From Streptomyces sp. NRRL F-525 (GTDB taxonomy: Bacteria; Actinomycetota; Actinomycetes; Streptomycetales; Streptomycetaceae): a stretch of 64,000 nt of DNA. Shown here one piece after another: positions 1-64,000 of the stretch. The DNA is taken from NCBI RefSeq assembly GCF_000716605.1, contig NZ_JNXE01000001.1:496001-560000 (forward strand), in the 5' to 3' direction. Every line of letters begins with the position of its first letter. The first letter of the stretch is position 1. The translations under genes were made by a program, and so were the position numbers. Below the pieces are notes generated by a model. That model did not search any database, had not been told where the DNA came from, and saw only the letters and a program-made list of their open reading frames with translations.

Positions 1-1898
1 GCGGCCTGTACGCCGGTCTCGGCCACGGCACGTGTGCAGCGGGCGGCGGTGTCCATGGCCTCCCGGCAGTGCCCGGCGCGCACTTGGATCCGGGTGAGGG
101 CCACCAGGGTCGCCATGACCTCTTCGACACCGGCGAACTCCCCGATCTCCGCGAGGAGTTCGGTGACCCGCTTCTGAGCCTCCGTCACCTTGTCCGAGTC
201 CAGGGCGAGGATCGCCCGCATCCGGATCAGCCCCCAGCTCTCCGGCCCGGCGCCGGCGCCCCCGGCCAGGGCGAGGGCCTCCTCCAACGCGGCGTCGGCG
301 GCAACCGGTTCACCGCCCAGGGAACGCACCCGGGCGAGCGTGGCGAGCGCGCCGATCCGGGTCTCCGCGTCACCGGCCACGGCCGCCTGCCGAGCGGCGC
401 GCCGGGCATGCCGGGCCGCGTCCTCCAACTCCCCGCACAACAGGCCCCGTACGGCTGCCCAGTGGTGCAGCCACGCCTCGGCCTCCGGATCGCCGTCCGC
501 GTCCCGGAGCCCCTCCTCGATCAGGGCATGCGCACCCTTCAACGCCTGCCCGGCATTACGCAGCAGCACCAGCCGCGCCCGCACCCGCTGCCGCGCGGAT
601 CCCGACCCGGCGAGCACGGTCTCGGCCGCCTGCCCCGCCTCCTCCAACTGCCCGGCGTCACAGGCGTATTCGGCCGCCGCCAACAACCGGTCGGCGCGCT
701 CCACAGGACGGTCGTCGGGTGTGCGCCGGGCCGCGAGCCCGGCCAAGTCGAAGGCGGCATCGGGCGCACCGTCGCGCCGCGCGGACTCGGCCGCGGACAT
801 CAGCGTGCGGGCCGTGGCCTCGTCCTCGTAGGGGTGGGCGAGCGCCAAGTGCCGCGCCTGCTCGACGAGTTCGGTGACCGCGCGGCCCAGCAACGCGTGC
901 GCTTGTCGGCGCTCGTGCTCCGCGGCATCGGCGTAGACGGCGGCCCGGACCAGCGGATGCCGGAAGCGTACGGTCCCGTCGGCGTCGGCCGTCGCGACAC
1001 CGAGCCGCTCCGCCTCCGCGAGGTCGGCGGCGGGGTCATCGAGTCCGGCGGCGCGCAGCAGCGTGAGCGTGGGGCGGGCGGCGGCGCTGGCGACGAGGAG
1101 GGTGCGACGCGCGGATGCGGGCAGTGCGCGCACCTGTTCCAGGAGCAGGGTGCGCAGGCGTCGGGGTACGGGCAGGCTCCGGCCGAGACCGACGGCCGCT
1201 CCGTCGCGCGGGGCCGCCCGGCCCAACTCCAGCGCGTACCAAGGGTTTCCGGCGGCGGTGTCCTGGACGGCCCGCAGCACCGCCGGTGGCAGGTCGGCGG
1301 GGAGGAGGTGCGTCACCTCGTCGTCCGTCAGGGGTGGCACGGGCAGTTCGAGGATGCCGGGCGGGCAGCAGTGCGGCCGTTCGGGCTGCTCGTCCTCGGT
1401 GACCCGCTCGGCGGCCACCACCCGTATGTCGAGGCCCTCGACACGGCGCACGACGAAGGCGAGCACCTCGGCGGTCGGCTCGTCGATCCACTGGAGGCCG
1501 TCGAGTACCAGCAGCACGGGGCCGGTGGCGGCGAGGGCGCGCAGCACGTCGAGAACGGCGACGCGGATCGCGAGCCGGTCCCGGTCGCTGTCCGGTGTCT
1601 CGCCGCGCAACAGGGCTGCCCGCAGCGCCACTTGGGGTTCGGGGGCCAAGGCCGCCAGGCAGCTCTCCGGGACCCGTGCGAACAGGTCGACGAGACCGGC
1701 GAAGGGGAGCCGGGCATCCTCCTCGGCGGGGGAGCAGTGCAACACCGTTCCGGCAGGCTGGACTTGAGCTGCCGAGGTCGCCACGAGGGCAGCGACCAGT
1801 ACGGACTTGCCGATGCCCGCGGGGCCGTAGAGGAGTACTCCATGACGGTTCGTCAACTCGGCCCGGGCCGTGTCGAGCAGCTCGCGGCGCCCGGTCAA
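1..1898 (-). CDS. LuxR-type large ATPase regulator (LAL), C-terminus off the window
   Basis: Partial gene: the reading frame is open from the left edge to 1898, so about 632 N-terminal residues are visible and the end is missing. Near residue 25 there is a Walker A loop (GPAGIGKS) and near residue 110 a Walker B strand (VLLVLDGLQWID), followed by a long helical, alanine/leucine-rich region resembling the TPR-like part of LAL/MalT regulators. A C-terminal LuxR helix-turn-helix is expected from the family but lies outside the window and is not seen. No ATG or GTG is available in this frame after the upstream TGA; the best start is a TTG at 1898 with GGAAG eight bases upstream, so the start is uncertain. 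The reading was made directly from the complementary strand; the long open frames on the other strand here are shadows. Confidence 0.8.
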   Translation of the reverse strand, partial: MTGRRELLDTARAELTNRHGVLLYGPAGIGKSVLVAALVATSAAQVQPAGTVLHCSPAEEDARLPFAGLVDLFARVPESCLAALAPEPQVALRAALLRGETPDSDRDRLAIRVAVLDVLRALAATGPVLLVLDGLQWIDEPTAEVLAFVVRRVEGLDIRVVAAERVTEDEQPERPHCCPPGILELPVPPLTDDEVTHLLPADLPPAVLRAVQDTAAGNPWYALELGRAAPRDGAAVGLGRSLPVPRRLRTLLLEQVRALPASARRTLLVASAAARPTLTLLRAAGLDDPAADLAEAERLGVATADADGTVRFRHPLVRAAVYADAAEHERRQAHALLGRAVTELVEQARHLALAHPYEDEATARTLMSAAESARRDGAPDAAFDLAGLAARRTPDDRPVERADRLLAAAEYACDAGQLEEAGQAAETVLAGSGSARQRVRARLVLLRNAGQALKGAHALIEEGLRDADGDPEAEAWLHHWAAVRGLLCGELEDAARHARRAARQAAVAGDAETRIGALATLARVRSLGGEPVAADAALEEALALAGGAGAGPESWGLIRMRAILALDSDKVTEAQKRVTELLAEIGEFAGVEEVMATLVALTRIQVRAGHCREAMDTAARCTRAVAETGVQA

Positions 1899-2021
1899 TG
1901 ACCGTACTTCCAGGGTGAGTCCAGGGACGGAACGCAGCCGGAGCCGAGGGCGGGGCAGCCGGATCGGCGAGTGAGGCAGGTGTGGCGGGTGTGGCGGAGC
2001 CCCGGATATTTCGGCATGTGT

Positions 2022-2144
2022 TCATGACAACCGGTGCGGAATCGGCTTGTCAATGACGGTCGGTGTGTCGCCGGTCGGCGAACGGGCCGCGACCACGATC
2101 CGGCGGTCCGTCTCGTCGACCATTTGACTCATGATCTCGATCAC
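2022..2144 (-). CDS. Putative 40-aa peptide upstream of the LAL regulator
   Basis: A short ORF with a GTG start preceded by a strong GAGAGGAGAG ribosome-binding site; an in-frame ATG at 2132 is an alternative start. The product would begin MIEIMSQMVDETDRR and end PIPHRLS. It is hydrophilic, has no cysteine, no signal peptide and no membrane segment. It lies 123 bp upstream of the LAL regulator on the same strand and is divergent from the amidohydrolase, so it could be co-transcribed with the regulator. I recognise no family. The support is the ribosome-binding site and position only; it could be a chance ORF in a leader region. Confidence 0.4.
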   Translation of the reverse strand: MIEIMSQMVDETDRRIVVAARSPTGDTPTVIDKPIPHRLS

Positions 2145-2258
2145 AGCTCTCCTCTCTGGCGTGTTTCCTGCTTCTGAGACCGCCAAATGTGTGTGAACCC
2201 GCTGTCCAGCCGTACAAAAGCCAGGTCAGCGGATGTCGCGAGGAAGTGGGAGAGAACG

Positions 2259-3866
2259 ATGACCGATCACGGAGCCGACCTGGTGATCCGGGCGAACGCG
2301 ATCCACACACTGGTGCCCGGCCAGGCGCCGCAGCGGGCGCTGGCCGTGCGGGGCGACCGCGTCGCGGCCCTCTCGCCCGACCCGAACGGACTCGACCACC
2401 TCGTGAGCGAGCGCACGACGGTCCACGACCTCCCCGGCGCCACCGTGCTGCCCGCGTTCGACGACACCCACACGCACCTGATCTACGCGGCACTCGGCGC
2501 GCACGACGTGCCCGTGCACCAGGCCCACGACATCCCCGAGTTCCTCGACCTGATCCGGCAACGGGCGAAGGTGACCCCCGAGGGCGAGTGGATCCGCACG
2601 ACCACCAACTGGCAGGAACTCAACCTCGCCGAGCGCCGCATGCCCACCGCCGCCGAACTCGACCGGGCCACCGACCGGCACCCCGTCCTGGTCAAGCGCG
2701 GCGGCCACAACGACATCGTCAACACCTACGCGCTGCGCCTGGCGGGCATCACCGAGGACACTCCCGTGCCGCCGGGCGGTGTCATCGGCCGCGACGCCGA
2801 CGGCCGGCTCAACGGGCGGTTGATCGACAACGCGCTGGGCCTGGTGGAGCGTCTGCTCCCGGCCCCGGACCGGGCCCAGCGGATCGACGGACTGCGCCTG
2901 GCGTCCGCCCAGTACGCGGCCACCGGCATCGGCACCGTCCGCGACTGCGCCGTCACCCCCGAGGACTACGCCGTCCTCCTCGCCGCCCGCGAGGCCGGCG
3001 CCCTCAACACCCGTGTCCGCGCCCTGATTTCAGCGCTCGGCATGACCAGCGCGGCCCAGGTGGAGGACCTGCTCGACGTCATGGAGGACTGGCGTGACGG
3101 CTCCGACCCGTGGCTGCGGGTGTGGGGTGTGAAGTTCGGGCTCGACGGCGGCCTCGAAGCCGGTGCCACCGAGGAGCCGTACGCCTGTGACCACGCCTTC
3201 TCCGGAACCCTGATCTGGGAGCCCGACGCGCTGGTCGAGGCCGTCGAGGCGGTGGTCCGGCGCGGCTGGCGCGTCGGCACGCACGCCTACGGCGACCGCG
3301 CGGTCCGCACCCTCCTCGACGTCTACGAGCGCGTCCTCGTCCGCAACCCCGGCCTGCCCGCCGGCACGCTGGTGATGGAGCACGGCGGCCTCGCCGGTCC
3401 CGAACAGCGCGCCCGCGCCGTCGAGTTGGGCATCCCCGTCACCATCCAGCAGCCCCTGCTGCACGACACCGCCGAGGTGGAGGAGGGCTTCTGGGGCCCG
3501 GAACGCGTCGCCCGACTCTTCCCCGCCCGCGGTTGGATCGACCTCGGCGCCGAGGTCAGCGCCGGATCGGACTTCCCCGTCGGCCAGTTCGGCGCGATGC
3601 GCTCGGTCTACGGCATGACCACCCGCCAGACGGTCATCGGCGTCAAGGGTCCGGAACACGCCATCACCTACGACGAGGCGCTCACCCTGCACACGGTCAA
3701 CGCGGCCCGCCTGTGCGGCGATCAGGATCTGCGCGGCACGCTCGCACCGGGTCGCCTCGCCGACCTCACCGTTTGGGACCAGGACCCCGCCGACTGCCCG
3801 AGCGATGCCCTGCGCGACCTGAACCCCGTCCACACGATCGTCGGCGGCCGCCTCGTCACCCGGTAG
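2259..3866 (+). CDS. Amidohydrolase family 3 (YtcJ-like) metal-dependent hydrolase
   Basis: 535 aa. Predicted cytosolic amidohydrolase of the YtcJ/AepA type that hydrolyses an amide or related bond; the substrate cannot be told. An N-terminal beta-sandwich segment is followed by the metal motif DDTHTHLIY (about residue 69), KFGLDGGLEAGA near 295, THAYGDRAV near 344 and the late SAGSDFPVG near 430, then the usual ADLTVWDQDP C-terminal strand. Length fits the family. The ATG at 2259 has GGAAGTGGGAGAG upstream and gives the normal start MTDHGADLVIRANAI; the open frame extending further upstream is not needed. It stands alone, divergent from the LAL regulator and convergent with the YceI gene. 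Confidence 0.88.
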   Translation: MTDHGADLVIRANAIHTLVPGQAPQRALAVRGDRVAALSPDPNGLDHLVSERTTVHDLPGATVLPAFDDTHTHLIYAALGAHDVPVHQAHDIPEFLDLIRQRAKVTPEGEWIRTTTNWQELNLAERRMPTAAELDRATDRHPVLVKRGGHNDIVNTYALRLAGITEDTPVPPGGVIGRDADGRLNGRLIDNALGLVERLLPAPDRAQRIDGLRLASAQYAATGIGTVRDCAVTPEDYAVLLAAREAGALNTRVRALISALGMTSAAQVEDLLDVMEDWRDGSDPWLRVWGVKFGLDGGLEAGATEEPYACDHAFSGTLIWEPDALVEAVEAVVRRGWRVGTHAYGDRAVRTLLDVYERVLVRNPGLPAGTLVMEHGGLAGPEQRARAVELGIPVTIQQPLLHDTAEVEEGFWGPERVARLFPARGWIDLGAEVSAGSDFPVGQFGAMRSVYGMTTRQTVIGVKGPEHAITYDEALTLHTVNAARLCGDQDLRGTLAPGRLADLTVWDQDPADCPSDALRDLNPVHTIVGGRLVTR

Positions 3867-3881
3867 GGAGCCCGCGCGACT

Positions 3882-3918
3882 GGAAACAAGCGGAAACACC
3901 GGAAACACCGGGAAACAC
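3882..3918. repeat. Four spaced GGAAACA repeats between convergent genes
   Basis: GGAAACA occurs at 3882, 3892, 3901 and 3911, a period of 9-10 bases, in the short gap between the convergent amidohydrolase and YceI genes. Directly visible. No hairpin is formed. Function unknown. Confidence 0.7.
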
Positions 3919-3969
3919 TTGACTCGCCCGGCACGCAGCGACACGGCGTCCGGGCGAGCAAACGTTCCG

Positions 3970-4629
3970 TCAGACGGCCGGCATCGTACGGATCGCCGCG
4001 ATGTCGAACTGGAGCCGCACCTTCTCGCTCACCATCGCACCACCCTCGGCCAGCCGGGAGTTGTAGGTCAGACCCCACTCGGAACGGTCGATGGTGGTGG
4101 TGCCGTCGAAGCCGACGCGCTCGACGCCGAACGGGTCGGTGACATGGCCGATATAGGTGAGTTCGAGGACGACGGGCCGGGTGACGTCCTTGATGGTGAG
4201 GTCGCCGAGCATGCGGTAGACATCGTTGCCGGCCATTTGCACCGCGGTACTCGCGAACCGCATCCGCGGGAAGGTGGCGGTGTCCAGGAAGTCACGGCCG
4301 ACCAAGTGGGCGTCGCGTTGTTCCACTCCGGTGTCGACTGTGCCGGTGGACACCACGATCTCGGCCTGCGAACGGGCGGGGTTGCGGCCGTCGAAGTAGA
4401 GGCGGCTTTTGTATTCGGCGAAAGACCCGCGCACGGTCGTCACCATCGCGTGCCGGACGGAGAAGCCGATCCGGCTGTGCGCGGGGTCGATCATCCACTC
4501 TCCGGTCAGCGCGGCCAGGGCGGGATCGGGCAGGCCGGAGGGGGTGGAGGCCGGTGGGGCGGCCGGGCGTTTCGGGACGGCGGGGGGTGCCGAGCGGCGG
4601 AGGGGCGCAGCGCGGTTGAACAGGTTCAT
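3970..4629 (-). CDS. YceI family protein
   Basis: 219 aa. The YceI fold is a lipocalin-like barrel that binds isoprenoid-type lipids; bacterial members are linked to isoprenoid handling or stress. The domain starts near residue 43 with GEWMIDPAHSRIGFSVRHAM and continues through FDGRNPARSQ, DFLDTATFPRM, GDLTIKDVTRPV and SEWGLTYNSRLAEGG, all typical of the family. The first 40 residues are a proline/alanine-rich tail with no secretion signal, so the protein is probably cytosolic, as in many actinobacterial members. The upstream region (4630-4813) carries a 7-bp hairpin and is A+T-richer than its surroundings. Confidence 0.9.
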   Translation of the reverse strand: MNLFNRAAPLRRSAPPAVPKRPAAPPASTPSGLPDPALAALTGEWMIDPAHSRIGFSVRHAMVTTVRGSFAEYKSRLYFDGRNPARSQAEIVVSTGTVDTGVEQRDAHLVGRDFLDTATFPRMRFASTAVQMAGNDVYRMLGDLTIKDVTRPVVLELTYIGHVTDPFGVERVGFDGTTTIDRSEWGLTYNSRLAEGGAMVSEKVRLQFDIAAIRTMPAV

Positions 4630-4671
4630 GTGTCACGTAGTTACTGCACGCCTGAAATCGCCGCAAGCCTT

Positions 4672-4692
4672 CGCTGTCCGCCGCCGACAGCG
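4672..4692. other. Small perfect inverted repeat upstream of the YceI gene
   Basis: CGCTGTC and GACAGCG flank a 7-base loop 43 bases upstream of the YceI start codon. It may be an operator or a 5' leader hairpin. Only the dyad itself is seen. Confidence 0.4.
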
Positions 4693-4813
4693 CGAATCGG
4701 CACTGACACGGTTAAATACCGCCACCTCGCGGGCCGTTACACATTTCCCACACATATTCGTCACCCGAAATACGGCTGACGCCAATTCAGTGCGCTGTTC
4801 GGCACCCCACCGT

Positions 4814-5593
4814 TCAGCGCACCGGGAATCCGAAGGAATAACCCTGCTGCTTCAGCCACGGCAGGATCTCGCGCAGCGCGGCCACGGTCTCCGAGCGGTC
4901 GCCGCCGGCGTCGTGGAACAGGATCGTCGGCCCGTTGGGGAGTTCGCTCTTGACGGTGGCGATGATGGCGTCCGTGCCCGGGAGTTCGAAGTCCTTGGAG
5001 TCGACGTTCCAGCCCAGCGGACGCATCCCCTGCGAGGCGGCGAGGTGCCGGCTGTACGGCGTGAAGGCGCCGCCCGGCGCACGGTAGTACAGGGGGCGGA
5101 CACCGCCGGACGCCTTGGTGATCATGCGCGCGGCGTCCAGGATCTCCTGCGACTGATAGGCCTCGGACTTCTTGTCCATCGTCGTGTCGTGCGACACCGT
5201 GTGGTCGCACAGCCGGTGCCCGGCCGCGACGACCGCCTTGACCAGGTCGGGGTGGGCCTCGGCCTCGGGGCCGATCATGCAGAAGGTGGCCTTCACCCCG
5301 TACTGCTTGAGGAGTTGGAGCACCTGCGGGGTCCAGGTCGGGTCCGGTCCGTCGTCGATGGTGATGTTGACGCCGTGGGCGCCCTGGTCGGAGGCGTGCA
5401 CGATCTCCTCCGACACGGTGGCCCGGGCGGGGGCCGAACTGGCCGCGGAGGGGCGCGCGTTGCCCCCGGCGCCCGGCGCGTCGACGACACCGGCCTGCGC
5501 GGTCCACACCGAGGTCGCCGCCGCCACCGCGGTCACCCCGACCGCCGCCGCGAGTACCCGCCCGTACCAACCCCGCCCACCGTGCCGTGCCAT
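4814..5593 (-). CDS. Secreted polysaccharide deacetylase (NodB / CE4 family)
   Basis: 259 aa. Metal-dependent deacetylase acting on N- or O-acetyl groups of an extracellular or cell-wall glycan. An N-terminal hydrophobic segment (about residues 12-32, VLAAAVGVTAVAAATSVWTA) is a signal peptide or anchor. The NodB motifs are all present in order: ITIDDGPD (catalytic base and metal Asp), HTVSHDT (two metal His), YYRAPGG, GWNVDSKDF and ILFHDAGG. Start taken at the ATG at 5593 (MARHGG), which gives the expected signal-peptide length; the open frame runs 13 codons further upstream. A single gene, with 148 bp separating it from the P450 gene upstream. Confidence 0.9.
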   Translation of the reverse strand: MARHGGRGWYGRVLAAAVGVTAVAAATSVWTAQAGVVDAPGAGGNARPSAASSAPARATVSEEIVHASDQGAHGVNITIDDGPDPTWTPQVLQLLKQYGVKATFCMIGPEAEAHPDLVKAVVAAGHRLCDHTVSHDTTMDKKSEAYQSQEILDAARMITKASGGVRPLYYRAPGGAFTPYSRHLAASQGMRPLGWNVDSKDFELPGTDAIIATVKSELPNGPTILFHDAGGDRSETVAALREILPWLKQQGYSFGFPVR

Positions 5594-5741
5594 GTCAGCC
5601 TGCCCTTGTCCTGTTTGATCGACTCCGTGCACTCGTCAGGACGGCGTAAAGGCGGGGGAGGATCCGCCTGTTACGGATCACGGACAGTTTCGCGGGAGTT
5701 CCGAGACGCAGGCTCAACGAGCGGACACCGCAGAGGTTTCG

Positions 5742-6965
5742 CTATCGCGGCGCGAGACGCCCGCGGAAGTCCTCCGGCACCGGCGCGAAGCGGAGCGCCA
5801 TCGTGAGCTTCTCGGGGTGGTCGACGGTCAGCCGGTACCGGGTGCACAACAGGTGGCACAGGCCCATCAGTTGGACGGTCCCGATGTTGGCGCCCACGCA
5901 TTTCTTGGGCGCCCAGCCGAACGGCACGTAGCAGGTGCGGTCCGCCGGGCCGTGCGGCGCGCCCGGCAGGAAACGGTCCGGGTCGAAGACGTCCGGCTGC
6001 TTCCAGACCCGCTCGTCACGGTGGATCAGGTGCGGGCTCAGCAGATACCAATCACCGGGCTCCAGCCGGGTCTTGCCGAAGTCGAAGGGGAACTGGTTGC
6101 GCCGCACCAGCAGCAGCGGCGGGCTCCACAGCCGCAGCACCTCCTTCACGAACCGGTGCGTCACCGGCGCCGCGTGCGTCGGAGCGGCACGGAACTCCAC
6201 CGGGTCCACGGTCGACAGTTCCTCGGTGAGCCGTCGCTGCCACTCGGGGTTGCGGACGAACTCGTACAGCAGACTCGCGGCGGCGGTGCCCGGCGGCCCG
6301 CCGATCGCGGTGAGGACCGTGGTGACGACGTCCAGGGCGCGGTCCATGCCGAGTCGGGGCAGCAGGTCGACGAACGGATCGGCGAGATCCAGTTCGCGCT
6401 TCCGTTTCCCGTGCGCCCGCTGCCGGAGCACCCGGCGCACCACGAGCCCGGACCGCAGCTGTACGACGATGAACCGCAGGTGGTGCCAGAGCCCGGCCGG
6501 CTCGGGCGAGACGAGCCGCAGCAGCTTCATCTCCAGGTCACGGAGGACCAGTTCGGCCTCGCTGGTGGTGAGCCCGGACAGCGCGACCGGCAACATCGAC
6601 CGCAGCGCCACGTCCTGGGTGAGCATGACCAGGTCGACGTCCTCGCCGAGCCGTTCGTCGATGATCCCCTCCATACGGTCGATCAGAGCGCCGTGCTGCT
6701 CCGGCGTGGCCAGCGTGTGCAGTTGGGTCAGCCACGCGGAACGGATCCGGCTCCACCGCACCTCGGGGCTGCGCCGCCGCAGCAGCATGTCGATCAGCCG
6801 GTCGTGCAGGACGAACCGGCGCCAGTTCGTGGCACTGACATGGCGCGCCGCCTCCGGCTCGAACACACCGAGCCGGGTGTCGTCGACCCAGAAGATCCCG
6901 TCCTCGGCGGCGCTGCGCGTGCGGATGGAGTGCAGGAAGTCCTCGGGGTGCTGCGGGGTGGTCAT
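5742..6965 (-). CDS. Cytochrome P450 (second of a RiPP-like cassette)
   Basis: 407 aa. Heme-thiolate oxygenase. The K-helix ExxR motif is KEVLRLW, the PERF-like region PDRFLPG, and the heme loop is FGWAPKKCVGANIG, with the axial Cys but with Ala where most P450s have Gly and Lys for the usual His/Arg. The I-helix region reads TAIGGPPGTAAAS rather than the canonical AGxxT, so oxygen activation may be unusual. Start ATG gives MTTPQHPEDFLHSI. It lies 63 bp downstream of a 28-aa aromatic peptide gene and shares its strand with a second, dissimilar P450 upstream. By context it is proposed to oxidise or cross-link that peptide; this is inference. No ferredoxin gene is adjacent. Confidence 0.9.
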   Translation of the reverse strand: MTTPQHPEDFLHSIRTRSAAEDGIFWVDDTRLGVFEPEAARHVSATNWRRFVLHDRLIDMLLRRRSPEVRWSRIRSAWLTQLHTLATPEQHGALIDRMEGIIDERLGEDVDLVMLTQDVALRSMLPVALSGLTTSEAELVLRDLEMKLLRLVSPEPAGLWHHLRFIVVQLRSGLVVRRVLRQRAHGKRKRELDLADPFVDLLPRLGMDRALDVVTTVLTAIGGPPGTAAASLLYEFVRNPEWQRRLTEELSTVDPVEFRAAPTHAAPVTHRFVKEVLRLWSPPLLLVRRNQFPFDFGKTRLEPGDWYLLSPHLIHRDERVWKQPDVFDPDRFLPGAPHGPADRTCYVPFGWAPKKCVGANIGTVQLMGLCHLLCTRYRLTVDHPEKLTMALRFAPVPEDFRGRLAPR

Positions 6966-6984
6966 GATGAGCGTCCCCTCGTGG

Positions 6985-7021
6985 GGCGCGGGGAGCCGGC
7001 CGCTCGGTGGTTCCCCGCGCC
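6985..7021 (-). terminator. Hairpin between precursor peptide gene and second P450 gene
   Basis: A perfect 9-bp stem (GGCGCGGGG paired with CCCCGCGCC) with a 19-base loop fills most of the 63-bp gap after the peptide stop codon. There is no T-run, so it is more likely an attenuator or 3'-end stabiliser that lets the peptide be made in excess of the downstream P450. It also shares GTTCCCCGCGCC with the dispersed repeats at 41.7 and 48.9 kb. Confidence 0.5.
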
Positions 7022-7028
7022 GGGCCGG

Positions 7029-7115
7029 TCAGATGTGGTGGTACAGGTACCAGAACTGTCCGTACGAGCCTCGGATGTTGAGGACGGACTTCGCCTTGAG
7101 ATACAGGGCGTGCAT
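7029..7115 (-). CDS. 28-aa aromatic-ended peptide, candidate RiPP precursor
   Basis: Too short for standard ORF calling. The ATG at 7115 is preceded by an ideal AAGGAGG site that is itself inside the last codons of the upstream P450 gene, whose TGA is only 6 bases away, so the two are translationally coupled. The 28-residue product has a basic, amphipathic first half (Lys7, Lys9, Arg15) and ends GQFWYLYHHI, with Phe21, Trp22, Tyr23, Tyr25, His26 and His27. Small precursors with aromatic C-termini next to P450 genes are the hallmark of P450-modified RiPPs (biarylitide and atropopeptide/tryptorubin types), in which P450s form C-C, C-N or C-O links between aromatic side chains. That this peptide is a precursor is inference from size, coupling and composition. 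No peptidase or exporter gene is visible nearby. Confidence 0.8.
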   Translation of the reverse strand: MHALYLKAKSVLNIRGSYGQFWYLYHHI

Positions 7116-7121
7116 GTGCGT

Positions 7122-8312
7122 TCACCTCCTTCCGGGACGGTCGGGGCGGGCGCTCAGCACCGCGGTGAAACGCGGTGGAGCGAGCGCCGGGCCCACCTGG
7201 GGGCCGGCGCCGTCATGGGTGACCGACAACCGCCAGTCACGGGTGATCAGTTCGACGAGGTCTTCGAGGAGCCGCATGGTGACGGTCGCCCCGGCGCAGG
7301 TGTGCGGCCCGTACCCGAACGGCAGATACGCCGCGTCCGGCACCGCCCCCGCCCAGCGCTCCGGCACAAACTCGTCCGGGCGCTCCCAGTACCCGGGATG
7401 CCGGTGCACCAGATAGGTGCAGACGGCGAGGAGGTCACGCGGGGTGACCTCCGCCCCGCCGAGCGTCTGCACATGGCTCGGGGTCCGTGCGAACAACCAC
7501 GCCACCGGCCAGAGCCGCAGCGCCTCCCGCACCGTCCAACTCGGCTCCGCCGCCTGGCAGTCGGGGTGCGTGCCGAGCAGGTGGACGGACCATCCGAGCG
7601 CGAAGCCGACCGAGCCGACGGTGGCGAACAGGAACGAGAGATACACCTCGGCGAGATCCTTCGGGTCCGCCCCGGGCTCGCTCTCGTCCACGACGACGTC
7701 GAGCAGGTCGCGTGGATCGCGGGTGGGATCCAACTGCCCCTGCCGGTCGCGTATTTCGGTGTGCAGGAAGTTCAGCGCGCGGCGCCGGAAGAGCAGTCGG
7801 GACGGCGGCGAGTGGCGGTGCCGGGCGCCCGCCAGCACCGCCCGGCGGACGATCTGCCCGACGGTGGCGTGCAGTTGGGGCGGCGCGTCCCGGTGCAGCA
7901 GGACGTCCCGCAGATGGCGCAGGACGAGCAGGTTGCCGGCGTCGGGCCAGACGGCGCTGGGGGCGAGGAGTTCGGAGACCAGGCCCGGCAACTCCGCTCG
8001 CCGGGCGTCCAGATGACGGCGTATCAGGGCGCGGGCCGCACGCCCGATCCGGATCTGCGCCGCACGGGGTCCGAAGTCGCCGTGGCGGGTCTTGTAGAAG
8101 TCGGACGCCTCGACGACGGCCGCGTCCCGGTTGCCGAGCACCGCCCGGGCGGACTCCGGGTCGGCCACGCACATCGTGCCCATGGCCGAACGCCACACGT
8201 CGTGCGTCCCGTCGAACTCCGCGCTCAGCAAGGACAGCGTGTCGCGGGCGCGGCTCTTGCGGGGAGTGCGGGCGGTCTCGCCGTACCCCTGACGCGTCCC
8301 GGACGACTCCAT
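7122..8312 (-). CDS. Cytochrome P450 (first of a RiPP-like cassette)
   Basis: 396 aa. The heme loop FGYGPHTCAGATVT is canonical apart from Ala following Cys; ExxR is REALRLWP and the PERF motif is PERWAG. The I-helix reads LFATVGSVGFALGW and lacks the acid-alcohol pair. The start is the ATG at 8312 with GAAGGAGG five bases upstream; the frame stays open far upstream but that part overlaps the divergent gene and is not P450-like. It is the first gene of the minus-strand cassette P450-peptide-P450, and its last codons contain the ribosome-binding site of the peptide. It shares little visible sequence with the second P450 beyond family motifs. A role in peptide oxidation is inferred from context. 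Confidence 0.9.
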   Translation of the reverse strand: MESSGTRQGYGETARTPRKSRARDTLSLLSAEFDGTHDVWRSAMGTMCVADPESARAVLGNRDAAVVEASDFYKTRHGDFGPRAAQIRIGRAARALIRRHLDARRAELPGLVSELLAPSAVWPDAGNLLVLRHLRDVLLHRDAPPQLHATVGQIVRRAVLAGARHRHSPPSRLLFRRRALNFLHTEIRDRQGQLDPTRDPRDLLDVVVDESEPGADPKDLAEVYLSFLFATVGSVGFALGWSVHLLGTHPDCQAAEPSWTVREALRLWPVAWLFARTPSHVQTLGGAEVTPRDLLAVCTYLVHRHPGYWERPDEFVPERWAGAVPDAAYLPFGYGPHTCAGATVTMRLLEDLVELITRDWRLSVTHDGAGPQVGPALAPPRFTAVLSARPDRPGRR

Positions 8313-8447
8313 GGCGGCCTCCTTCGAGATCGCGGAAGCGCGGCACCCGTGGTGCGGTACGTGGCACGCCCCGACCGATGGGAACAGCCTGCGGACGGTT
8401 CGCCGACGTGTCGCGTGCTGTGCCGGTGAGCGGAACAGCGGGGTGCA

Positions 8448-8489
8448 CCCACATGTGGTGCCGCCATGTGTGGTGCCGCCACATGTGGG
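8448..8489. repeat. 15-bp tandem repeats with CACATGTGG palindromes in the divergent promoter
   Basis: ACATGTGGTGCCGCC (8451-8465) is followed directly by ATGTGTGGTGCCGCC (8466-8480) and a partial third unit ACATGTGGG (8481-8489). The outer units form inverted CCCACATGTGG / CCACATGTGGG. The array lies between the P450-peptide operon and the divergent DUF899 gene, about 136 bp upstream of the first P450 start. It looks like a set of regulator-binding sites; no regulator gene is adjacent. Confidence 0.65.
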
Positions 8490-8561
8490 AAACCGTGGCC
8501 GACGCCCTGCCCACCCCGATGAGTTTCGGCCCCGCCCGGAGTCTGATCCGGTGAGCGCCGT

Positions 8562-8589
8562 AGTACGCCCTACGAAGTACGCCCTACGC
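8562..8589. repeat. 14-bp direct tandem repeat upstream of the DUF899 gene
   Basis: AGTACGCCCTACG is repeated head to tail at 8562 and 8576 (14-bp period), 33-60 bases upstream of the DUF899 start codon, where an activator or repressor site or the promoter would lie. Seen directly; role inferred. Confidence 0.55.
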
Positions 8590-8621
8590 CGCCGCCCGAC
8601 CCGACTCACCACGGAGGACCC

Positions 8622-9407
8622 ATGACGACCACACCCGGCACCGGTAGCAGCAGCGACCTCCCCGGCAAGCCGCCCGTCGTAGACATCGCCACCTGGAACG
8701 CGGCGCGAGACGAACTGCTGCTCCGGGAGAAGGCGCACACCCGGGAGGGAGACGCGATCGCCGCGGCCCGGCGGCGCCTGCCGATGGTCGAGCTCGACGG
8801 GAAGGTGGAGGTCGTCGGCGCCGACGGACCGGTCCCGTTCCTCGACCTGTTCCAGGGGCGCGACGAACTCGTGGTGTACCAGCACATGTGGCACGACCAC
8901 GCACCCCACCAGGGCCAGTGCGAGGGCTGCACCACCACGGCCTGGCACATGAAGGACGCGGTCTATCTCAACGCCCGGGGCGTCTCGTACGCCGTCCTGA
9001 CCACGGGTGCGTGGGACGAGGTCGCTCCCTACGTCGAGTTCATGGGGTACACCGAGCCCTGGTACTCGGTACGCGGCCTGGACGCGCCCATCGGCGGCGG
9101 GATGGGGCACATCCTCGCCTTCCTGCGCGACGGCGACCGCGTGTTCCTCACCTACTCCACCACGGGCCGCGGCAACGAGCCCGTCAACAGCTCCCTCGCC
9201 CTGCTCGACATGACGCCGTACGGCCGCGGCGAGGCCTGGCAGGACAACCCCGAGGGCTACCCGCCCGGCCGTGACGCCTGCTGGTACTGGCGCTCGGACG
9301 CCGACGGGAACGCCACCTGGGGCGGGACCAGCCGTCCCGTCCCGCAGTGGACCCGCCCCGGCGTGACCCCCGTGGAATCCCTGGGCCGCCACGGCGACTG
9401 CCACTGA
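8622..9407 (+). CDS. DUF899 family (thioredoxin-fold-like) protein
   Basis: 261 aa. Cytosolic protein of the DUF899 family, distantly related to thioredoxins and of unknown reaction. Recognisable features: ELLLREKAHTREGDAIAAAR near residue 30, FLDLFQGRDELVVYQHMW near 74, CEGCTTTAWHM near 99 holding the paired Cys of the family, and a C-terminal NPEGYPPGRDACWYWRSD block. SD is GGAGGACCC before the ATG. Its short intergenic region with the P450 cassette is unusually repeat-rich. Whether it works with the P450 system is unknown; members are widespread as single genes, so the neighbourhood may be accidental. Confidence 0.85.
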   Translation: MTTTPGTGSSSDLPGKPPVVDIATWNAARDELLLREKAHTREGDAIAAARRRLPMVELDGKVEVVGADGPVPFLDLFQGRDELVVYQHMWHDHAPHQGQCEGCTTTAWHMKDAVYLNARGVSYAVLTTGAWDEVAPYVEFMGYTEPWYSVRGLDAPIGGGMGHILAFLRDGDRVFLTYSTTGRGNEPVNSSLALLDMTPYGRGEAWQDNPEGYPPGRDACWYWRSDADGNATWGGTSRPVPQWTRPGVTPVESLGRHGDCH

Positions 9408-9424
9408 CGCGGAGCGGTCCGCTC

Positions 9425-9472
9425 TTGACGCCCCTCGTCACCCCACCTAGCCTCGACTGAACACGTCTAGAC
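9425..9472 (+). promoter_or_regulatory. HrdB-like promoter with GTCTAGAC operator for the permease operon
   Basis: A -35 TTGACG (9425-9430), 17-bp spacer and -10 TAGCCT (9448-9453) place the transcription start near 9460. The perfect palindrome GTCTAGAC (9465-9472) sits just downstream of the predicted start. HutC-subfamily GntR regulators bind palindromes of the GTnTAnAC type, and the operon encodes such a regulator (11518-12225), so autoregulation by roadblock is likely. The match is by eye. Confidence 0.65.
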
Positions 9473-9485
9473 AGGTAGGTCGACG

Positions 9486-10970
9486 ATGGCGGACTCCTCC
9501 CAGACATCCCAGTCCCGGCAGCTCCAGGTCGAGACGCACGGCCTCGACGTGATCGGCGACGCCGAGCGCAAAGGCACCCCAAGTACCTTGTTCTGGCCGT
9601 GGTTTGGAGCGAATGTCTCCATCCTCGGACTGAGCTACGGCGCCTTCGCGCTCGGCTTCGGGATCTCCTTCTGGCAGGCGCTCGTCGCCGGCGTCATCGG
9701 GATCGTCTTCTCCTTCCTGCTCTGCGGATTCATCGCGGTCGCCGGCAAACGCGGCTCCGCGCCGACGATGGTGCTGAGCCGCGCCGCCTACGGCGTGCGC
9801 GGCAACCGGCTGCCGTCGGTGATCTCCTGGGTCCTCACCGTCGGCTGGGAGACCGTGCTCACCGCCCTCGCGACGATGGCCACCGCGACCGTCTTCAGCA
9901 GACTCGGCTGGGGCGGCGGCACCGAGACCAAGGTGGTCGCGCTGATCCTGGTCGGCGCGCTCACCGTCGTCGGCGGAGTCATGGGCTTCGACCTGATCAT
10001 GCGGCTCCAGACGGTCATCACCGTCGTCACCGGCGTGCTCACGATCGTCTACATCGCGCTCGTCGCCGACCACATCCACTGGAGCACGGTCAGCGCCGTA
10101 CCGGCGGGCTCCGCGCAGGAGTTCATCGGCGCGCTGGTGTTCATGATGACCGGCTTCGGCCTCGGCTGGGTCAACGCGGCCGCCGACTACTCCCGTTACC
10201 TGCCCCGGAGTTCTTCCAGCAGAGGCGTGATCGGCTGGACGACGTTCGGCGCCTCCGTGGCCCCGCTGCTCCTGCTGGTCTTCGGCCTGCTGCTCGCCGG
10301 TTCCTCCAGCACGCTCAACAAGGCGGTCGCCGCCGACCCGATCGGCGCGCTGACGACGATCCTGCCGACCTGGTTCCTGGTCCCGTTCGCCGTGGTCGCG
10401 GTCCTGGGCCTGGTCGGCGGCGCGGTCCTCGACATCTACTCCTCCGGCCTGGCCCTGCTGTCGGCCGGACTCCGGATCCCGCGCTACCTCGCCGCCCTCG
10501 TCGACGGCGTCCTGATGATCGCGGGCTCCGTCTACATCGTGTTCTTCGCCGACGACTTCCTCGGCCAGTTCATGGGCTTCCTCACCACCCTCGGCGTCCC
10601 CATCGCCGCCTGGTCCGGCATCATGCTCGCCGACCTCCTCCTCCGCCGCCGCGACTACGACGAGGGCGACCTCTTCCGCCCGAACGGCCGCTACGGCGAC
10701 GTCCAGCCCACGCCCCTCCTCCTCACCCTCGCCGCCACCGCGATCGGCTGGGGCCTGGTCACCAACACGGCCGCCAGCTGGCTGAGTTGGCAGGGCTATC
10801 TCCTCGACCCGCTCGGCCTCGGCGGCAAGTCCGGCTCCTGGGCCTACGCCAACCTCGGCGTCCTGATCGCCCTCGCCCTCGGCTTCCTCGGCACCCTCGC
10901 GCTGGGCCGCGCCCGCGTCCAGCGGCAGGAAGCGGAGGCCCCGAGCCAGGAGGCGGTGCCCGCCGTATGA
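9486..10970 (+). CDS. NCS1-type purine/cytosine permease
   Basis: 494 aa. Integral membrane transporter of the nucleobase:cation symporter-1 family with about 12 hydrophobic segments; near the N-terminus FWPWFGANVSILGLSYGAF and RGSAPTMVLSRAAYGVRGN match the cytosine-permease subgroup, and VLDIYSSGLALLSAG in the middle is typical. Substrate is probably a purine or pyrimidine base or a related heterocycle. First gene of a five-gene operon; the stop overlaps the next start (ATGA). The ATG is at 9486 behind GGTAGGTCGACG, close to a palindromic operator. Confidence 0.88.
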   Translation: MADSSQTSQSRQLQVETHGLDVIGDAERKGTPSTLFWPWFGANVSILGLSYGAFALGFGISFWQALVAGVIGIVFSFLLCGFIAVAGKRGSAPTMVLSRAAYGVRGNRLPSVISWVLTVGWETVLTALATMATATVFSRLGWGGGTETKVVALILVGALTVVGGVMGFDLIMRLQTVITVVTGVLTIVYIALVADHIHWSTVSAVPAGSAQEFIGALVFMMTGFGLGWVNAAADYSRYLPRSSSSRGVIGWTTFGASVAPLLLLVFGLLLAGSSSTLNKAVAADPIGALTTILPTWFLVPFAVVAVLGLVGGAVLDIYSSGLALLSAGLRIPRYLAALVDGVLMIAGSVYIVFFADDFLGQFMGFLTTLGVPIAAWSGIMLADLLLRRRDYDEGDLFRPNGRYGDVQPTPLLLTLAATAIGWGLVTNTAASWLSWQGYLLDPLGLGGKSGSWAYANLGVLIALALGFLGTLALGRARVQRQEAEAPSQEAVPAV

Positions 10971-11521
10971 CCACCACGACCGGCCACCTCGCCGTCATCG
11001 ACATGCAGCGCGTCTTCGCCGAACCCGACAGCCCCTGGGCCACCCCCCGCTTCGCCGAAGCGGCGGCAGGCGTACGACGACTGCTGCCTACGTTCGCCGA
11101 ACACGTCACCTTCACCCGCTTCCTGGCCCCCGAGAAACCCGAGGGCGCCTGGCGCGCCTACTACGACCAGTGGCCCTTCGCCCTCCAGCCGCCGGACGCC
11201 CCGCTCTGGCGACTGACCGACGAATTCGCCGCCCAGGCAGGGCACTTGGTGGACGCGCCCACCTTCGGCAAGTGGACCCCGGAACTCGCCGAACGCGTCG
11301 CCCCCACCGGCCGCCTCGTCCTCGCCGGTGTCAGCACCGACTGCTGTGTCCTGTCCACGGCACTCGCCGCCGCCGACGCCGGAGCCGAGGTACTGGTCGT
11401 CGCCGACGCCTGCGCGGGCGTGGACGACGACTCCCACGCCAAGGCGTTGCACGTCATGGATCTCTACCAACCCCTGATCCGGGTGGTCACCGTCGCCGAG
11501 GCGGTCGGGGAGAGGTCATGA
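10967..11521 (+). CDS. Cysteine hydrolase (isochorismatase / nicotinamidase-like)
   Basis: 184 aa. Isochorismatase-fold hydrolase. The catalytic triad is visible: Asp in AVIDMQRVF (about residue 12), Lys in FGKWTPEL (near 90) and Cys in GVSTDCCVLST (near 119), with a cis-peptide-type Val-Ser before it. Family reactions include amide hydrolysis of nicotinamide, ureidoacrylate or carbamoyl compounds. Start overlaps the permease stop and the stop overlaps the GntR start, so it is tightly coupled. In a base/nucleoside salvage operon an amidase releasing ammonia from a base-derived amide fits; the exact substrate is unknown. Confidence 0.85.
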   Translation: MTTTTGHLAVIDMQRVFAEPDSPWATPRFAEAAAGVRRLLPTFAEHVTFTRFLAPEKPEGAWRAYYDQWPFALQPPDAPLWRLTDEFAAQAGHLVDAPTFGKWTPELAERVAPTGRLVLAGVSTDCCVLSTALAAADAGAEVLVVADACAGVDDDSHAKALHVMDLYQPLIRVVTVAEAVGERS

Positions 11522-12225
11522 CCGCCGTCCGGCTCAAACACCAGCGCATCACCGAGGTCCTCGCCAAGGAGATCCGCAGCGGCCACCGCCCCGCCGGCGA
11601 ACAACTCCCCGGCGAACACGCCCTGGCCCAACGCTTCGGCGTCAGCCGTACGACCGTCCGCGCGGCCCTCGCCGAACTCTCCGAAGCCGGCCTGATCGCC
11701 ACCCGCACCGGCAAGGGCTCCTACGTCCTCTTCGACGGCCGCCCCCTCGACGACCGCCTCGGCTGGGCCCACGCGCTGGCCACCCAGGGCATCGACACCC
11801 GGGTGCGGACCCTCGCGGTGGATGCCCGGAGGGACGAGCGACTCGCCCGTCAACTCACCCTGAACACCACCGAGTTCGTGTGCGTGGAGCGGATACGGGA
11901 ACTGGCCGCTGACGCGGTCGTCGTGTCGTACGAACGCAGCTTCCTGCCACCCGTGCCCGGGGTGCGGGACCTGCCCTCCCGGGGGCTCGGGCAGGAGTCG
12001 CTGACCGACGTGATGCTGCGGGCCGGGCTGCGCGCCGACCACGGAGAGCAGCGGGTGAGCGGGCGGCGGATCGACGGGCGGGAGGCGGAGCTGCTGCGCC
12101 GCGAACCGGGTGACTGGTTCCTCGACACGCGGCGCACCAGCCGGGCGGCCGACGGTTCCTTCGTCGAACATGTCGTGAGCCTCCTGGACCCCGACCACTT
12201 CCAACTGACCCTCGAATTCGGCTGA
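11518..12225 (+). CDS. GntR family regulator, HutC subfamily (UTRA domain)
   Basis: 235 aa. N-terminal winged helix (about residues 1-70: ITEVLAKEIRSG, ALAQRFGVSRTTVRAALAEL, TGKGSYV) followed by a UTRA ligand-binding domain (residues 85-235) ending FVEHVVSLLDPDHFQLTLEF. Such proteins repress their own operon until a small effector binds. ATG overlaps the stop of the hydrolase gene. The palindrome GTCTAGAC at 9465 just downstream of the operon promoter is a plausible operator. Effector is probably a nucleoside, base or sugar derivative handled by the neighbours. Confidence 0.9.
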   Translation: MTAVRLKHQRITEVLAKEIRSGHRPAGEQLPGEHALAQRFGVSRTTVRAALAELSEAGLIATRTGKGSYVLFDGRPLDDRLGWAHALATQGIDTRVRTLAVDARRDERLARQLTLNTTEFVCVERIRELAADAVVVSYERSFLPPVPGVRDLPSRGLGQESLTDVMLRAGLRADHGEQRVSGRRIDGREAELLRREPGDWFLDTRRTSRAADGSFVEHVVSLLDPDHFQLTLEFG

Positions 12226-12252
12226 CCCACGCCTCGGCCAAGGAAAGTGCAC

Positions 12253-13257
12253 ATGACCCTCCAGAGCCGCGCCACCGGAGCCCTTCACGGACTCGCCCTC
12301 GGCGACGCCCTCGGCATGCCCACCCAGATGCTCTCTCGCCCACAGATCACCGCGCGCTACGGCCCGTTCCTCACCGGCTTCCAACCGGCCGACCCCGACC
12401 ACCCTCTCGCCGCCGGGATGCCGGCCGGAGCCGTCACCGACGACACCGAACAGGCCCTGCTGCTGGCCGAGTTGCTCCTCGACGGCAAGGGCCGCGTCGA
12501 CCCGGCGGAACTCGCCCGGCGCCTGGTCGCCTGGGAGGACGACATGCGGGCCCGGGGCTCGCTCGACCTCCTCGGACCGTCCACCAAGCGCGCGGTGGAA
12601 CTCGTCCTCGCGGGCACCCCGGTCGACGAGGTGGGGCGCTACGGCACCACCAATGGCGCGGCGATGCGGATCGCGCCGGTGGGTATCGCCGTGTCGGTCG
12701 CCGCCCCGGCCGAGTTGGTGGACCGGGTGGTCGAGGCGAGCAGCCTCACCCACAACACGGGGGTCGCGCTCGCCGGTGCCGCGGCCGTGGCCGCCGCTGT
12801 GAGCGCGGGAGTTGACGGGGCGTCGGTTCCGGAGGCGGTCGAAGTGGCCGTGTCGGCGGCCCGGTTGGCGGCGGGGCGCGGACACTGGGTGGCCGCCGCC
12901 GATGTCGCCGAGCGGATCGTCTGGGCGACCGGGCTGGTGCGCGGTCTCACCGAGGCCCAAGTCTGCGAGCGCGTCTACGCGTTGGTCGGGACGAGTCTCG
13001 CCACGCAGGAGTCCGTGCCCGCCGCCTTCGCCGTCCTCGCCGCCTGCCCCGACGACCCCTGGCGGGCCGCGCTGCTGGCCGCGTCCGTCGGCGGTGACTG
13101 CGACACCATCGCCGCGATCGCGGGTGCCGTCGGCGGCGCCTGCCACGGGGTGGACGCCTTCCCGGCCGACGCGCGGGAGACGCTCGTACGCGTCAACCCG
13201 AAGCTCCAACTGGACGCCACAGCCGCCGCGTTGCTCGAACTTCGGACCCGGACGTGA
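12253..13257 (+). CDS. ADP-ribosylglycohydrolase family protein
   Basis: 334 aa. Mg-dependent hydrolase of the DraG/ARH family that cleaves N- or O-glycosidic bonds of ADP-ribose or related ribosides. Motifs: GALHGLALGDALGMPTQ at the N-terminus, GAVTDDTEQ near 62 (metal ligands), SSLTHNTGVALAGA near 165 and GGDCDTIAAIAGAVGG near 280 (metal ligands). Start placed at the ATG at 12253, behind AAGGAAA with good spacing; a GTG two codons earlier is too close to that site. The C-terminal stop overlaps the kinase start. Between a permease and a PfkB kinase, hydrolysis of an imported or internal nucleoside-like substrate to a ribose moiety is a reasonable role. Confidence 0.88.
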   Translation: MTLQSRATGALHGLALGDALGMPTQMLSRPQITARYGPFLTGFQPADPDHPLAAGMPAGAVTDDTEQALLLAELLLDGKGRVDPAELARRLVAWEDDMRARGSLDLLGPSTKRAVELVLAGTPVDEVGRYGTTNGAAMRIAPVGIAVSVAAPAELVDRVVEASSLTHNTGVALAGAAAVAAAVSAGVDGASVPEAVEVAVSAARLAAGRGHWVAAADVAERIVWATGLVRGLTEAQVCERVYALVGTSLATQESVPAAFAVLAACPDDPWRAALLAASVGGDCDTIAAIAGAVGGACHGVDAFPADARETLVRVNPKLQLDATAAALLELRTRT

Positions 13258-14168
13258 GCACCAGGCTGTGGCACCTCGGCAACGTCGTCGTCGACCTGGT
13301 CCTCGACGTCCCCGCCCTTCCCGAGCGCGGCGGCGACGTCCTCGCCACCCGCACCGAGCACACCCCCGGTGGCGGCTTCAACGTCATGGCAGCCGCCGCC
13401 CGCCAGGGACTCGCGGTGACCTACGCCGGAGCGCACGGCACCGGCCCCCTCGGCGACCGGGCCCGCGCCGCACTGCACGCCGAAGGCATCGACGTCCTGC
13501 TCGCACCGCGCCCGCAACCGGACACCGGCTTCGTGGTCTGCCTGGTCGACGCGGACGGCGAGCGTACCTTCGTCACCAGCCCCGGCGCCGAGGCCACCCT
13601 GACCAGCGCCGACCTGGCCGAACTCCGGCCGGGCGCGGGCGACTTGGTCTACGTCACCGGATACAGCCTGCTCTACGACAGCAACCGCACCGCCCTGCTC
13701 GACTTCCTGCCCCGACTCGACCCGGTGGCCACGCTGGTCACCGACCCGGGACCGCTCGTCCGCGAAATCCCCGCTGAGGCCGTGGAGTTGCTGCTCGCCC
13801 GTTCGGACTGGTGGAGCTGCAACGCCCGCGAGGCCGCGCTGCTTACGGGTCTCGATGATCCGGCCGGGGCCGCCCGCGCGCTCCAATCCCGGCTGGGGCG
13901 CGGCTCGGTGCTCGTCCGTACCGGGCCCGAGGGGTGTCTCCTGCACCACGGCGGACGGCTTGTCGCCGTCCCCGGGTTCGCCGTCGACGCCGTCGATCTC
14001 AACGGCGCCGGCGACGCTCACACCGGGGTGTTCATGGCCGCCCTGGCTCGGGGTGTCGACCCGGTGGCCGCCGCTCACCGGGCCAACGCGGGCGCCGCCC
14101 TGGCCGTCACCGTGTCGGGACCGGCTACGGCGCCGGACGCGGCACGACTGGACGCGTTCCTGAACTAG
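13254..14168 (+). CDS. PfkB family carbohydrate / nucleoside kinase
   Basis: 304 aa. Ribokinase-fold kinase. N-terminal GGGFNVMAAAARQG is the sugar-binding glycine motif; the C-terminal signature DLNGAGDAHTG holds the catalytic base Asp, with Asn in place of the more usual Thr. Ribose, ribosides and related sugars are the common substrates. GTG start overlaps the preceding stop (GTGA). Last gene of the permease operon; it converges on the encapsulin gene with only 13 bp between them. Together with the glycohydrolase this suggests phosphorylation of a ribose-containing product. Confidence 0.88.
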   Translation: MSTRLWHLGNVVVDLVLDVPALPERGGDVLATRTEHTPGGGFNVMAAAARQGLAVTYAGAHGTGPLGDRARAALHAEGIDVLLAPRPQPDTGFVVCLVDADGERTFVTSPGAEATLTSADLAELRPGAGDLVYVTGYSLLYDSNRTALLDFLPRLDPVATLVTDPGPLVREIPAEAVELLLARSDWWSCNAREAALLTGLDDPAGAARALQSRLGRGSVLVRTGPEGCLLHHGGRLVAVPGFAVDAVDLNGAGDAHTGVFMAALARGVDPVAAAHRANAGAALAVTVSGPATAPDAARLDAFLN

Positions 14169-14181
14169 CCCTGTCTCACGG

Positions 14182-15603
14182 TCAGTTGCCGTCCCGGCGG
14201 GAGACCTCGACGTTCTCCAGGATGCCGATCGCGTCCGGCACCAGGACCGCCGCCGAGAAGTAGGTGCTCACCAGGTAGGAGATGATCGCCTGCTCGTTGA
14301 TGCCCATGAACCGTACGTTGAGGCCCGGTTCGAGCTCGTCCGGGATGCCCGTCTGGTAGAGGCCGATCACGCCCTGGTCGTCCTCGCCGGTGCGCATGGC
14401 GATGATCGACGACGTACGGGACTCGTTGACCGGGATCTTGCCGCACGGCAGCAGCGGTACGCCGCGCCAGGCGGGAAGGTGGTGGCCGCCGACGTCGATG
14501 CCGCTGAAGTAGACACCCCGCTTGTTGCACTCGCGGCCGAACGCGGCGATCGCTCGCGGATGGGCGAACAGGTAGCGGGTGTCGCGCCGCATGCTGAGGA
14601 GTTCGTCGAGGTCGTCGGGGGTCGGCGGGCCGGAGTGGGTGGAGATCCGCTGGTCGTAGTCGGCGTTGTGCAGGAGGCCGAAGTCCCGGTTGTTGACCAG
14701 CTCGTTCTCCTGCCGCTCGCGCAAGGCCTCGACGGTGAGCCGGAGTTGCTGCTGGGTCTGGTTCATCGGCTGGTTGTAGAGGTCGGTGACGCGGCTGTGC
14801 ACCTTCAACACGGTCTGGGCGACGCTGAGTTCGTACTCGCGCGGGGCGAGGTCGTAGTCGACGAACGTGCCCGGGAGGTCCGGCTCGCCGACATGTCCGG
14901 CGCTGAGCGCGATCGCCGCCTCGCCGAACGGGTTGACCGGGCCGTGCTCGTCCGCGCCGACCGACTCGACGTGCGCGCTCAGCTCCGGGTGCCGTTCCGC
15001 GACCGCCTGGTACGCCGAGTGCGGCAGCGCCAGCACGGTGGTGGCCGTAGCCGCGCGGGCCGTGAACTTCCAGGTGCTGTCGGGGTCGGCGAGCACCTGG
15101 CCGCCGAAGGTGTCCCCGTCGGCCAGCAGGCCGGCGACCGCCTCGTCGCCGTAGGGACCCTCGCCGAGCTGCTCCACCTTGCCGTGCGCGATCAGGTACA
15201 CCTGGTCGGCGGGGCGGCCCGCCTCCACGATCAACTGGCCCGGTGTGAACTCCCGTTGCTCGAACCGCTCGGCCAGCGCGCCGAGCGCGTCGGTGTCCGT
15301 GAAGCCGCGCAGCAGCGGGAGTTCGCTCAACTCGGCCGGGACCACCCGCACTTGTGCGCCGGTCTGGACGAACGTCACCCGTCCGTCGCCCCGCGTGTAG
15401 GACAGCCGGCGGTTGACGCGGTAGGTTCCGCCGGGCACGTTCACCCAGGGCAGCATGCGGGTCAGCCAGCGTGAACTGATGCCCTGCATCTGGGGTTCGG
15501 ACTTGGTCGTGGTCGCCAGAGTGCGTGCCGCGGCGGTACCGAGGCTCTGCTGTTCCCGCTCCTCGGCGCCCGCCTCGGGCGCGGTACCGGTGTCGACCCA
15601 CAT
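14182..15603 (-). CDS. eshA: Family 2B encapsulin shell protein with cNMP-binding domain (EshA-like)
   Basis: 473 aa. Capsid-like shell protein that self-assembles into a nanocompartment. The N-terminal part and C-terminal half are the encapsulin fold ([77 protein letters not shown]). A cyclic-nucleotide-binding domain is inserted at about residues 95-205 ([45 protein letters not shown]). This is the layout of family 2B encapsulins and of Streptomyces EshA, a protein tied to cyclic nucleotides and morphological/antibiotic development. Known family-2 cargoes (terpene synthase, polyprenyl transferase, cysteine desulfurase, xylulose kinase) are absent from the window. SD GGAGAGAAGG precedes the ATG. 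Confidence 0.88.
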
Positions 15604-15817
15604 GGTGCCTTCTCTCCTGTCGCACGGGTGACGGGGCGGTTGTGTCCGTTGACGGGACGACCGCGTCCGTCACATTCCGTGCGTAGAGCTACCCGTTGCC
15701 GGTCACGACGAGTGATGACTTCGGACGGCGGTCGAGGCACATGCCATTCGCACGTGCTCCCGCACCACCCTCGGATCACTCGCCCTCACCCGTTCGGCGG
15801 TATCCGATCCGGCGTGC

Positions 15818-17200
15818 TCAGAGGGTCTTTCCGGGGTTGAGGATGCCCCTGGGGTCGAACGCCTCCTTGAGCCGTCGCTGCAACGCGTGGGCGGTGGGCC
15901 CGAGTTCGTCCGCCACCCACTGCCGCTTGAGCACGCCCACCCCATGTTCACCGGTCAGCGTCCCGCCGAGCCGCAGTGCCAGCGCGAAGATCTCGCCGGC
16001 CGCCTCCCAGGCCGCGTCCGGCAGCCGGTCCAGGGTCGGATCGACCACGATGATCGGATGGAGGTTGCCGTCCGCCGCGTGCGCGAGCGTGTAGACCGGC
16101 ACGTCGTGCCGGGCCGAGATGGCGCGGATCTCGCGGACCGCCTCCGCGAGCCGCGAGCGCGGGACGGCGATGTCCTCGATCAGCGGCCGTCCCAGCCGCT
16201 CCAGCGCGGGCAGGGCGAGCCGTCGGGCCGCGAGCAGGGCCTCCGCCTCGACCGGGTCCGCCGTGGTCTCCACCGACGTGGCCAGCGGCGCCAGCACCCG
16301 CGCGACCTGCTCCGCCTCGATCGCCGCCCCCGCCCCGTCGCACTGCACCAGCAGCAGCGCCGACCCGCGCTCGCCCAGTGCCGGATCGACGGCCCGCAGC
16401 ACCGGCCCGTCGAGCAGCTCCGCGAGCGCCGGTACGACCCCCGCTCGCCCGATCGCGTACGACGCCTCGGCCGCCGCCTCGAACGAGTCGAAGTAGGCGG
16501 CCAGCGTCGCGGTCGCCACCGGCACCGGACGCAGCCGCAGCGTCGCCGAGGTGATGACGGCGAGGGTGCCCTCGGAGCCGGTCAGCAGCGCGGTGAGGTC
16601 GTACCCGGTGACCCCCTTCACGGTACGGCGGCCGGTCGTGACCACCGTCCCGTCGGCGAGCACGGCCTCCAGACCGAGCACGCTGTCCCGCGTGACCCCG
16701 TACTTCGCGCACCGCAGCCCGCCCGCGTTGGTCGCGATGTTCCCGCCGATCGTCGAGATCGCCGCACTCGCCGGATCGGGCGCGTACCGTAGGCCGTGCT
16801 CACACGCCGCCCGGTCCAACTCGGCGGTGATCACGCCCGGTTCGACCACCGCGAGCTGGTCGTCGGCCGACAGTTCGAGGATGCGGTTCATCCCGGACAG
16901 GTCCAGCACGAGCACCCCCTCACCGGCCGACGCCCCGCCCGACAGACCGGTGCCCGCACCGCGCGGCACCACCGGCACGCGGAGCGCGTGCGCGTGCCGG
17001 AGCGTGACGGTCACGTCCTCGGTGCGCCGCGCGTGCACCACGGCGAGCGGGACACCGTCCGGGCGGGTGCCCGAACGGTCCGTGGTGTACCCGCCCAACG
17101 TGCGCGGGTCCGTGGCCAGTTGGTCGGGCGGCAGATCCCGGGCGAGCAGACCGAGGAGCCGGGCGGCGGCGGTGGGGGTGGTGGGGGGAGCTGTGGTCAC
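15818..17200 (-). CDS. FAD-linked oxidase (GlcD / D-lactate dehydrogenase type)
   Basis: 460 aa. Flavoprotein of the FAD-binding-4 / FAD-oxidase-C family oxidising a 2-hydroxy acid such as glycolate or D-lactate. FAD-binding motifs: VVPRGAGTGLSGGA near residue 78, GVITAELDRAACEHGLRY, ISTIGGNIATNAGGLRCAKYG near 149, and TGSEGTLAVITSATLRLRP near 210. The C-terminal region has DGNLHPIIVVDP and GEHGVGVLKR, typical of GlcD. It lies 28 bp downstream of the acyl-CoA-dehydrogenase-like gene and may be the last gene of the sulfur operon, for instance handling a hydroxyacid released from a desulfonated substrate; that link is inferred. Confidence 0.88.
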   Translation of the reverse strand: MTTAPPTTPTAAARLLGLLARDLPPDQLATDPRTLGGYTTDRSGTRPDGVPLAVVHARRTEDVTVTLRHAHALRVPVVPRGAGTGLSGGASAGEGVLVLDLSGMNRILELSADDQLAVVEPGVITAELDRAACEHGLRYAPDPASAAISTIGGNIATNAGGLRCAKYGVTRDSVLGLEAVLADGTVVTTGRRTVKGVTGYDLTALLTGSEGTLAVITSATLRLRPVPVATATLAAYFDSFEAAAEASYAIGRAGVVPALAELLDGPVLRAVDPALGERGSALLLVQCDGAGAAIEAEQVARVLAPLATSVETTADPVEAEALLAARRLALPALERLGRPLIEDIAVPRSRLAEAVREIRAISARHDVPVYTLAHAADGNLHPIIVVDPTLDRLPDAAWEAAGEIFALALRLGGTLTGEHGVGVLKRQWVADELGPTAHALQRRLKEAFDPRGILNPGKTL

Positions 17201-17228
17201 CGGTTCCGTACCTTCACTGTGCGTGCCT

Positions 17229-18335
17229 TCACGGATTCAACGCCTTCGTTCCGATCGCGAGCAGGGAGATGTCCTCCTGTGGTGCGTGCACGGGGGCGCA
17301 CTGGATGTCCCGGAAGTGCCGCTCCAGCGGATTGCCCCGCGCGAGCCCGGGATTGCCGAGGAGTCGCACGGCGAGTTCCACGGCCCGTACTCCGTTCCGG
17401 TCGGCCAACACCCGTGCCCCCAGGGCCTGTTCGGGGGCGTAGGTGGAGTCGCCGGCATCCACCCGGGCGGCCCCGCCGAACACCAACTGCTCGGCACCGG
17501 CGAGCAGCACCTCGATCTCCCCGGCGGTCCTGCGGAAGCGTTCCGTACGGGCCACCGGATGACCGAGGTTGGCGGGCACGCGCGCGTGGGCGAACGTGTG
17601 GAAGAAGGACTGCGCGGCCCGTGCCACCCCCAAGTAGAGGGCGGCGAGGGGGAGATGGAGAGAGGCGCCCGCCCGGTTGTCCTGTTCGGCGGACGCGCCG
17701 TACGGGCCGATGCCGATGACGTGCTCGTACGGGATCTCCACGTCCCGGAACGTCACGTCGTGGCTGCCGCTGGCCCGCAGGCCCAACTGGTCCCACCGGC
17801 CCGCGATGTCGATGCCGGGGGAGCCGCCGGGAACGAGGAAGGTCCCGACACGCGGTTCCGGTTCGTCGGTCGTGGCCCACACCAGGAACCAGTCCAGGCC
17901 CTCCGCGCCGGTCACGAAGCGTTTGGTGCCGCTCAGCGACCAGCCGTCCGGGGTGCACCGGGCGAGCGTCGAGGGGAGCCCGCCGCGTGCGGGGGAGCCC
18001 AACTCGGGTTCCACGCGTGCGTGGTTGACGAGCACCGGCCGCTCGAACGACTCCTTGACCACCCGCGCGTACAACTCCTCGGGCCAGTGCGGCTGTACGG
18101 CCTGCCGGGCGTGCGTGTTGAGGGTCATCGCCGCGATCAGGGCCACCGACGGGTCGCCCTGCCCGATCCGGTGGAGGATGCGCGCGCTCTCCTCGACCCG
18201 GGCGCCCCGGCCGCCGTAGGACTCGCCGATGGTCGCGGTGAGGAGTCCGGCCTCGTGGGCGATGCGGAGGGAGTCGGCGGGGAAGGCGCCCGACTGGTCG
18301 TAGCCGGCGGCCAGTTCGGCGATGCGGGCGGTCAC
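17229..18335 (-). CDS. Acyl-CoA-dehydrogenase-like flavin enzyme (DszC/SfnC type)
   Basis: 368 aa. Acyl-CoA dehydrogenase fold with IGESYGGRGARVEESARIL near residue 37, SGTKRFVTGAEGLDWFLVWA near 135 and ASGSHDVTFRDVEIP near 187. Family members in sulfur operons are FMNH2-dependent monooxygenases or desulfurases rather than true acyl-CoA dehydrogenases. The GTG start at 18335 overlaps the stop of the substrate-binding protein gene (GTGA), so it belongs to the organosulfur operon. A role in oxidising an imported organosulfur compound is inferred from context. Confidence 0.85.
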   Translation of the reverse strand: MTARIAELAAGYDQSGAFPADSLRIAHEAGLLTATIGESYGGRGARVEESARILHRIGQGDPSVALIAAMTLNTHARQAVQPHWPEELYARVVKESFERPVLVNHARVEPELGSPARGGLPSTLARCTPDGWSLSGTKRFVTGAEGLDWFLVWATTDEPEPRVGTFLVPGGSPGIDIAGRWDQLGLRASGSHDVTFRDVEIPYEHVIGIGPYGASAEQDNRAGASLHLPLAALYLGVARAAQSFFHTFAHARVPANLGHPVARTERFRRTAGEIEVLLAGAEQLVFGGAARVDAGDSTYAPEQALGARVLADRNGVRAVELAVRLLGNPGLARGNPLERHFRDIQCAPVHAPQEDISLLAIGTKALNP

Positions 18336-19339
18336 AGGGCCTTCTTCAGGTCGGAGTTGAGTGCGGTGGTCCAGAAGGACTTCACGTCCAAGTGCTTCTT
18401 GAGCGCGCCGAGTTCGGTGAAGGCGTCGGCCACCTTCTGCTGGGAGGCGATGGTGTCGGCGCCCACCGTCCTTGCCTGGGTGGGGCGTTGCTTCTGCGCG
18501 GCGACCAGGTCCGACTTGGCCTGCGCCACGGGCTGGTGGGTGGCGTCGGCGGTGACCTTCGCGAAGCCGTCCTCGTGGCCGTCGCGGACGTAGGCGTACG
18601 CCTTGGAGATCCGGGCGATCAGGTCCGCGGCGGCGGCCCGTTGGGCGGGGCTCTTGAGGACGCTGTCGCGGGCGGACCAGAGGAAGTTGCCGGAGAGGAT
18701 GTCCGCGCCGGAGCCGACCGTGGTCGCGCCCTGCTGGTGGGCGGTGATGATCGACGTGCCGTAGGAGGCGAAGGCGTCGATGGAGCCGCCGTTCAGGGCC
18801 GCGAGGCCGTCGTTGGGGAGCAGCGGCTTGGCGTCGATGTCGGACCACTTCAACCCGGCCCGCTTCAGCAGCTCGTAGAGGAAGTAGTGGGCGGTGGTGT
18901 TCTGGACGTAGCCGACCTTCTTGCCCTTCAGGCCGGCGATGTCGGTGACCTTGGAGCCCTTGGGGACGATGACTTCCTGGTTGAGGGTGGTGCCGCGCTG
19001 GACGGCCACGACCTTGAAGTTGGGGTTGCCGTCGGCCGCCGAGAAGAGGGGCGGGATCTCGCTGGAGGAGGCGAGGTCCAGTGCTCCGGCGCGGACGGCC
19101 TGGAGCTGCTGGTCGCCGCCCTGGAACAGGCTCCACTTCACCTTGTACGGCGTGTCGTCGAGGTGGGCGTACTTGAGGACGGCCTCGCCGACCTTCCAGC
19201 CGGTGTCGCCGACCCGGAGGGTGACGGAGGAGACGTCGGACGAGGACTCGGCCTTCGCGCTGCCTCCGCAGGCGGCGGCGAAGGGGAGCAGCAGGGCGAC
19301 GGCGGCGGCGGACGCGCGCAGGGAACGGCGGAACAACAC
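18332..19339 (-). CDS. Sulfonate/organosulfur ABC transporter substrate-binding lipoprotein
   Basis: 335 aa. Signal peptide of the lipoprotein type: basic MLFRRSLRAS, hydrophobic AAAVALLLPF, lipobox AAAC at about residue 24. The mature part is SsuA/TauA-like (VTLRVGDTGWKVGEAVLKYA, LQAVRAGALDLASSSEIPP, LKGKKVGYVQNTTAHYFLYELL, GSIDAFASYG). GTG start with GGAGA upstream. It is the second binding protein of the operon; having two suggests two substrates sharing one permease (SsuB/SsuC). Confidence 0.9.
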   Translation of the reverse strand: MLFRRSLRASAAAVALLLPFAAACGGSAKAESSSDVSSVTLRVGDTGWKVGEAVLKYAHLDDTPYKVKWSLFQGGDQQLQAVRAGALDLASSSEIPPLFSAADGNPNFKVVAVQRGTTLNQEVIVPKGSKVTDIAGLKGKKVGYVQNTTAHYFLYELLKRAGLKWSDIDAKPLLPNDGLAALNGGSIDAFASYGTSIITAHQQGATTVGSGADILSGNFLWSARDSVLKSPAQRAAAADLIARISKAYAYVRDGHEDGFAKVTADATHQPVAQAKSDLVAAQKQRPTQARTVGADTIASQQKVADAFTELGALKKHLDVKSFWTTALNSDLKKAL

Positions 19340-19381
19340 GGGGTCTCCATAGGGGAGTTCGCAATCAGGGAGGGGGACAGG

Positions 19382-20482
19382 TCAGGCGGCTTGTGAGGTC
19401 GTCGCGCGGTGGGCGAGTTCCTGGCGGACCAGCGGGAGCACGTGACGGGCGTAGTCGATCGCGTCGTTGAGCGGGTCGTAGCCGCGGATCGACAGCAGGT
19501 CGCAGCCGATGTCGACGTAGTCGAGCAGCGCCTGCGCGACCGTCTCGGGCGTACCCACAAGGGCAGTTGACGCACCGGCGGCGTTGGTGGCGACGGCGGG
19601 CGCCGTCCACAGGCAGCGGTCCTGGACCTCGCCGCGCTCGGCGATGTCGAGGAGGCGCTGCGAACCGACGTTCGCCGGGCGGCCCGTGGTGCGGTAGTGG
19701 CGGAGCAACTCGGTGTTCCTCGCCTGGTCCTTGAGGACGCCGAGGGTGCGGTGGGCCTTCTCCCAGGCGAGTTCCTCGGTGGGCGCGATGATCGGGCGGA
19801 ACGACACCCAGATACGGGGATGCGGGCGCCCGGCAGCATCGGCGACCGCGTTGACGGAGGCGATCTGCTCGGCCGTCTCCTTGAGCGGCTCGCCCCACAG
19901 TCCGAAGATGTCGCCCTGCTGCCCGCCCACCCGGTACGCGTCCTGCGAGGAGCCGCCCACCGAGATCGGGACGAGGCCGTTCACCGGCTTCACGTCGGAG
20001 TAGTAGCCCTCGAACTTGAAGTGCTTGCCCTCGTGCGAGACCGGCCCCTCTGCCTGCCACACCTTCCGCAGGATCTGGATGTACTCGTCCGAACGCTCGT
20101 ACCGCTCCGCCTTGTTGAGGTAGTCGCCCTCCCTGCGCTGCTCCTCGTCGCTGCCGCCGGAGATGATGTGCAGCGTCAGCCGGCCGTTGCTGATCTGGTC
20201 CAGCGTGGCCAGGGCGCGGGCCGCGTGCGTGGGGAAGATGACGCCGGGCCGGTGCGCGAGGATCGGGCGGACGCGCTCGGTGTGGGTGGCGACGAACTGG
20301 GCGACCTGGAAGGCGTCGGGTGACGCCGAGTGATAGGCGACCAGGGTGTGGTCGAAGCCGCCGTCGTCCAACGCGCGGGCGTACTTGCGCAGATGGTCGA
20401 CGTCGAAGCCGGTACGGCTCGCGGCGGCGGGACCCGAGGCCCCGGAGTCGGTGTGGACGGCGCTGATGAACTCGACAGGCAT
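19382..20482 (-). CDS. FMNH2-dependent alkanesulfonate-type monooxygenase (LLM class)
   Basis: 366 aa. TIM-barrel flavin monooxygenase of the SsuD/SfnG kind that cleaves C-S bonds to give sulfite and an aldehyde. Motifs include HTLVAYHSASPD near residue 46, ILAHRPGVIFPTHAARALATL, SNGRLTLHIISGGSDEEQRREGD near 98 and DIFGLWGEPLKETAEQI near 190. Length fits the family. Start ATG with AGGAGT nearby. Between two ABC substrate-binding genes in the sulfur operon. A flavin reductase partner is not visible in the window. Confidence 0.9.
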   Translation of the reverse strand: MPVEFISAVHTDSGASGPAAASRTGFDVDHLRKYARALDDGGFDHTLVAYHSASPDAFQVAQFVATHTERVRPILAHRPGVIFPTHAARALATLDQISNGRLTLHIISGGSDEEQRREGDYLNKAERYERSDEYIQILRKVWQAEGPVSHEGKHFKFEGYYSDVKPVNGLVPISVGGSSQDAYRVGGQQGDIFGLWGEPLKETAEQIASVNAVADAAGRPHPRIWVSFRPIIAPTEELAWEKAHRTLGVLKDQARNTELLRHYRTTGRPANVGSQRLLDIAERGEVQDRCLWTAPAVATNAAGASTALVGTPETVAQALLDYVDIGCDLLSIRGYDPLNDAIDYARHVLPLVRQELAHRATTSQAA

Positions 20483-20506
20483 GAGCGAACTCCTAGGAAG
20501 GAAAGG

Positions 20507-21475
20507 TCACTTGAGCAGTGAGGTGTCGGCGGACTTGGCCACGTCGACGTTCGGGTCGAGGACCCCGATGCTGTTCATGAGGTCGGCGACCTGCTGGACG
20601 GTCGTGTCGACGTCCGAGGTGACCGGCAGCACCTGGCTGTAGGCGGCCGAGGCGAGGGTCTTGGCGACCGTGGCGTCGGCGCCGTTGCGCTGCTCGATGG
20701 CCTTCGCGTACGCGTTCTGGTGGGTGCTGGTCCACTTCAGCGCCGTGCTCAGACGCTGGAGGAAGTCCGAAAGGGCCGTCTTCTTCGCCGAGTTGGCGAG
20801 TGCGTTCTCGGAGGCGTTGATGAAGCCGTAGCCGCTGACCCGGCCGTCCGCGCCGTCGACGAGGAGCTTGCCGCCCTGCTCCAGGCCGACGGCCTGGTAG
20901 ACACCGAACGTCGCCCAGATCTTGACCTTCCCGGAGGCGAAGGCGGCCTGCGCGTCGGTCGGCAGCAGGTACTGCACCTTGACGTCCTTGTAGCTGAGCC
21001 CGTTCTGCTTCAGCACATTGGCCAGCAGATACTCCGAGATGCTGCCCTTCGCGGAGGACACCACGACCTTCTGGCCCTTGAGGTCCTTCACGCTGTCGAT
21101 GCCGGAGTCCTTGCGGACGACGATCCCGACATGCGTGCCGTCGTTCTTGAGGGCGGCGACGTTCTTGATCTTGACACCGCCGCTGAGCGCCTGGAGCGCG
21201 GGCAGGTCGGCGGAGTACCCGGTGTCGGCGGCGTCCGCCTGCACGGCCTGGTAGAGCGGGGCCGCACCCTGGAACTCGGCCCACTTCACCTTGTACTTGG
21301 CGCCCTTGAGCGCGTCCGACGCGGCGATGATCGTCTGGAGCGTCTTGGCCTGGTCGCCGATGGTGAGGGTGACCTGCCCGCCGGCGGAGGTGTCCGCCGA
21401 GGAGTCGGCACCGCAGGCGCTCAGCGCCAGCAGGGCGGTCATGCTCAGGGTGGCGGCGGCGATTCTGCGGATCAC
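20507..21475 (-). CDS. ssuA: Sulfonate ABC transporter substrate-binding lipoprotein
   Basis: 322 aa. Lipoprotein signal MIRRIAAATLSMTALLALSAC with Cys at residue 21. SsuA-like mature domain: VTLTIGDQAKTLQTIIAASD, YSADLPALQALSGG, IDSVKDLKGQKVVVSSAKGS, GLSYKDVKVQYLLPTDAQAAF. Binds the organosulfur substrate outside the membrane and delivers it to SsuC/SsuB. ATG overlaps the end of ssuB (ATGA), showing direct coupling. Confidence 0.9.
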   Translation of the reverse strand: MIRRIAAATLSMTALLALSACGADSSADTSAGGQVTLTIGDQAKTLQTIIAASDALKGAKYKVKWAEFQGAAPLYQAVQADAADTGYSADLPALQALSGGVKIKNVAALKNDGTHVGIVVRKDSGIDSVKDLKGQKVVVSSAKGSISEYLLANVLKQNGLSYKDVKVQYLLPTDAQAAFASGKVKIWATFGVYQAVGLEQGGKLLVDGADGRVSGYGFINASENALANSAKKTALSDFLQRLSTALKWTSTHQNAYAKAIEQRNGADATVAKTLASAAYSQVLPVTSDVDTTVQQVADLMNSIGVLDPNVDVAKSADTSLLK

Positions 21476-22188
21476 GAGGGGGTTCCTTCCAAAGTACGGG
21501 TCACGCCGAGCCAGTTCAGGAGGCGGGCGCGCAGGGTCACGAACTCGGGGGCGGTCAGATCACGGGGGCGGGGCAGGTCGACGGTCACCTCGTGGGCGAT
21601 ACGGCCCTCGTCCATCACCAGGACCCGGTCGGCGAGCAGCAGCGCCTCCTCCACGTCATGGGTGACCAGGAGGATCGCGCACCCGTGCAGCCGCCACAGC
21701 TCGGCGACCAGCGCCTGCACCTTGCCCCGGGTCAGCGCGTCCAGCGCGCCGAACGGCTCGTCGAGCAGCAGGAGTTCGGGCTCGCGGACGAGAGCACGGG
21801 CGAGCGAGACGCGCTGGGCCTGGCCGCCGGAGAGTGTCTTGGGCCAGACGGTCGCGCGCTCCGCGATGCCGACCTCGTCCAGCGCCTTGAGCGCGAGAGC
21901 CCGGTCCGGACGCCCCGGCAGCCCGAGCACGACGTTGCGCCACACCTTCAACCACGGGAGCAGCCGCGGCGATTGGAAGGCCGCGCTGCGCCGCGCGGGC
22001 ACGGTCACTTCGCCGCCGATCTCGTCGTCGAGCCCCGCGAGAATCCGCAGCAGCGTCGACTTGCCGCAGCCGCTGTGCCCGAGCAGGGCCACGAACTCGC
22101 CCTCGCGGATGTCCAGATCGAGGTCGTGCAGGACGGTGTTGCCGTCGAAGGCCCGCGAAAGCCCCCGAATCTCAACGGAGTTGGCCAT
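21472..22188 (-). CDS. ssuB: Sulfonate ABC transporter ATP-binding protein
   Basis: 238 aa. Walker A GHSGCGKST near residue 38, Q-loop FQSPRLLPW, signature LSGGQAQRVSLARALV near 126, Walker B LLLLDEPFGALDA and H-loop LVTHDVEEALL. Shows the short SsuB/TauB architecture. Energises uptake through SsuC. Two bases after the ssuC stop and overlapping the ssuA start. Confidence 0.94.
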   Translation of the reverse strand: MANSVEIRGLSRAFDGNTVLHDLDLDIREGEFVALLGHSGCGKSTLLRILAGLDDEIGGEVTVPARRSAAFQSPRLLPWLKVWRNVVLGLPGRPDRALALKALDEVGIAERATVWPKTLSGGQAQRVSLARALVREPELLLLDEPFGALDALTRGKVQALVAELWRLHGCAILLVTHDVEEALLLADRVLVMDEGRIAHEVTVDLPRPRDLTAPEFVTLRARLLNWLGVTRTLEGTPS

Positions 22189-22190
22189 GT

Positions 22191-23066
22191 CTACGCCTCA
22201 CCCTCGAAGTTGGCCCGCCAGGTCAGCAGCCGGCGCGACAGGATCCGTACGGCGAAGTCGCAGGCGAGACCGAGCAGCGCGTACACGACGAGGCACAGCA
22301 CGATGACGTCCGTACGGAAGTACTGCTGGGCGTTGCTCATCAGATAGCCGAGCCCCGCGTCCGCGTTGACCTGCTCGGCGAAGACCAGCGCCAGCCACGC
22401 GGTGGACAGCGCGTACCGCAGGCCCACGAGTGCCCCGGGCAGCGCGCTCGGCAGGATCACGTACTTGATCAGCCCGAACCGGCCGAGCCCCATCATCCGT
22501 GCGGCCTCGACGAGTTGGGCGTCGGTGGAGCGGATACCGCCGTAGATGTTGAAGTACAGCGGATACGTCACCCCGAGCGCGACGAGCGCGATCTTCGGGG
22601 TCTCCTCGATGCCGAACCAGACGATGAACAGCGGGATCAGACCCACCCAGGGGATCGCCCGGAACATGCCCATCGAGGAGTCGATGACGTCCTCACCGAG
22701 CCGGAACAGCCCGGCCAGCAACGACAGGACCAGCGCGACGGTCGCGCCGATCAGGAAGCCGATGGCGGCACGGCGGCCCGACGCGGCGATGGCGTGGGGG
22801 AGTTCGCCGTTCTTCGTGAGGTCCACCGCCTGACGCAGGACGTCGACGGGGGAGGCCAGTACGGACTCGGGGAGGACGCCGGTGGCGGAGGTCAGGAACC
22901 AGAGCAGGACGAGGCCGACGGGTCCGGCGGCCCGGCGCACCGAACGGGGCACGGTGAAGCGGCGCGAAGTCTTCGCCGTGCCGCGGATGGTGACCCGGGT
23001 GGACGGTGCGGTGGCGACTTCCTTCTGCTGCGGCAGCACGGCCGCGTCCAGCGGTTTCGTCGTCAT
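22191..23066 (-). CDS. ssuC: Sulfonate ABC transporter permease
   Basis: 291 aa. Six predicted membrane helices after a basic N-terminal tail of about 50 residues. The permease EAA-type loop reads EAARMMGLGRFGLIKYVILPSALP near residue 185, and the surrounding SsuC features (ESVLASPVDVLRQAVDL, AIPWVGLIPLFIVWFGI) are clear. ATG overlaps the rhodanese stop (ATGA). Works with SsuB and one or both binding proteins. Confidence 0.93.
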   Translation of the reverse strand: MTTKPLDAAVLPQQKEVATAPSTRVTIRGTAKTSRRFTVPRSVRRAAGPVGLVLLWFLTSATGVLPESVLASPVDVLRQAVDLTKNGELPHAIAASGRRAAIGFLIGATVALVLSLLAGLFRLGEDVIDSSMGMFRAIPWVGLIPLFIVWFGIEETPKIALVALGVTYPLYFNIYGGIRSTDAQLVEAARMMGLGRFGLIKYVILPSALPGALVGLRYALSTAWLALVFAEQVNADAGLGYLMSNAQQYFRTDVIVLCLVVYALLGLACDFAVRILSRRLLTWRANFEGEA

Positions 23067-23908
23067 GGCCGGTCTCCCGTCGCTGCCGGGCGCGCGGGGT
23101 CGGCGGACCAGGCGGACCAGGAACCGGGGAACAGCGTCGCCTCGAACCCGGCGATCTCCAGCGCCGCGATCTGATGGGCAGCGGTGACCCCGGACCCGCA
23201 GTAGACGCCGATGCGCGCCGCGTCCCCGGCCCCCCGCTCCTCGAACCGCTTGCGCAGCAACTCCGGTGCCAGGAAGGTCCCGTCCGCCGCCAGGTTCTCG
23301 CCGGTCGGCGCGGACACGGCTCCCGGGATGTGCCCCGCACGCGGGTCCACCGGCTCGACCTCACCCCGGTAACGCTCACCGGCGCGGGCGTCCAACAGCA
23401 GTCCTGATACGGCGAGTTCGGCGGCACCGTCGGCATCGGTGGTCGGCAGCGCACCCGGGCGGAGTACGACATCGCCCGGCGCCGGATCGGCGGGGATCCC
23501 GGACTCCAGTGGCAGCCCCGCGGTCCGCCAGGCGCCCAACGCCCCGTCCAGCAGGGTCACTTCGGTGACACCCGCGTACCGCAGCAGCCACCAGGCGCGG
23601 GCGGCGGCCGTGTTGCCCAGGTCGTCGTAGGCGACGACGGATCGGCCGGTCCCGATGCCCCAACGGCGGGCGGATTCCTGGAGTTCGGTGAAGTCGGGGA
23701 GCGGGTGGCGTCCGCCCTCGGGGCTCGCCGGTGCGGCCAACTCCGTGTCCAGGTCGACGTAGACCGCGCCGGGGATGTGGCCCTCCGCGTAGTGGTCCCG
23801 GCCGTGCGGATCGCCGAGGGCCCAGCGGACGTCGAGCAGGACGGGCGGCTGCTCGGAGCCGAGGAGTTCGGTCAGCTCGGCGACCGTGGTCGTCACGCGG
23901 CCGGTCAT
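23063..23908 (-). CDS. Two-domain sulfurtransferase (rhodanese / SseA type)
   Basis: 281 aa. Thiosulfate or 3-mercaptopyruvate sulfurtransferase. The first, inactive rhodanese domain has LLDVRWALGD and GHIPGAVYVDLDTEL; the second, active domain carries the Cys loop YCGSGVTAAH near residue 240, whose CGSGV sequence is that of SseA-type enzymes. Start at the ATG at 23908 overlaps the end of the alpha/beta hydrolase gene. In the operon it probably handles sulfane sulfur or sulfite coming from C-S bond cleavage. Confidence 0.9.
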   Translation of the reverse strand: MTGRVTTTVAELTELLGSEQPPVLLDVRWALGDPHGRDHYAEGHIPGAVYVDLDTELAAPASPEGGRHPLPDFTELQESARRWGIGTGRSVVAYDDLGNTAAARAWWLLRYAGVTEVTLLDGALGAWRTAGLPLESGIPADPAPGDVVLRPGALPTTDADGAAELAVSGLLLDARAGERYRGEVEPVDPRAGHIPGAVSAPTGENLAADGTFLAPELLRKRFEERGAGDAARIGVYCGSGVTAAHQIAALEIAGFEATLFPGSWSAWSADPARPAATGDRP

Positions 23909-24642
23909 GTCAACTCCTCGGCTATCAGGGGAAGTTCGCGGACTTCGGAGGTCCCCGGAGCCTCGGGGGCCAGCCGGAGCCGTTCGAGGAACAGGACGAC
24001 CGTGGCGGCGGCGGTGCGGTGGAGCGCGTCGTTGAGGGCGTCGTGCCGGCCGCCGTGGAAGACCACGGTCTGGACGCCCGGGTGGCCGTCGTAGACGCTC
24101 AGCGCTTGGTCGAGCGGGCTGATCGGGTCGTCCTTGCCGTGCAGGGCCAGGACCGGGACACGCACCAGGTCCAGGCGGGGTGCGGGCAGGTCGGGGGCGT
24201 CGTCGATGGCGCCGCGCCGGAAGTCGGGGTCGTTGGTGAGGCGTCCCTGGTGGGTCGGGCAGGCGGTGCGGGCGGCGGCCTCCTCCTCCCAACTGCCCGC
24301 TGTCCAGGCGCCGGTGGGCAGCCCGGCCAGGATCAGCGCGTCGACGCCCGCGGTCTGCTCGGCGGCGAGCTGAAGGGCGTAGAGCGCGCCCGTGTCGGAG
24401 CCGATGAGTACCTTCGGGCCGGGCAGCGACTCGTCGGCGAGCAGCTTGGCGGCCTGCTCCAGGACGGCGGGGTCGGCGGTCGGGTCGCCGAGGGCGCGGA
24501 CGCGGTAGGCGTCGAAGCCGAGCCGGCGGCCGAACCGCTCGTAGACACCGCCGTGTTCGCCCCGCCCGGCCAGCACGATCAACGTGCCGCGCGCGGCGAG
24601 GCCTTCGGGTTCGTCCCAGGACGAGACGGAGGAAGAGGGCAT
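23905..24642 (-). CDS. Alpha/beta hydrolase with an Asp at the nucleophile elbow
   Basis: 245 aa. Alpha/beta-hydrolase fold: oxyanion region TLIVLAGRGEHGG, elbow LIGSDTGALYAL near residue 82, acid LALHGKDDPISP and catalytic His in VVFHGGRHDALNDAL. The elbow GSDTG places Asp where most family members have Ser, as in haloalkane dehalogenases and epoxide hydrolases; alternatively Ser two places before the Gly is misaligned and the enzyme is divergent. First gene of the organosulfur operon, 148 bp after a Cys-containing leader peptide ORF. Reaction unknown. Confidence 0.8.
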   Translation of the reverse strand: MPSSSVSSWDEPEGLAARGTLIVLAGRGEHGGVYERFGRRLGFDAYRVRALGDPTADPAVLEQAAKLLADESLPGPKVLIGSDTGALYALQLAAEQTAGVDALILAGLPTGAWTAGSWEEEAAARTACPTHQGRLTNDPDFRRGAIDDAPDLPAPRLDLVRVPVLALHGKDDPISPLDQALSVYDGHPGVQTVVFHGGRHDALNDALHRTAAATVVLFLERLRLAPEAPGTSEVRELPLIAEELT

Positions 24643-24790
24643 GGGGTGACAGCTCCCAACGAGGGGAAAGGGGAGGGGAATTGAGGAGAGGGGGAGGAAA
24701 CGAGCAGCCCGGAGCCGCCGTCACGTGTCAGTGCGCAGGGCAGACGTGATCAGCTGTGACTCGGGAAGGGTGCCGCGGAGAGGCGGTGGA
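24643..24790 (-). promoter_or_regulatory. Leader between Cys peptide and first sulfur gene, with C-rich tract
   Basis: The 148-base untranslated stretch ends in a long pyrimidine tract (CCTCCCCCTCTCC and CCCCTCCCC blocks) directly upstream of the GGGAG ribosome-binding site of the alpha/beta hydrolase gene. The tract could pair with that site and close it unless ribosome movement on the leader ORF opens it. This would fit cysteine-responsive attenuation; it is inference from base complementarity. Confidence 0.45.
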
Positions 24791-24877
24791 TCAACGACAG
24801 CGCGCGCTGCACGCCACGCCGAAGTCGATGACTCGGCGCTGCGTCAGAAGGGCAGCGAAAGCGGTCGTGTGCAGCAT
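24791..24877 (-). CDS. Cysteine-containing leader peptide (28 aa) of the sulfur operon
   Basis: A 28-codon ORF with the actinobacterial leader-peptide signature: MLHTTAF, then LLTQRRVIDFG, ending CSARCR just before the stop. Peptides with an LLTxRRxID core and a C-terminal Cys-Arg are repeatedly found ahead of sulfur-assimilation operons in Streptomyces and are thought to sense cysteine, or charged Cys-tRNA, by ribosome stalling. Here two Cys codons (23 and 27) lie at the end. It precedes the organosulfur operon on the same strand and is too short for normal gene calling. Confidence 0.8.
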   Translation of the reverse strand: MLHTTAFAALLTQRRVIDFGVACSARCR

Positions 24878-24990
24878 GCGCCCATCATGACCGGCGGCGA
24901 CCGATCGCGTCCAACGATGATTCCGCATCGAAATCGATCAGTTATCGCGATCGATACGGATCGATACGTGAAACGGCTACCGTCACCGGC

Positions 24991-25839
24991 ATGCCCCAAC
25001 CTGTCCTCGACATCGTGGCCCTGCGCAGCCTGACCGCGATCGCCGACTGCGGCGGCTTCCACCGCGCGGCCCGGGCCCTCGCCCTGAGCCAGTCCGCGGT
25101 CAGCCAGCATGTGCGCAGGCTGGAGAAGACGCTGAGCCGCCCGATCGTGGAGCGCGAGGGGCGGGGCACCCGGTTCACGCCCGAGGGGCGGCTCCTCCTG
25201 GAGCAGGCCCGCCGCATCCTCGCCGTGCACGACGAGGCCGTACGCACGCTGCTCGACGTGGACGGCGACACCGTCACGATCGGCTCCACCGAACACGCGG
25301 CCGACCAGTTCCTGCCACGGCTGACCGCGGCCGTCCAGGAGGTGCGGCCCGGCTGCCGGGTCCGCTTCCGCATCGACCGCTCAGCCCGTCTGGTCGAGGC
25401 CGTGGAACGGGGTAGCGTCGACGTCGCGGTGTACGTCACCGAGGCCGCCGCGACCGAGGGCACACCGGTCGGCGGCCTCCCGCTCACCTGGCACGCGACG
25501 CCGGGCTGGCAGCGACCGGCCGCGCCCGCGCCCGTCCCGCTGGTCGCGATCGAGGACCCGTGCGCGATCCGTCGCCGCGCGATCTCGACCCTCGCCGCGC
25601 ACGGGGTACCGGCCGCGGTGGTCGGCGACGCGGGGTATCTCGCGGGGGTCCTCGACATCGCCCGCACGGGGCAGGGCGTCGCGCTGCTCGCGGCGGTCGG
25701 TTCGGCTCCGGACGGGCTGACTCCCTACGACGGGCTGCCCTCCGTCACTCCGATCCCGATGAGCGCGCTGGCCCGGCCGGGGGCGGATCCGGCGACGGTG
25801 GAGGCGGCTTTCGCGGCCGTACGGGATCTGTTGCGTTGA
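24991..25839 (+). CDS. LysR family regulator, divergent from the organosulfur operon
   Basis: 282 aa. N-terminal winged helix (ALRSLTAIADCGGFHRAARAL, SQSAVSQHVRRLEKTL, FTPEGRLLLEQARRIL) and a shortened LysR substrate domain (about residues 90-280, VTIGSTEHAADQFLPRL). Divergent position suggests it activates or represses the sulfur operon, as CysB/Cbl-type regulators do; the effector is unknown. The shared 113-bp gap between its start and the leader peptide start is relatively A+T-rich and contains ATCGAT-type repeats (GATCAGTTATCGCGATCGATACGG region) that could be its binding site. Confidence 0.88.
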   Translation: MPQPVLDIVALRSLTAIADCGGFHRAARALALSQSAVSQHVRRLEKTLSRPIVEREGRGTRFTPEGRLLLEQARRILAVHDEAVRTLLDVDGDTVTIGSTEHAADQFLPRLTAAVQEVRPGCRVRFRIDRSARLVEAVERGSVDVAVYVTEAAATEGTPVGGLPLTWHATPGWQRPAAPAPVPLVAIEDPCAIRRRAISTLAAHGVPAAVVGDAGYLAGVLDIARTGQGVALLAAVGSAPDGLTPYDGLPSVTPIPMSALARPGADPATVEAAFAAVRDLLR

Positions 25840-25984
25840 CCGGGGGAGGGGGAGAGGGCCGGTCGGAGATCGGCCTGAACTGCCCCCTGTGGTGGGGTAG
25901 TCCGGCCCGTTTTGGAGGAAAGATCCCTCGGGGAGATTCGGTGGGTCCGCGAGTTGGGTGAGTCGGCAAGGGGGCGCGATCGTC

Positions 25985-26869
25985 GTGAGGGTCGTCCTGC
26001 TCGGTACCGCGGCCGGTGGCGGTTTCCCGCAGTGGAACTGCGCCTGCGCGCTGTGCGCCGCCGCCCGTGACGGAAAACTGCCCTCGCGTACGCAGGAGTG
26101 CGTGGCAGTCACCGGCAACGCGCGCGACTGGTGGCTGCTCAACGCCTCACCCGACATCCGCACTCAGCTCACCGCGACCCCGGCGCTCTGGCCGGGACCG
26201 GGCGCGCGCGACACCCCGGTGCGCGGCGTCCTCCTCACCGACGCCGAGCCCCACCATGTGACGGGCCTGGCCGAACTCCGCGGGGCGGCGGGCCTCAAGG
26301 TGTACGCCCCGAGGCCTGTCCTCGCGGCGCTGACTCCGGCCCGGGCGGTCCTCGATCGTTACGCGCCCTGGGAGTGGTCCGACAGCCTCGCGGAGGGCGG
26401 GTTCGTACTGGCCGGAGGCCTGGTGGTGACAGCCCACCCGATGGGCACCAAGCCCCCGGTGTACCTGCCGCCGCGCCCGGCGGACGACCGCTGGGTGACG
26501 GCGTACCGCATCGAGGACCTGGCGACCGGCGGGGCGCTCGTCTACGCACCCGGTGTCGCGGCCTGGTCCGAGACCCTCGACGAGATGCTGGCGACGGCGG
26601 ACTGCGCGGTGCTGGACGGCACGTTCTTCACGGCCGAGGAGGCGGGCACGGCGGCCCGTGTCGGTACGGGTCGGCCGCGCCTGGGACACCTGCCCGTCTC
26701 GGGCCCCGGCGGAAGCCTCGCCGCCCTCGCCCGTCACCCCGGAGTCCGCCGGATCTACACCCACCTGAACAACACGAACCCATTGCTGGACGCGAGTTCG
26801 GCGGCGCGGGCGCAGGTGAACGGAGCGGGGGTCCAAGTACTCATGGACGGCGCGGAGTTCGTGGTGTGA
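25985..26869 (+). CDS. pqqB: PqqB-like metallo-beta-lactamase-fold protein, isolated
   Basis: 294 aa. PqqB acts in pyrroloquinoline quinone biosynthesis as a hydroxylase of the tyrosine-derived part. Diagnostic blocks: LGTAAGGGFPQWNCACALC at the N-terminus, including the Cys zinc site; LLNASPDIRTQL near 54; TDAEPHHVTGLAELR near 88, where His replaces the usual Asp before His; and GHLPVSGPGGSL near 240. The start is a GTG at 25985 behind AAGGGGG. No pqqA, pqqC, pqqD or pqqE is visible in the window, so the gene is either an orphan or belongs to a different pathway. Downstream neighbours (MarR, VOC) are unrelated. Confidence 0.8.
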   Translation: MRVVLLGTAAGGGFPQWNCACALCAAARDGKLPSRTQECVAVTGNARDWWLLNASPDIRTQLTATPALWPGPGARDTPVRGVLLTDAEPHHVTGLAELRGAAGLKVYAPRPVLAALTPARAVLDRYAPWEWSDSLAEGGFVLAGGLVVTAHPMGTKPPVYLPPRPADDRWVTAYRIEDLATGGALVYAPGVAAWSETLDEMLATADCAVLDGTFFTAEEAGTAARVGTGRPRLGHLPVSGPGGSLAALARHPGVRRIYTHLNNTNPLLDASSAARAQVNGAGVQVLMDGAEFVV

Positions 26870-26914
26870 GGAAGTGGAGAGGGGTGAGGTGAGTGCAGAG
26901 AGCGGGGGGCGTTG

Positions 26915-27316
26915 TCAGCCCTCGGTGCCGTCCAACATCCGCGCCAGGACGCTCCGTTGGAGCGGGAGCACCTCCGCGTGGAGGTCACGCCCCTTGCGGG
27001 TGAGCGCGACCCACACCCCGCGTCGGTCCTCGATGCACACGGAGCGTTCCACGAGGCCGTCCTTCTCCAGTCGTCCGATGAGACGGGAGAGGGCGCTCTG
27101 GCTGAGATGGACCCGTCCGACCAGGTTCTGCACCCGGCACTGGTCGCCCTCCTGGGGCGCCTCGGACGCGAGCATGTCGAGCACCTCGAAGTCGCTCGCG
27201 CCCAGGCCGTGCGGGTGCAGCACGCGGTCGATCTCGCACATCGTGCGCGCGTGCACGGACAGGATGTCCCGCCACTGGTCCTCTAGCTGCCGGGCACCGG
27301 CCGACTTCACTGCCAT
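26915..27316 (-). CDS. MarR family transcriptional regulator
   Basis: 133 aa from the ATG at 27316; a GTG five codons upstream is an alternative. Winged helix with HLSQSALSRLIGRLEKDGLVERSVCIEDRRGVWVALT as core and dimerisation helices at both ends. Preceded on its strand by a VOC gene; the 107-bp gap contains two TTGCGC-containing repeats (27350-27372) that look like operator half-sites. Ligand unknown. Confidence 0.88.
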   Translation of the reverse strand: MAVKSAGARQLEDQWRDILSVHARTMCEIDRVLHPHGLGASDFEVLDMLASEAPQEGDQCRVQNLVGRVHLSQSALSRLIGRLEKDGLVERSVCIEDRRGVWVALTRKGRDLHAEVLPLQRSVLARMLDGTEG

Positions 27317-27423
27317 ACCCGCACGGTACACCGATCCGGCCAGTTATTGAGTGCGCAACTAGTGCACGCGCAAGTAGCTGGGGTGTCGTGGCGCGGGTAT
27401 GGGCCGTCCGTCCTCGGCGTGCG

Positions 27424-27774
27424 TCAGGCGGCCGGATTCTGGGTGAGCCCGACGAAGTTCCCGTCCGCGTCCTTGACGAACGCGATGAGCTTGCCGCCGC
27501 CCACGTCCTGGACGTCCTGGACCAGCTCCGCCCCCGCCTCCACCATGGCCGCGAGCCGTGTCCGGATGTCGTCCACGGTCCAGTACGGCACCGGTCCGGT
27601 CATCCCCCTGGAGTGCCCGTTCGGGTCGAGACCGACGTCCTGCCCCGCCGCCTTGTACCCGACGTAGTACGGCTCGTCCGCGTACGGCTCGACCCCCAGC
27701 AGGGCGCCGAACAGGGCCTTCGCGGCGTCCAGGTCCTTGACGGGGTAGATGATCGTGTTCAGTCCGTCGGTCAT
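27424..27774 (-). CDS. VOC family (glyoxalase/bleomycin-resistance fold) protein
   Basis: 116 aa. Single VOC domain: NTIIYPVKDLDAAKALFGALLG, VPYWTVDDIRTRLAAMVEAGAEL, and a C-terminal KDADGNFVGLTQNP. Start at the ATG at 27774 with GGAGGAG upstream; the longer open frame is not supported. Enzymatic activity cannot be assigned. It is upstream of, and on the same strand as, the MarR gene. Confidence 0.88.
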   Translation of the reverse strand: MTDGLNTIIYPVKDLDAAKALFGALLGVEPYADEPYYVGYKAAGQDVGLDPNGHSRGMTGPVPYWTVDDIRTRLAAMVEAGAELVQDVQDVGGGKLIAFVKDADGNFVGLTQNPAA

Positions 27775-27941
27775 GACGAGCTCCTCCGTGAAGCGTGGTC
27801 CGACGGATTTCGCCGGTGAATTCAGGCTAGGGCGGGGGAGGCGCGGGGGCTTCTCCAATCCTGACCGGCTGCTCCTGCCGGGTGCGGCCGTGGCACTCTG
27901 TGCTGACGAGAACCGGACTTCGCGGCGTACGAGGGGGGAGC

Positions 27942-28169
27942 ATGGCCGACCGTCGTGCGCCGTGGCTGTTCCTGACCTGCATGGTGGCGGTGTTCCTCGT
28001 CGGAGTCGCCACGATCGTGGCTTCCCTGCTGGATCCCGATCCGTGGTGGTCCTGGTTGCCGCACCTGCTGCAGGCGGTGAGCCTGGTCGCCGTCGCCCTC
28101 TTCGTCGTCGTGGCTGTCGTTCCCCGCCGCCGACGGAGAGTGGGGAAGCGCAGCCTGCCTCCCTTGTAG
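27942..28169 (+). CDS. Small two-helix membrane protein
   Basis: 75 aa from the ATG at 27942, which has a strong GGGGGGAG site. Two hydrophobic helices (about residues 8-29 and 40-60: FLTCMVAVFLVGVATIVASLL, LLQAVSLVAVALFVVVAVV) separated by a short DPDPWWSW loop, with a basic C-terminal tail RRRRRVGK. No family recognised. Confidence 0.7.
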   Translation: MADRRAPWLFLTCMVAVFLVGVATIVASLLDPDPWWSWLPHLLQAVSLVAVALFVVVAVVPRRRRRVGKRSLPPL

Positions 28170-28321
28170 GTGGCTGCCGGCACGGCGATGCCGATCAAGA
28201 AAACGGTAAGAACCACCCGCCCCACGCCCCCCACCTACAACCTTCCACCCCGGCACCCCGTCCAACTCCCGCCCGGTGCACGTCACTTGCCGGGCTTTCT
28301 TCTGCCCAGCTGGGGGATTTC

Positions 28322-29665
28322 ATGAGTCCTGTCTCCGTCGGACGTGTGCTGCGTCGCGGGGCCTGTGCCGGAGCCGTGGGGGCGTTGGTCGTCGCGGGGC
28401 TCGGGAGTGGAGCCGCCTTCGGCGACGACGCGCCGCAGACCGACTACCTGTGGATCCACGCGCCGGGCGACCAGACGGTCACCGTCGCCCCCGACGGCGG
28501 TGCGGCGCAGTACCGGCCGCTGTCGCTCGGCATCTACCACTACAACGACAGCTTCACCGTGACCGACGGTCGGGTGACCGTCGACGCCTCCGGACTCGCC
28601 GGGGTCGCCGAGGTGGCCTGGCCCGACAACTGCACGCCGAACGACGCCGGCACCGTCGCCGTGTGCGACACCGGGGACGTGCCGACCCGCTACAGCCCGC
28701 AGGTGCGGCTGAGGACGCGGGCCGTCGCCGGCGCCGCCGTCGGAGCGCAGGGCACGGTCACGTACTCCGCGGAGGCCACCGGCGGACCCGACGGCACACT
28801 CGTCGCCCAGGAGGGCTCCGCGGAGACGACCGTCACCGTCGGCTCCGGCGTCGACCTCGGGATCAGCACCCCGCAGGACACCACCGGCGTCGCGCCCGGC
28901 ACCAGCCTCACCGTGCCGTACGCGATCACCAACACCGGCAACGAGACCGCCCACGGCTTCAGCCTGAGCATGTGGGCGACGTACGGCCTCGACGTCACCA
29001 CCCGCTACCCGCAGTGCACCTACACAGGGCCGGACGTCGACGGCAGCGGCATGACGCAGGTGACCTGCTCCTTCGACACCGACATCGCCCCCGGCGCCAC
29101 TGTCGAACTGCCGGAGCCGCTGCAACTCGCCGTCACCGAGCGCGCGTTGTACGACCGGTTCGACTACGACGTCGAGCCCCTCGGCGATCTCGCCGACCTC
29201 GACAGCTCCGACAACAGCCGTTCCTGGCACATCGACGCGGACAACACCGCCGACTTCGCGGTCTACGGCACCTCGGTGAGCGGCGCGGCCGGTGACACCG
29301 TCACCTCCGGCTTCCGCTTCGCCAACCACGGGCCCGCCTGGGCAGGCGACGTCAGCGCCGGCGATCCGATCACCACGATCGACTTCCACCTCCCGGAGGG
29401 CACCACCGCCACGTCCGTGCCCAAGACCTGCCACAACGCCTGGACCTCCGGCGAGGACCCGACCATCGGCCACTACGCCTGCACCCTGCCGACGTGGGCC
29501 AAGCCCGACCTGGACGTCAGCTTCCCGTTCCAGCTCCGCATCGACCGGGTCGTCCCCGACGCGACGGGCCACGTCACGACCCGGGCCTACGACGGCACGC
29601 CCCTCGCCTTCGACGCGAACACCGAGAACAACACGGCCGAGGTGATCGTCAACCCGTCCGCCTGA
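28322..29665 (+). CDS. Secreted protein with repeated beta-sandwich-like domains
   Basis: 447 aa. Signal peptide: RVLRRGACAGAVGALVVAGL then GSGAAFG, cleavage likely before DDAPQ. The mature part is acidic, Thr/Asp-rich and looks like two or three DUF11/CARDB-style Ig-like domains (VDLGISTPQDTTGVAPGTSL, YAITNTGNETAHGFSLSMW, ADFAVYGTSVSGAAGDTV, FRFANHGPAWAGDVS). Four Cys probably form two disulfides. No catalytic motif and no cell-wall sorting signal. Start ATG with GGGGGA. Function unknown; extracellular. Confidence 0.8.
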   Translation: MSPVSVGRVLRRGACAGAVGALVVAGLGSGAAFGDDAPQTDYLWIHAPGDQTVTVAPDGGAAQYRPLSLGIYHYNDSFTVTDGRVTVDASGLAGVAEVAWPDNCTPNDAGTVAVCDTGDVPTRYSPQVRLRTRAVAGAAVGAQGTVTYSAEATGGPDGTLVAQEGSAETTVTVGSGVDLGISTPQDTTGVAPGTSLTVPYAITNTGNETAHGFSLSMWATYGLDVTTRYPQCTYTGPDVDGSGMTQVTCSFDTDIAPGATVELPEPLQLAVTERALYDRFDYDVEPLGDLADLDSSDNSRSWHIDADNTADFAVYGTSVSGAAGDTVTSGFRFANHGPAWAGDVSAGDPITTIDFHLPEGTTATSVPKTCHNAWTSGEDPTIGHYACTLPTWAKPDLDVSFPFQLRIDRVVPDATGHVTTRAYDGTPLAFDANTENNTAEVIVNPSA

Positions 29666-29728
29666 CCGTGGCGAGGAGGGGGCGAGCCTGGAGTCCGCCC
29701 CCTCAACTCGCCCCGAAAGCCCGCCCGT

Positions 29729-30754
29729 TCACGTCGACTCCCGCTTCACCAGCTCCGTCGGCAGTATCACCGCCGCCGTGTCCTCGCCCCCGATCTGCGC
29801 CAGCAGCACCCGCACCATCTCCGCGCTGATCCGGTCGAACGGCTGCCGCATCGTGGTGAGTTCGGGGCTGGACGCCAGCGCGGCGGGGGAGTCGTCGAAA
29901 CCGCCGACCGCCACGTCCTCCGGTACCCGTCGCCCGGCCCGCTCCAGCGTCGTCAGCACGCCCCGTGCCATCAGGTCGGAGGCGACGAACACGGCGTCCA
30001 GGTCCGGGACTTGGGCCAGCAGTCGCTCGGCGCCGCGCTCGCCGCTGAGCCGGCTGTAGTCGCCGGAGACGACGAGGCTGTCGTCCACCTCGATGCCCGA
30101 CTCCGCGAGCACCTCCTTGTAGCCGGCGAGGCGCTCGACACCGCCCGGCGTGTCCAGCGGGCCGGTGACCGTGCCGATGCGGCGGCGGCCGAGGGAGAGC
30201 AGGTGCCGGGTCATGTCACGGGCGCCGTCCCGGTCGTCGGCGGCGACATAGCTGATCTTGGAGCCGAGCCCGATCGGCTTGCCGCACGCGACCAGCGGTA
30301 CCCCCGCCTCGCTCAGCTCCTCCGCCACCGGGTTCCCGGAGTGGCTGGAGACCAGCAGCACCCCGTCGACGTGCCCGGAGGTGATGTACCGCGTGATGCG
30401 CCGCCGCTCGTCCTCGGTGCCGGCCAGCATCAGCAGCAGCGGGATGTCGTGCGCGGCAAGCGCCTGGGTGCAACCGCGCAGCAGGATGTTGAAGTTCGGG
30501 TCCTCGAAGAACTTCTCCTGCGGTTCCGTCAGCAGGAAACCGACCGAGTCCGAGCGCCCCGTGATCAGCGAACGGGCGTGCCGGTTCACCACGTAACCCG
30601 TCTTGCGGATGGCCGCGGTGACGGCCTCCTGCGCGGCCGGGCTCACATAGTGCCCGCCGTTGAGGACCCGCGACACCGTGCCCCGCGAGACACCGGCCTC
30701 ACGCGCCACGTCATGGATCGTCGGTGGTCTGCGCCGACCCCCCGTATTGCTCAT
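29729..30754 (-). CDS. LacI family regulator of the divergent beta-galactosidase gene
   Basis: 341 aa. N-terminal LacI HTH and hinge (PPTIHDVAREAGVSRGTVSRVLNGGHYVSPAAQEAV) followed by the periplasmic-binding-protein-like effector domain (SVGFLLTEPQEKF, VDGVLLVSSHS, VAADDRDGARDMTRHLL, DAVFVASDLMARGV, VAVGGFDDSPAA). Divergent from the GH42 gene; two operator-like sites lie in the shared region. Effector is presumably a galactoside or its transport product. Confidence 0.92.
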   Translation of the reverse strand: MSNTGGRRRPPTIHDVAREAGVSRGTVSRVLNGGHYVSPAAQEAVTAAIRKTGYVVNRHARSLITGRSDSVGFLLTEPQEKFFEDPNFNILLRGCTQALAAHDIPLLLMLAGTEDERRRITRYITSGHVDGVLLVSSHSGNPVAEELSEAGVPLVACGKPIGLGSKISYVAADDRDGARDMTRHLLSLGRRRIGTVTGPLDTPGGVERLAGYKEVLAESGIEVDDSLVVSGDYSRLSGERGAERLLAQVPDLDAVFVASDLMARGVLTTLERAGRRVPEDVAVGGFDDSPAALASSPELTTMRQPFDRISAEMVRVLLAQIGGEDTAAVILPTELVKREST

Positions 30755-30799
30755 GGTCAGACTCTACGGCTCCCGGGCCCGCAGCCAGAAGCGCCGCGC

Positions 30800-30813
30800 T
30801 GGGAGCGTTCACA
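30800..30813 (+). promoter_or_regulatory. LacI-type operator site 1
   Basis: TGGGAGCGTTCACA resembles the CebR-type operator TGGGAGCGCTCCCA of actinobacterial LacI regulators (11 of 14 positions). It is 22 bases upstream of the likely -35 of the beta-galactosidase gene. Confidence 0.55.
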
Positions 30814-30834
30814 GCAGAGAAACATCAGGGACAC

Positions 30835-30864
30835 TTGTCAGCGGTCGCAGGCGTGCGGTTATGT
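30835..30864 (+). promoter_or_regulatory. Probable promoter of the GH42 gene
   Basis: -35 TTGTCA (30835-30840), 18-bp spacer, -10 TTATGT (30859-30864). It would start transcription near 30872, leaving about 55 bases of leader that include operator site 2. Confidence 0.5.
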
Positions 30865-30889
30865 TGGGGCGGCGCCCTCGGGCGTGCTG

Positions 30890-30903
30890 TGTGCACGTTC
30901 CCA
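30890..30903 (-). promoter_or_regulatory. LacI-type operator site 2 (opposite orientation)
   Basis: Read on the minus strand this is TGGGAACGTGCACA, matching 12 of 14 bases of site 1 in inverted orientation, 90 bp away. It lies downstream of the predicted transcription start, so binding there would block elongation; the pair may be looped together. Confidence 0.55.
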
Positions 30904-30927
30904 AATGATCGACTACGGGAGAGATCC

Positions 30928-32949
30928 ATGCCGGAGACCACCCCCAAGGGCCTCACCAGGCTCGCCTTCGGTGGGGACTACAACCCCGAGCAGTGGCCGG
31001 AGAGCGTCTGGGACGAGGACGTCCGGCTGATGCGAGAGGCCGGCGTCACCATGGTGAGCGTCGGGATCTTCTCCTGGGCACTGCTGGAACCCGAGCAGGG
31101 TGTGTACGACTTCGGCTGGCTGGACCGCATCATCGGCCTGCTGCACGAGAACGGCATCCGCGTCGACCTCGGCACGCCCACCGTCTCCCCGCCCGCCTGG
31201 TTCTACCGCGCCCACCCCGAGGCCCTGCCCGTCACCGCCGACGGCACCCGCTACGAGTTCGGCTCACGCGGCGCCATCTGCCACAGCAACGCCGACTACC
31301 GCGCGGCCGCCGCGAACATCACCACCCAACTCGCCGAGCGCTACGGCGACCACCCGGCCCTCGCGCTGTGGCACGTCTTCAACGAGTACGGCGTCCCCGT
31401 CTCCGCCTGTTACTGCGACTCCTGCGCCGCCCACTTCCGCCGTTGGCTGACCACGACGTACAAGACGGTGGACGGGGTCAACGAGGCCTGGGGGACGGCC
31501 TTTTGGGGCCAGCGCTATGGAGACCTCGGCCAGATCAACCCGCCACGGCTCACCCCGACCGCCGTCAACCCGGCCCAGGCGCTGGACTACACGCGGTTCG
31601 CCGACGCCACGATGCGCGAGAACTTCGTCGCCGAACGGGACATCCTGCACCGCCTCTCGCCCGGCATCCCGGTGACGACCAACTTCATGGCCGCCCTCAG
31701 CCAGTGCGAGTCCGTCGACTACTGGGCCTGGGGCCGCGAGGTCGACCTCGTCACCAACGACCACTACCTGATCACCGACGGCCGCCGCACCCACGTCAAC
31801 CTCGCGATGGCCGCCGACCTCACCCGCTCCGTCGCGGGCGGCGCCCCCTGGCTGCTCCTCGAACACTCCACCTCCGGCGTCAACTGGCAGCCCCGCAACC
31901 CCGCCAAGGCCCCCGGCCAGATGGCCCGCAACGCCCTCTCGCACGTGGCGCGCGGCTCGGATGGCGCGATGTTCTTCCAGTGGCGCCAGTCCCGGCGCGG
32001 CGCCGAGAAGTTCCACTCCGCGATGGTCCCGCATGGCGGCACGGAGACTCGCGTCTGGCGCGAGGTCGTCGAACTGGGCGCGTCCGTCGAGGAGTTGGGC
32101 GAGATACGCGGCACGCGCACGCGGGCCGACGTGGCCGTCGTATGGGACTGGCACTCGTGGTGGGCGCAGAAACTGGCGTGGCGCCCCAGCGAGGACCACG
32201 ACGCGCGCGAGCGTGCCGACGCGTTCTACGAGGCTCTCTACGACCGGCACTTGACCGTCGACTTCGCGCACCCGGAAGCCGACTTGTCGGCCTATCCCCT
32301 TGTCGTCGTACCGGCGTTGTATCTGATGACGGAGGCGGCCGGGCGCAATCTGAAGCGGTACGTCGAGAACGGCGGCACCCTTGTCGTCTCCTACTTCTCC
32401 GGCATCGTCGACGAGCACGACGCCGTCCACGAGGGCGCCTATCCGGGTGCGCTGCGGGACGTACTCGGCCTGACGGTCGAGGAGTTCTCGCCGCTCCTGG
32501 CCGATCAGCGGGTGCGCATCACCGGACCCGACGGCTCCGAACTCACCGGCGACGTCTGGACCGAGTTCGTCGTTCCGGACGGCGCCGAGACCGTGTGGAC
32601 GTACGCCGAGGGCCTCACCGCCGACCACCCGGCCGTCACCCGGTACCGCCTCGGCGAGGGCACCGCCTGGTACGTGTCGACCCGCCTCGACGCCCACGGC
32701 CTGGACGCCCTGCTCGGCTGGGCGGCCGAGGACGCCCGGATCGCGCCGCGCGCCGAGCTGCCGTACGACGTCGAAGTCGTGCGTAGGGAAGGGGAGTTGG
32801 GGAGCTTCCTCTTCGCGATCAACCACAGCGCCTCGGACGTCAAGGTGCCGCTCGGCACCGACGGCACCGAACTGCTGACCGGTGAGCGCGCCGCGGGCGG
32901 CCTCGCGGTCCCCGCCGGAGCCGTCCGGGTCGTACGACTCGACGGCTGA
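30928..32949 (+). CDS. GH42 beta-galactosidase
   Basis: 673 aa. Retaining beta-galactosidase of glycoside hydrolase family 42, cytosolic (no signal peptide). Opens with the typical GGDYNPEQWPESVWDEDVRLM; acid/base Glu in WHVFNEYG near residue 154; nucleophile Glu in WLLLEHSTSGVNWQ near 313. The structural zinc site Cys are present (AIC near 113 and CYCDSC near 160). C-terminal trimerisation and beta domains follow (VVWDWHSWWAQKLAW, LVVSYFSGIVDEHD). ATG at 30928 with GGGAGAG. Regulated by the divergent LacI gene; no sugar transporter genes are adjacent. Confidence 0.94.
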   Translation: MPETTPKGLTRLAFGGDYNPEQWPESVWDEDVRLMREAGVTMVSVGIFSWALLEPEQGVYDFGWLDRIIGLLHENGIRVDLGTPTVSPPAWFYRAHPEALPVTADGTRYEFGSRGAICHSNADYRAAAANITTQLAERYGDHPALALWHVFNEYGVPVSACYCDSCAAHFRRWLTTTYKTVDGVNEAWGTAFWGQRYGDLGQINPPRLTPTAVNPAQALDYTRFADATMRENFVAERDILHRLSPGIPVTTNFMAALSQCESVDYWAWGREVDLVTNDHYLITDGRRTHVNLAMAADLTRSVAGGAPWLLLEHSTSGVNWQPRNPAKAPGQMARNALSHVARGSDGAMFFQWRQSRRGAEKFHSAMVPHGGTETRVWREVVELGASVEELGEIRGTRTRADVAVVWDWHSWWAQKLAWRPSEDHDARERADAFYEALYDRHLTVDFAHPEADLSAYPLVVVPALYLMTEAAGRNLKRYVENGGTLVVSYFSGIVDEHDAVHEGAYPGALRDVLGLTVEEFSPLLADQRVRITGPDGSELTGDVWTEFVVPDGAETVWTYAEGLTADHPAVTRYRLGEGTAWYVSTRLDAHGLDALLGWAAEDARIAPRAELPYDVEVVRREGELGSFLFAINHSASDVKVPLGTDGTELLTGERAAGGLAVPAGAVRVVRLDG

Positions 32950-32956
32950 GCCGACT

Positions 32957-32996
32957 CCCCTCCGCCCGCGCGAGCCGTGAGCCGCGGGTGGAGGGG
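32957..32996 (+). terminator. Strong hairpin after the GH42 gene
   Basis: CCCCTCC-CCCGCG paired with CGCGGG-GGAGGGG, one G/T mismatch, 12-base loop, beginning 7 bases after the stop codon. No T-run, as is common for Streptomyces terminators. Confidence 0.7.
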
Positions 32997-33156
32997 ACCT
33001 GTCCGCTGCCGGGCGTGCGGTTCTGTTCGGCTACGGCGGTGTGGTTCGGCCAACACCGTTCCCGGGAGCCGGTGTTCCGTCCCAGCGGTGCGATCGCGCC
33101 CCGCCCGTCGTCCCACGCCCCAGGGCCGACCGGCCCTCTCGAACAGGACCGTTCGG

Positions 33157-33184
33157 TCCCGGACAAGGGTCACCGAGTCCGGGA
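33157..33184. promoter_or_regulatory. Inverted repeat upstream of the small winged-helix gene
   Basis: TCCCGGAC and GTCCGGGA, perfect 8-bp arms with a 12-base spacer, about 69 bases upstream of the winged-helix start. Likely an operator, possibly for that protein. The rest of 32997-33252 shows no gene. Confidence 0.5.
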
Positions 33185-33252
33185 CGTGGCGGACCGTGCT
33201 GCGGGAGAGTGGGAGGACGCGGCAAGCGGCGCGCAGAACGGAGGGTCACGCC

Positions 33253-33534
33253 ATGCTGAGGACTCCGACAGGTCAGCGACGGTTGGACATCCTGGAGTGG
33301 CTGAGAGATCCGGCCACCCACTTCCCGGACCATCGGTACGTCCCCGAGGCCGGTGTCACCTCGGAGGCGGTGGCGGCCAAGCTGGGCGTGTCCCGCCAGG
33401 TCGCCGACACGCACCTCGAACTCCTCGCGGGCATGGGCCTGTTGCGCGTGCGGCGGATCCGGCTGCGGACGTACTACCGGCGCGACGAGGTCCGTATCGC
33501 CGAGGTGGCCCGGATGTTCGAGAAGGGCTGGTAG
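33253..33534 (+). CDS. Small ArsR-like winged-helix DNA-binding protein
   Basis: 93 aa. Almost the whole protein is one winged helix: TGQRRLDILEWLRDPATHFP, GVTSEAVAAKLGVSRQVADTHLELLAGMGLLRVRRIRLRTYYRRDE. No metal-binding Cys cluster. SD GGAGGG before the ATG at 33253. Probably a stand-alone repressor; target unknown, but a dyad upstream suggests autoregulation. Convergent with the BrkB gene. Confidence 0.85.
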   Translation: MLRTPTGQRRLDILEWLRDPATHFPDHRYVPEAGVTSEAVAAKLGVSRQVADTHLELLAGMGLLRVRRIRLRTYYRRDEVRIAEVARMFEKGW

Positions 33535-33547
33535 CCGAGCCCAGGGC

Positions 33548-34408
33548 TCACACCTTGTCCTGTTCGGAGCGCGTCGGCGGTTCCTCCGGCTCGGCGGACA
33601 CCGGGGCGTCCGGTGCTTCCGGTTCCGTGCGGAACTCCGCGTCCGGGTCCCCGAACCGCTCGCACAGCAGCCTGCCCACCAGCGCGCCGCCGTAGAGCAC
33701 GAAGCCCACGCCGACCAGCCAGGACTCCACGACCAGGACCGTGCCGACCGGGCCGTAGCTGACCGCGTTGGTGACCAGGAGCGGGGTGAACACCAGGTAC
33801 GAGAACCAGCGCAGGCCGACCAGGCCCGCCATCGTGGCGAGGGCGCCCGGGAGCAGATAGCGCCAGGGGACCCGGTGGTTGAGCAGGAAGTGCGGGCCCC
33901 ACCAGAAGAACAGCAGACCGGCCGCCATGCTGAGCAGGATGCGGGGCGTGCCCTCCAGGACGTTGCGGGTCTGCACCTGCGCGTACAGGTAGCCCATCAG
34001 CATGACCAGCCAGATGAGTTGACGCCAGATGCGGTTCCAGGGGGCGCCGGTCGGGAGCCACACATGTTCGTAACCGCTCTGCACACTCGACGCGAAGGAC
34101 AGCCCGAAGAGTGCGAGCAGCGCCACGCTCCACGCACTCGTGGCGCCGATGACCTTGCGGGGCGGGGTGAAGACGTCGGTGAGCGCACGGGCGGAGCGGC
34201 CGGACAGGTCCATGCCGTCGACCAGCCACAGCGCGAACCCGCCGTGCCCGAGCGGATCGGCCGCGGCCACCACGATCAGCAGGGGTGCGAGGGTGACCAG
34301 GGCGAGCGTCGCGAACCCCATCGCCCGGTGCAGCAGCTCCAACTCCCGCCCGCGCCGGTTGAGTTCGGCGAGCCCCAGCCCCTGCCACACCGCGCGCACC
34401 CGTCTCAT
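33548..34408 (-). CDS. YihY/BrkB family membrane protein
   Basis: 286 aa from the ATG at 34408. Six hydrophobic helices (for example LATLALVTLAPLLIVVAAADP, VALLALFGLSFASSVQ, LIWLVMLMGYLYAQV, GLLFFWWGPHFLL, WFSYLVFTPLLVTNAVSYGP, SWLVGVGFVLYGGALVGRLL) in the YihY pattern; the Tyr-Glu-His-Val region SGYEHVWLP fits. The C-terminal tail is acidic and Pro-rich, probably cytoplasmic. Function of the family is uncertain. The frame is open further upstream but enters the tnpB 3' region and has no better start. Confidence 0.8.
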   Translation of the reverse strand: MRRVRAVWQGLGLAELNRRGRELELLHRAMGFATLALVTLAPLLIVVAAADPLGHGGFALWLVDGMDLSGRSARALTDVFTPPRKVIGATSAWSVALLALFGLSFASSVQSGYEHVWLPTGAPWNRIWRQLIWLVMLMGYLYAQVQTRNVLEGTPRILLSMAAGLLFFWWGPHFLLNHRVPWRYLLPGALATMAGLVGLRWFSYLVFTPLLVTNAVSYGPVGTVLVVESWLVGVGFVLYGGALVGRLLCERFGDPDAEFRTEPEAPDAPVSAEPEEPPTRSEQDKV

Positions 34409-34624
34409 CGCGGACGCCCCGCACGCCGGGTGGCCGACCGTGACATGAGGGCCCCCTTCTCGCCGACCGGCAGCGGGATCCGGGTCACCAGCAATACGCT
34501 CGGCAAACGTGGCCGGGCGACGTGACGACCGGGAAGAACAGCAAGCGTACGCGCGCCTGTCCGTACCGTGGAGGCTTTCGTGGACCGACCCCAGGCCCCG
34601 GTCGCGGCCAACGGTCCCTACTTT

Positions 34625-34760
34625 TGAAACCTCTCCCGCCTGAAGGTGAGGGCGGAGGATTCCTGGCTCAGGCTGCCTTCTGGAGCGGCGCTCCGGGAGG
34701 TCTTGCGCCTTCGGCACCAGCCGGGTTGAGACCAGCCCGGATCAGCATCACGCGGGCGGA
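34625..34760 (-). ncRNA. Candidate omega-RNA (reRNA) at the 3' end of tnpB
   Basis: IS200/IS605-type TnpB proteins use a guide RNA encoded by the 3' end of their own gene and the element right end. Just past the tnpB stop there is a hairpin (CTCCGCC / GGCGGGAG, arms at 34633-34640 and 34651-34657) followed by AGGTTTCAAAAG, a layout like an element right end; sequence beyond about 34625 would then be the guide. Boundaries are estimates and expression is not shown. Confidence 0.4.
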
Positions 34761-35888
34761 GTTCTTGTCCCTCGGGGACACGGCTCCGCACGTGGTGCAG
34801 GTGTAGGTACGTTCCGACAGCGGTAGTGCGTGCTTGGCTCTCGCTCCGCACTGCGCGCAGTCCATGGTGGTGTGTGCGGGGTGCACGAGACGGACGTCCC
34901 GCGCGTGCTTGCGGCCCATTTCCAGCAAGGCCTTTTTGGTGGCACCGATCGCCGCGTCAGCCGCTTTGCGGGCCATGCTGGTCCTGGCTAGGAACTTGGG
35001 ACGGAAGTCTTCCACGGCGATCGCGTCATGGTCGGTCACGACGTGCTTGGCCCACTTGCGACCCATGTCCTGCCGCTGCCTGGCCACCTTCTTGTGTGTC
35101 TTCGCCCGCAGCTTCTTCGCTTCGCGGTATCCCTTCGAAGCCGCTTGCCCCTTGGCGGACTTACGGCGGGCCATCATCCGGTCGTAGCGGGTCAGCTTTG
35201 CCCTGGCCTTCTTACCGTGTTCGACAAGAGGCAGGTCGTGGGCGTCGCTCGTGGTGGTCGCGGTCTCCTTCACGCCCCAGTCGATGCCGATCACCGCGCC
35301 AGTGGTGGGCAGCGGTTCGGCTTGGGCAGCGACGACGAAGGAGGCATACCAGTGGCCGAGGCTGTCCTGGTAGATCCGTACCGAGGACGGGGCAGCGGGA
35401 AGCTTCCGCGACCACACCACGCTCAGCACGATCCCGCCCGCCAGGTGCAGGCGCCCGTCCTTCAACCGAAAGCTGCGGCGGGTGTAATTCAGGCTCGGGA
35501 GGCACTCTCGCTTCTTCTTGTACTTCGGCATCCCGGCCCGCCGTCTCTGCGGCACACGGTCCTTGACGTCTTTCTGCGCCTTCGCGCGGGATTTGCCGAA
35601 GTCCCGGATGGTTTGCTGCTGCGGCACCGAGCTGCCTTCACGAAGCCATGATGTTGCCTTCCGGGCTGCGGTCAGCAGTTTGTCGAGCTGGGCCGGACCG
35701 CAGGTTGCCTCTTCACCAGTCGCTTTGTTGCGTGCATATACGGCCTTGGACTTGGCCACACACTCGTTCCAGATCCACCGGCATCGCGCCCACTCGGACT
35801 CAAGTGCGGTGCGGGCGGTGGACGACACGCGCAGCCGGAAGGTCCACCGGGCATGCCAGGCGTCTCCAGTTGTCTGTGATGTCGTCAT
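34668..35888 (-). CDS. tnpB: TnpB RNA-guided endonuclease, IS200/IS605 (OrfB) type
   Basis: 406 aa, full length. N-terminal OrfB helix-turn-helix region (FRLRVSSTARTALESEWARCRWIWNECV), then the RuvC-like nuclease: Asp in IGIDWGVKE near 202, Glu in AIAVEDFRPK near 293 and Asp in PRDKNSARVML near 378, with a CxxC...CxxC zinc finger (CAQC, CTTC) between the last two. All catalytic residues are intact, so it should be active. No tnpA transposase is adjacent, making it a stand-alone IS1341-like gene. It is divergent from a ribbon-helix-helix gene only 28 bp away, with 11-bp repeats covering both starts. Codon use is less G+C-biased than its neighbours, consistent with transfer. Confidence 0.93.
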   Translation of the reverse strand: MTTSQTTGDAWHARWTFRLRVSSTARTALESEWARCRWIWNECVAKSKAVYARNKATGEEATCGPAQLDKLLTAARKATSWLREGSSVPQQQTIRDFGKSRAKAQKDVKDRVPQRRRAGMPKYKKKRECLPSLNYTRRSFRLKDGRLHLAGGIVLSVVWSRKLPAAPSSVRIYQDSLGHWYASFVVAAQAEPLPTTGAVIGIDWGVKETATTTSDAHDLPLVEHGKKARAKLTRYDRMMARRKSAKGQAASKGYREAKKLRAKTHKKVARQRQDMGRKWAKHVVTDHDAIAVEDFRPKFLARTSMARKAADAAIGATKKALLEMGRKHARDVRLVHPAHTTMDCAQCGARAKHALPLSERTYTCTTCGAVSPRDKNSARVMLIRAGLNPAGAEGARPPGAPLQKAA

Positions 35889-35919
35889 GGCTACATAATG
35901 GCTATATCGTGGCTACATG
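35887..35919. repeat. Three 11-bp tandem repeats spanning the tnpB and RHH start codons
   Basis: ATGGCTACATA (35887), ATGGCTATATC (35898) and GTGGCTACATG (35909) follow one another without gap. The first overlaps the tnpB start codon (minus strand) and the last the RHH start codon (plus strand). Tandem direct repeats are the usual operators of ribbon-helix-helix repressors, so the RHH protein probably controls both genes. Confidence 0.7.
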
Positions 35920-36123
35920 GTCAACTTCAACGTCCGGTTCCCCGACGACCTCCACGCCCGGGTGCGTGCTCAGGCGGCTGCGGACCGGCGGTCCATCAAC
36001 TCTGAGATCCTGTATCTGATCGAGGTCGGCCTCGCAGGCGTCTCGGCAAAAGCCGGATCGCCCGGCGGTGATCCGGCTGACGCTGCACCGTTCCGCAGGA
36101 AACCGGATTCCTCGTCGGCCTGA
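35917..36123 (+). CDS. Ribbon-helix-helix (Arc-type) DNA-binding protein
   Basis: 68 aa. RHH fold at residues 3-45: VNFNVRFPDDLHARVRAQAA, then DRRSINSEILYLIEVGL, the Arc/antitoxin pattern of one beta strand and two helices; the last 20 residues are low-complexity. Start codon lies inside the third 11-bp repeat, so there is almost no leader and the transcript may be leaderless. Divergent from tnpB. It resembles antitoxins of type II systems but no toxin gene is next to it; regulation of tnpB is the simplest reading. Confidence 0.82.
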   Translation: MVNFNVRFPDDLHARVRAQAAADRRSINSEILYLIEVGLAGVSAKAGSPGGDPADAAPFRRKPDSSSA

Positions 36124-36133
36124 AGTGGGCAAC

Positions 36134-36162
36134 CTCCGGCTTTCGGGCGAAGGCGCCCGGAG
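36134..36162 (+). other. Hairpin in the leader of the first crcB gene
   Basis: CTCC/GGAG and inner GGGCG/CGCCC arms with an AAGG loop and a seven-base one-sided bulge, ending 28 bases before the crcB start. It does not match the fluoride riboswitch consensus that I know (GGNGAUG ... CUGAUG), so its role is open. Confidence 0.35.
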
Positions 36163-36189
36163 CCCCCGACGAGTAGGAGACGTACGGCC

Positions 36190-36651
36190 ATGACAGCTCC
36201 CGAAGCCGAGAGCCTGCGTGCCCGGACCGTGGCCCCGCGACCGTCCGTCTGGCGCGGTCAGGGACTCGTCGTCGCGGTGGTCGCGCTCGGCGGCGCGATC
36301 GGGGCCGTGGCGCGGTACGCGGCTTCGCTCTGGTGGCCTGCGGAGAGCGGTGGCTTTCCCTGGACGACGTTCGGGATCAATGTCGTCGGGTGTGCCGTGA
36401 TAGGCGTGTTCATGGTGGTCATCACCGATGTGTGGGCCGCGCACCGGCTGGTACGGCCGTTCTTCGGCACCGGGGTGCTCGGCGGGTTCACGACCTTCTC
36501 GACGTACGCCGTCGACATCCAGAAACTGGTCGACGGGGGCCATCCCCGCACCGCGCTGGCCTATCTCGCCGCGACCCTGCTCGCGGCCCTCGCGGCGGTG
36601 TGGCTCGGGGTGACGGCCGCCCGGCGCGTCCTGAAGTGGAGGCAGCGATGA
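36190..36651 (+). CDS. crcB: Fluoride exporter subunit CrcB (first copy)
   Basis: 153 aa. Four membrane helices. Flux motifs: [17 protein letters not shown] near 33, [18 protein letters not shown] near 57 (conserved Asn), and [19 protein letters not shown] near 95 (Fluc Phe-box and Gly-Thr-Thr-Phe-Ser-Thr). Longer N-terminal tail than usual. The stop overlaps the start of a DUF190 gene and a second crcB follows; two CrcB copies typically form a hetero-dimer in actinobacteria. Confidence 0.93.
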
Positions 36652-37028
36652 CCAGGCTGACCGGCAGCGCCCTGCGCGTGACCGTCTTCATCGGCGAGAA
36701 CGACACCTGGCACCACAAGCCCCTCTACTCGGAGGTCGTCCACCGCGCGCACGCGGCCGGTCTCGCCGGTGCCAGCGTCTTCCGGGGTATCGAGGGCTTC
36801 GGCGCGTCCTCCCTGATCCACACCTCACGGCTGCTGTCGCTGAGCGAGGACCTGCCGGTGGCGATCGTGATCGTGGACACCGAAGAGCGCGTACGCGCCT
36901 TCCTGCCTGAGCTGGACGAACTCGTCGGCGAGGGGCTCGTCATCCTCGACGACTGCGAGGTCATCCGGTACGTGGGCCGCGCGGACGGCTCCGGCGAATC
37001 GGAGCGGAAGGGTAAGAAGTCGTTGTGA
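36648..37028 (+). CDS. DUF190 protein between two crcB genes
   Basis: 126 aa. Small alpha/beta protein of the DUF190 (PII-like fold) family: [61 protein letters not shown]. Its fold is related to PII signalling proteins, and it is often encoded with crcB, suggesting it regulates fluoride export. ATG overlaps the first crcB stop and its own stop overlaps the second crcB. Confidence 0.9.
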
Positions 37029-37399
37029 ACTGGGTGTTGGTCGTCGCGGGAGCCATGGTCGGTGCTCCGCTCCGGTACCTCACCGACCGCGCGGTGCAGA
37101 CCCGGCACGACACGGTGTTCCCCTGGGGCACCTTCGCGGTGAACGTCACCGGCTGTCTGATTCTCGGTGTGCTGACCGGTGCGGTGTCCGCAGGCGCCGC
37201 GGGTCCGCATCTCCAACTCCTCGTCGGGACAGGCCTGTGCGGGGCCCTGACGACGTACTCGACCTTCTCGTACGAGACACTGCGGCTGACCGAGACGGGG
37301 GCGGGGCTCTACGCTGCCGCCAACGTCGTCGGCGGCGTGACGGCGGGCCTCGGTGCGGCATTTGTCGGGGTGTCGATCGCGGAGGCCCTGTGGACGTAA
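37025..37399 (+). CDS. crcB: Fluoride exporter subunit CrcB (second copy)
   Basis: 124 aa. Four helices with [36 protein letters not shown] and [21 protein letters not shown], all Fluc hallmarks. GTG start overlaps the DUF190 stop. Together with the first copy it probably makes an asymmetric fluoride channel in the cytoplasmic membrane. Confidence 0.93.
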
Positions 37400-37487
37400 G
37401 GGTTCGGGCGCTTTCCGTGCCCGGGCAGGACCGTTCCCGGCGCTATTGTCTACAGCACTGTCGACCAACTCCCAAGAACTGGATCTC

Positions 37488-38324
37488 ATGAGCGTCATCA
37501 GCGTCGGTCAGGCCGCCGTCCTCGGAGTCGTCGAGGGGGTGACCGAGTTCCTTCCGGTCTCCTCGACCGGCCATCTGAAGATCGTCGAGGGGCTGATGAA
37601 GATCCCCGTGGACGACGATTCCGTCGTCGCGTTCTCGGCCGTCATCCAGGTCGGCGCCATCGCCGCCGTGCTCCTGTACTTCTTCAAGGACATCGTGCGG
37701 ATCGTGACCGCGTGGGGCCGTGGCCTGCGCAATCGCGAGGAGCGCTATCACCACGACTACAAGTTCGCCTGGTGGGTGATCTACGCGACGATCCCGATCG
37801 TGATCGTGGGGCTCGCCGCCAAGCCGCTCATCGACGGGCCGCTCGGCTCGCTGTGGGTGGTCGCCGCCTCGCTGATCGTCGGCAGTGGTGTCATGTGGTG
37901 CGCCGACCAGATGGGCCGGCACAAGCGCGGTGAGGACGACACCACCTTCAAGGACGCGATGCTGGTGGGCAGTTCACAGATCCTGGCGCTGCTCTTCCCC
38001 GGCTTCTCGCGCTCCGGCGCCACCATGTCCACCGGTCTCATCCTCGACCTGGACCGCGTCGCCGCGACCCGGCTCTCCTTCTTCCTCGGCATCCCGGCCC
38101 TCACCGGCGCCGGCATTTACGAGCTGAAGGACGCCCTCGGTGCGGGCGTGGGCGCCGCCCCGCTGGCCGTCGGCACGATCGTGTCCTTCGTGGTGGCCTA
38201 CGCCTCCATCGCCTGGCTGCTGAAGTTCGTCGCGAAGCACTCCTTCAACGCGTTCGTGATCTACCGGATCATCATCGGTCTGCTGCTGTTCGGGCTGCTC
38301 GGCACGGGTGTGCTCAACAGCTGA
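37488..38324 (+). CDS. uppP: Undecaprenyl-diphosphatase UppP (BacA)
   Basis: 278 aa. Integral membrane phosphatase recycling undecaprenyl pyrophosphate for peptidoglycan synthesis. Both family signatures are present: GVVEGVTEFLPVSSTGH near the N-terminus and LFPGFSRSGATMSTGL near residue 170. About eight helices. ATG at 37488; no near-perfect SD, and a GACAGCACTGTC-like element (37451-37463) lies 25 bases upstream, echoed upstream of the next gene. Followed by a strong intrinsic terminator. Confidence 0.94.
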   Translation: MSVISVGQAAVLGVVEGVTEFLPVSSTGHLKIVEGLMKIPVDDDSVVAFSAVIQVGAIAAVLLYFFKDIVRIVTAWGRGLRNREERYHHDYKFAWWVIYATIPIVIVGLAAKPLIDGPLGSLWVVAASLIVGSGVMWCADQMGRHKRGEDDTTFKDAMLVGSSQILALLFPGFSRSGATMSTGLILDLDRVAATRLSFFLGIPALTGAGIYELKDALGAGVGAAPLAVGTIVSFVVAYASIAWLLKFVAKHSFNAFVIYRIIIGLLLFGLLGTGVLNS

Positions 38325-38354
38325 CGGCCGCTGACATCGGGCGGACGATCATCA

Positions 38355-38407
38355 CAGCGGGCGTGAAGCCGGATTTTCAGGCTTCACGCCCGCTGAATTT
38401 TTCTTTT
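38355..38407 (+). terminator. Intrinsic terminator after uppP
   Basis: Perfect 16-bp stem (arms 38355-38370 and 38380-38395), 9-base loop, then a T-rich tail (TTTTTCTTTT). An unusually complete Rho-independent terminator for such high-G+C DNA. Confidence 0.93.
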
Positions 38408-38415
38408 CCGATCGC

Positions 38416-38445
38416 TTGACAGCACTGTCCCGTCACCCGCAGGAT
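38416..38445 (+). promoter_or_regulatory. Probable promoter of the FadR-permease-asparaginase operon
   Basis: -35 TTGACA (38416-38421), 18-bp spacer, -10 CAGGAT (38440-38445). Transcription would begin at or next to the GTG at 38453, so the message may be leaderless. The palindrome GACAGCACTGTC (38418-38429) overlaps the -35 and could be the regulator's site. Confidence 0.5.
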
Positions 38446-38452
38446 CACGTCC

Positions 38453-39184
38453 GTGAACCTGTCAGACAGCCAGACAGGTGGAGTCGGGCCGCGGCGCGTC
38501 AGCGCCATGGAAGCGGTGCTTGTCCACCTCCGCGGCGCCATCGAGCGCGGCGACTACGCCATCGGCGACAAGCTTCCCTCCGAGGCGGAGCTGTGCCGCA
38601 CGCTGGAGATCAGCAGGCCCGTGCTCCGCGAGGCCCTGCGGGCCCTGCAGACCATGGGCCTGACCGTCTCCAAGACCGGCAAGGGCACCTTCGTGGTGGC
38701 CAACGCCGTGGAGGACCCCACCTTCGGCGACTACGCGGCCAGCGACCTGCTGGAAGTGCGCCGCCACGTCGAGATCCCGGTCGCCGGGTACGCGGCGCTG
38801 CGCCGCACCCCGGAGAACCTGGACCACCTGGCCCACCTCCTGGACCGCATGGAACAGGAGACCGACACCACCGCGTGGGTCGCGATGGACACGCTCTTCC
38901 ACCTCGCCGTGGCGGAGGCCGCCCAGAACCCGGTGTTCCGCCGGGTCATCGAGGAGATCCGCGACGCGCTGGCCCGCCAGTCCGCGTTCCTCAACGAACT
39001 CGGCGGCCGGCGCGAGCAGTCCAACCGCGAGCACCGGGCGATCGTCGAGGCGCTGATCGACGGCAGCGAGCCGGACGCCGTCGAGGCCATGTCCCACCAC
39101 CTCGACCGGGTCGAGACGACCCTCACCGACATCGTGCGCCCCGCGCGCACGAACACCCCCACGGAAGGCGGACCCGAGGCGTGA
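38453..39184 (+). CDS. FadR-type GntR regulator of amino-acid amide catabolism
   Basis: 243 aa. N-terminal winged helix ([52 protein letters not shown]) plus the all-helical FadR C-terminal domain with metal/ligand His ([29 protein letters not shown]). GTG start; its stop overlaps the permease start. Probably senses asparagine, aspartate or a related acid and controls the four genes downstream. Confidence 0.9.
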
Positions 39185-40665
39185 GCGAGCAGTCCCTGCA
39201 CGGCAGCGAGCAGTCCCGGCGCGACGGCGTACAGTCCCAGCGCGACGGCGTGCAGAAACGATCCGGCCATGTCGACGCCGGAGACGCCGGTTACAGCAAG
39301 TCCCTGAAGTCCCGGCACGTCAACATGATCGCCATCGGCGGCGCGATCGGCACCGGCCTCTTCCTCGGCGCCGGCGGACGCCTCGCCGACGCCGGCCCCT
39401 CGCTCTTCATCGCGTACGCGGTCTGCGGACTCTTCGCCTTCCTGGTCGTCCGCGCGCTCGGCGAACTCGTCCTGTACCGGCCCTCGTCCGGCGCCTTCGT
39501 GTCGTACGCCCGGGAGTTCCTCGGCGAGAAGGGCGCGTACGTAGCGGGCTGGATGTACTTCCTGAACTGGGCCACCACCGGCATCGCCGACATCACCGCC
39601 GTGGCCGTCTACACCCACTACTGGAGCATGTTCTCCGACATCCCCCAGTGGGTGATCGCCCTGATCGCGCTCGCCGTGGTCCTCACCGTGAACCTGATCT
39701 CGGTGAAGATGTTCGGCGAGCTGGAGTTCTGGTTCGCGATCATCAAGGTCAGCGCGCTCGTCGTCTTCATGCTGATCGGCATCTTCCTGCTGGTCACCCA
39801 GCACCAGGTCGACGGCACGACCCCCGGCCCGTCCCTGATCACCGACAACGGCGGCGTCTTCCCCAACGGCCTGCTGCCCATGCTCCTGATCATCCAGGGC
39901 GTCGTCTTCGCCTACGCCTCGGTCGAACTGGTCGGCGTGGCCGCCGGTGAGACCGAGAACCCCGAGAAGATCATGCCGAAGGCGATCAACTCGATCATGT
40001 GGCGCGTCGGCCTCTTCTACGTCGGCTCGGTCGTCCTGCTCTCGATGCTGCTGCCGTGGAACAAGTACAGCGCGGGCCAGAGCCCGTTCGTGACCGTGCT
40101 GTCGAACATCGGCATCCCGGCGGCGGGCGGCGTCATGAACCTCGTCGTCCTCACGGCGGCCATGTCCTCGCTCAACTCCGGCCTGTACTCCACCGGCCGC
40201 ATCCTCCGCTCCATGGCGATGTCCGGCTCGGCCCCCAAGTTCACCTCGGTGATGAGCCGCAGCCAGGTCCCCTACGGCGGCATCCTGCTCACCAGCGGCA
40301 TCTGCGTCCTCGGTGTCGGCCTCAACTTCGTGGTCCCGGCGGACGCGTTCGAGATCGTCCTCAACTTCGCGGCGATCGGCATCCTCTCCACCTGGGGCAT
40401 GATCATGCTCTGTCACTTCCTCTTCTGGCGGAAGACCGAGAAGGGCGAACTGACCCGCCCCGGCTACCGGTTGCCGGGTTCCCCCTGGACCGAACTCGTG
40501 ACGCTGGCCTTCCTCGCCTCCGTCCTGGTCCTCATGTACGCCGACGGCGGCGCCGGACGCACCACCGTGCTGTGCCTGCCGCTGATCGCCGCCGCGCTCG
40601 TCGCCGGATGGTTCGCCGTCCGCCGCCGCGTGGCCAGCACGTCCTCCACCGCACCCGACGCGTGA
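39181..40665 (+). CDS. ansP: Amino-acid permease, L-asparagine permease type
   Basis: 494 aa. APC-family transporter with 12 helices; family start [28 protein letters not shown] near residue 41, consensus [17 protein letters not shown] near 260 and [20 protein letters not shown] near 330. Close to AnsP/CycA types. GTG start overlaps the regulator stop. The first 35 residues are a hydrophilic extension containing a duplicated QSRRDGVQ / QSQRDGVQ peptide. Asparagine specificity is inferred from the asparaginase downstream. Confidence 0.88.
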
Positions 40666-40697
40666 GACCCACGTCGTCCTGACCCTGACAGGCAGTG

Positions 40698-41717
40698 ATG
40701 TTCAGCAGTTCCCTCGCGGACCCACCCCTCATCCGTGAACCCCTCCACGCACCCGTCGCCCACCTGATCCGCGGCGGACTGATCGAGGGCATCCACTACG
40801 GCTCCGTCGTCGTCCTCGATGCGGATGGCCAGGTCCAGCTTCAGATCGGTGACATCGAGGCGGCGTTCTATCCGCGCTCGGCGATCAAACCCGTGCAGGC
40901 CGTGGCCATGGTGCGGGCGGGGTTGCCGCTCGACGGTGAGCTGCTCTCGCTCGCCGCGGCGAGTCACTCCGGCGAGGAACGTCACCTCGCCGGGGCGCGG
41001 CGGATCCTTGAGCTTGCCGGGCTCACGGAGTCCGATCTGCGCAACGTTCCTGATCTCCCGTTCGATCCGGCTGTGCGGGATGTCTGGGTGCGGGAGGGGC
41101 GGGCGCCGTCGCGGCTTGCCCAGAACTGTTCCGGGAAGCATGCGGCGATGTTGTACGTGTCGAAGCTCAATGGGTGGTCGCTCGATGACTATCTCGATCC
41201 CGCGCATCCGTTGCAGCAGGCGATCGCCGAGATCGTCGAGGATCTCACCGGGCAGCGGATCGCTCGGGTGACCGTTGACGGGTGTGGGGCTCCTTTGTTC
41301 TCCATCTCCCTGCATGGGCTTGCCCGTGCTGTTGCTCGGATTACTACTGCTGCGCCGGGGACGCCTGAGGCTCGGGTTGCTGATGCGATGCGGGAGTTTG
41401 CGGAGATGGCGTCCGGGGCGGGGCGGGATGTGGCTGCGTTGATGCGGGCCGTGCCGGGGCTTCTGGCCAAGGACGGGTTCGAGGGAGTTCAGGTCGCCGC
41501 GTTGCCTGATGGGCGGGCTGTTGCCGTGAAGGTCTCGGACGGGGCTAATCGGGCGCGGGTTCCTGTTGCTGCGGCTGCGCTTGTGCGGGCCGGGGTTGAG
41601 GAGGGGCTGCTTGCCGAGTTTGCGGGGGAGCCGTTGCTTGGTGGTGGGGAGCCGGTTGGTTGTGTTCGGCCTGTGCGTGCCTTGGACCCTGTGCCGCCAT
41701 TGTCTGCGTGTGCCTAG
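40698..41717 (+). CDS. Asparaginase (Rhizobium-type, AnsA-II family)
   Basis: 339 aa. Asparaginase II family unrelated to the E. coli enzymes; hydrolyses L-asparagine to aspartate and ammonia. Recognisable blocks: ESVHYGSVVVLDADGQ-like region GIHYGSVVVLDADGQV, YPRSAIKPVQAVAMVRAG, LAAASHSGEERHLAGARRIL, QNCSGKHAAMLYVSKLNGW and TVDGCGAPLFSISLHGLARA. ATG at 40698 behind AGG. From about 41,000 to the stop the third positions drift from C to T/G, a local composition change shared with the start of the next gene. Confidence 0.9.
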   Translation: MFSSSLADPPLIREPLHAPVAHLIRGGLIEGIHYGSVVVLDADGQVQLQIGDIEAAFYPRSAIKPVQAVAMVRAGLPLDGELLSLAAASHSGEERHLAGARRILELAGLTESDLRNVPDLPFDPAVRDVWVREGRAPSRLAQNCSGKHAAMLYVSKLNGWSLDDYLDPAHPLQQAIAEIVEDLTGQRIARVTVDGCGAPLFSISLHGLARAVARITTAAPGTPEARVADAMREFAEMASGAGRDVAALMRAVPGLLAKDGFEGVQVAALPDGRAVAVKVSDGANRARVPVAAAALVRAGVEEGLLAEFAGEPLLGGGEPVGCVRPVRALDPVPPLSACA

Positions 41718-41731
41718 ATCGGTTGTGGGGA

Positions 41732-41776
41732 TCTGCGGGCCCGGTGGGGGCTGGTCGCGCAGTTCCCCGCGCCCCT
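41732..41776 (+). repeat. Dispersed 45-bp intergenic repeat, copy 1
   Basis: Begins TCTGCGGGCCCGGTGGGGG and ends GCGCAGTTCCCCGCGCCCCT. Identical to the copy at 48888-48931 except for one extra C. The GCGCAGTTCCCCGCGCCCCT core is a common Streptomyces intergenic sequence. It lies between asparaginase and aspartase genes. Confidence 0.9.
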
Positions 41777-41821
41777 GAAAAGCAGGGCGTTGGCCCTTGA
41801 CCTCTTTGGAAGGTGACCCTC

Positions 41822-43231
41822 ATGACCGTTGCTGTTCGTCGCGAACATGATCTGCTCGGGGATCGGGATGTACCCGGTGATGCCTATTGGGGTGTTCACA
41901 CTCTGCGGGCCACGGAGAACTTCCCTATCACCGGGACGCCGATCTCCGTCTATCCGCACTTGATCAATGCGCTCGCTGCCGTCAAGGAGGCCGCTGCTCT
42001 GGCCAATGAGGAGTTGGGGCTGCTCTCGCCGGAGAAGACGGGGGCCATTGTCGGCGCCTGTCGGGAGATCCGGGGCGGGAAGCTGCATGACCAGTTCGTG
42101 GTGGACGTGGTGCAGGGTGGGGCCGGTACCTCGACCAACATGAACGCCAACGAGGTTGTCGCTAACCGGGCGTTGGAGTTGCTGGGACACGGCAAGGGTG
42201 AGTATCAGTTCCTGCACCCGAACGAGGATGTCAACCTTGGGCAGTCCACCAATGACGTGTATCCGACCGCGGTCAAGGTAGCGACCGTCTTTGCCGTGCA
42301 TGGACTGCTCACGTCGATGGCTGTACTGCAGGACGCCTTTGCCCGTAAGGCTGTTGAGTTCCGTGATGTGCTCAAGATGGGCCGTACACAGTTGCAGGAC
42401 GCTGTGCCGATGACGCTCGGTCAAGAGTTCTCCGCGTATGCGGTCATGATTGACGAGGACCGTCAACGTCTTGACGAGGCTGTGCAGTTGATCCATGAGA
42501 TCAACCTGGGCGCTACGGCTATTGGGACCGGGCTCAATGCGCCTGCCGGCTATGCGGAGTCGGCTCGGCGGCATCTTTCGGAGATCACCGGGCTGCCGCT
42601 GGTGACGGCGGCCAACCTGGTCGAAGCCACGCAGGACTGCGGGGCGTTCGTGCAGATGTCGGGGGTGCTGAAGCGCGTCGCGGTCAAGCTCTCCAAGAGC
42701 TGCAACGATCTGCGGCTGTTGTCGTCGGGGCCGCGTGCGGGGCTGGGGGAGATCAACCTGCCGCCGGTGCAGGCCGGTTCGAGCATCATGCCGGGCAAGG
42801 TCAACCCGGTGATCCCCGAGGTCGTCAACCAGGTCGCCTTCGAGGTGATCGGCAACGACGTCACCATCACGATGGCCGCCGAGGCCGGACAGCTTCAGCT
42901 CAACGCGTTCGAGCCGATCATCCTGCACTCGCTGTCGGAGTCCATCACGCATCTGAGTGCCGCCTGCGTCACGCTCGCCGAGCGGTGCGTGGACGGCATC
43001 ACCGCCAACACCGAGGCGCTGCGCGCGAGCGTGGAGAACTCCATCGGGCTGGTCACCGCTCTGAACCCGCACATCGGGTACACGGCCGCCACCGATATCG
43101 CCAAGGAGGCCCTCGCCACCGGCCGGGGCGTGGCCGAACTCGTCCTGGAGAAGGGGCTGTTGCCCGCCGAGACGCTCGCCGCACTGCTGCGGCCCGAGGT
43201 CCTGGCCGGCAGCGGGCCCGTAGCCGTCTGA
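41822..43231 (+). CDS. aspA: Aspartate ammonia-lyase
   Basis: 469 aa. Fumarase/aspartase superfamily enzyme converting aspartate to fumarate and ammonia. Motifs: REHDLLGDRDVPGDAYWGVHT, GGAGTSTNMNANEVVANRA near 98, GQSTNDVYPTA near 138 and the signature GSSIMPGKVNPVIPE near 318. Start at the ATG at 41822, spaced 8 bases from GGAAGG; the GTG at 41813 is too close to that site. Codon use in the first 250 residues is unusually rich in T and G at third positions, normalising after about 42,600. Follows asparaginase and supplies fumarate to the TCA cycle. Confidence 0.92.
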   Translation: MTVAVRREHDLLGDRDVPGDAYWGVHTLRATENFPITGTPISVYPHLINALAAVKEAAALANEELGLLSPEKTGAIVGACREIRGGKLHDQFVVDVVQGGAGTSTNMNANEVVANRALELLGHGKGEYQFLHPNEDVNLGQSTNDVYPTAVKVATVFAVHGLLTSMAVLQDAFARKAVEFRDVLKMGRTQLQDAVPMTLGQEFSAYAVMIDEDRQRLDEAVQLIHEINLGATAIGTGLNAPAGYAESARRHLSEITGLPLVTAANLVEATQDCGAFVQMSGVLKRVAVKLSKSCNDLRLLSSGPRAGLGEINLPPVQAGSSIMPGKVNPVIPEVVNQVAFEVIGNDVTITMAAEAGQLQLNAFEPIILHSLSESITHLSAACVTLAERCVDGITANTEALRASVENSIGLVTALNPHIGYTAATDIAKEALATGRGVAELVLEKGLLPAETLAALLRPEVLAGSGPVAV

Positions 43232-43281
43232 TCCCCGCCGTCCGATATGCCCACGCGCACCAGGACCCGCCCGGAGGCACA

Positions 43282-44214
43282 ATGGTGATCATGTCCCCAT
43301 CGATGGCCTTCCAGCCGGTCCTGGAGCGCATCGCCAGTGAGATCGAGCGGACCCCCGGCCGCGGCCGGCCCGCCGACTACATCCCGGCGCTCGCGGCCTG
43401 CGACCCGCGCCGCTTCGGCATGGCCGTCGCGGAGCTGGACGGCACGGTGTACGGCGTGGGGGACTGGCGGCAGCCGTTCTCCACGCAGTCCATCACCAAG
43501 GTCTTCACCCTCGCCCTCGACCTGGCCCGCGAGGGCGACGAACTCTGGGAGCACGTGGGCCGCGAGCCCTCCGGCAACCCCTTCAACTCCCTTGTCCAGC
43601 TGGAGTACGAGAGCGGCATCCCGCGCAACCCGTTCATCAACGCGGGCGCGCTCGTCGTCACCGACCGGCTCCAGACCCGTACCGGAGACGCGGCCGGGGA
43701 GCTGCTCGCCTTCCTGCGCGCGGAGAGCGGGAACCCCTCGCTCGGTTTCGACAAGGAGGTCGCCGCCTCCGAGTCCGCGAACGGCGACCGCAACGCGGCC
43801 CTCGCCCACTTCATGAAGTCCTACGGCAACATCGACAACGAGGTGCCCGTCCTCCTGGACCAGTACTTCCGGCAGTGCTCGATCGAGGCGTCCTGCGCCG
43901 ATCTCGCGCTTGCCGCCGGGTTCCTGGCCCGGCACGGCAGCCGCGCCGACGGCTCCCGGCTGCTGACCCTCACCCAGGCCAAGCAGGTCAACGCGGTGAT
44001 GCTGACGTGCGGGACGTACGACGCGGCGGGCGAGTTCGCCTACCGGGTGGGGCTGCCCGGCAAGAGCGGGGTGGGCGGCGGGATCATCGCGATCGTCCCG
44101 GGGCGGTGCACCCTCGCCGTGTGGAGCCCGGGACTTGACGAACGCGGGAACTCCGTGGCCGGGGTCGCCGCCCTCGACCGCTTCACGACTCTGACGGGTG
44201 TGTCCGTGTTCTGA
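43282..44214 (+). CDS. glsA: Glutaminase
   Basis: 310 aa. Serine-dependent glutaminase of the beta-lactamase-like fold; glutamine to glutamate and ammonia. SxxK motif in STQSITKVFTLALDLA near 69, FNSLVQLEYESGIPRNPFINAGAL near 112, YGNIDNEVPVLLDQYFRQCSI near 180 and GLPGKSGVGGGIIAIVP near 258. ATG at 43282 behind GGAGG; two further in-frame starts within 10 bases. Completes a group of four amide/ammonia-releasing genes. Confidence 0.93.
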   Translation: MVIMSPSMAFQPVLERIASEIERTPGRGRPADYIPALAACDPRRFGMAVAELDGTVYGVGDWRQPFSTQSITKVFTLALDLAREGDELWEHVGREPSGNPFNSLVQLEYESGIPRNPFINAGALVVTDRLQTRTGDAAGELLAFLRAESGNPSLGFDKEVAASESANGDRNAALAHFMKSYGNIDNEVPVLLDQYFRQCSIEASCADLALAAGFLARHGSRADGSRLLTLTQAKQVNAVMLTCGTYDAAGEFAYRVGLPGKSGVGGGIIAIVPGRCTLAVWSPGLDERGNSVAGVAALDRFTTLTGVSVF

Positions 44215-44220
44215 GCGTCG

Positions 44221-44991
44221 TCAGCCCAGGAACTCGGTGAGCAGGGGCAGCAGCACCTTCCGGCGCATGAGTTCCATGTGCGTGGTGCCGGGCAGTACGG
44301 CGAGCTGTGCGTCGGGGATCAGCCGGTGCATCTCGGCTAGGTGCTCGATGTGGAAGAAGTCCGTGTCGCCGATGACAAGGAGTGTGGGCGCGCTGAGCGT
44401 GCGCAGGTCGTCGGCGGTCCAGTGCAGCGGGGCGTTCGCCGCCGCCGAGCACTTGGCGAAGAAGTCCTGGAAGTGCTCGGGGTGCGGTGCGACGGCCGCG
44501 TAGGCGTCGGCCATCTCCTGGAAGTCGGCCTGGCTGGGCAGCCGGGGCGAGTTGAAGTCGGGGGCGCGGACCTCGTCGTGGAAGCCGTCCTGGGAGTACG
44601 CGACGGCGGCCGGCACGAGCCGTCCGACCCGCTCCGGGTGCCGGACCGCGATCTCCAGCGCGACCAGTCCGCCGAGGCTGAACCCGATGAAGTCGGCCTG
44701 GCGGACGCCGAGTTCGTCGAGCAGCGCCACCACGTCGGAGGCCAGGTCCGGGATGGTCAGTGGCCGGTCGGTGTCGGGGGTGTGGCCGTGGCCCTGGAGT
44801 TCGGGGGCGATCACGTACCGCTCGGCCGACAGCGCGGGCAGCAGCGTCCCGAAGGCCAGCCCGACGGTCTGGACACCGCCGTGCAGCAGCACCAACGGGC
44901 GCCGGTCCTCGCGTTCGGTGCCATGGATCTCGTAGTACATCTCCTGGCCGTTCACCTTGGTGCGGGCGGAGCTGGTCGGCACGGTCATCAC
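44221..44991 (-). CDS. Alpha/beta hydrolase
   Basis: 256 aa. Classic serine hydrolase: LVLLHGGVQTVG near 33, nucleophile elbow FIGFSLGGLVAL near 99, acid Asp in LLVIGDTDFF near 205 and His in LPGTTHMELM near 235. No signal peptide. Substrate unknown; esterase or haloperoxidase-like. Convergent with glsA (6 bp apart) and divergent from the mannosyltransferase gene. Confidence 0.87.
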   Translation of the reverse strand: MMTVPTSSARTKVNGQEMYYEIHGTEREDRRPLVLLHGGVQTVGLAFGTLLPALSAERYVIAPELQGHGHTPDTDRPLTIPDLASDVVALLDELGVRQADFIGFSLGGLVALEIAVRHPERVGRLVPAAVAYSQDGFHDEVRAPDFNSPRLPSQADFQEMADAYAAVAPHPEHFQDFFAKCSAAANAPLHWTADDLRTLSAPTLLVIGDTDFFHIEHLAEMHRLIPDAQLAVLPGTTHMELMRRKVLLPLLTEFLG

Positions 44992-45158
44992 GTCACGTCC
45001 GTTCTGCGGAAGTCGGTCATGAGGGGAGACCGGTCGCGGACAGAGAAATCATCGGTGCCGAGGGCGGATCACACGGAGGTCACGCGCAGTCCGCCGCACG
45101 GAGAGCGGCAGGTCGCTTTCCCGCCATCCGGCGTTGACACGCTTGGCGAGTGTTGGCC

Positions 45159-46553
45159 ATGGCTTTTCCCGTCGATCTCCGCCGCTGCCAGGTACTCGGT
45201 CTGGCCGGTACCGCCGTCCTCGCCCTGGGCGGCGAGACGGCCGGGGCGCTGCCGGCCGCGGACCTCTTCTCCCCGGCCTCCGCGCAGGCCGCGCTCGGGC
45301 TGGTCGGGGTCTACTTCGGTGTCGTGCTGCTGATAGCGGCCTGGCTGCTGCTCGGGAAGCTGATCCGCAGCGCGGAACCGCCGACCCCGCGTTCCCTGTT
45401 CCTGGTCCTCGCCGTGTGGGCGTCCCCGCTGCTGCTCGCGCCGCCGCTGTTCAGCCGGGACGTCTACAGCTATCTCGCGCAGGGCGCCATGGTCGACGCC
45501 CACATGGACGTCTACGCGCACGGCCCGGCCACGCTCGGCGGGCCCCTCGCCGACGAGGTCGCCCCGCTGTGGCAGCACACGGGCGCGCCGTACGGCCCGG
45601 TGTTCCTCGCCGTGGCGTCGTGGCTGTCCGGACTGACCCGCGGCGAGCTGCCCGCCGGACTCTTCGGGATGCGGCTCGTCGCGCTCCTCGGGGTGGGCCT
45701 GATGGCCGCCGCGCTGCCCCGGCTCGCCCGGCACAGCGGCGCCGACCCGGCCGCCGCGCTCTGGCTCGGCGCCCTCAACCCGCTCGTCCTGCTCCACCTC
45801 GTCGCGGGCGCCCACAACGACGCGATCATGCTCGGGCTGCTCGGCGTCGGCCTGGTCGCCGCCCTGGGCCGCTGGCCGGTCCTGGGCGCCGTACTCGTCA
45901 CGCTCGCCGCCCTGGTCAAGGCACCGGCCGCGCTCGGGCTCGCCGCGGTCGTGCTCCTCCAGATCCGCGCGGGCCACCGGCCGGCCAAGGCCGTCACGAC
46001 GACCGTCGTCGCGTCCGCGGCCACCACGGTCGCGGCCACGGCCTTCGCGGGCACGGGCTACGGCTGGATCGGCGCCCTCGACACCCCCGTCTCGGCGCAC
46101 AACTGGGCCCTCACCAGCCTCCTCGGCCGCGCCACCGGCGCCCTGCTGAAACACCTCGGCAGCGACCTCGCGCCCCTCGCGGTCCCGGCCTGGCACGCCC
46201 TCGGACTCGCGGTCACCGGCGCGGCCATCCTCGCCATATGGTTCCGGCTGCGCCCCAGCCCGGTCTACGCGCTCGGCCTGAGCCTCGCGGTCGTCGCCGC
46301 CTTCGGTCCGGCGATCCGCCCCTGGTACGCCCTGTGGGGCCTGTTCCTCATCGCCGCCGCCGCGCCCAGCACGTCCGTACGCCACCGGGTGGCCGCCGTG
46401 ACCGGCGTCCTCGCCCTCGCCGTCCTGCCCAGCGGCGGCCCCGCCGACATCGGACAACTCGTGCTGGCCGTCTCCGGCGGCGTCCTCGCGATCGTCGTCC
46501 TCTGGCAGGCCCGCCAGGCGGCGGAGGCCCCGGCCCTGGGACGTACGGCATGA
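45159..46553 (+). CDS. Polyprenol-phosphate-mannose-dependent mannosyltransferase (MptB-like)
   Basis: 464 aa. GT-C membrane glycosyltransferase with about 12 helices. The first large extracellular loop contains the catalytic acidic pair in FSRDVYSYLAQGAMVDAHMDVYAHGP near residue 100. Conserved GAHNDAIMLGLLGVGLVAAL near 218 and GPAIRPWYALWGLFLIA near 388 match the MptB family of alpha-1,6-mannosyltransferases. Start placed at the ATG at 45159; a GTG three codons earlier is too close to the purine-rich site. ATGA overlap with the next transferase. Confidence 0.82.
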   Translation: MAFPVDLRRCQVLGLAGTAVLALGGETAGALPAADLFSPASAQAALGLVGVYFGVVLLIAAWLLLGKLIRSAEPPTPRSLFLVLAVWASPLLLAPPLFSRDVYSYLAQGAMVDAHMDVYAHGPATLGGPLADEVAPLWQHTGAPYGPVFLAVASWLSGLTRGELPAGLFGMRLVALLGVGLMAAALPRLARHSGADPAAALWLGALNPLVLLHLVAGAHNDAIMLGLLGVGLVAALGRWPVLGAVLVTLAALVKAPAALGLAAVVLLQIRAGHRPAKAVTTTVVASAATTVAATAFAGTGYGWIGALDTPVSAHNWALTSLLGRATGALLKHLGSDLAPLAVPAWHALGLAVTGAAILAIWFRLRPSPVYALGLSLAVVAAFGPAIRPWYALWGLFLIAAAAPSTSVRHRVAAVTGVLALAVLPSGGPADIGQLVLAVSGGVLAIVVLWQARQAAEAPALGRTA

Positions 46554-47926
46554 GAACACCCACCACCGACCGCGGCCGCGTCCTCCTGGTGCTGGCCCTC
46601 GCCGCCGTCGTCAGCGTCTTCACCGCGACCGTCCCGCTGCTCCGCGACTGGTTCGACCTGCGCGTCTACTACGGCACCGTCCACACCTGGCTCCACCACG
46701 GCGGCCGGATCTACGACTACCAGGTGCCCGGCACGACCTACGGCTTCACCTACCCCCCGTTCGCCGCCGTCAGCATGGCCCCGATGGGCTACCTCGGCCT
46801 CGGCACCGCGATCATCGCCGCACTCGTCCTCAACCTCACGGCTCTCGGCGTCGTGCTGCGCATCCTGGCCGGGCCCGGGTGGCGGCGCTACGGCTGGTTC
46901 GGGTGGGCGCTGGCGGCCTGCGGGCTGGCGCTGTTCGAGCCCTTGCGCGACACCTTCAGCTTCGGGCAGGTGAACCTCCTGCTGCTGGCCCTCGTCCTCG
47001 GCGACGGCTGGCTGCTCTCCACCGGCCGGGGCCGCTGGGCGGGCGTCGGCATCGGCCTCGCGGCGGCGATCAAGCTCACGCCGGCGCTGTTCATCGCCCT
47101 GTTGCTGCTGGCCAGACGCTGGAAAGCCGCCGCGGTGGCGACGGCGGTGGCGCTCGCGGCGACGGGGCTCGCGTTCCTCGTGGTCCCGGGCGCGTCGAAG
47201 TTCTACTGGACCGACGCGTTGTGGGACACGACGAGGGTGGGCCGCCTCGACTACGTCTCCAACCAGTCCCTGCAAGGCGTCCTGGCCCGGCTCGGCGAGA
47301 CGGGCCGACCGTTGTGGGCGGCGGCTGTCGTCCTCGTACTGGCCGTGTGGGCGGTGCGGGCGCGCCATGCGATCGTCGTGGGGGACTGGACGGCCGCGTT
47401 CGCCCTGACCGGGCTGACCGCGTGTCTGATCAGCCCGATCACCTGGGTGCACCACCTGGTGTGGCTGCTGCCGGCCTTCGCCGTGCTGGTCCGCGCCGGG
47501 CACCCACGGATCGCGGGCGCCCTCTACGCGCTGATGTGCACGAGCGTCGTGTGGCTGTGGTTCGACGACTCCTCGGGCATCGACGGCTTCCTCGGCAGCA
47601 ACACGTACACCTGGATCACGCTCGGCCTGCTGCTGTGGCTGCCGACGGGTCAGACCGGCGGGAGCCGCCTGATCCTGAGCCGGATCGCGGCCACCACCGC
47701 GCCCGCGCCGAGCAGGGCCGCGGCCACGATCGTCGCGGTCTCCGCCCAGCCGGGTCCTTCGTCGGGTACGACCGCTGCGGCCACCGGCACCGCCGAGGGA
47801 CCCGGCCTCGGCCTGGCCCGCAAGGCGTCCAGCGAGCCCACCGGATCGACCCGCCCGGCCGCCGCGAAGCCCCAGTCGAGCAGCTCGCGTGCCTCCTCGT
47901 ACACGGTGAAACCGCCGCCCGCCTGA
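46550..47926 (+). CDS. GT87-type polyprenol-phosphate-mannose mannosyltransferase
   Basis: 458 aa. DUF2029/GT87 membrane transferase (PimE-like fold): VPLLRDWFDLRVYYGTVHTWL with the catalytic Asp, TTYGFTYPPFAAVSMAPM, SFGQVNLLLLALVLGDGWLL, GLAAAIKLTPALFIALLLL and ISPITWVHHLVWLLPAFAVL. The helices end at about residue 365; the remaining 90 residues are Ser/Ala/Pro-rich and are encoded opposite the C-terminus of the D-Ala-D-Ala carboxypeptidase gene, a 277-bp antisense overlap. This tail is probably a read-through extension of no function. Coupled to the upstream transferase; likely acts on the same lipid-linked mannoside. Confidence 0.82.
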   Translation: MRTPTTDRGRVLLVLALAAVVSVFTATVPLLRDWFDLRVYYGTVHTWLHHGGRIYDYQVPGTTYGFTYPPFAAVSMAPMGYLGLGTAIIAALVLNLTALGVVLRILAGPGWRRYGWFGWALAACGLALFEPLRDTFSFGQVNLLLLALVLGDGWLLSTGRGRWAGVGIGLAAAIKLTPALFIALLLLARRWKAAAVATAVALAATGLAFLVVPGASKFYWTDALWDTTRVGRLDYVSNQSLQGVLARLGETGRPLWAAAVVLVLAVWAVRARHAIVVGDWTAAFALTGLTACLISPITWVHHLVWLLPAFAVLVRAGHPRIAGALYALMCTSVVWLWFDDSSGIDGFLGSNTYTWITLGLLLWLPTGQTGGSRLILSRIAATTAPAPSRAAATIVAVSAQPGPSSGTTAAATGTAEGPGLGLARKASSEPTGSTRPAAAKPQSSSSRASSYTVKPPPA

Positions 47927-48801
47927 GGGTTCATCACCGTGACGACGAGCGACCGGCCGCCCCGACGCGCCGCGGCGACAAGGGTGTTGCCGGCGTGCGT
48001 GGTGTAGCCGTTCTTCACCCCGATGATCCCCGGATACCGCTCGACGCCGTCGTTGCCGGTCAGTAGCCGGTTGGTGTTCTGGATGCCGTACGACGATCCC
48101 TCGCCCGGGAACTGGGCCTCGGCGGTGGAGCAGTAGCGGGCGAAGTCCGCGTTGCGCAGTCCGGCTCGGCCGAACACCGCGAGGTCGTAGGCGGAGGACA
48201 CCTGGCCGTCGGTGTCGTAGCCGTCCGGTGAGATGACGTGGGTGTCGAGGGCGCCGAGGGTGCGGGCCTTGGCCTGCATGCGGGTGGCCGTGGTTTCCCA
48301 GCCGCCGTTGAGGGAGGCGAGGACGTGTACGGCGTCGTTGCCGGAGTTGAGGAAGACTCCGCGCCACAGGTCTGCGACGCGGTAGGTGTGGCCCTCCTCT
48401 ACGCCGACGAGGCTGCTGCCTTCGCCGATGCCTGCCAGGTCTTGTTCGCTGACTCGGTGTTGGATTCCTCCGGGGAGTGCGGGGAGGACGGTCAGGGCGA
48501 ACAGGGTCTTCAGGGTGCTGGCGGGTGGGAGTTTGCGGTGTGAGTCGTGGGCGGCGAGGACTTCGCCGGTGTGGGCGTCGGCCACGAGCCATGACAGGGC
48601 GGAGATGTCCGGGACGGTGGGGGCGCCAGGGTGTGGTCTGACCTGGGTTTCGGGGTGGTTCAGGAGTGCGGGTGGGGGTGTTGCTGTGCCGGGATCCGTC
48701 CCGGTGTTGGCGGTCGCCGCGATGGGGGTGAACGCGAGGACGCCCGCGAGGCAGAGGGTGCAGGCCGACACGGTGATCCGGGGTGGGAATCCGATTGTCA
48801 T
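47650..48801 (-). CDS. D-alanyl-D-alanine carboxypeptidase (low-molecular-mass PBP)
   Basis: 383 aa. Exported serine peptidase trimming peptidoglycan pentapeptides. Signal peptide in residues 1-33 (ITVSACTLCLAGVLAFTPIAA). Active-site SxxK in PASTLKTLFAL near 85, SxN in LNSGNDAVHVLA near 145, and KNG in IGVKNGYTTHAG near 255 in place of KTG, as in many actinobacterial members. C-terminal transmembrane anchor (TATIVAAALLGAGAVVAAIRL). Start ATG at 48801. Its last 277 bp overlap the GT87 gene on the other strand. Confidence 0.9.
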   Translation of the reverse strand: MTIGFPPRITVSACTLCLAGVLAFTPIAATANTGTDPGTATPPPALLNHPETQVRPHPGAPTVPDISALSWLVADAHTGEVLAAHDSHRKLPPASTLKTLFALTVLPALPGGIQHRVSEQDLAGIGEGSSLVGVEEGHTYRVADLWRGVFLNSGNDAVHVLASLNGGWETTATRMQAKARTLGALDTHVISPDGYDTDGQVSSAYDLAVFGRAGLRNADFARYCSTAEAQFPGEGSSYGIQNTNRLLTGNDGVERYPGIIGVKNGYTTHAGNTLVAAARRGGRSLVVTVMNPQAGGGFTVYEEARELLDWGFAAAGRVDPVGSLDALRARPRPGPSAVPVAAAVVPDEGPGWAETATIVAAALLGAGAVVAAIRLRIRRLPPV

Positions 48802-48887
48802 ACCGCAAACGTAGGAACGGAGATGTCGTCGGGGGTGCTGGCGGGGCCGTGCGGGGTTCGTCAGCACCCGGATGCGCTAGTGATTCG

Positions 48888-48931
48888 TCTGCGGGCCGGT
48901 GGGGGCTGGTCGCGCAGTTCCCCGCGCCCCT
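48888..48931 (+). repeat. Dispersed 44-bp intergenic repeat, copy 2
   Basis: Same orientation and same sequence as the copy at 41732-41776, less one C. Located between the carboxypeptidase gene and the short rho gene; the rest of 48802-48948 holds no gene. Confidence 0.9.
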
Positions 48932-48948
48932 AGGGGATGCGGCTCGGG

Positions 48949-50088
48949 TCAGTTGGAAGGCAGCGTGGGTTGGATCTGGCGTAGGAACGTTGCGTTGTCC
49001 GGGGTTTCTCGCATGCGCTCCAGCAGGGTTTCCAGGCCGGCCTGGGCGTCCCTGTTCTGGAGGACTCGGCGGAGGCCTCGTACCGCTGTCAACTCGGCCG
49101 GAGTGAGGAGGAGTTCCTCTCGGCGGGTGCCGGACGGGGTGATCTCGATGGCCGGGAAGATGCGGCGGGAGGCCAGGTCGCGGCTGAGGCGGAGTTCCAT
49201 GTTGCCGGTGCTCTTGAGTTCCTCGAAGTAGACGTTGTCGGCGAGGGAGCCGGTCTCCACCAGTGCGGTGGCGAGGATGGTGAGGGAGCCGCCTTCCTCG
49301 GCCAGGCGGGCGGCGCCGAAGAACTTCTTCGGGCCGATCAGCGCGGTCGTGTCGACACCGCCGCTGAGGGTACGGCCACCGGACGCGGCCGCGTTGTTGT
49401 GCGCCCGGCAGAGGCGGGTCAGGGAGTCGAGGAGGATCACTACGTCCTCGCCCGCCTCGACGAGCCGCTTCGCCCGCTCGATCACGAGCTCGGCCAGCGC
49501 GATGTGCTGCTTGGGGGCCTTGTCGAAGGTGGAGGCGTACACCTCGCCGCGCACGGAGCGCCGCATGTCGGTGACCTCCTCGGGCCGCTCGTCGAGCAGG
49601 ACAACCATGAGGCGGGCCTCGGGGTGGTTTCCGGCGACGGCTGCCGCGATCTGCTGGAGCAGTACGGTTTTGCCGGTCTTCGGCGGGGCCACGATCAGGC
49701 CGCGCTGGCCCTTGCCGACGGGGGCGATCAGGTCGGCGATGCGTCCGGTCAGGCCGGCCGCCGGGTGTTCGAGGTGCAGCCGCTCACGCGGGTGCAGCGG
49801 GGTGAGGTCACGGAAGTGGCGTCGGCCGCGCAGTTCGGCGGGCGTGCGCCCGTTGACGAACGCGACCTCGGTCAGGGCGCGTTGGCCGCCGCGGACGCCT
49901 TCCACTAGGTCGCCCTTGCGCAGGCCGTGTCGGCGGATCAGCGCGGGGGAGACCTGGAGGTCGGTGGGCGTGGGCTGGCAGTTCAGCGCCCGCAGGTGCC
50001 CCTTCCCGTTGCCGTCGATGTCGAGGACACCGGTGGCGGTCTGGACGCGGGGCTGTTCCTGTACTGGGGGTTCGAGTGTGGTGGTCAT
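48949..50088 (-). CDS. rho: Short transcription termination factor Rho (paralog)
   Basis: 379 aa. Hexameric RNA-dependent ATPase. A short RNA-binding domain (GVLDIDGNGKGHLRALNCQPTPTDLQVSP) precedes the ATPase: Walker A GLIVAPPKTGKTVLLQQIA near 130, VLLDERPEEVTDMRRSV near 163, Walker B EDVVILLDSLTRLCRAHN near 205, R-loop SGGVDTTALIGPKKFFGAARLAEEGGS and FEELKSTGNMELRLSRDLA. It lacks the N-terminal helical domain and the Arg-rich insertion of the long Rho normal in Streptomyces, so it is probably a second, non-housekeeping copy. ATG at 50088; a TTG six codons upstream is less likely. Confidence 0.88.
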   Translation of the reverse strand: MTTTLEPPVQEQPRVQTATGVLDIDGNGKGHLRALNCQPTPTDLQVSPALIRRHGLRKGDLVEGVRGGQRALTEVAFVNGRTPAELRGRRHFRDLTPLHPRERLHLEHPAAGLTGRIADLIAPVGKGQRGLIVAPPKTGKTVLLQQIAAAVAGNHPEARLMVVLLDERPEEVTDMRRSVRGEVYASTFDKAPKQHIALAELVIERAKRLVEAGEDVVILLDSLTRLCRAHNNAAASGGRTLSGGVDTTALIGPKKFFGAARLAEEGGSLTILATALVETGSLADNVYFEELKSTGNMELRLSRDLASRRIFPAIEITPSGTRREELLLTPAELTAVRGLRRVLQNRDAQAGLETLLERMRETPDNATFLRQIQPTLPSN

Positions 50089-50332
50089 GATGGGTGGTCC
50101 TTTCAAGGACGGGATGCATGGGTCATGCGGAAGGAAGGGGGGAGAAGCCGCAGGTGGAGGGCGGACAAGCGCTCCTCGGGGCGGCGGGGAACATCACCTC
50201 GGGTGCGGCGGAAAAACGCCGATCACGAAGTGGTGTGGAGAAGCCGGTGTGCCGGTCGGAATCGACGGGCTGTTCGGCGGGAGAGAAGTGTTTCTGGCAC
50301 CGGCGCCCAAGACGGGGCGTGCACAAGTGCTG

Positions 50333-50359
50333 ACCGCACCGTAGCACACCCGGTGCGGT
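50333..50359. terminator. Inverted repeat between methyltransferase and rho genes
   Basis: ACCGCACCG / CGGTGCGGT, perfect 9-bp arms with a 9-base loop, 20 bases after the methyltransferase stop (minus strand). Likely its terminator. The remaining 50089-50332 looks like the rho leader and holds no clear gene. Confidence 0.6.
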
Positions 50360-50378
50360 TCTGGGTGTGACGTAGGGC

Positions 50379-51206
50379 TCAGCGACTCGCCAGGAGGCCG
50401 TACAGGAGGGGGATCCGGGGCTCGGGCAGGCGCCACCAGCCGGTCTCGGTCCGGACCATCTGCGGCCAGCGAGGCCACGGCAGTTCGTCGCTCTCGCGAA
50501 GGCGCCGGATGTTCAGTCCCGCTGTCGTTAACGCGTTGATTGCCTCGTCTATTCCGTGCATCCACTCGTAGCTGTCGGTCGCCCCGGCCACGGCCGGTCC
50601 GTCGGTGTACGTGAACGTCGCGTCCCGGTGCACCGGGCCCCCGCCGCCCAGGTAGTCGTGGCGCAGGAGCAGTTCCGGTCCCTCGCCCTGAGCCGGTTTC
50701 GGGCCGAGTGAGTTGAGCAGGGGATGGAACTCGACGATGTACAACAGGCCGCCGGGGCGCAGGAGTTGGGCGACCGTGTCCGCCCAGCGCGGGAGGTCGG
50801 GCAGGTAGCACAGGGCGCCCTTGCCGGTGTAAACGACGTCGAACTGCCGTTGCCCCAGGGCCTCCACGGCGTCGTACACGTTCGCCTGTACGTAGTCGAC
50901 GTCGAGGCCCGCCTTCGCCGCGATGGCGTTCGCTGCCGTCACCGATGCCTCGGAGAAGTCGAGGCCCGTGGCCCGCGCCCCGCGCTGCGCGAACGCGAGG
51001 GTCTCGGTGCCGAGGTGGCACTGGAGGTGCAGGACGTCCCGGTCCGTCAGGTCGCCGAGGTCGTCCCACTCGAAGGACGCGAACCAGCGGTCCGGGTCCG
51101 GGTCGCCGTCGAGGCCGTAGAACCGGCTGGCGAGGTGGACGGGGGTGCGGGCGTCCCAGTTCGCCTGGTTGGCGCGCATCAGGCGGGTCTGGTCGTCGGT
51201 GCTCAT
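50379..51206 (-). CDS. Class I SAM-dependent methyltransferase
   Basis: 275 aa. Rossmann methyltransferase: motif I region VLHLQCHLGTETLAFAQRGARATGLDFSE near 60, post-I VQANVYDAVEAL, motif III FDVVYTGKGALCYLPDLPRWA near 125 and LLRPGGLLYIVEFHPLL. C-terminal RTETGWWRLPEPRIPLLYGLLASR. The Gly-rich loop is HLGTE rather than GxGxG. Substrate unknown. Divergent from the SDR operon. Confidence 0.87.
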   Translation of the reverse strand: MSTDDQTRLMRANQANWDARTPVHLASRFYGLDGDPDPDRWFASFEWDDLGDLTDRDVLHLQCHLGTETLAFAQRGARATGLDFSEASVTAANAIAAKAGLDVDYVQANVYDAVEALGQRQFDVVYTGKGALCYLPDLPRWADTVAQLLRPGGLLYIVEFHPLLNSLGPKPAQGEGPELLLRHDYLGGGGPVHRDATFTYTDGPAVAGATDSYEWMHGIDEAINALTTAGLNIRRLRESDELPWPRWPQMVRTETGWWRLPEPRIPLLYGLLASR

Positions 51207-51373
51207 GGGGACATCCTGCCGTGAGGCCGTGAGGAGTTCCGGGCTTCGCGCCTCATACCAGCCATACGAACCCCCGATGGCCCTTCATCGACCCATTTCT
51301 TGTTCTCGCCAATGGCCGTACCTACGCTGCCACCACCGCACCACGGCGGCACGGGACAAGGGACTTGGCAATC

Positions 51374-52144
51374 ATGGGTCGACTGGCCGGGAAAATCGCT
51401 TTCATCAGTGGAACGGGGGCGGGAATTGGGCGGGCCGCGGCGCTGGTATTCGCGGCGGAGGGCGCTGAAGTCTTCGGTTGTGACATTGACGAGGACGGTG
51501 CGGCCGAGACCGTGGAACTCGTCGAAAAGGCCGGCGGAACCATGCGGTCCCTGGCTCCAGTTGACCTGTCCACCCAGGACGGTGCCCAAGAGTGGATCGA
51601 GGCCGGGATCGCGGCCTTCGGCGGGATCGACGTCCTCTACAACAACGCCTCGGCGCTGCGGAACGGGCCGTTCGGGACGATGCCTGCCGAGGACTGGTAC
51701 TTCACCATCAAGAACGAGCTGGACATCCCCTACTTCTGCACGCAGGCGGCCTGGCCGCACCTGATCGCGCGGGGTGGCGGGGCCGTGCTCAACGTGGCGT
51801 CCGTGGCCGCCGTACGCGGGGCGCCGTTCATGCCGATGGTGCCCCACGGGGCCGCCAAAGGAGGGGTGTTGGCGATGAGCCTGCACCTGTGCGCGGCCGG
51901 CGCTCCGCATCGCATCCGGGTCAACACCATCGCGCCCGGCATGACCCGCACCTCCGCCACCGCGCCCTTCCTCGACGATCCGGCCGGTCCCAAGGCGCAG
52001 TTGGAGGCGCGCATCCCGGTCGGGCGGGTGGGGCAGCCCGAGGACATCGCGCGGGCCGCCGCGTTCCTCTGTTCCGACGAGGCGGCCTTCGTCAACGGCG
52101 CCAACCTCATGGTCGACGGCGGCGACAGCGCGATGGCGGGCTGA
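51374..52144 (+). CDS. Short-chain dehydrogenase fold protein lacking the catalytic Tyr
   Basis: 256 aa. SDR fold with cofactor loop ISGTGAGIGRAAALVFA, Asn in VLYNNASALRNG, Ser in LNVASVAAVRG (about residue 140) and the helix VPHGAAKGGVLAMSLHL, where the usual YxxxK is HGAAK: Lys is kept but Tyr is His. C-terminal CSDEAAFVNGANLMVDGG is normal. It may therefore bind a nucleotide without normal oxidoreductase activity, or use another base. Start ATG at 51374. First gene of an SDR-VOC-MFS operon. Confidence 0.88.
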   Translation: MGRLAGKIAFISGTGAGIGRAAALVFAAEGAEVFGCDIDEDGAAETVELVEKAGGTMRSLAPVDLSTQDGAQEWIEAGIAAFGGIDVLYNNASALRNGPFGTMPAEDWYFTIKNELDIPYFCTQAAWPHLIARGGGAVLNVASVAAVRGAPFMPMVPHGAAKGGVLAMSLHLCAAGAPHRIRVNTIAPGMTRTSATAPFLDDPAGPKAQLEARIPVGRVGQPEDIARAAAFLCSDEAAFVNGANLMVDGGDSAMAG

Positions 52145-52150
52145 GCCGCC

Positions 52151-52564
52151 GTGACCACCCGACTCGACCACGTGGGCGTCAACGTACGGGATCTCGCGGC
52201 CCAAGTCGCCTGGTACCAGGGCGCGTTCGGGCTCAAGACCGTCTTCGAGTTCCGCCTCGAAGGCCCCGGTCTGCGCGGTGTCGTCCTGGAGCATCCGCGG
52301 GGCTGGCGGATCGAGTTGCTCGCCAGACCCGGTTCCGCCCCCGGCCTGCGCGCGCCGGACCCGCTGACCGCCGCCCTCACCGAGGGATACGGGCACTTCG
52401 CGGTCACCACCCCCGAACTCGACCCCGTCCACGGCGCGTTGGTGGCCCATGGAGCGGGCGAGGTCATGGCACCCGGGCCGTCCCCCGAGCCCGGAGTGCG
52501 GATGGCCTGGGTCAGTGACCCCGAGGGAAATCTCATCGAACTCATAGAGAAAAACGCAGAGTGA
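52151..52564 (+). CDS. VOC family protein (glyoxalase-like)
   Basis: 137 aa. VOC domain: TRLDHVGVNVRDLAAQVAWYQGAFGLKTVFEF at the start and MAWVSDPEGNLIELIEKN at the end, with His6 and Glu near 131 in the metal positions. GTG start 6 bp after the SDR stop; its stop overlaps a GTG of the MFS gene. Possibly an isomerase, dioxygenase or resistance protein acting on the same compound as the SDR. Confidence 0.87.
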   Translation: MTTRLDHVGVNVRDLAAQVAWYQGAFGLKTVFEFRLEGPGLRGVVLEHPRGWRIELLARPGSAPGLRAPDPLTAALTEGYGHFAVTTPELDPVHGALVAHGAGEVMAPGPSPEPGVRMAWVSDPEGNLIELIEKNAE

Positions 52565-52575
52565 GGGCACGCACG

Positions 52576-54108
52576 ATGACGGATTCGACCTCCTTGAAAA
52601 GACTGGACCCCGGAACGCTCATAGCGTGCTGTCTCGCGGTCGCGGCGGCACAGTTGTGCATTACGGTTCCCTCGCCCATCAACGGAGAAATTCAGGCCGC
52701 ATTCGGTGCGTCGGGTTCCCAGGTCGCCTGGGTCACCTCCGCGTTCATTCTCCCCACCGCCATTCTGGAACTGAATTTCGGTGTGGTCGGCGATCTCTTC
52801 GGGCGCAAGCGGTTGTTGGTGCTCGGCGGGCTCGTCCTGGCGCTCGGTGAACTCCTCAACTCCACCTCGCAGAACATCACCATGATGTGGACCGGGCAGG
52901 CCCTGGCCGGCATCGGCGCCGCCGCCCTGTTCCCCAGCTCCCTCGCGGTCATCGCGGCGGCCACACCCGACGGCAAGGACCGGGCGAAAGCCGTCTCCAC
53001 CTGGGCCCTGTCGATCTCGCTCGCCTCCGCGCTCGGCCCGCTGTCCTCCGGGATCCTCGCCACGGTCGCCGACTTCCGCTGGGCGTTCGTACCGCCGGTC
53101 GTCCTGGGTCTCGTTGTCGCGGTCACCTCGTGGAAGCTCGTCACCGACTCGAAGGCGCCCGAGGGACGTGCACTCGACTGGCCGGGGCAGATCACCATCG
53201 CCGTCGGCCTGACCGCCCTGCTCTGGGGCATCATCGAGGGCGGCGACCGCGGCTGGGGCAGCGCGGCGATCGTCGGCTCGCTGGCCCTGGCGGCCGTCGC
53301 GCTCGCCGGGTTCGTCGTCGCGGAGACCCGCGCGGCCTCGCCGATGTTCAACCTCGACCTGCTGAAGATCCCGTCCTTCGCGGCGGCGGCAGTCGTCGCC
53401 CTGGCCGGCATGTTCGGCTTCATCGGCACCGCCTACTGCGTCTCGATCCGCCTCGGCGCGGTCATGCACCTGAGCGCGCTGCGGGCCGGAATGCCGTTCG
53501 TGATCCTGCAGTTGATCCCGCTGCTGCTCGCGCCGGTGCTCAGCCGGATGCTGACGAAGATCGACGCCCGCTGGCTGCTGATGGGCGGGTTGCTGCCCAT
53601 GGCCGCCGGACAGTTCTGGATCGCCGCACTGCCCATCACCACCACCTCCCTCGCGGCCTTCATCGGCCCGGTGCTGCTGCTCGGCATCGGCTTCATCTGT
53701 GTGGTGTCCTCGCTGACCTCCGCCGCCGTGAACGCCGTACCGATCAACATGACCGGCATGGCCAGCGGCGCGACCAGCCTGGTCCGCGAGTTCGGGCAGG
53801 GGCTCGGCCCGGCCGTGATCTCCACGATCGCGATGAGCCTCGCGTCCTCCGCCCTCGTCGGCAAGCTCAGCGGGGCCGACGCGGGCATGGAGAAGGCGGC
53901 CGGTCCGCTCGCCGTCGTGAACGCGGGCAGCGCCCAGGCCAAGGCCGCCGCGCAGACCGCGCTCGGCCACGGCATGGCCATTGGCGTGGTGATCTGCGGC
54001 TGCGCCTCGCTGCTGGGCGCGGTGGTCACCCTGCTGCTGGTGCGCAAGAACACCGAGCGCGCGGTGGTGGGGGCGGGGGAGCCGTCGGTGCAGGCTGCCA
54101 CCGCATGA
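52576..54108 (+). CDS. MFS transporter, DHA2 (14-helix) drug-efflux type
   Basis: 510 aa. Major-facilitator protein with 14 helices: FGASGSQVAWVTSAFILPTAILELNFGVVGDLFGRKRLLVLGG holds the inter-helix 2-3 GDxxGRK motif; a motif-C-like GALSSGI region reads LASALGPLSSGILATVADFRWAF. Long last cytoplasmic part before helix 14. Probable proton antiporter exporting a toxic compound. ATG at 52576 with GAGGG; a GTG five codons earlier overlaps the VOC stop. Followed by a clear terminator. Confidence 0.9.
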   Translation: MTDSTSLKRLDPGTLIACCLAVAAAQLCITVPSPINGEIQAAFGASGSQVAWVTSAFILPTAILELNFGVVGDLFGRKRLLVLGGLVLALGELLNSTSQNITMMWTGQALAGIGAAALFPSSLAVIAAATPDGKDRAKAVSTWALSISLASALGPLSSGILATVADFRWAFVPPVVLGLVVAVTSWKLVTDSKAPEGRALDWPGQITIAVGLTALLWGIIEGGDRGWGSAAIVGSLALAAVALAGFVVAETRAASPMFNLDLLKIPSFAAAAVVALAGMFGFIGTAYCVSIRLGAVMHLSALRAGMPFVILQLIPLLLAPVLSRMLTKIDARWLLMGGLLPMAAGQFWIAALPITTTSLAAFIGPVLLLGIGFICVVSSLTSAAVNAVPINMTGMASGATSLVREFGQGLGPAVISTIAMSLASSALVGKLSGADAGMEKAAGPLAVVNAGSAQAKAAAQTALGHGMAIGVVICGCASLLGAVVTLLLVRKNTERAVVGAGEPSVQAATA

Positions 54109-54122
54109 CAGGCGAGTTAGGG

Positions 54123-54165
54123 ACGGAGAGGTTGGGGCCGACGCCCCGGCCTCTCCGTGTTTTTT
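54123..54165 (+). terminator. Intrinsic terminator after the MFS gene
   Basis: ACGGAGAGG / CCTCTCCGT outer stem with inner GGGGC / GCCCC, followed by six T residues. Confidence 0.9.
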
Positions 54166-54190
54166 GGATGCGTGTTTTTTCTTCGCGGGG

Positions 54191-54219
54191 TGTCGATCCG
54201 GTTCGGTCGCGTTCGTCGG
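54191..54219 (+). promoter_or_regulatory. ECF-type promoter of the DGPF-sigma operon
   Basis: TGTCGA (54191-54196), 17-bp spacer, CGTCGG (54214-54219). The same -35 extended to TGTCGATCCG, the same spacing and the same CGTTCGTCGGTGGGGTG around the -10 occur again at 56571-56599, just after the sigma gene. ECF42-group sigma factors are reported to use TGTCGA at -35, so the operon is probably autoregulated. Confidence 0.8.
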
Positions 54220-54256
54220 TGGGGTGTAGGAAGCTCATCGAGGACCGGGAGGACCC

Positions 54257-54994
54257 ATGAAATACATGCTGCTCGTGTGCGGCGACGACACTGCCGACGG
54301 CTCGGGGATGGCACCCGTGGAACCCTGGGTGGAGGAGCTCGGCGACCGGAACGTACGGCTGCACGGGCACCGGCTCGCGAAGCCCGCCGACGCCGTCACC
54401 GTGCGGGTGCGCGGCGGCGAGGTGCTGCGTACCGACGGGCCGTTCGCGGAGACCAAGGAGTACGTCGCCGGGTTCGACATCCTGGAGTGCGACACCCTGG
54501 AGGAGGCCGTCGAGGCCGCCGCCAAACACCCCGTGGCCACCATCGGCGCGATGGAAGTCCGCCCCTTCTGGCCGATGGACGGCGAGGAGGAGGGCGAGCC
54601 CGAGATCCGCGCGCTCGACGCCGAACTGACCGACGCCGCCCGCGCACGGGACGTCGACCGCGTCGTCGCCTGCTACGCCCCGGACGTGGAGGCCTTCCAC
54701 TTCACCACCGGCCTGGAAGCGCACGGCATCGACGCCTTCCGCAAGGCCATGGACGGCGTGTTCGCCAGCGTCACCGGACCGGTGATCCGCGAGGTCCTGG
54801 AGTTCCGCGTCCGCGTCGACGAGTCCATCGCCTTCGGTAACGCCCTCGTCCGGCTGCGCGGCACCCTTGCCGGCGGCGAGCCGCTGGACGACGCCCTGCG
54901 CGTGACCACCGGCTACCGCAACGCCGGCCTGCGCTGGCAGATCGTCCACGAACACGTCTCGGTCGCGGCCGTGAAGAACGAGGAGGGGTCATGA
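54257..54994 (+). CDS. DGPF (YCII-related) plus SnoaL-like fusion protein
   Basis: 245 aa. Residues 1-110 are a YCII/DGPF domain (KYMLLVCGDDTADG, VLRTDGPFAETKEYVAGFDI); residues 120-245 are a SnoaL-like NTF2-fold domain (LTDAARARDVDRVVACYAPDVEAFH, RNAGLRWQIVHEHVS). DGPF proteins are the conserved partners of ECF42 sigma factors, but the molecular role is unknown. SD GGAGGACCC; preceded by an ECF-type promoter. First gene of a three-gene overlapping operon. Confidence 0.9.
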   Translation: MKYMLLVCGDDTADGSGMAPVEPWVEELGDRNVRLHGHRLAKPADAVTVRVRGGEVLRTDGPFAETKEYVAGFDILECDTLEEAVEAAAKHPVATIGAMEVRPFWPMDGEEEGEPEIRALDAELTDAARARDVDRVVACYAPDVEAFHFTTGLEAHGIDAFRKAMDGVFASVTGPVIREVLEFRVRVDESIAFGNALVRLRGTLAGGEPLDDALRVTTGYRNAGLRWQIVHEHVSVAAVKNEEGS

Positions 54995-55332
54995 AGTACG
55001 CCCTGCTCATCTGCACCCCCGTCGGCGGCGAGGAACTCAGCCCCGAGGAGATCGCCGACGATCCCCGCTTCACCTCGTACATCGAGGAGGTCCGCGGCCG
55101 TGGCCTCATGCGCGGCGGGGCGAGGCTGCGGCCGCCCACGGACGCCACCACCGTGCGTGTCCAGGGCGATGAAGTCCTGCTCAGCGACGGGCCGTTCGTC
55201 GAGTCCAAGGAGTACGTCGCCGGTATCGACATCATCGAGGTCGCCGACCTCGACGAGGCGATCTCGCTGGCCTCCCGGCATCCCGCCGCGCTCGGCGGCG
55301 GCTCGGTCGAGGTGCGGCCGGTCTGGGAGTGA
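54991..55332 (+). CDS. DGPF (YCII-related) protein
   Basis: 113 aa. Single YCII-like ferredoxin-fold domain: MKYALLICTPVGGEEL, VLLSDGPFVESKEYVAGIDIIEVADLDEAISLASRHP. The DGPF motif is intact. Coupled by ATGA to the gene before and by GTGA to the sigma factor gene after it. Confidence 0.92.
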   Translation: MKYALLICTPVGGEELSPEEIADDPRFTSYIEEVRGRGLMRGGARLRPPTDATTVRVQGDEVLLSDGPFVESKEYVAGIDIIEVADLDEAISLASRHPAALGGGSVEVRPVWE

Positions 55333-56585
55333 ACGTGCCGGACGTCGAGGGCGCGGTCGCCGCCGCCTTCCGCGAGGAGTGGGGCCAGGTCGTCGCCACC
55401 CTGATCCGGGTGACCGGCGACTGGGACCTCGCGGAGGAGTGCGCGCAGGACGCCTTCGCCCAGGCGCTCGACCGGTGGCGGCGCGACGGCATCCCGCGCC
55501 GCCCCGGAGCCTGGCTGACCACCACCGCCCGCAACCGCGCCCTCGACGTCCTGCGCCGGGAGGCGGTCGGGGCGGCGAAACTGCGGGAGGTCGCGGTGCT
55601 GGGGCGGGACGAGGGACCGTACGACCCGGAGTACGACGGTGACGACAGCGGCGTCGAGGACGACCGGCTGCGGCTGGTCTTCACCTGCTGCCACCCGGCG
55701 CTGCCGATCGAGGCCCGGGTCGCCCTGACCCTGCGTACCCTCGCGGGCCTGACCACAGCCGAGATCGCCCGTGCCTTCCTCGTCCCCGAGGCGACCATGG
55801 CGCAACGGCTCGTGCGCGCCAAGAAGAAGATCCGCAACGCCGGTATCCCGTACCGGGTGCCGCCCGCGCATCTGCTGCCCGAGCGGACGACGGGCGTCCT
55901 GGGGGTCGTCTATCTCCTCTTCAACGAGGGCTACGCGGCCACGTCCGGCGCCGAGTTGGTGCGGACGAACCTGTGCGCCGAGGCGATCCGCCTGGCCCGG
56001 GTGCTGGCCCGCCTGATGCCGGACGAGCCCGAAGTCCTCGGCCTGCTGGCCCTGTTGCTGCTGCACGACGCCCGCCGCGGCACGCGCGTGGACGCGGCGG
56101 GGGAGTTGGTGACCCTGGAGGACCAGGACCGTACGGCGTGGGACCGGGCCGAAGTCGACGAGGGCGCCGCCTTGTTGGAGACCGCGCTGCGCCGGGGCCG
56201 CCCCGGGCCGTACCAGATCCAGGCCGCCATCGCCGCCTGCCACACCACCGCGCCTACCGCCGAGGACACCGACTGGGCCGATATCGCGGGCCTGTACGGC
56301 GAGTTGGAGCGCCTGGTGCCGTCGGCGGTGGTGCGCCTGAACCGGGCGGTGGCCGTGGGTATGGCCCAACACCCCGACGCGGGGCTGGAGTTGGTGGCCG
56401 AGTTGGAGCGGTCGGGTGAACTCGCCGACTACCACCTGCTGCCCGCGACCCGAGCCGATCTGCTGCGCCGCAGCGGACGTACGGCGGAGGCGGCCGCCGC
56501 GTACGAACTGGCCCTGGAATGGGTGGAGAACGCGGCCGAGCGCAGATTTCTGGAGCGGCGGCTCGCGGAGTGTCGATCCGTGTAG
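55329..56585 (+). CDS. ECF42-type RNA polymerase sigma factor with C-terminal TPR-like extension
   Basis: 418 aa, far longer than a normal ECF sigma factor. Region 2 at about residues 10-75 (FREEWGQVVATLIRVTGDWDLAEECAQDAFAQAL, AWLTTTARNRALDVLRRE), region 4 at about 115-170 (TLRTLAGLTTAEIARAFLVPEATMAQRLVRAKKKI), then a helical TPR-like domain (GVVYLLFNEGYAA, ALLLLHDARRGTRVDAAGELVTLEDQDRTAW, GPYQIQAAIAACHTTAPTAEDTDW, LNRAVAVGMAQHPDAGLELVAEL). This is the ECF42 layout; no anti-sigma gene is expected or seen. It probably drives its own operon and the small ORF downstream. Confidence 0.92.
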   Translation: MNVPDVEGAVAAAFREEWGQVVATLIRVTGDWDLAEECAQDAFAQALDRWRRDGIPRRPGAWLTTTARNRALDVLRREAVGAAKLREVAVLGRDEGPYDPEYDGDDSGVEDDRLRLVFTCCHPALPIEARVALTLRTLAGLTTAEIARAFLVPEATMAQRLVRAKKKIRNAGIPYRVPPAHLLPERTTGVLGVVYLLFNEGYAATSGAELVRTNLCAEAIRLARVLARLMPDEPEVLGLLALLLLHDARRGTRVDAAGELVTLEDQDRTAWDRAEVDEGAALLETALRRGRPGPYQIQAAIAACHTTAPTAEDTDWADIAGLYGELERLVPSAVVRLNRAVAVGMAQHPDAGLELVAELERSGELADYHLLPATRADLLRRSGRTAEAAAAYELALEWVENAAERRFLERRLAECRSV

Positions 56586-56599
56586 GGGCCGTTCGTCGG
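56571..56599 (+). promoter_or_regulatory. Second ECF-type promoter, downstream of the sigma gene
   Basis: TGTCGA (56571), 17-bp spacer, CGTCGG (56594), embedded in the same extended sequences as the promoter at 54191. It starts inside the last codons of the sigma gene and points to the 38-codon ORF at 56635. Confidence 0.78.
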
Positions 56600-56634
56600 T
56601 GGGGTGAACACAGCCCACCGCACCGGAGGTTCCG

Positions 56635-56751
56635 ATGACCGTCCTTGTACTCCTGCGCCGCGTACGGCAGTTCCTGGCCCGGCTCGCGGCCGAGGAACCG
56701 GAACCCGGGACGCCTGAGCCCTGGCTCGCGGCGCTCCGGGTTCGTGGTTGA
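56635..56751 (+). CDS. 38-aa ORF under an ECF42-type promoter
   Basis: ATG with a strong GGAGG site 6 bases upstream and an ECF-type promoter about 40 bases further up. The product starts MTVLVLLRRVRQFLARL, an amphipathic basic helix, continues AAEEPEPGTPEP and ends AALRVRG. No family recognised. The matching promoter and ribosome-binding site argue for real expression. It ends 12 bp before the convergent XRE regulator gene. Confidence 0.6.
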   Translation: MTVLVLLRRVRQFLARLAAEEPEPGTPEPWLAALRVRG

Positions 56752-56763
56752 GGGAGGCCGGCC

Positions 56764-57606
56764 TCAGCGGACGTCGAGCAGACCCGCGAGGAGTTGGAGT
56801 CGCTCGGCGTCGAGGCTGCCCTCGGCCGCGGTGCAGACCATGAGCGCGGGGCCGGGGTTGCCCGGTATCGGGTAGGCGTCCCAGTCCAGGTTCAGTTCGC
56901 CGACCCGGGGGTGGTCGAGGCGCATCTGCCCGCGGGTCGGTTCCTCCACGTCGTGGAGGGCCCACAGGGCCGCGAACTCGTCGCTGCGGACGGCGAGTTC
57001 ACCGACCAGCTCGACGGCGCGCGGGTTCCCCGGGTCGGCGGCGACCTGGGTCCGCAGCATCCCGATCAGCTCCGCGACGGTGGCCGCCCGGTTCGGGCAG
57101 GTCCGGTCGGCCTGGGGGTGCAGGAACAGTGCCAGCAGGTTCCGTTCCTTCTGGGGCTGGCGGGTGAAGTCGCCCAGCAGGGCGCCGCCGAGCGGGTTCC
57201 AGGCCAGCACGTCCAGGAAACGGCCGACGACTAGCGCGGGCGCGGTCATGCCGTTCAGCAGTCGTAGCGTGGTGTCCGGAACCTCCTCCGGCTCGTACGA
57301 ACGCGGCGGCTGGACCGGGTTGCGTGCGGCGGCGGCGAGGCTGTGCAGGTGGCGGGTCTCCTCGGCGGAGAAGTCGAGGGCGCGCGCGAGGGCGTCCAGG
57401 ACCTGTTCGGAGGGGCGTACGTCGCGGCCCTGCTCCATGCGCTGGTAGTAGTCCGAACTCACCCCCGCCAGCAGGGCCAGCTCCTCGCGCCGCAGTCCCG
57501 CGACGCGCCGCCGCGGGCCGGGTTCCAGACCGACGTCCTCTGGTCGGAGCCGAGTTCGGCGGGTGCGCAGGAACTCCGCGAGTTCGCGTCGGGCATCGTC
57601 GCTCAT
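56764..57606 (-). CDS. XRE-type helix-turn-helix regulator (MmyB-like)
   Basis: 280 aa from the ATG at 57606. N-terminal HTH (LAEFLRTRRTRLRPEDVGL, VAGLRREELALLAGVSSDYYQRMEQGRDVRPSEQVLDALARAL) and a C-terminal MmyB-like ligand domain (LLNGMTAPALVVGRFLDVLAWNPLGGALLGDF, HPRVGELNLDWDAYPIPGNPG). Family members bind fatty-acid-like ligands and often control a divergent oxidoreductase gene, as here. A 17-bp palindrome lies in the shared promoter. Confidence 0.9.
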   Translation of the reverse strand: MSDDARRELAEFLRTRRTRLRPEDVGLEPGPRRRVAGLRREELALLAGVSSDYYQRMEQGRDVRPSEQVLDALARALDFSAEETRHLHSLAAAARNPVQPPRSYEPEEVPDTTLRLLNGMTAPALVVGRFLDVLAWNPLGGALLGDFTRQPQKERNLLALFLHPQADRTCPNRAATVAELIGMLRTQVAADPGNPRAVELVGELAVRSDEFAALWALHDVEEPTRGQMRLDHPRVGELNLDWDAYPIPGNPGPALMVCTAAEGSLDAERLQLLAGLLDVR

Positions 57607-57640
57607 GGCGTCAGTATGCCGTCGGTGCGGCGCGCGAGGG

Positions 57641-57657
57641 TGGGTCTGCCAGACCCA
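57641..57657. promoter_or_regulatory. 17-bp palindrome in the XRE regulator / oxidoreductase promoter
   Basis: TGGGTCTGCCAGACCCA, perfect except for the central base, 35 bases upstream of the regulator start and 82 upstream of the oxidoreductase start. Likely operator of the XRE protein. Confidence 0.7.
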
Positions 57658-57738
57658 GGAAAAGGAGAACGACCGTGATGTCGCGTGCGGGGTCCACGAT
57701 CGGATCAATCACACAGCGGGCCACGGAAGGACAGCGCC

Positions 57739-58698
57739 ATGAAGGCCGTTCAGATCACGAGTTTCGGTACTGCGGACGTTCTGCGGGTCAATGAAGTGGA
57801 TCGTCCCGCTCCTGGCTCGGGTGAGGTGCTGGTGTCGGTCGAGGCCTCCAGCGTGAACGGGCACGATGTGATCGTCCGGTCGGGGGAGTTGAAGATGGTG
57901 TCGGGGCGCCGCTTCCCGATCGGCGTGGGGCTGGACTTCGCCGGCGTCGTCGCCGCGACCGGCGCCGGCGTCGAGGGTTACCGGGTCGGGGACCGGGTGT
58001 GGGGCATGGTCCATCCCCGGCAGAAGCACTCCGTCGCCGGGGCGGCCGAGTATGTCGTGGTCTCCGCGGAGCGGATCTCGCACGCCCCTGCCGACCTCTC
58101 CTCGGTCGAGGCGGCCGCCCTGGTCGTCGCGGGGTCCACGGCGCTGATCGCGCTGCGCGACAGCGTGCGCCTGGTGAGCGGCGAGAAGGTCCTGGTCCGG
58201 GGCGCGGCCGGCGGAGTCGGCACGGCCGCCGTGCAGTTGGCGCACGCGATGGGCGGCCATGTGACCGCGCTGGCCCGCGACCGCCACGCCAAGATCCTCA
58301 CCGACCTCGGTGCCGACGAGGTGCTGGACTACGGCTCCACCACGTCGGACCAGATCGGGCCGTTCGACGTCATCGTCGACACCGTCGGCACCGAACTGCA
58401 CTGCTACCGCGGCCGGTTGGCCAAGGGCGGCCGGATGGTCACCGTCGGACTGTCCCCGTCCGCCATCGCCGCGATCGCCGCGTCGAGCGTGCACGGCTCC
58501 CGCCGCATCCGCACCTTCAGCGCCAACCCCGAGACCCCCGTGCTGCGCGATGTGGCCGACCGTGTCACCTCGGGCGCGCTGCGCCCGGTGATCGACAGTG
58601 TCTACCCGCTCGCGGACATCGCCGCGGCGCACCAGGCGTTCGAGCGCGGCGGCGTCGTGGGCAAGCACGTGGTGACCGTGCCGCGCGGCTCCGCCTGA
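57739..58698 (+). CDS. NAD(P)H-dependent quinone-oxidoreductase-like MDR protein
   Basis: 319 aa. Medium-chain dehydrogenase/reductase without zinc ligands: MKAVQITSFGTADVLRVNEVDRPAPGSGEVLV, GLDFAGVVAATGAGVEGYRVGDRVWGM, LVRGAAGGVGTAAVQLAHAMGGHV (nucleotide loop), VIVDTVGTELHCYRGRLAKGGRMVTVG. Start MKAVQ at 57739. Probably reduces quinones or enones; induced through the divergent XRE regulator. Confidence 0.9.
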   Translation: MKAVQITSFGTADVLRVNEVDRPAPGSGEVLVSVEASSVNGHDVIVRSGELKMVSGRRFPIGVGLDFAGVVAATGAGVEGYRVGDRVWGMVHPRQKHSVAGAAEYVVVSAERISHAPADLSSVEAAALVVAGSTALIALRDSVRLVSGEKVLVRGAAGGVGTAAVQLAHAMGGHVTALARDRHAKILTDLGADEVLDYGSTTSDQIGPFDVIVDTVGTELHCYRGRLAKGGRMVTVGLSPSAIAAIAASSVHGSRRIRTFSANPETPVLRDVADRVTSGALRPVIDSVYPLADIAAAHQAFERGGVVGKHVVTVPRGSA

Positions 58699-58708
58699 CG
58701 GAGTCCGG

Positions 58709-59191
58709 TCAGCGGGGATCGGTGCGCAGGTCGATGCCCCGGACGTGGGCGTCGGCGGTCACGATCCGCGTCGCCATGCGCGACAGCCGCTTCCGGTCGG
58801 TTCCGGGAAGCGGCTCGACACACCGCTCGATCCGCTCGGCGAACTGAGCGGCGACCTGCTCCACGAGCTGCCGCCCGGTGTCGGTGATCGACACCTGGAA
58901 CGAACGCCGGTCGACGGTGCTGGGCGTACGGGTGACCAGGCCCCGGCGCTGGGCGCGGTCGACGAGGCCGGTGATCGAGGACTTGTCGAGGCCGAGGTGG
59001 CGGCCGAGTTCGTTCATCGTCGGTTCGCGGTCCCGCAGTATCCCGAGCAGCCGAGTCTGGGTGACCGAGAGGTCGTGCTCCCCGGCGAGTTCGGCCAGCG
59101 CGTTCTGCACCAGGAACGACAACTGGGCGAGGGCGTCGACCAGGCCGAGGTCCTCGATCGGCGGGGGCGGGGTGTCGTGCGCTGAGGTCAT
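58709..59191 (-). CDS. MarR family regulator
   Basis: 160 aa from the ATG at 59191. Winged helix with TRLLGILRDREPTMNELGRHLGLDKSSITGLVDRAQRRGLVTRTPSTVDRRSFQVSIT and dimer helices. Divergent from two redox genes, with a 12-bp dyad operator between; likely senses a phenolic or electrophile and derepresses the oxidoreductase and monooxygenase genes. Confidence 0.92.
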   Translation of the reverse strand: MTSAHDTPPPPIEDLGLVDALAQLSFLVQNALAELAGEHDLSVTQTRLLGILRDREPTMNELGRHLGLDKSSITGLVDRAQRRGLVTRTPSTVDRRSFQVSITDTGRQLVEQVAAQFAERIERCVEPLPGTDRKRLSRMATRIVTADAHVRGIDLRTDPR

Positions 59192-59213
59192 GTCCCGGAT
59201 TCTACTTGCAAAG

Positions 59214-59250
59214 GTACGTGGCACCTACTAATTTGATTGGTGTCACGTAC
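59214..59250. promoter_or_regulatory. MarR-type operator dyad
   Basis: GTACGTGGCACC (59214-59225) and GGTGTCACGTAC (59239-59250), 11 of 12 bases complementary, separated by an A+T-rich 13-base spacer. Lies in the divergent region between the MarR gene and the oxidoreductase gene. Confidence 0.75.
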
Positions 59251-59319
59251 TAAAACGTTCGTGGCGCCCACTAATCCCCTCGCGCCCTGTGCCCTGGATC
59301 CGATCCGAGGAGTCCTTTC

Positions 59320-60285
59320 ATGGACATCAACGCCGCCGTCGTCAGCTCGTTCGGCACCCCGCCCCGCTACGAGCCCTTCGACCTGCCCGCGCCGACCGAC
59401 GAGGACCAGGAGATCGTCGACGTCCTCGCCGTGGGCCTGCACCCCCGAGTCCGCACCGGCGCGTCGGGCAACCACTACACCAGCACCGGCAAGCTGCCGC
59501 TGGTCCCAGGCGTCGACGGGGTCGGCCGCCGTGCGGACGGGCGCCTGGTGTACTTCGTCGCCGACGACGAACTGGTCGGCCCGATGGCCACCCGCACCGT
59601 CATCGACAGCCGGCACAGCATCCCGCTCCCCGACGGCGCGGACGTCGTGAAGATCGCCGCCGCGATGAACCCGGCCATGTCGTCCTGGGTCGCGCTGCGC
59701 CGCCGCGTCCCCATCGAGGCCGGGCAGTCGGTGCTGATCCTCGGCGCCACCGGCAACGCCGGACAGATGGCCGTGCAGGTCGCCAAGCGGCTCGGCGCCG
59801 GGCGGGTCGTCGGTGCCGGACGCGACCAGGCCCGGCTGGCCACCCTCGCGGGGCTCGGCGCGGACGCGACCGTCGCGCTCACCGACGACGCCGAGGCCAC
59901 CGCGACAGAGCTGGCCAAGGAGGCCGCCGAAGTCGACCTGGTCATCGACTACTTGTGGGGCAAGCCGGCCGGTGACGCGATCATGGCGCTGCTGCGGGCC
60001 CGCGCCGACCGGAGCCGCGCCCTGAACTGGATCCAGATCGGCGCCATGGCGGGCCCGACCATCGAACTCCCGTCAGTGGCACTGCGTTCGGCGAACTTCC
60101 GCCTCCAGGGCAACGGCCAGGGTGCCGTCTCGACCAGGACGTACCTGGAGGAACTCCCGTCCCTGGTCGAGGAGATCGAGAGCGGCGGCATCGCGGTCAC
60201 CGCGCAGGCGGTACCCCTCTCCGAGGTCGAGGGCGCCTGGAACGCGCCCGAGGTCCCGGGCGTACGCACCGTCCTCGTGTCCTGA
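59320..60285 (+). CDS. Zinc-independent MDR family oxidoreductase
   Basis: 321 aa. MDR fold, with an atypical N-terminal half (FDLPAPTDEDQEIVDVLAVGLHPRVRTGASGNHYTSTGKLPLVPGVDGVG) and a normal Rossmann loop VLILGATGNAGQMAVQVAKRLGAGRVVGAGRD near 144. C-terminal IESGGIAVTAQAVPLSEVEGAW. Probably an NADPH-dependent enone or quinone reductase. ATG at 59320; 55 bp upstream of the FAD monooxygenase gene, likely the same operon. Confidence 0.9.
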   Translation: MDINAAVVSSFGTPPRYEPFDLPAPTDEDQEIVDVLAVGLHPRVRTGASGNHYTSTGKLPLVPGVDGVGRRADGRLVYFVADDELVGPMATRTVIDSRHSIPLPDGADVVKIAAAMNPAMSSWVALRRRVPIEAGQSVLILGATGNAGQMAVQVAKRLGAGRVVGAGRDQARLATLAGLGADATVALTDDAEATATELAKEAAEVDLVIDYLWGKPAGDAIMALLRARADRSRALNWIQIGAMAGPTIELPSVALRSANFRLQGNGQGAVSTRTYLEELPSLVEEIESGGIAVTAQAVPLSEVEGAWNAPEVPGVRTVLVS

Positions 60286-60340
60286 ACTCGCCCCGACCGT
60301 CGTGCAGTTCGTCCGGGAATTATCCAAGGAGCTCGAATCC

Positions 60341-62140
60341 ATGTCCCCCACCACAGACACCGACGTCATCATCTGCGGCACCGGCGCCGCCGGTCTGACC
60401 CTCGCCCTCGACCTCGCCCGCAGGAACATCGCCTTCCTGCTGATCGACAAGGCGCCGCAGTCGTTCGTCGGTTCGCGCGGCAAGGGCATCCAGCCCCGCA
60501 GCCAAGAGGTGTTCGAGGACCTTGGGGTGATCGACCGGATCGTCGCCTCCGGCGGTGAGTATCCCGTCCAGCGCGTCTACACCGCCGACGGGCCCATCGA
60601 CCAGGTCGGCGTGGAGATGTCGGAGCCGACGCCCGAGGAGCCGTACCAAATACCCCTGCTCGTCCCGCAGTTCCTCACCGAGCGCCGGCTGCGCGAACGC
60701 CTCGCCGAGCTGGGTCACGCCCCGCACTACGGCCACGAACTCGTCGGCTTCGACCAGGACGGCGACGGCGTGACCGCGCGCATCGCCACCCCGGACGGCG
60801 AACAGGCCGTACGCGCAAGGTACTTGATCGGTGCCGACGGCGGATCGAGCTTCGTCCGCAAGGCGCTCGGGATCGGCTTCCCCGGCAAGACCCTCGGCGT
60901 GCGGGCGATCGTGGCCGACGTGTACGTGGACGGCGTCTCGACGGACGCCTGGCACCGCTGGGGCGAGGACACCGCCGGACAGGTGTCGATGTGCCCGCTG
61001 TACGGCACCGACATGTTCCAACTCCAGGCCCCCGTACCCTTCGACGTCGACCTGGACCTCTCGGCCGAGGGGCTCACCGCATTCTTCCGTGAACGCACCG
61101 GCCGCGACGACGTCGTGATCCGCTCCGTGTCCTGGGCGTCCGCGTTCCAGATGAACGCCCGGCTCGCCGACACCTACCGGCAGGGGCGCGTGTTCCTGAC
61201 CGGGGACGCGGCGCACTGCCACCCGCCGACCGGTGGACAGGGCCTCAACACCAGTGTCCAGGACGCCTACAACCTGGGCTGGAAGCTCGCCGCCGTGCTC
61301 GGCGGCGCCCCGGATTCCTTGCTGGAGACGTACGAGCAGGAACGCCGGCCCATCGCCGAAGCCGTCCTCGGTCTGTCCGAGAAGCTGCTCGAAGCGGCCA
61401 AGAACCGTGACATCCACCGGGGCCGCGAGGTCAGCCAGCTCGACCTCGGCTACCTGAACTCGCCCCTGTCGCTGCACACTTCGGCGCGCGACAAGGGCGT
61501 ACTGGCCGGCGACCGCGCGCCCGACTCGCCCGTGACCGGCGCGGGCGGCCTCCCCACCCGCCTGTTCAGCCTGTTCCAAGGGCCGCACTGGACCCTCCTC
61601 GGCCACGACGTCGACGAGGCCTCGGCCCCAACACCGCGCCCCGGCCTGCACATCCACACCATCGGCACCCGGGGCGACATCATCGACAGCGGCGACCGCG
61701 TCCAGAACGCCTACGGACTGTCCGCCGAGCAGTGGGTGCTCGTCCGCCCGGACGGATACGTCGCGGCCGTGGTCGACACCGCCGAACTCCCCGCCGTAGA
61801 AGCCTATTTGGACACCGTCGGCGTCCGCCCCCTCGCGGCGACGCGACCCCCCACCACGGAAGCGAGCACCGACATGCCCACAGAGACTTCCTCCGACAGC
61901 ACCGGCACTCCCCGCACCCGACGGGAGCACCGGCAGGCCCGGAGCGCCGCCGAGCAGCGGCTCGCCACCGCCCAGCGCGAACTCCACCAGCTCTCGCGCC
62001 AGGTCCAGCGCGACCTGCGCAGCGTCCGACGGCACGGCGAGACGACCGCCATCGTCGCCCGCTCGAACTTCGCCGAACTCGCGGTCAAGAGCATCAACCG
62101 GCTGACCGCCAACTTTCGCACCGACCGCACCGATCAGTAG
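60341..62140 (+). CDS. FAD-dependent aromatic monooxygenase with a basic coiled C-terminal extension
   Basis: 599 aa. PheA/TfdB-type flavoprotein hydroxylase: FAD loop VIICGTGAAGLTLALDLARRN, DG motif LIGADGGSSFVRKALGI near 165, GD motif LTGDAAHCHPPTGGQGLNTSVQDAYNLGWKLAAVLGG near 286, thioredoxin-like C-terminal domain ending near 500 (WVLVRPDGYVAAVVD). Beyond that, about 90 residues follow in the same frame, rich in Arg and Gln (RREHRQARSAAEQRLATAQRELHQLSRQ region), predicted coiled coil; an ATG at 61874 could start this as a separate product. Start at 60341 with AAGGAG. MarR-controlled by context. Confidence 0.88.
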   Translation: MSPTTDTDVIICGTGAAGLTLALDLARRNIAFLLIDKAPQSFVGSRGKGIQPRSQEVFEDLGVIDRIVASGGEYPVQRVYTADGPIDQVGVEMSEPTPEEPYQIPLLVPQFLTERRLRERLAELGHAPHYGHELVGFDQDGDGVTARIATPDGEQAVRARYLIGADGGSSFVRKALGIGFPGKTLGVRAIVADVYVDGVSTDAWHRWGEDTAGQVSMCPLYGTDMFQLQAPVPFDVDLDLSAEGLTAFFRERTGRDDVVIRSVSWASAFQMNARLADTYRQGRVFLTGDAAHCHPPTGGQGLNTSVQDAYNLGWKLAAVLGGAPDSLLETYEQERRPIAEAVLGLSEKLLEAAKNRDIHRGREVSQLDLGYLNSPLSLHTSARDKGVLAGDRAPDSPVTGAGGLPTRLFSLFQGPHWTLLGHDVDEASAPTPRPGLHIHTIGTRGDIIDSGDRVQNAYGLSAEQWVLVRPDGYVAAVVDTAELPAVEAYLDTVGVRPLAATRPPTTEASTDMPTETSSDSTGTPRTRREHRQARSAAEQRLATAQRELHQLSRQVQRDLRSVRRHGETTAIVARSNFAELAVKSINRLTANFRTDRTDQ

Positions 62141-62189
62141 CCCCTCGCTCCTCACCCACGACGGCCGGTGCCGCCCAGGGCGCCGGCCG

Positions 62190-62960
62190 TCACGTGGCGT
62201 CGAGGGCGTTCGTGATCGCCTTCACCCCGCCGTGCGCCGCGTACCCGCCGTCGACGGTGATCTCCGCGCCGTTGACGTACGACGCCTCGTCGGACAGCAG
62301 ATAGACGACCAGCGGCGCCACCTCGTCGACCGTGCCCGCCCGGCCCTGCGGGGTCAGCGAGAGATGGGCCTGGACGAAGACCGGGTTGGCGGAGGCCATC
62401 AGCGGGGTCTCGATGTAGCCGGGGTGGATCACGTTCGTGCGGATGCCGCGCGGCGCCAGCTCCAGCGCGGCCACCTTCGACAGCCCGCGCAGCGCCCACT
62501 TGCTGGCCGTGTACGCGACCGCGTGATGCGCGGTGAGGCCCGCGACCGAGCCGACGTTCACGATGGACGAACCGGCAGACATGAGCGGGGTGAGGGTTTG
62601 GATGCCGAGCAGCGCGCCGGTCGTGTTGACCGCGAACGCCCGGTTCCAGTCGGCGAGTTCGACCGATCCGAGGCGGGCACGCACGGCGATGCCGGCGTTG
62701 TTGACGAGCCCGTGCACCTCGGTGAGTGAAGCCGCCAGCCCCGCCCAGTCGTCCGGAGACGACACGTCCAGGTGCCGGTAGCGCACGTCCAGGCCGTCTG
62801 CGCGCAGGGACGCGGCGAGCTTCTCGCCCGCCTCGTCCAGGACGTCGGTCGCGATCACCGTCGCGCCCTCCCGGGCGGTGGCCGCGACCTCGGCGGCTCC
62901 CTGGCCCTGCGCGGCCCCGGTGACGACGACGGTACGACCGGCCAGACGCGTGCGGCTCAC
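62190..62960 (-). CDS. Short-chain dehydrogenase/reductase
   Basis: 256 aa. Classical SDR with all catalytic residues: TGAAQGQGAAEV cofactor loop, LVNNAGIAV, VGSVAG Ser, YTASKWALRG Tyr-Lys and GYIETPLM. GTG start at 62960 behind GGAGG. Probably an NAD(P)-dependent alcohol dehydrogenase; downstream of and probably controlled by the LysR gene on the same strand. Confidence 0.92.
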   Translation of the reverse strand: MSRTRLAGRTVVVTGAAQGQGAAEVAATAREGATVIATDVLDEAGEKLAASLRADGLDVRYRHLDVSSPDDWAGLAASLTEVHGLVNNAGIAVRARLGSVELADWNRAFAVNTTGALLGIQTLTPLMSAGSSIVNVGSVAGLTAHHAVAYTASKWALRGLSKVAALELAPRGIRTNVIHPGYIETPLMASANPVFVQAHLSLTPQGRAGTVDEVAPLVVYLLSDEASYVNGAEITVDGGYAAHGGVKAITNALDAT

Positions 62961-62997
62961 GGTTCCTCCAGGGGGTGCGGGCTGTGTCCCGTCCACG

Positions 62998-63978
62998 CTA
63001 GGAAGCCGGGGTCAGCTCCGGAAACGCACGATCGGCATGGGTGGCATCCACGCCGGCGATCTCGCGCACGACCGGGTCGTCCAGCGACGCGGCCACCTCG
63101 CGGACCGTCTCCCGCAGCCATCGGTGCGCCGGGTCCGCGTGCCGGTTGTGGTGCCAGTACATGGCCTCCACCAGCGGTACGTCCGGGAAGGGCGTCGGTA
63201 CGACGGCACAGCGCGCGAAGCCCTCGTAGCGCCGGGCGAGCCGCTCGGGGACCACGGCGACCAGGTCGGTGCCGCCCACCAGGAACGGCAGCACGTTGAA
63301 GCCGGGCGTGCTGACCTGCACCCGGGGTGTGATGCCGAGGGTCTCCAACTGCCGGTCGGCGGGCGTGAGTTTGCCGATGACGCACGCCGCGTGGGGCATC
63401 TCCGCGAGGTCGCGCAGCGAGAGCCGCCCGTCCACCAGCCGAGGGTTGTCCGGGTCGACGATGCACACGAACCGGTCGTGCATCACGGTCTCGCTGACGC
63501 CCGGCAGCTGATAGCCGAGCGGCACGATCATCAGGTCGTGGCAGCGGAGATGCGTCTCCGTCTCCAACTGCCCGATGACGATGGGGTGGAAGTCGATCCG
63601 GATGCCCGGGGCCTCCTGCGCCAGGGCCCGCAGCAGCGGTTCCATGAACACCGTCATGACGTAGTCCGACATCACGACCGAGAACCGCTGCCGACTGCGC
63701 GACGGATCGAAGTGCCTGGTCAGCGACAGCGCCTCCTCCGCCTTGTGCAGCGAGGACTGGACGACCGGAAGCAGCCGCTCCGCGAGCGGGGTCAGTTCGT
63801 ACTCGCGGCCCACCCGCACCAGCAACTCGTCGTTGAAGTGCCGCCGCAACCGGGCCAGGGAGCCGCTCATCGCGGACTGGCTGGTGGACAGCCGCACCCC
63901 CGCGTGGGTGACGTTCTTCTCCTCCAGGAGGGCTTCCAGCGCCACCAGAAGATTCAGGTCGATTGCTCCCAGACCCAT
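62998..63978 (-). CDS. LysR family regulator, NodD-like
   Basis: 326 aa. N-terminal HTH (LNLLVALEALLEEKNVTHAGVRLSTSQSAMSGSLARLRRHF, LTPLAERLLPVVQSSL) and the longer NodD/LinR-type effector domain (FSVVMSDYVMTVFMEPLLRAL, GFNVLPFLVGGTDLVAVVPERLA). Effectors of this subgroup are aromatic compounds. 37 bp upstream of the SDR gene, same strand; its promoter is near the right edge of the window. Confidence 0.9.
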   Translation of the reverse strand: MGLGAIDLNLLVALEALLEEKNVTHAGVRLSTSQSAMSGSLARLRRHFNDELLVRVGREYELTPLAERLLPVVQSSLHKAEEALSLTRHFDPSRSRQRFSVVMSDYVMTVFMEPLLRALAQEAPGIRIDFHPIVIGQLETETHLRCHDLMIVPLGYQLPGVSETVMHDRFVCIVDPDNPRLVDGRLSLRDLAEMPHAACVIGKLTPADRQLETLGITPRVQVSTPGFNVLPFLVGGTDLVAVVPERLARRYEGFARCAVVPTPFPDVPLVEAMYWHHNRHADPAHRWLRETVREVAASLDDPVVREIAGVDATHADRAFPELTPAS

Positions 63979-64000
63979 GCGTGTGTCCTTCCGGCCGCGT

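What the first reader, a model, noticed from the sequence alone, without database searches (positions are those of the whole stretch)
5742..8312. P450-peptide-P450 cassette: probable new P450-modified RiPP locus
Two different P450 genes flank a 28-codon gene whose product ends in GQFWYLYHHI. The peptide's ribosome-binding site lies inside the first P450 gene and the gap is 6 bases; a 9-bp hairpin separates it from the second P450. P450-modified RiPPs (biarylitides, atropopeptides) have exactly this precursor size, aromatic core and neighbour. Two P450s for one precursor, and a core with Phe-Trp-Tyr-Leu-Tyr-His-His, would allow more than one cross-link. Both P450s have altered I-helices and one has an altered heme loop (FGWAPKKCVG), fitting unusual radical coupling chemistry.
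Basis: partly seen in the sequence, partly recalled or inferred. Interest (0 to 1): 0.92.

Follow-up and report, generated by a model that had tools for sequence, protein, structure and literature searches.

The report
Hyalucidin-type two-P450 peptide gene cluster
This is a three-gene Streptomyces-type cassette in which two cytochrome P450 enzymes most likely stitch together the aromatic tail of a tiny ribosomal peptide; it is real, but it belongs to the recently described hyalucidin family rather than being a new kind of system.

Summary
On the minus strand lie P450-A (8312-7122), a 28-codon gene (7115-7029, MHALYLKAKSVLNIRGSYGQFWYLYHHI) and P450-B (6965-5742). The peptide matches NCBIfam NF053510.1, 'hyalucidin A family RiPP precursor', at 42.2 bits (cut-off 35). 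Hyalucidin A is cited in print as a bacterial RiPP with a benzofuranoindoline made by tandem P450 catalysis (title in a reference list only). A scan with P450-B alone gave 14 loci; 14 of 14 also carry the peptide. Over 20 distinct loci every peptide ends in WY[LV]YHHI; a full P450-A precedes it in 19, and P450-B follows in 20, its frame broken in one. The last 12 residues equal those of the S. hyaluromycini peptide, probably the namesake producer (inferred from the name). In one draw of 392 same-genus genomes, peptide and P450-B occur in the same 7. It is neither a biarylitide nor an atropopeptide by their published definitions. No compound was examined, and which P450 forms which bond is unknown to me.

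The parts
7122..8312 (-). P450-A (396 aa), first gene of the cassette; heme loop FGYGPHTCAG, I-helix FATVGSVGF
   Evidence: Pfam P450 83.1 bits; full-length orthologue upstream of the peptide in 19 of 20 loci; best solved relative 9ulw_A, 236 bits
7029..7115 (-). Precursor peptide gene, 28 aa; leader part MHALYLKAKSVLNIRG, C-terminal part ending FWYLYHHI (boundary not known)
   Evidence: NCBIfam NF053510.1 Hya_RiPP E 6.4e-11, 42.2 bits, cut-off 35; open frame in 14 of 14 loci found through P450-B
7116..7137 (-). Ribosome-binding site of the peptide gene, overlapping the P450-A stop codon (translational coupling inferred)
   Evidence: Stop-to-start gap 6 nt in 16 and 5 nt in 3 of the 19 loci with a full P450-A
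6966..7028 (-). Intergenic stem-loop between peptide and P450-B; no U-run
   Evidence: 10-bp stem, z -1.5 alone, not the best fold of the bare 63 bases; consensus stem over 20 loci with two-sided changes at 3 pairs
5742..6965 (-). P450-B (407 aa), third gene; heme loop FGWAPKKCVG, I-helix AIGGPPGT
   Evidence: Pfam P450 90.5 bits; in the same 7 of 392 genus genomes as the peptide; motifs kept with small changes in 19 aligned sequences

Best explanation
A three-gene hyalucidin-family RiPP cluster. The peptide is translated, coupled to P450-A, as a 28-residue precursor whose N-terminal part serves as leader. P450-A and P450-B act in turn on the C-terminal WYLYHHI, oxidising aromatic side chains and coupling the radicals instead of inserting oxygen; one outcome is a Trp-Tyr benzofuranoindoline, as in hyalucidin A. 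A host protease outside the cluster trims the leader. Because the last 12 residues equal those of S. hyaluromycini, the product is probably hyalucidin A or a very close congener. Shown here: gene order, open frames, family match, conservation, co-occurrence. Inferred: cross-linking, bond types, order of the two P450s, cleavage site, identity of the product.
For: NF053510.1 match over its cut-off, the only NCBIfam family listed at E up to 1; one match in the own genome. Hyalucidin A title: benzofuranoindoline, tandem P450 catalysis (reference list). 14 of 14 loci found with P450-B carry the peptide. Same 7 of 392 genomes, 8 adjacent places, for peptide and P450-B. P450-A and P450-B diverge in parallel over 19 loci (Mantel r 0.947, 0 of 2000 permutations as high), though shared descent of the strains alone can give this. 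Apart from the P450s, the largest family in a clustering of coding-like ORFs about 7-8 kb either side is in 5 of 20 loci. S. hyaluromycini peptide ends in the same SYGQFWYLYHHI. Best NCBIfam P450 model for both enzymes is ApyO, which joins the Tyr residues of a YLY motif, though far below its cut-off.
Against: The hyalucidin paper is not held: I did not see its precursor, producer, structure or enzymes; the link rests on the NCBIfam name plus the paper's title. Scores of the window (42.2; 39.6 in the six-frame search) and of S. hyaluromycini (38.7) are modest against 56.9 for the best relative. No expression or mass data. No protease or exporter in the cassette. In S. alanosinicus (L026) the peptide stays while P450-A shows only a 39-residue match (among matches over 60 bits) and the P450-B frame is broken.
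Confidence: 0.9

Rival explanations
1. An atropopeptide (tryptorubin-type) cluster with an extra P450, like the lau cluster, in which the first P450 makes the usual bridges and the second adds one more.
For: An atropopeptide cluster with a second, bond-adding P450 exists (LauB1/LauB2; PMC11450843, passages); the leader here has a KS pair.
Against: KSLK and its listed variants are absent (definition, sequence); only Hya_RiPP is listed for the peptide at E up to 1; a single Trp, seventh from the C-terminus, followed by YLYHHI.
Confidence: 0.04
2. Same family, but only one P450 cross-links the peptide; the other performs ordinary oxidation or acts on another substrate. (A sub-case of the best explanation, so the odds overlap.)
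For: Bond and order assignments are untested; the two P450s align significantly only over a C-terminal stretch (32% over 111 residues), so they need not do the same chemistry.
Against: Both lack the acid/Thr I-helix pair (recalled as typical of oxygen-inserting P450s) in the aligned relatives; co-occurrence; the paper's title says tandem P450 catalysis.
Confidence: 0.2
3. The 28-codon ORF is a chance frame or a regulatory leader peptide, and the two P450s make something else.
For: Short ORFs in high-GC DNA arise often; codon-level selection signal is mild (pN/pS 0.59).
Against: Open frame with WY[LV]YHHI in 14 of 14 loci found without using the peptide; curated RiPP model matches it.
Confidence: 0.01

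Closest known systems
Hyalucidin A family (NCBIfam NF053510.1; Yin et al., Angew. Chem. Int. Ed. 2026, e22698, title seen only as a reference in PMC13417212)
   Same: Precursor matches the family model over its cut-off; two P450s with one short precursor, fitting 'tandem P450 catalysis'; Trp and Tyr present for a benzofuranoindoline; last 12 residues identical to the S. hyaluromycini peptide
   Different: Peptide differs from S. hyaluromycini at 4 of 28 positions, all in the first 16; P450-A 74% and P450-B 80% identical; product of this strain not known
Aminopyruvatide P450 ApyO (NF050147.1)
   Same: Best-scoring NCBIfam P450 model for both enzymes; ApyO joins the two Tyr of a YLY motif, also in this core (PMC13192836, abstract and passages)
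   Different: 63.1 and 78.6 bits against a cut-off of 525; ApyA ends in YLYD and its cluster has an MNIO enzyme, here YLYHHI and no third enzyme in the cassette
Atropopeptides (tryptorubin, laurentirubin)
   Same: Short precursor, P450 chemistry on an aromatic core, no dedicated protease in the minimal cluster; a second P450 in the lau cluster (PMC11450843, sections 4 and 8 and passages)
   Different: No KSLK leader motif; no C-terminal xWxxxx hexapeptide (Trp is seventh from the end)
Biarylitides
   Same: P450 cross-linking of aromatic residues, Tyr/His in the core
   Different: Their precursor is a pentapeptide from an 18-bp gene (PMC13417212); here 28 residues
Fungal benzofuranoindoline RiPPs (Nie et al., Nat. 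Chem. Biol. 2025; title seen only as a reference in PMC13060382; not held)
   Same: RiPPs with a benzofuranoindoline, by title
   Different: Fungal; not compared here

Membership tests
Hyalucidin A family RiPP precursor (NF053510.1) | Match to the curated precursor model over its cut-off | tested here: met
   42.2 bits, cut-off 35, positions 1-29 of 29
Hyalucidin A family RiPP precursor (NF053510.1) | More than one P450 beside the precursor (tandem P450 catalysis) | tested here: met
   P450-A and P450-B flank the gene; the feature is taken from the paper's title only
Hyalucidin A family RiPP precursor (NF053510.1) | Benzofuranoindoline in the product | not testable with these tools
   Needs isolation and NMR; Trp22 and Tyr23/Tyr25 are available for it
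Atropopeptides | KSLK (or RSLK, ESLK, KSRK, KPLK, PSLK) leader motif | tested here: not met
   None of these strings in the 28 residues (sequence, definition)
Atropopeptides | Six-residue xWxxxx core at the C-terminus | tested here: not met
   Trp is seventh from the end (definition from a passage of PMC11450843)
Biarylitides | Five-residue precursor from an 18-bp gene | tested here: not met
   28 residues (definition from PMC13417212)
Aminopyruvatides (ApyO) | P450 over the NF050147.1 cut-off | tested here: not met
   63.1 (B) and 78.6 (A) bits against 525

The most novel reading that the evidence does not exclude
The window's cassette installs a second macrocycle (for example Tyr-Tyr in YLY, or Tyr-His) beside the benzofuranoindoline, giving a multi-bridged peptide distinct from hyalucidin A; and the roughly 50%-identical relatives of P450-A and P450-B in Myxococcota and other, mostly metagenome-derived, records belong to uncharted paired-P450 RiPP clusters with other cores.
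Probability: 0.15. Interest if true: 0.4.

Novelty: already known. Interest (0 to 1): 0.25.

Why it matters
P450s that couple aromatic residues make rigid peptides that are hard to synthesise. The 20 loci compared give a natural set of paired P450s with a nearly fixed core WY[LV]YHHI and variable residues in front of it, useful for learning which residues the enzymes need. It is not a new class.

Tried and rejected
Biarylitide and atropopeptide membership: tested against published definitions and rejected (see membership test). A terminator between peptide and P450-B: the scan of 5500-8700 lists two terminator-like sites, neither there; the stem-loop has no U-run, so attenuation or mRNA stabilisation is only a guess.

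Structure models: P450-A pLDDT 77.8, P450-B 86.1; Foldseek against the PDB gave generic P450 matches in the 50 rows shown for each and 9ulw is not among them, so I could not learn what 9ulw is; a paper search for 9ulw together with P450 and peptide found nothing. Two wider literature searches listed no further paper that I recognised as this system; 'hyalucidin' itself is in one held paper. P450-B in plasmids: no match at 1e-60. Phylum draw for P450-B at 1e-60: 1 of 396 genomes, the own; class draw for the precursor: 1 of 394, the own.

Limits of my own steps. The first script saw only 3-kb loci and used a narrow motif, so it missed some peptides; replaced. The script selects the peptide by WY[LV]YHHI, so the statement that 20 of 20 end so is taken from one search, which read on from the tblastn places. 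Six of the 20 loci (the window, G068, G276 locus 2, G392, G439, G458) were found through the peptide, so its presence there is by construction. In one search the P450-B frame picked for L029 was wrong; corrected and used; the intergenic stretch of L029 is wrong for the same reason, and was corrected. The ORF filter is coarse: it caught P450-A in 17 and P450-B in 19 of 20 loci, so other shared genes could be missed too. One search printed P450 matches over 60 bits only. One search scored four candidates per genome. L030 was dropped as a duplicate of L017 (same 170242-bp contig).

Full report
What is there. On the minus strand of 8312-5742 lie, in transcription order, P450-A (396 aa), a 28-codon gene and P450-B (407 aa). 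Both large proteins are P450s by Pfam; the peptide has no Pfam match at E up to 0.01. P450-A and P450-B are different enzymes: the only significant BLAST match between them is 32% identity over 111 C-terminal residues.

What the peptide is. NCBIfam lists one family for it at E up to 1: NF053510.1, 'hyalucidin A family RiPP precursor', 42.2 bits against a cut-off of 35, over the full model. The own genome has one such match. [quoted passage not shown] Chem. Int. Ed. 2026. That paper is not held, so nothing beyond its title is used here.

Relatives. A scan of genome contigs with P450-B gave 14 loci, all titled Streptomyces; 14 of 14 carry the peptide just before P450-B. NF053510 matched 7 of 392 genomes in a genus draw, 6 of 297 in a family draw (two of them, the own and G275, also in the first) and 1 of 394 (the own) in a class draw. 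P450-B is present in 20 (frame broken in S. alanosinicus), a full P450-A in 19, in the same order and orientation. In the genus draw P450-B (E up to 1e-60) was found 8 times, in the same 7 of 392 genomes, each beside one of the 8 peptide places.

Conservation. The 20 peptides end in WY[LV]YHHI, and S10, N13, R15 and Y18 (window numbering) are kept in all 20. Between Y18 and Trp lie three residues (GQF, EYF, GHF, SHF) or, in the four 30-residue forms, five (ending IH, MH or HF). Synonymous versus non-synonymous counts are only mildly below neutral among 16 relatives, so the argument rests on persistence of the motif at 60-70% P450 identity. The P450-A stop codon overlaps the peptide's ribosome-binding site in the 19 loci with a full P450-A, gap 6 nt in 16 and 5 nt in 3. 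A stem-loop between peptide and P450-B is the best single-sequence fold in 16 of 19 loci judged, not in the window's own bare stretch; the consensus fold has it, with two-sided changes at three pairs.

Limits of the cluster. Of seven flanking window genes compared, homologues lie within the held flanks of four other loci and of none of the remaining 15. A coarse clustering of coding-like ORFs about 7-8 kb either side found no family other than the P450s in more than 5 of 20 loci. So the conserved unit appears to be three genes. None of the three is a protease or transporter; leader removal by a host protease is inferred, as proposed for atropopeptides in PMC11450843 (section 4).

Enzymes. P450-A's I-helix reads FA[TVAS][VA]GS (19 sequences) and P450-B's AI[GA]GPPG. 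Against the usual (A/G)Gx(D/E)T motif (recalled) both lack the acid/Thr pair used for oxygen activation, which fits coupling without oxygen insertion but does not prove it. P450-B's FGWAPK[KNR]C loop is kept in the 19 aligned loci and in the separate S. alanosinicus piece. The best solved relative of P450-A is 9ulw_A, whose biology I could not find. For both P450s the best-scoring NCBIfam model is ApyO, an enzyme that joins the Tyr residues of a YLY motif (PMC13192836, abstract and passages), but far under its cut-off. P450-A and P450-B diverge in parallel over 19 loci, as a working pair would, but also as any two genes of related strains may.

Comparison and verdict. Biarylitide and atropopeptide definitions fail. 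The hyalucidin family fits in the two features I could test. S. hyaluromycini (L022), by name the likely source of hyalucidin, has the same last 12 residues SYGQFWYLYHHI. The finding is right as biochemistry and not new as a kind. Open points: which P450 forms which bond, whether there is a second bridge, and what the more distant relatives (Myxococcota and other records, about 50% identity; only the best 120 of 426 and of 310 rows were shown) make.

Noticed in passing
L026 (Streptomyces alanosinicus), about 4315-5832: Hyalucidin-type locus in decay or mis-assembled: peptide frame open, P450-A seen only as a 39-residue match (among matches over 60 bits), P450-B frame broken.
   Followed up: partly
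   Followed up: partly
Upstream of P450-A in L017, L018, L019, L023: A gene that looks like an IclR-type regulator lies upstream in the same orientation in four loci, not among the window's neighbours (name is my reading of the start of one sequence, no family search).
   Followed up: no
Protein hits P0100-P0120 and P0187-P0240: About 50%-identical relatives of the P450s in metagenome records, a few named Myxococcus, Myxococcaceae, Thermoanaerobaculia or Acidobacteriota; one contig length (2829) appears in both lists (P0119, P0227), hinting at paired genes there.
   Followed up: no
window 8622-9407: Divergent DUF899-family gene next to P450-A; found in S. prunicolor (95% identical) but not in the other three loci that share the window's flanks.
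   Followed up: no
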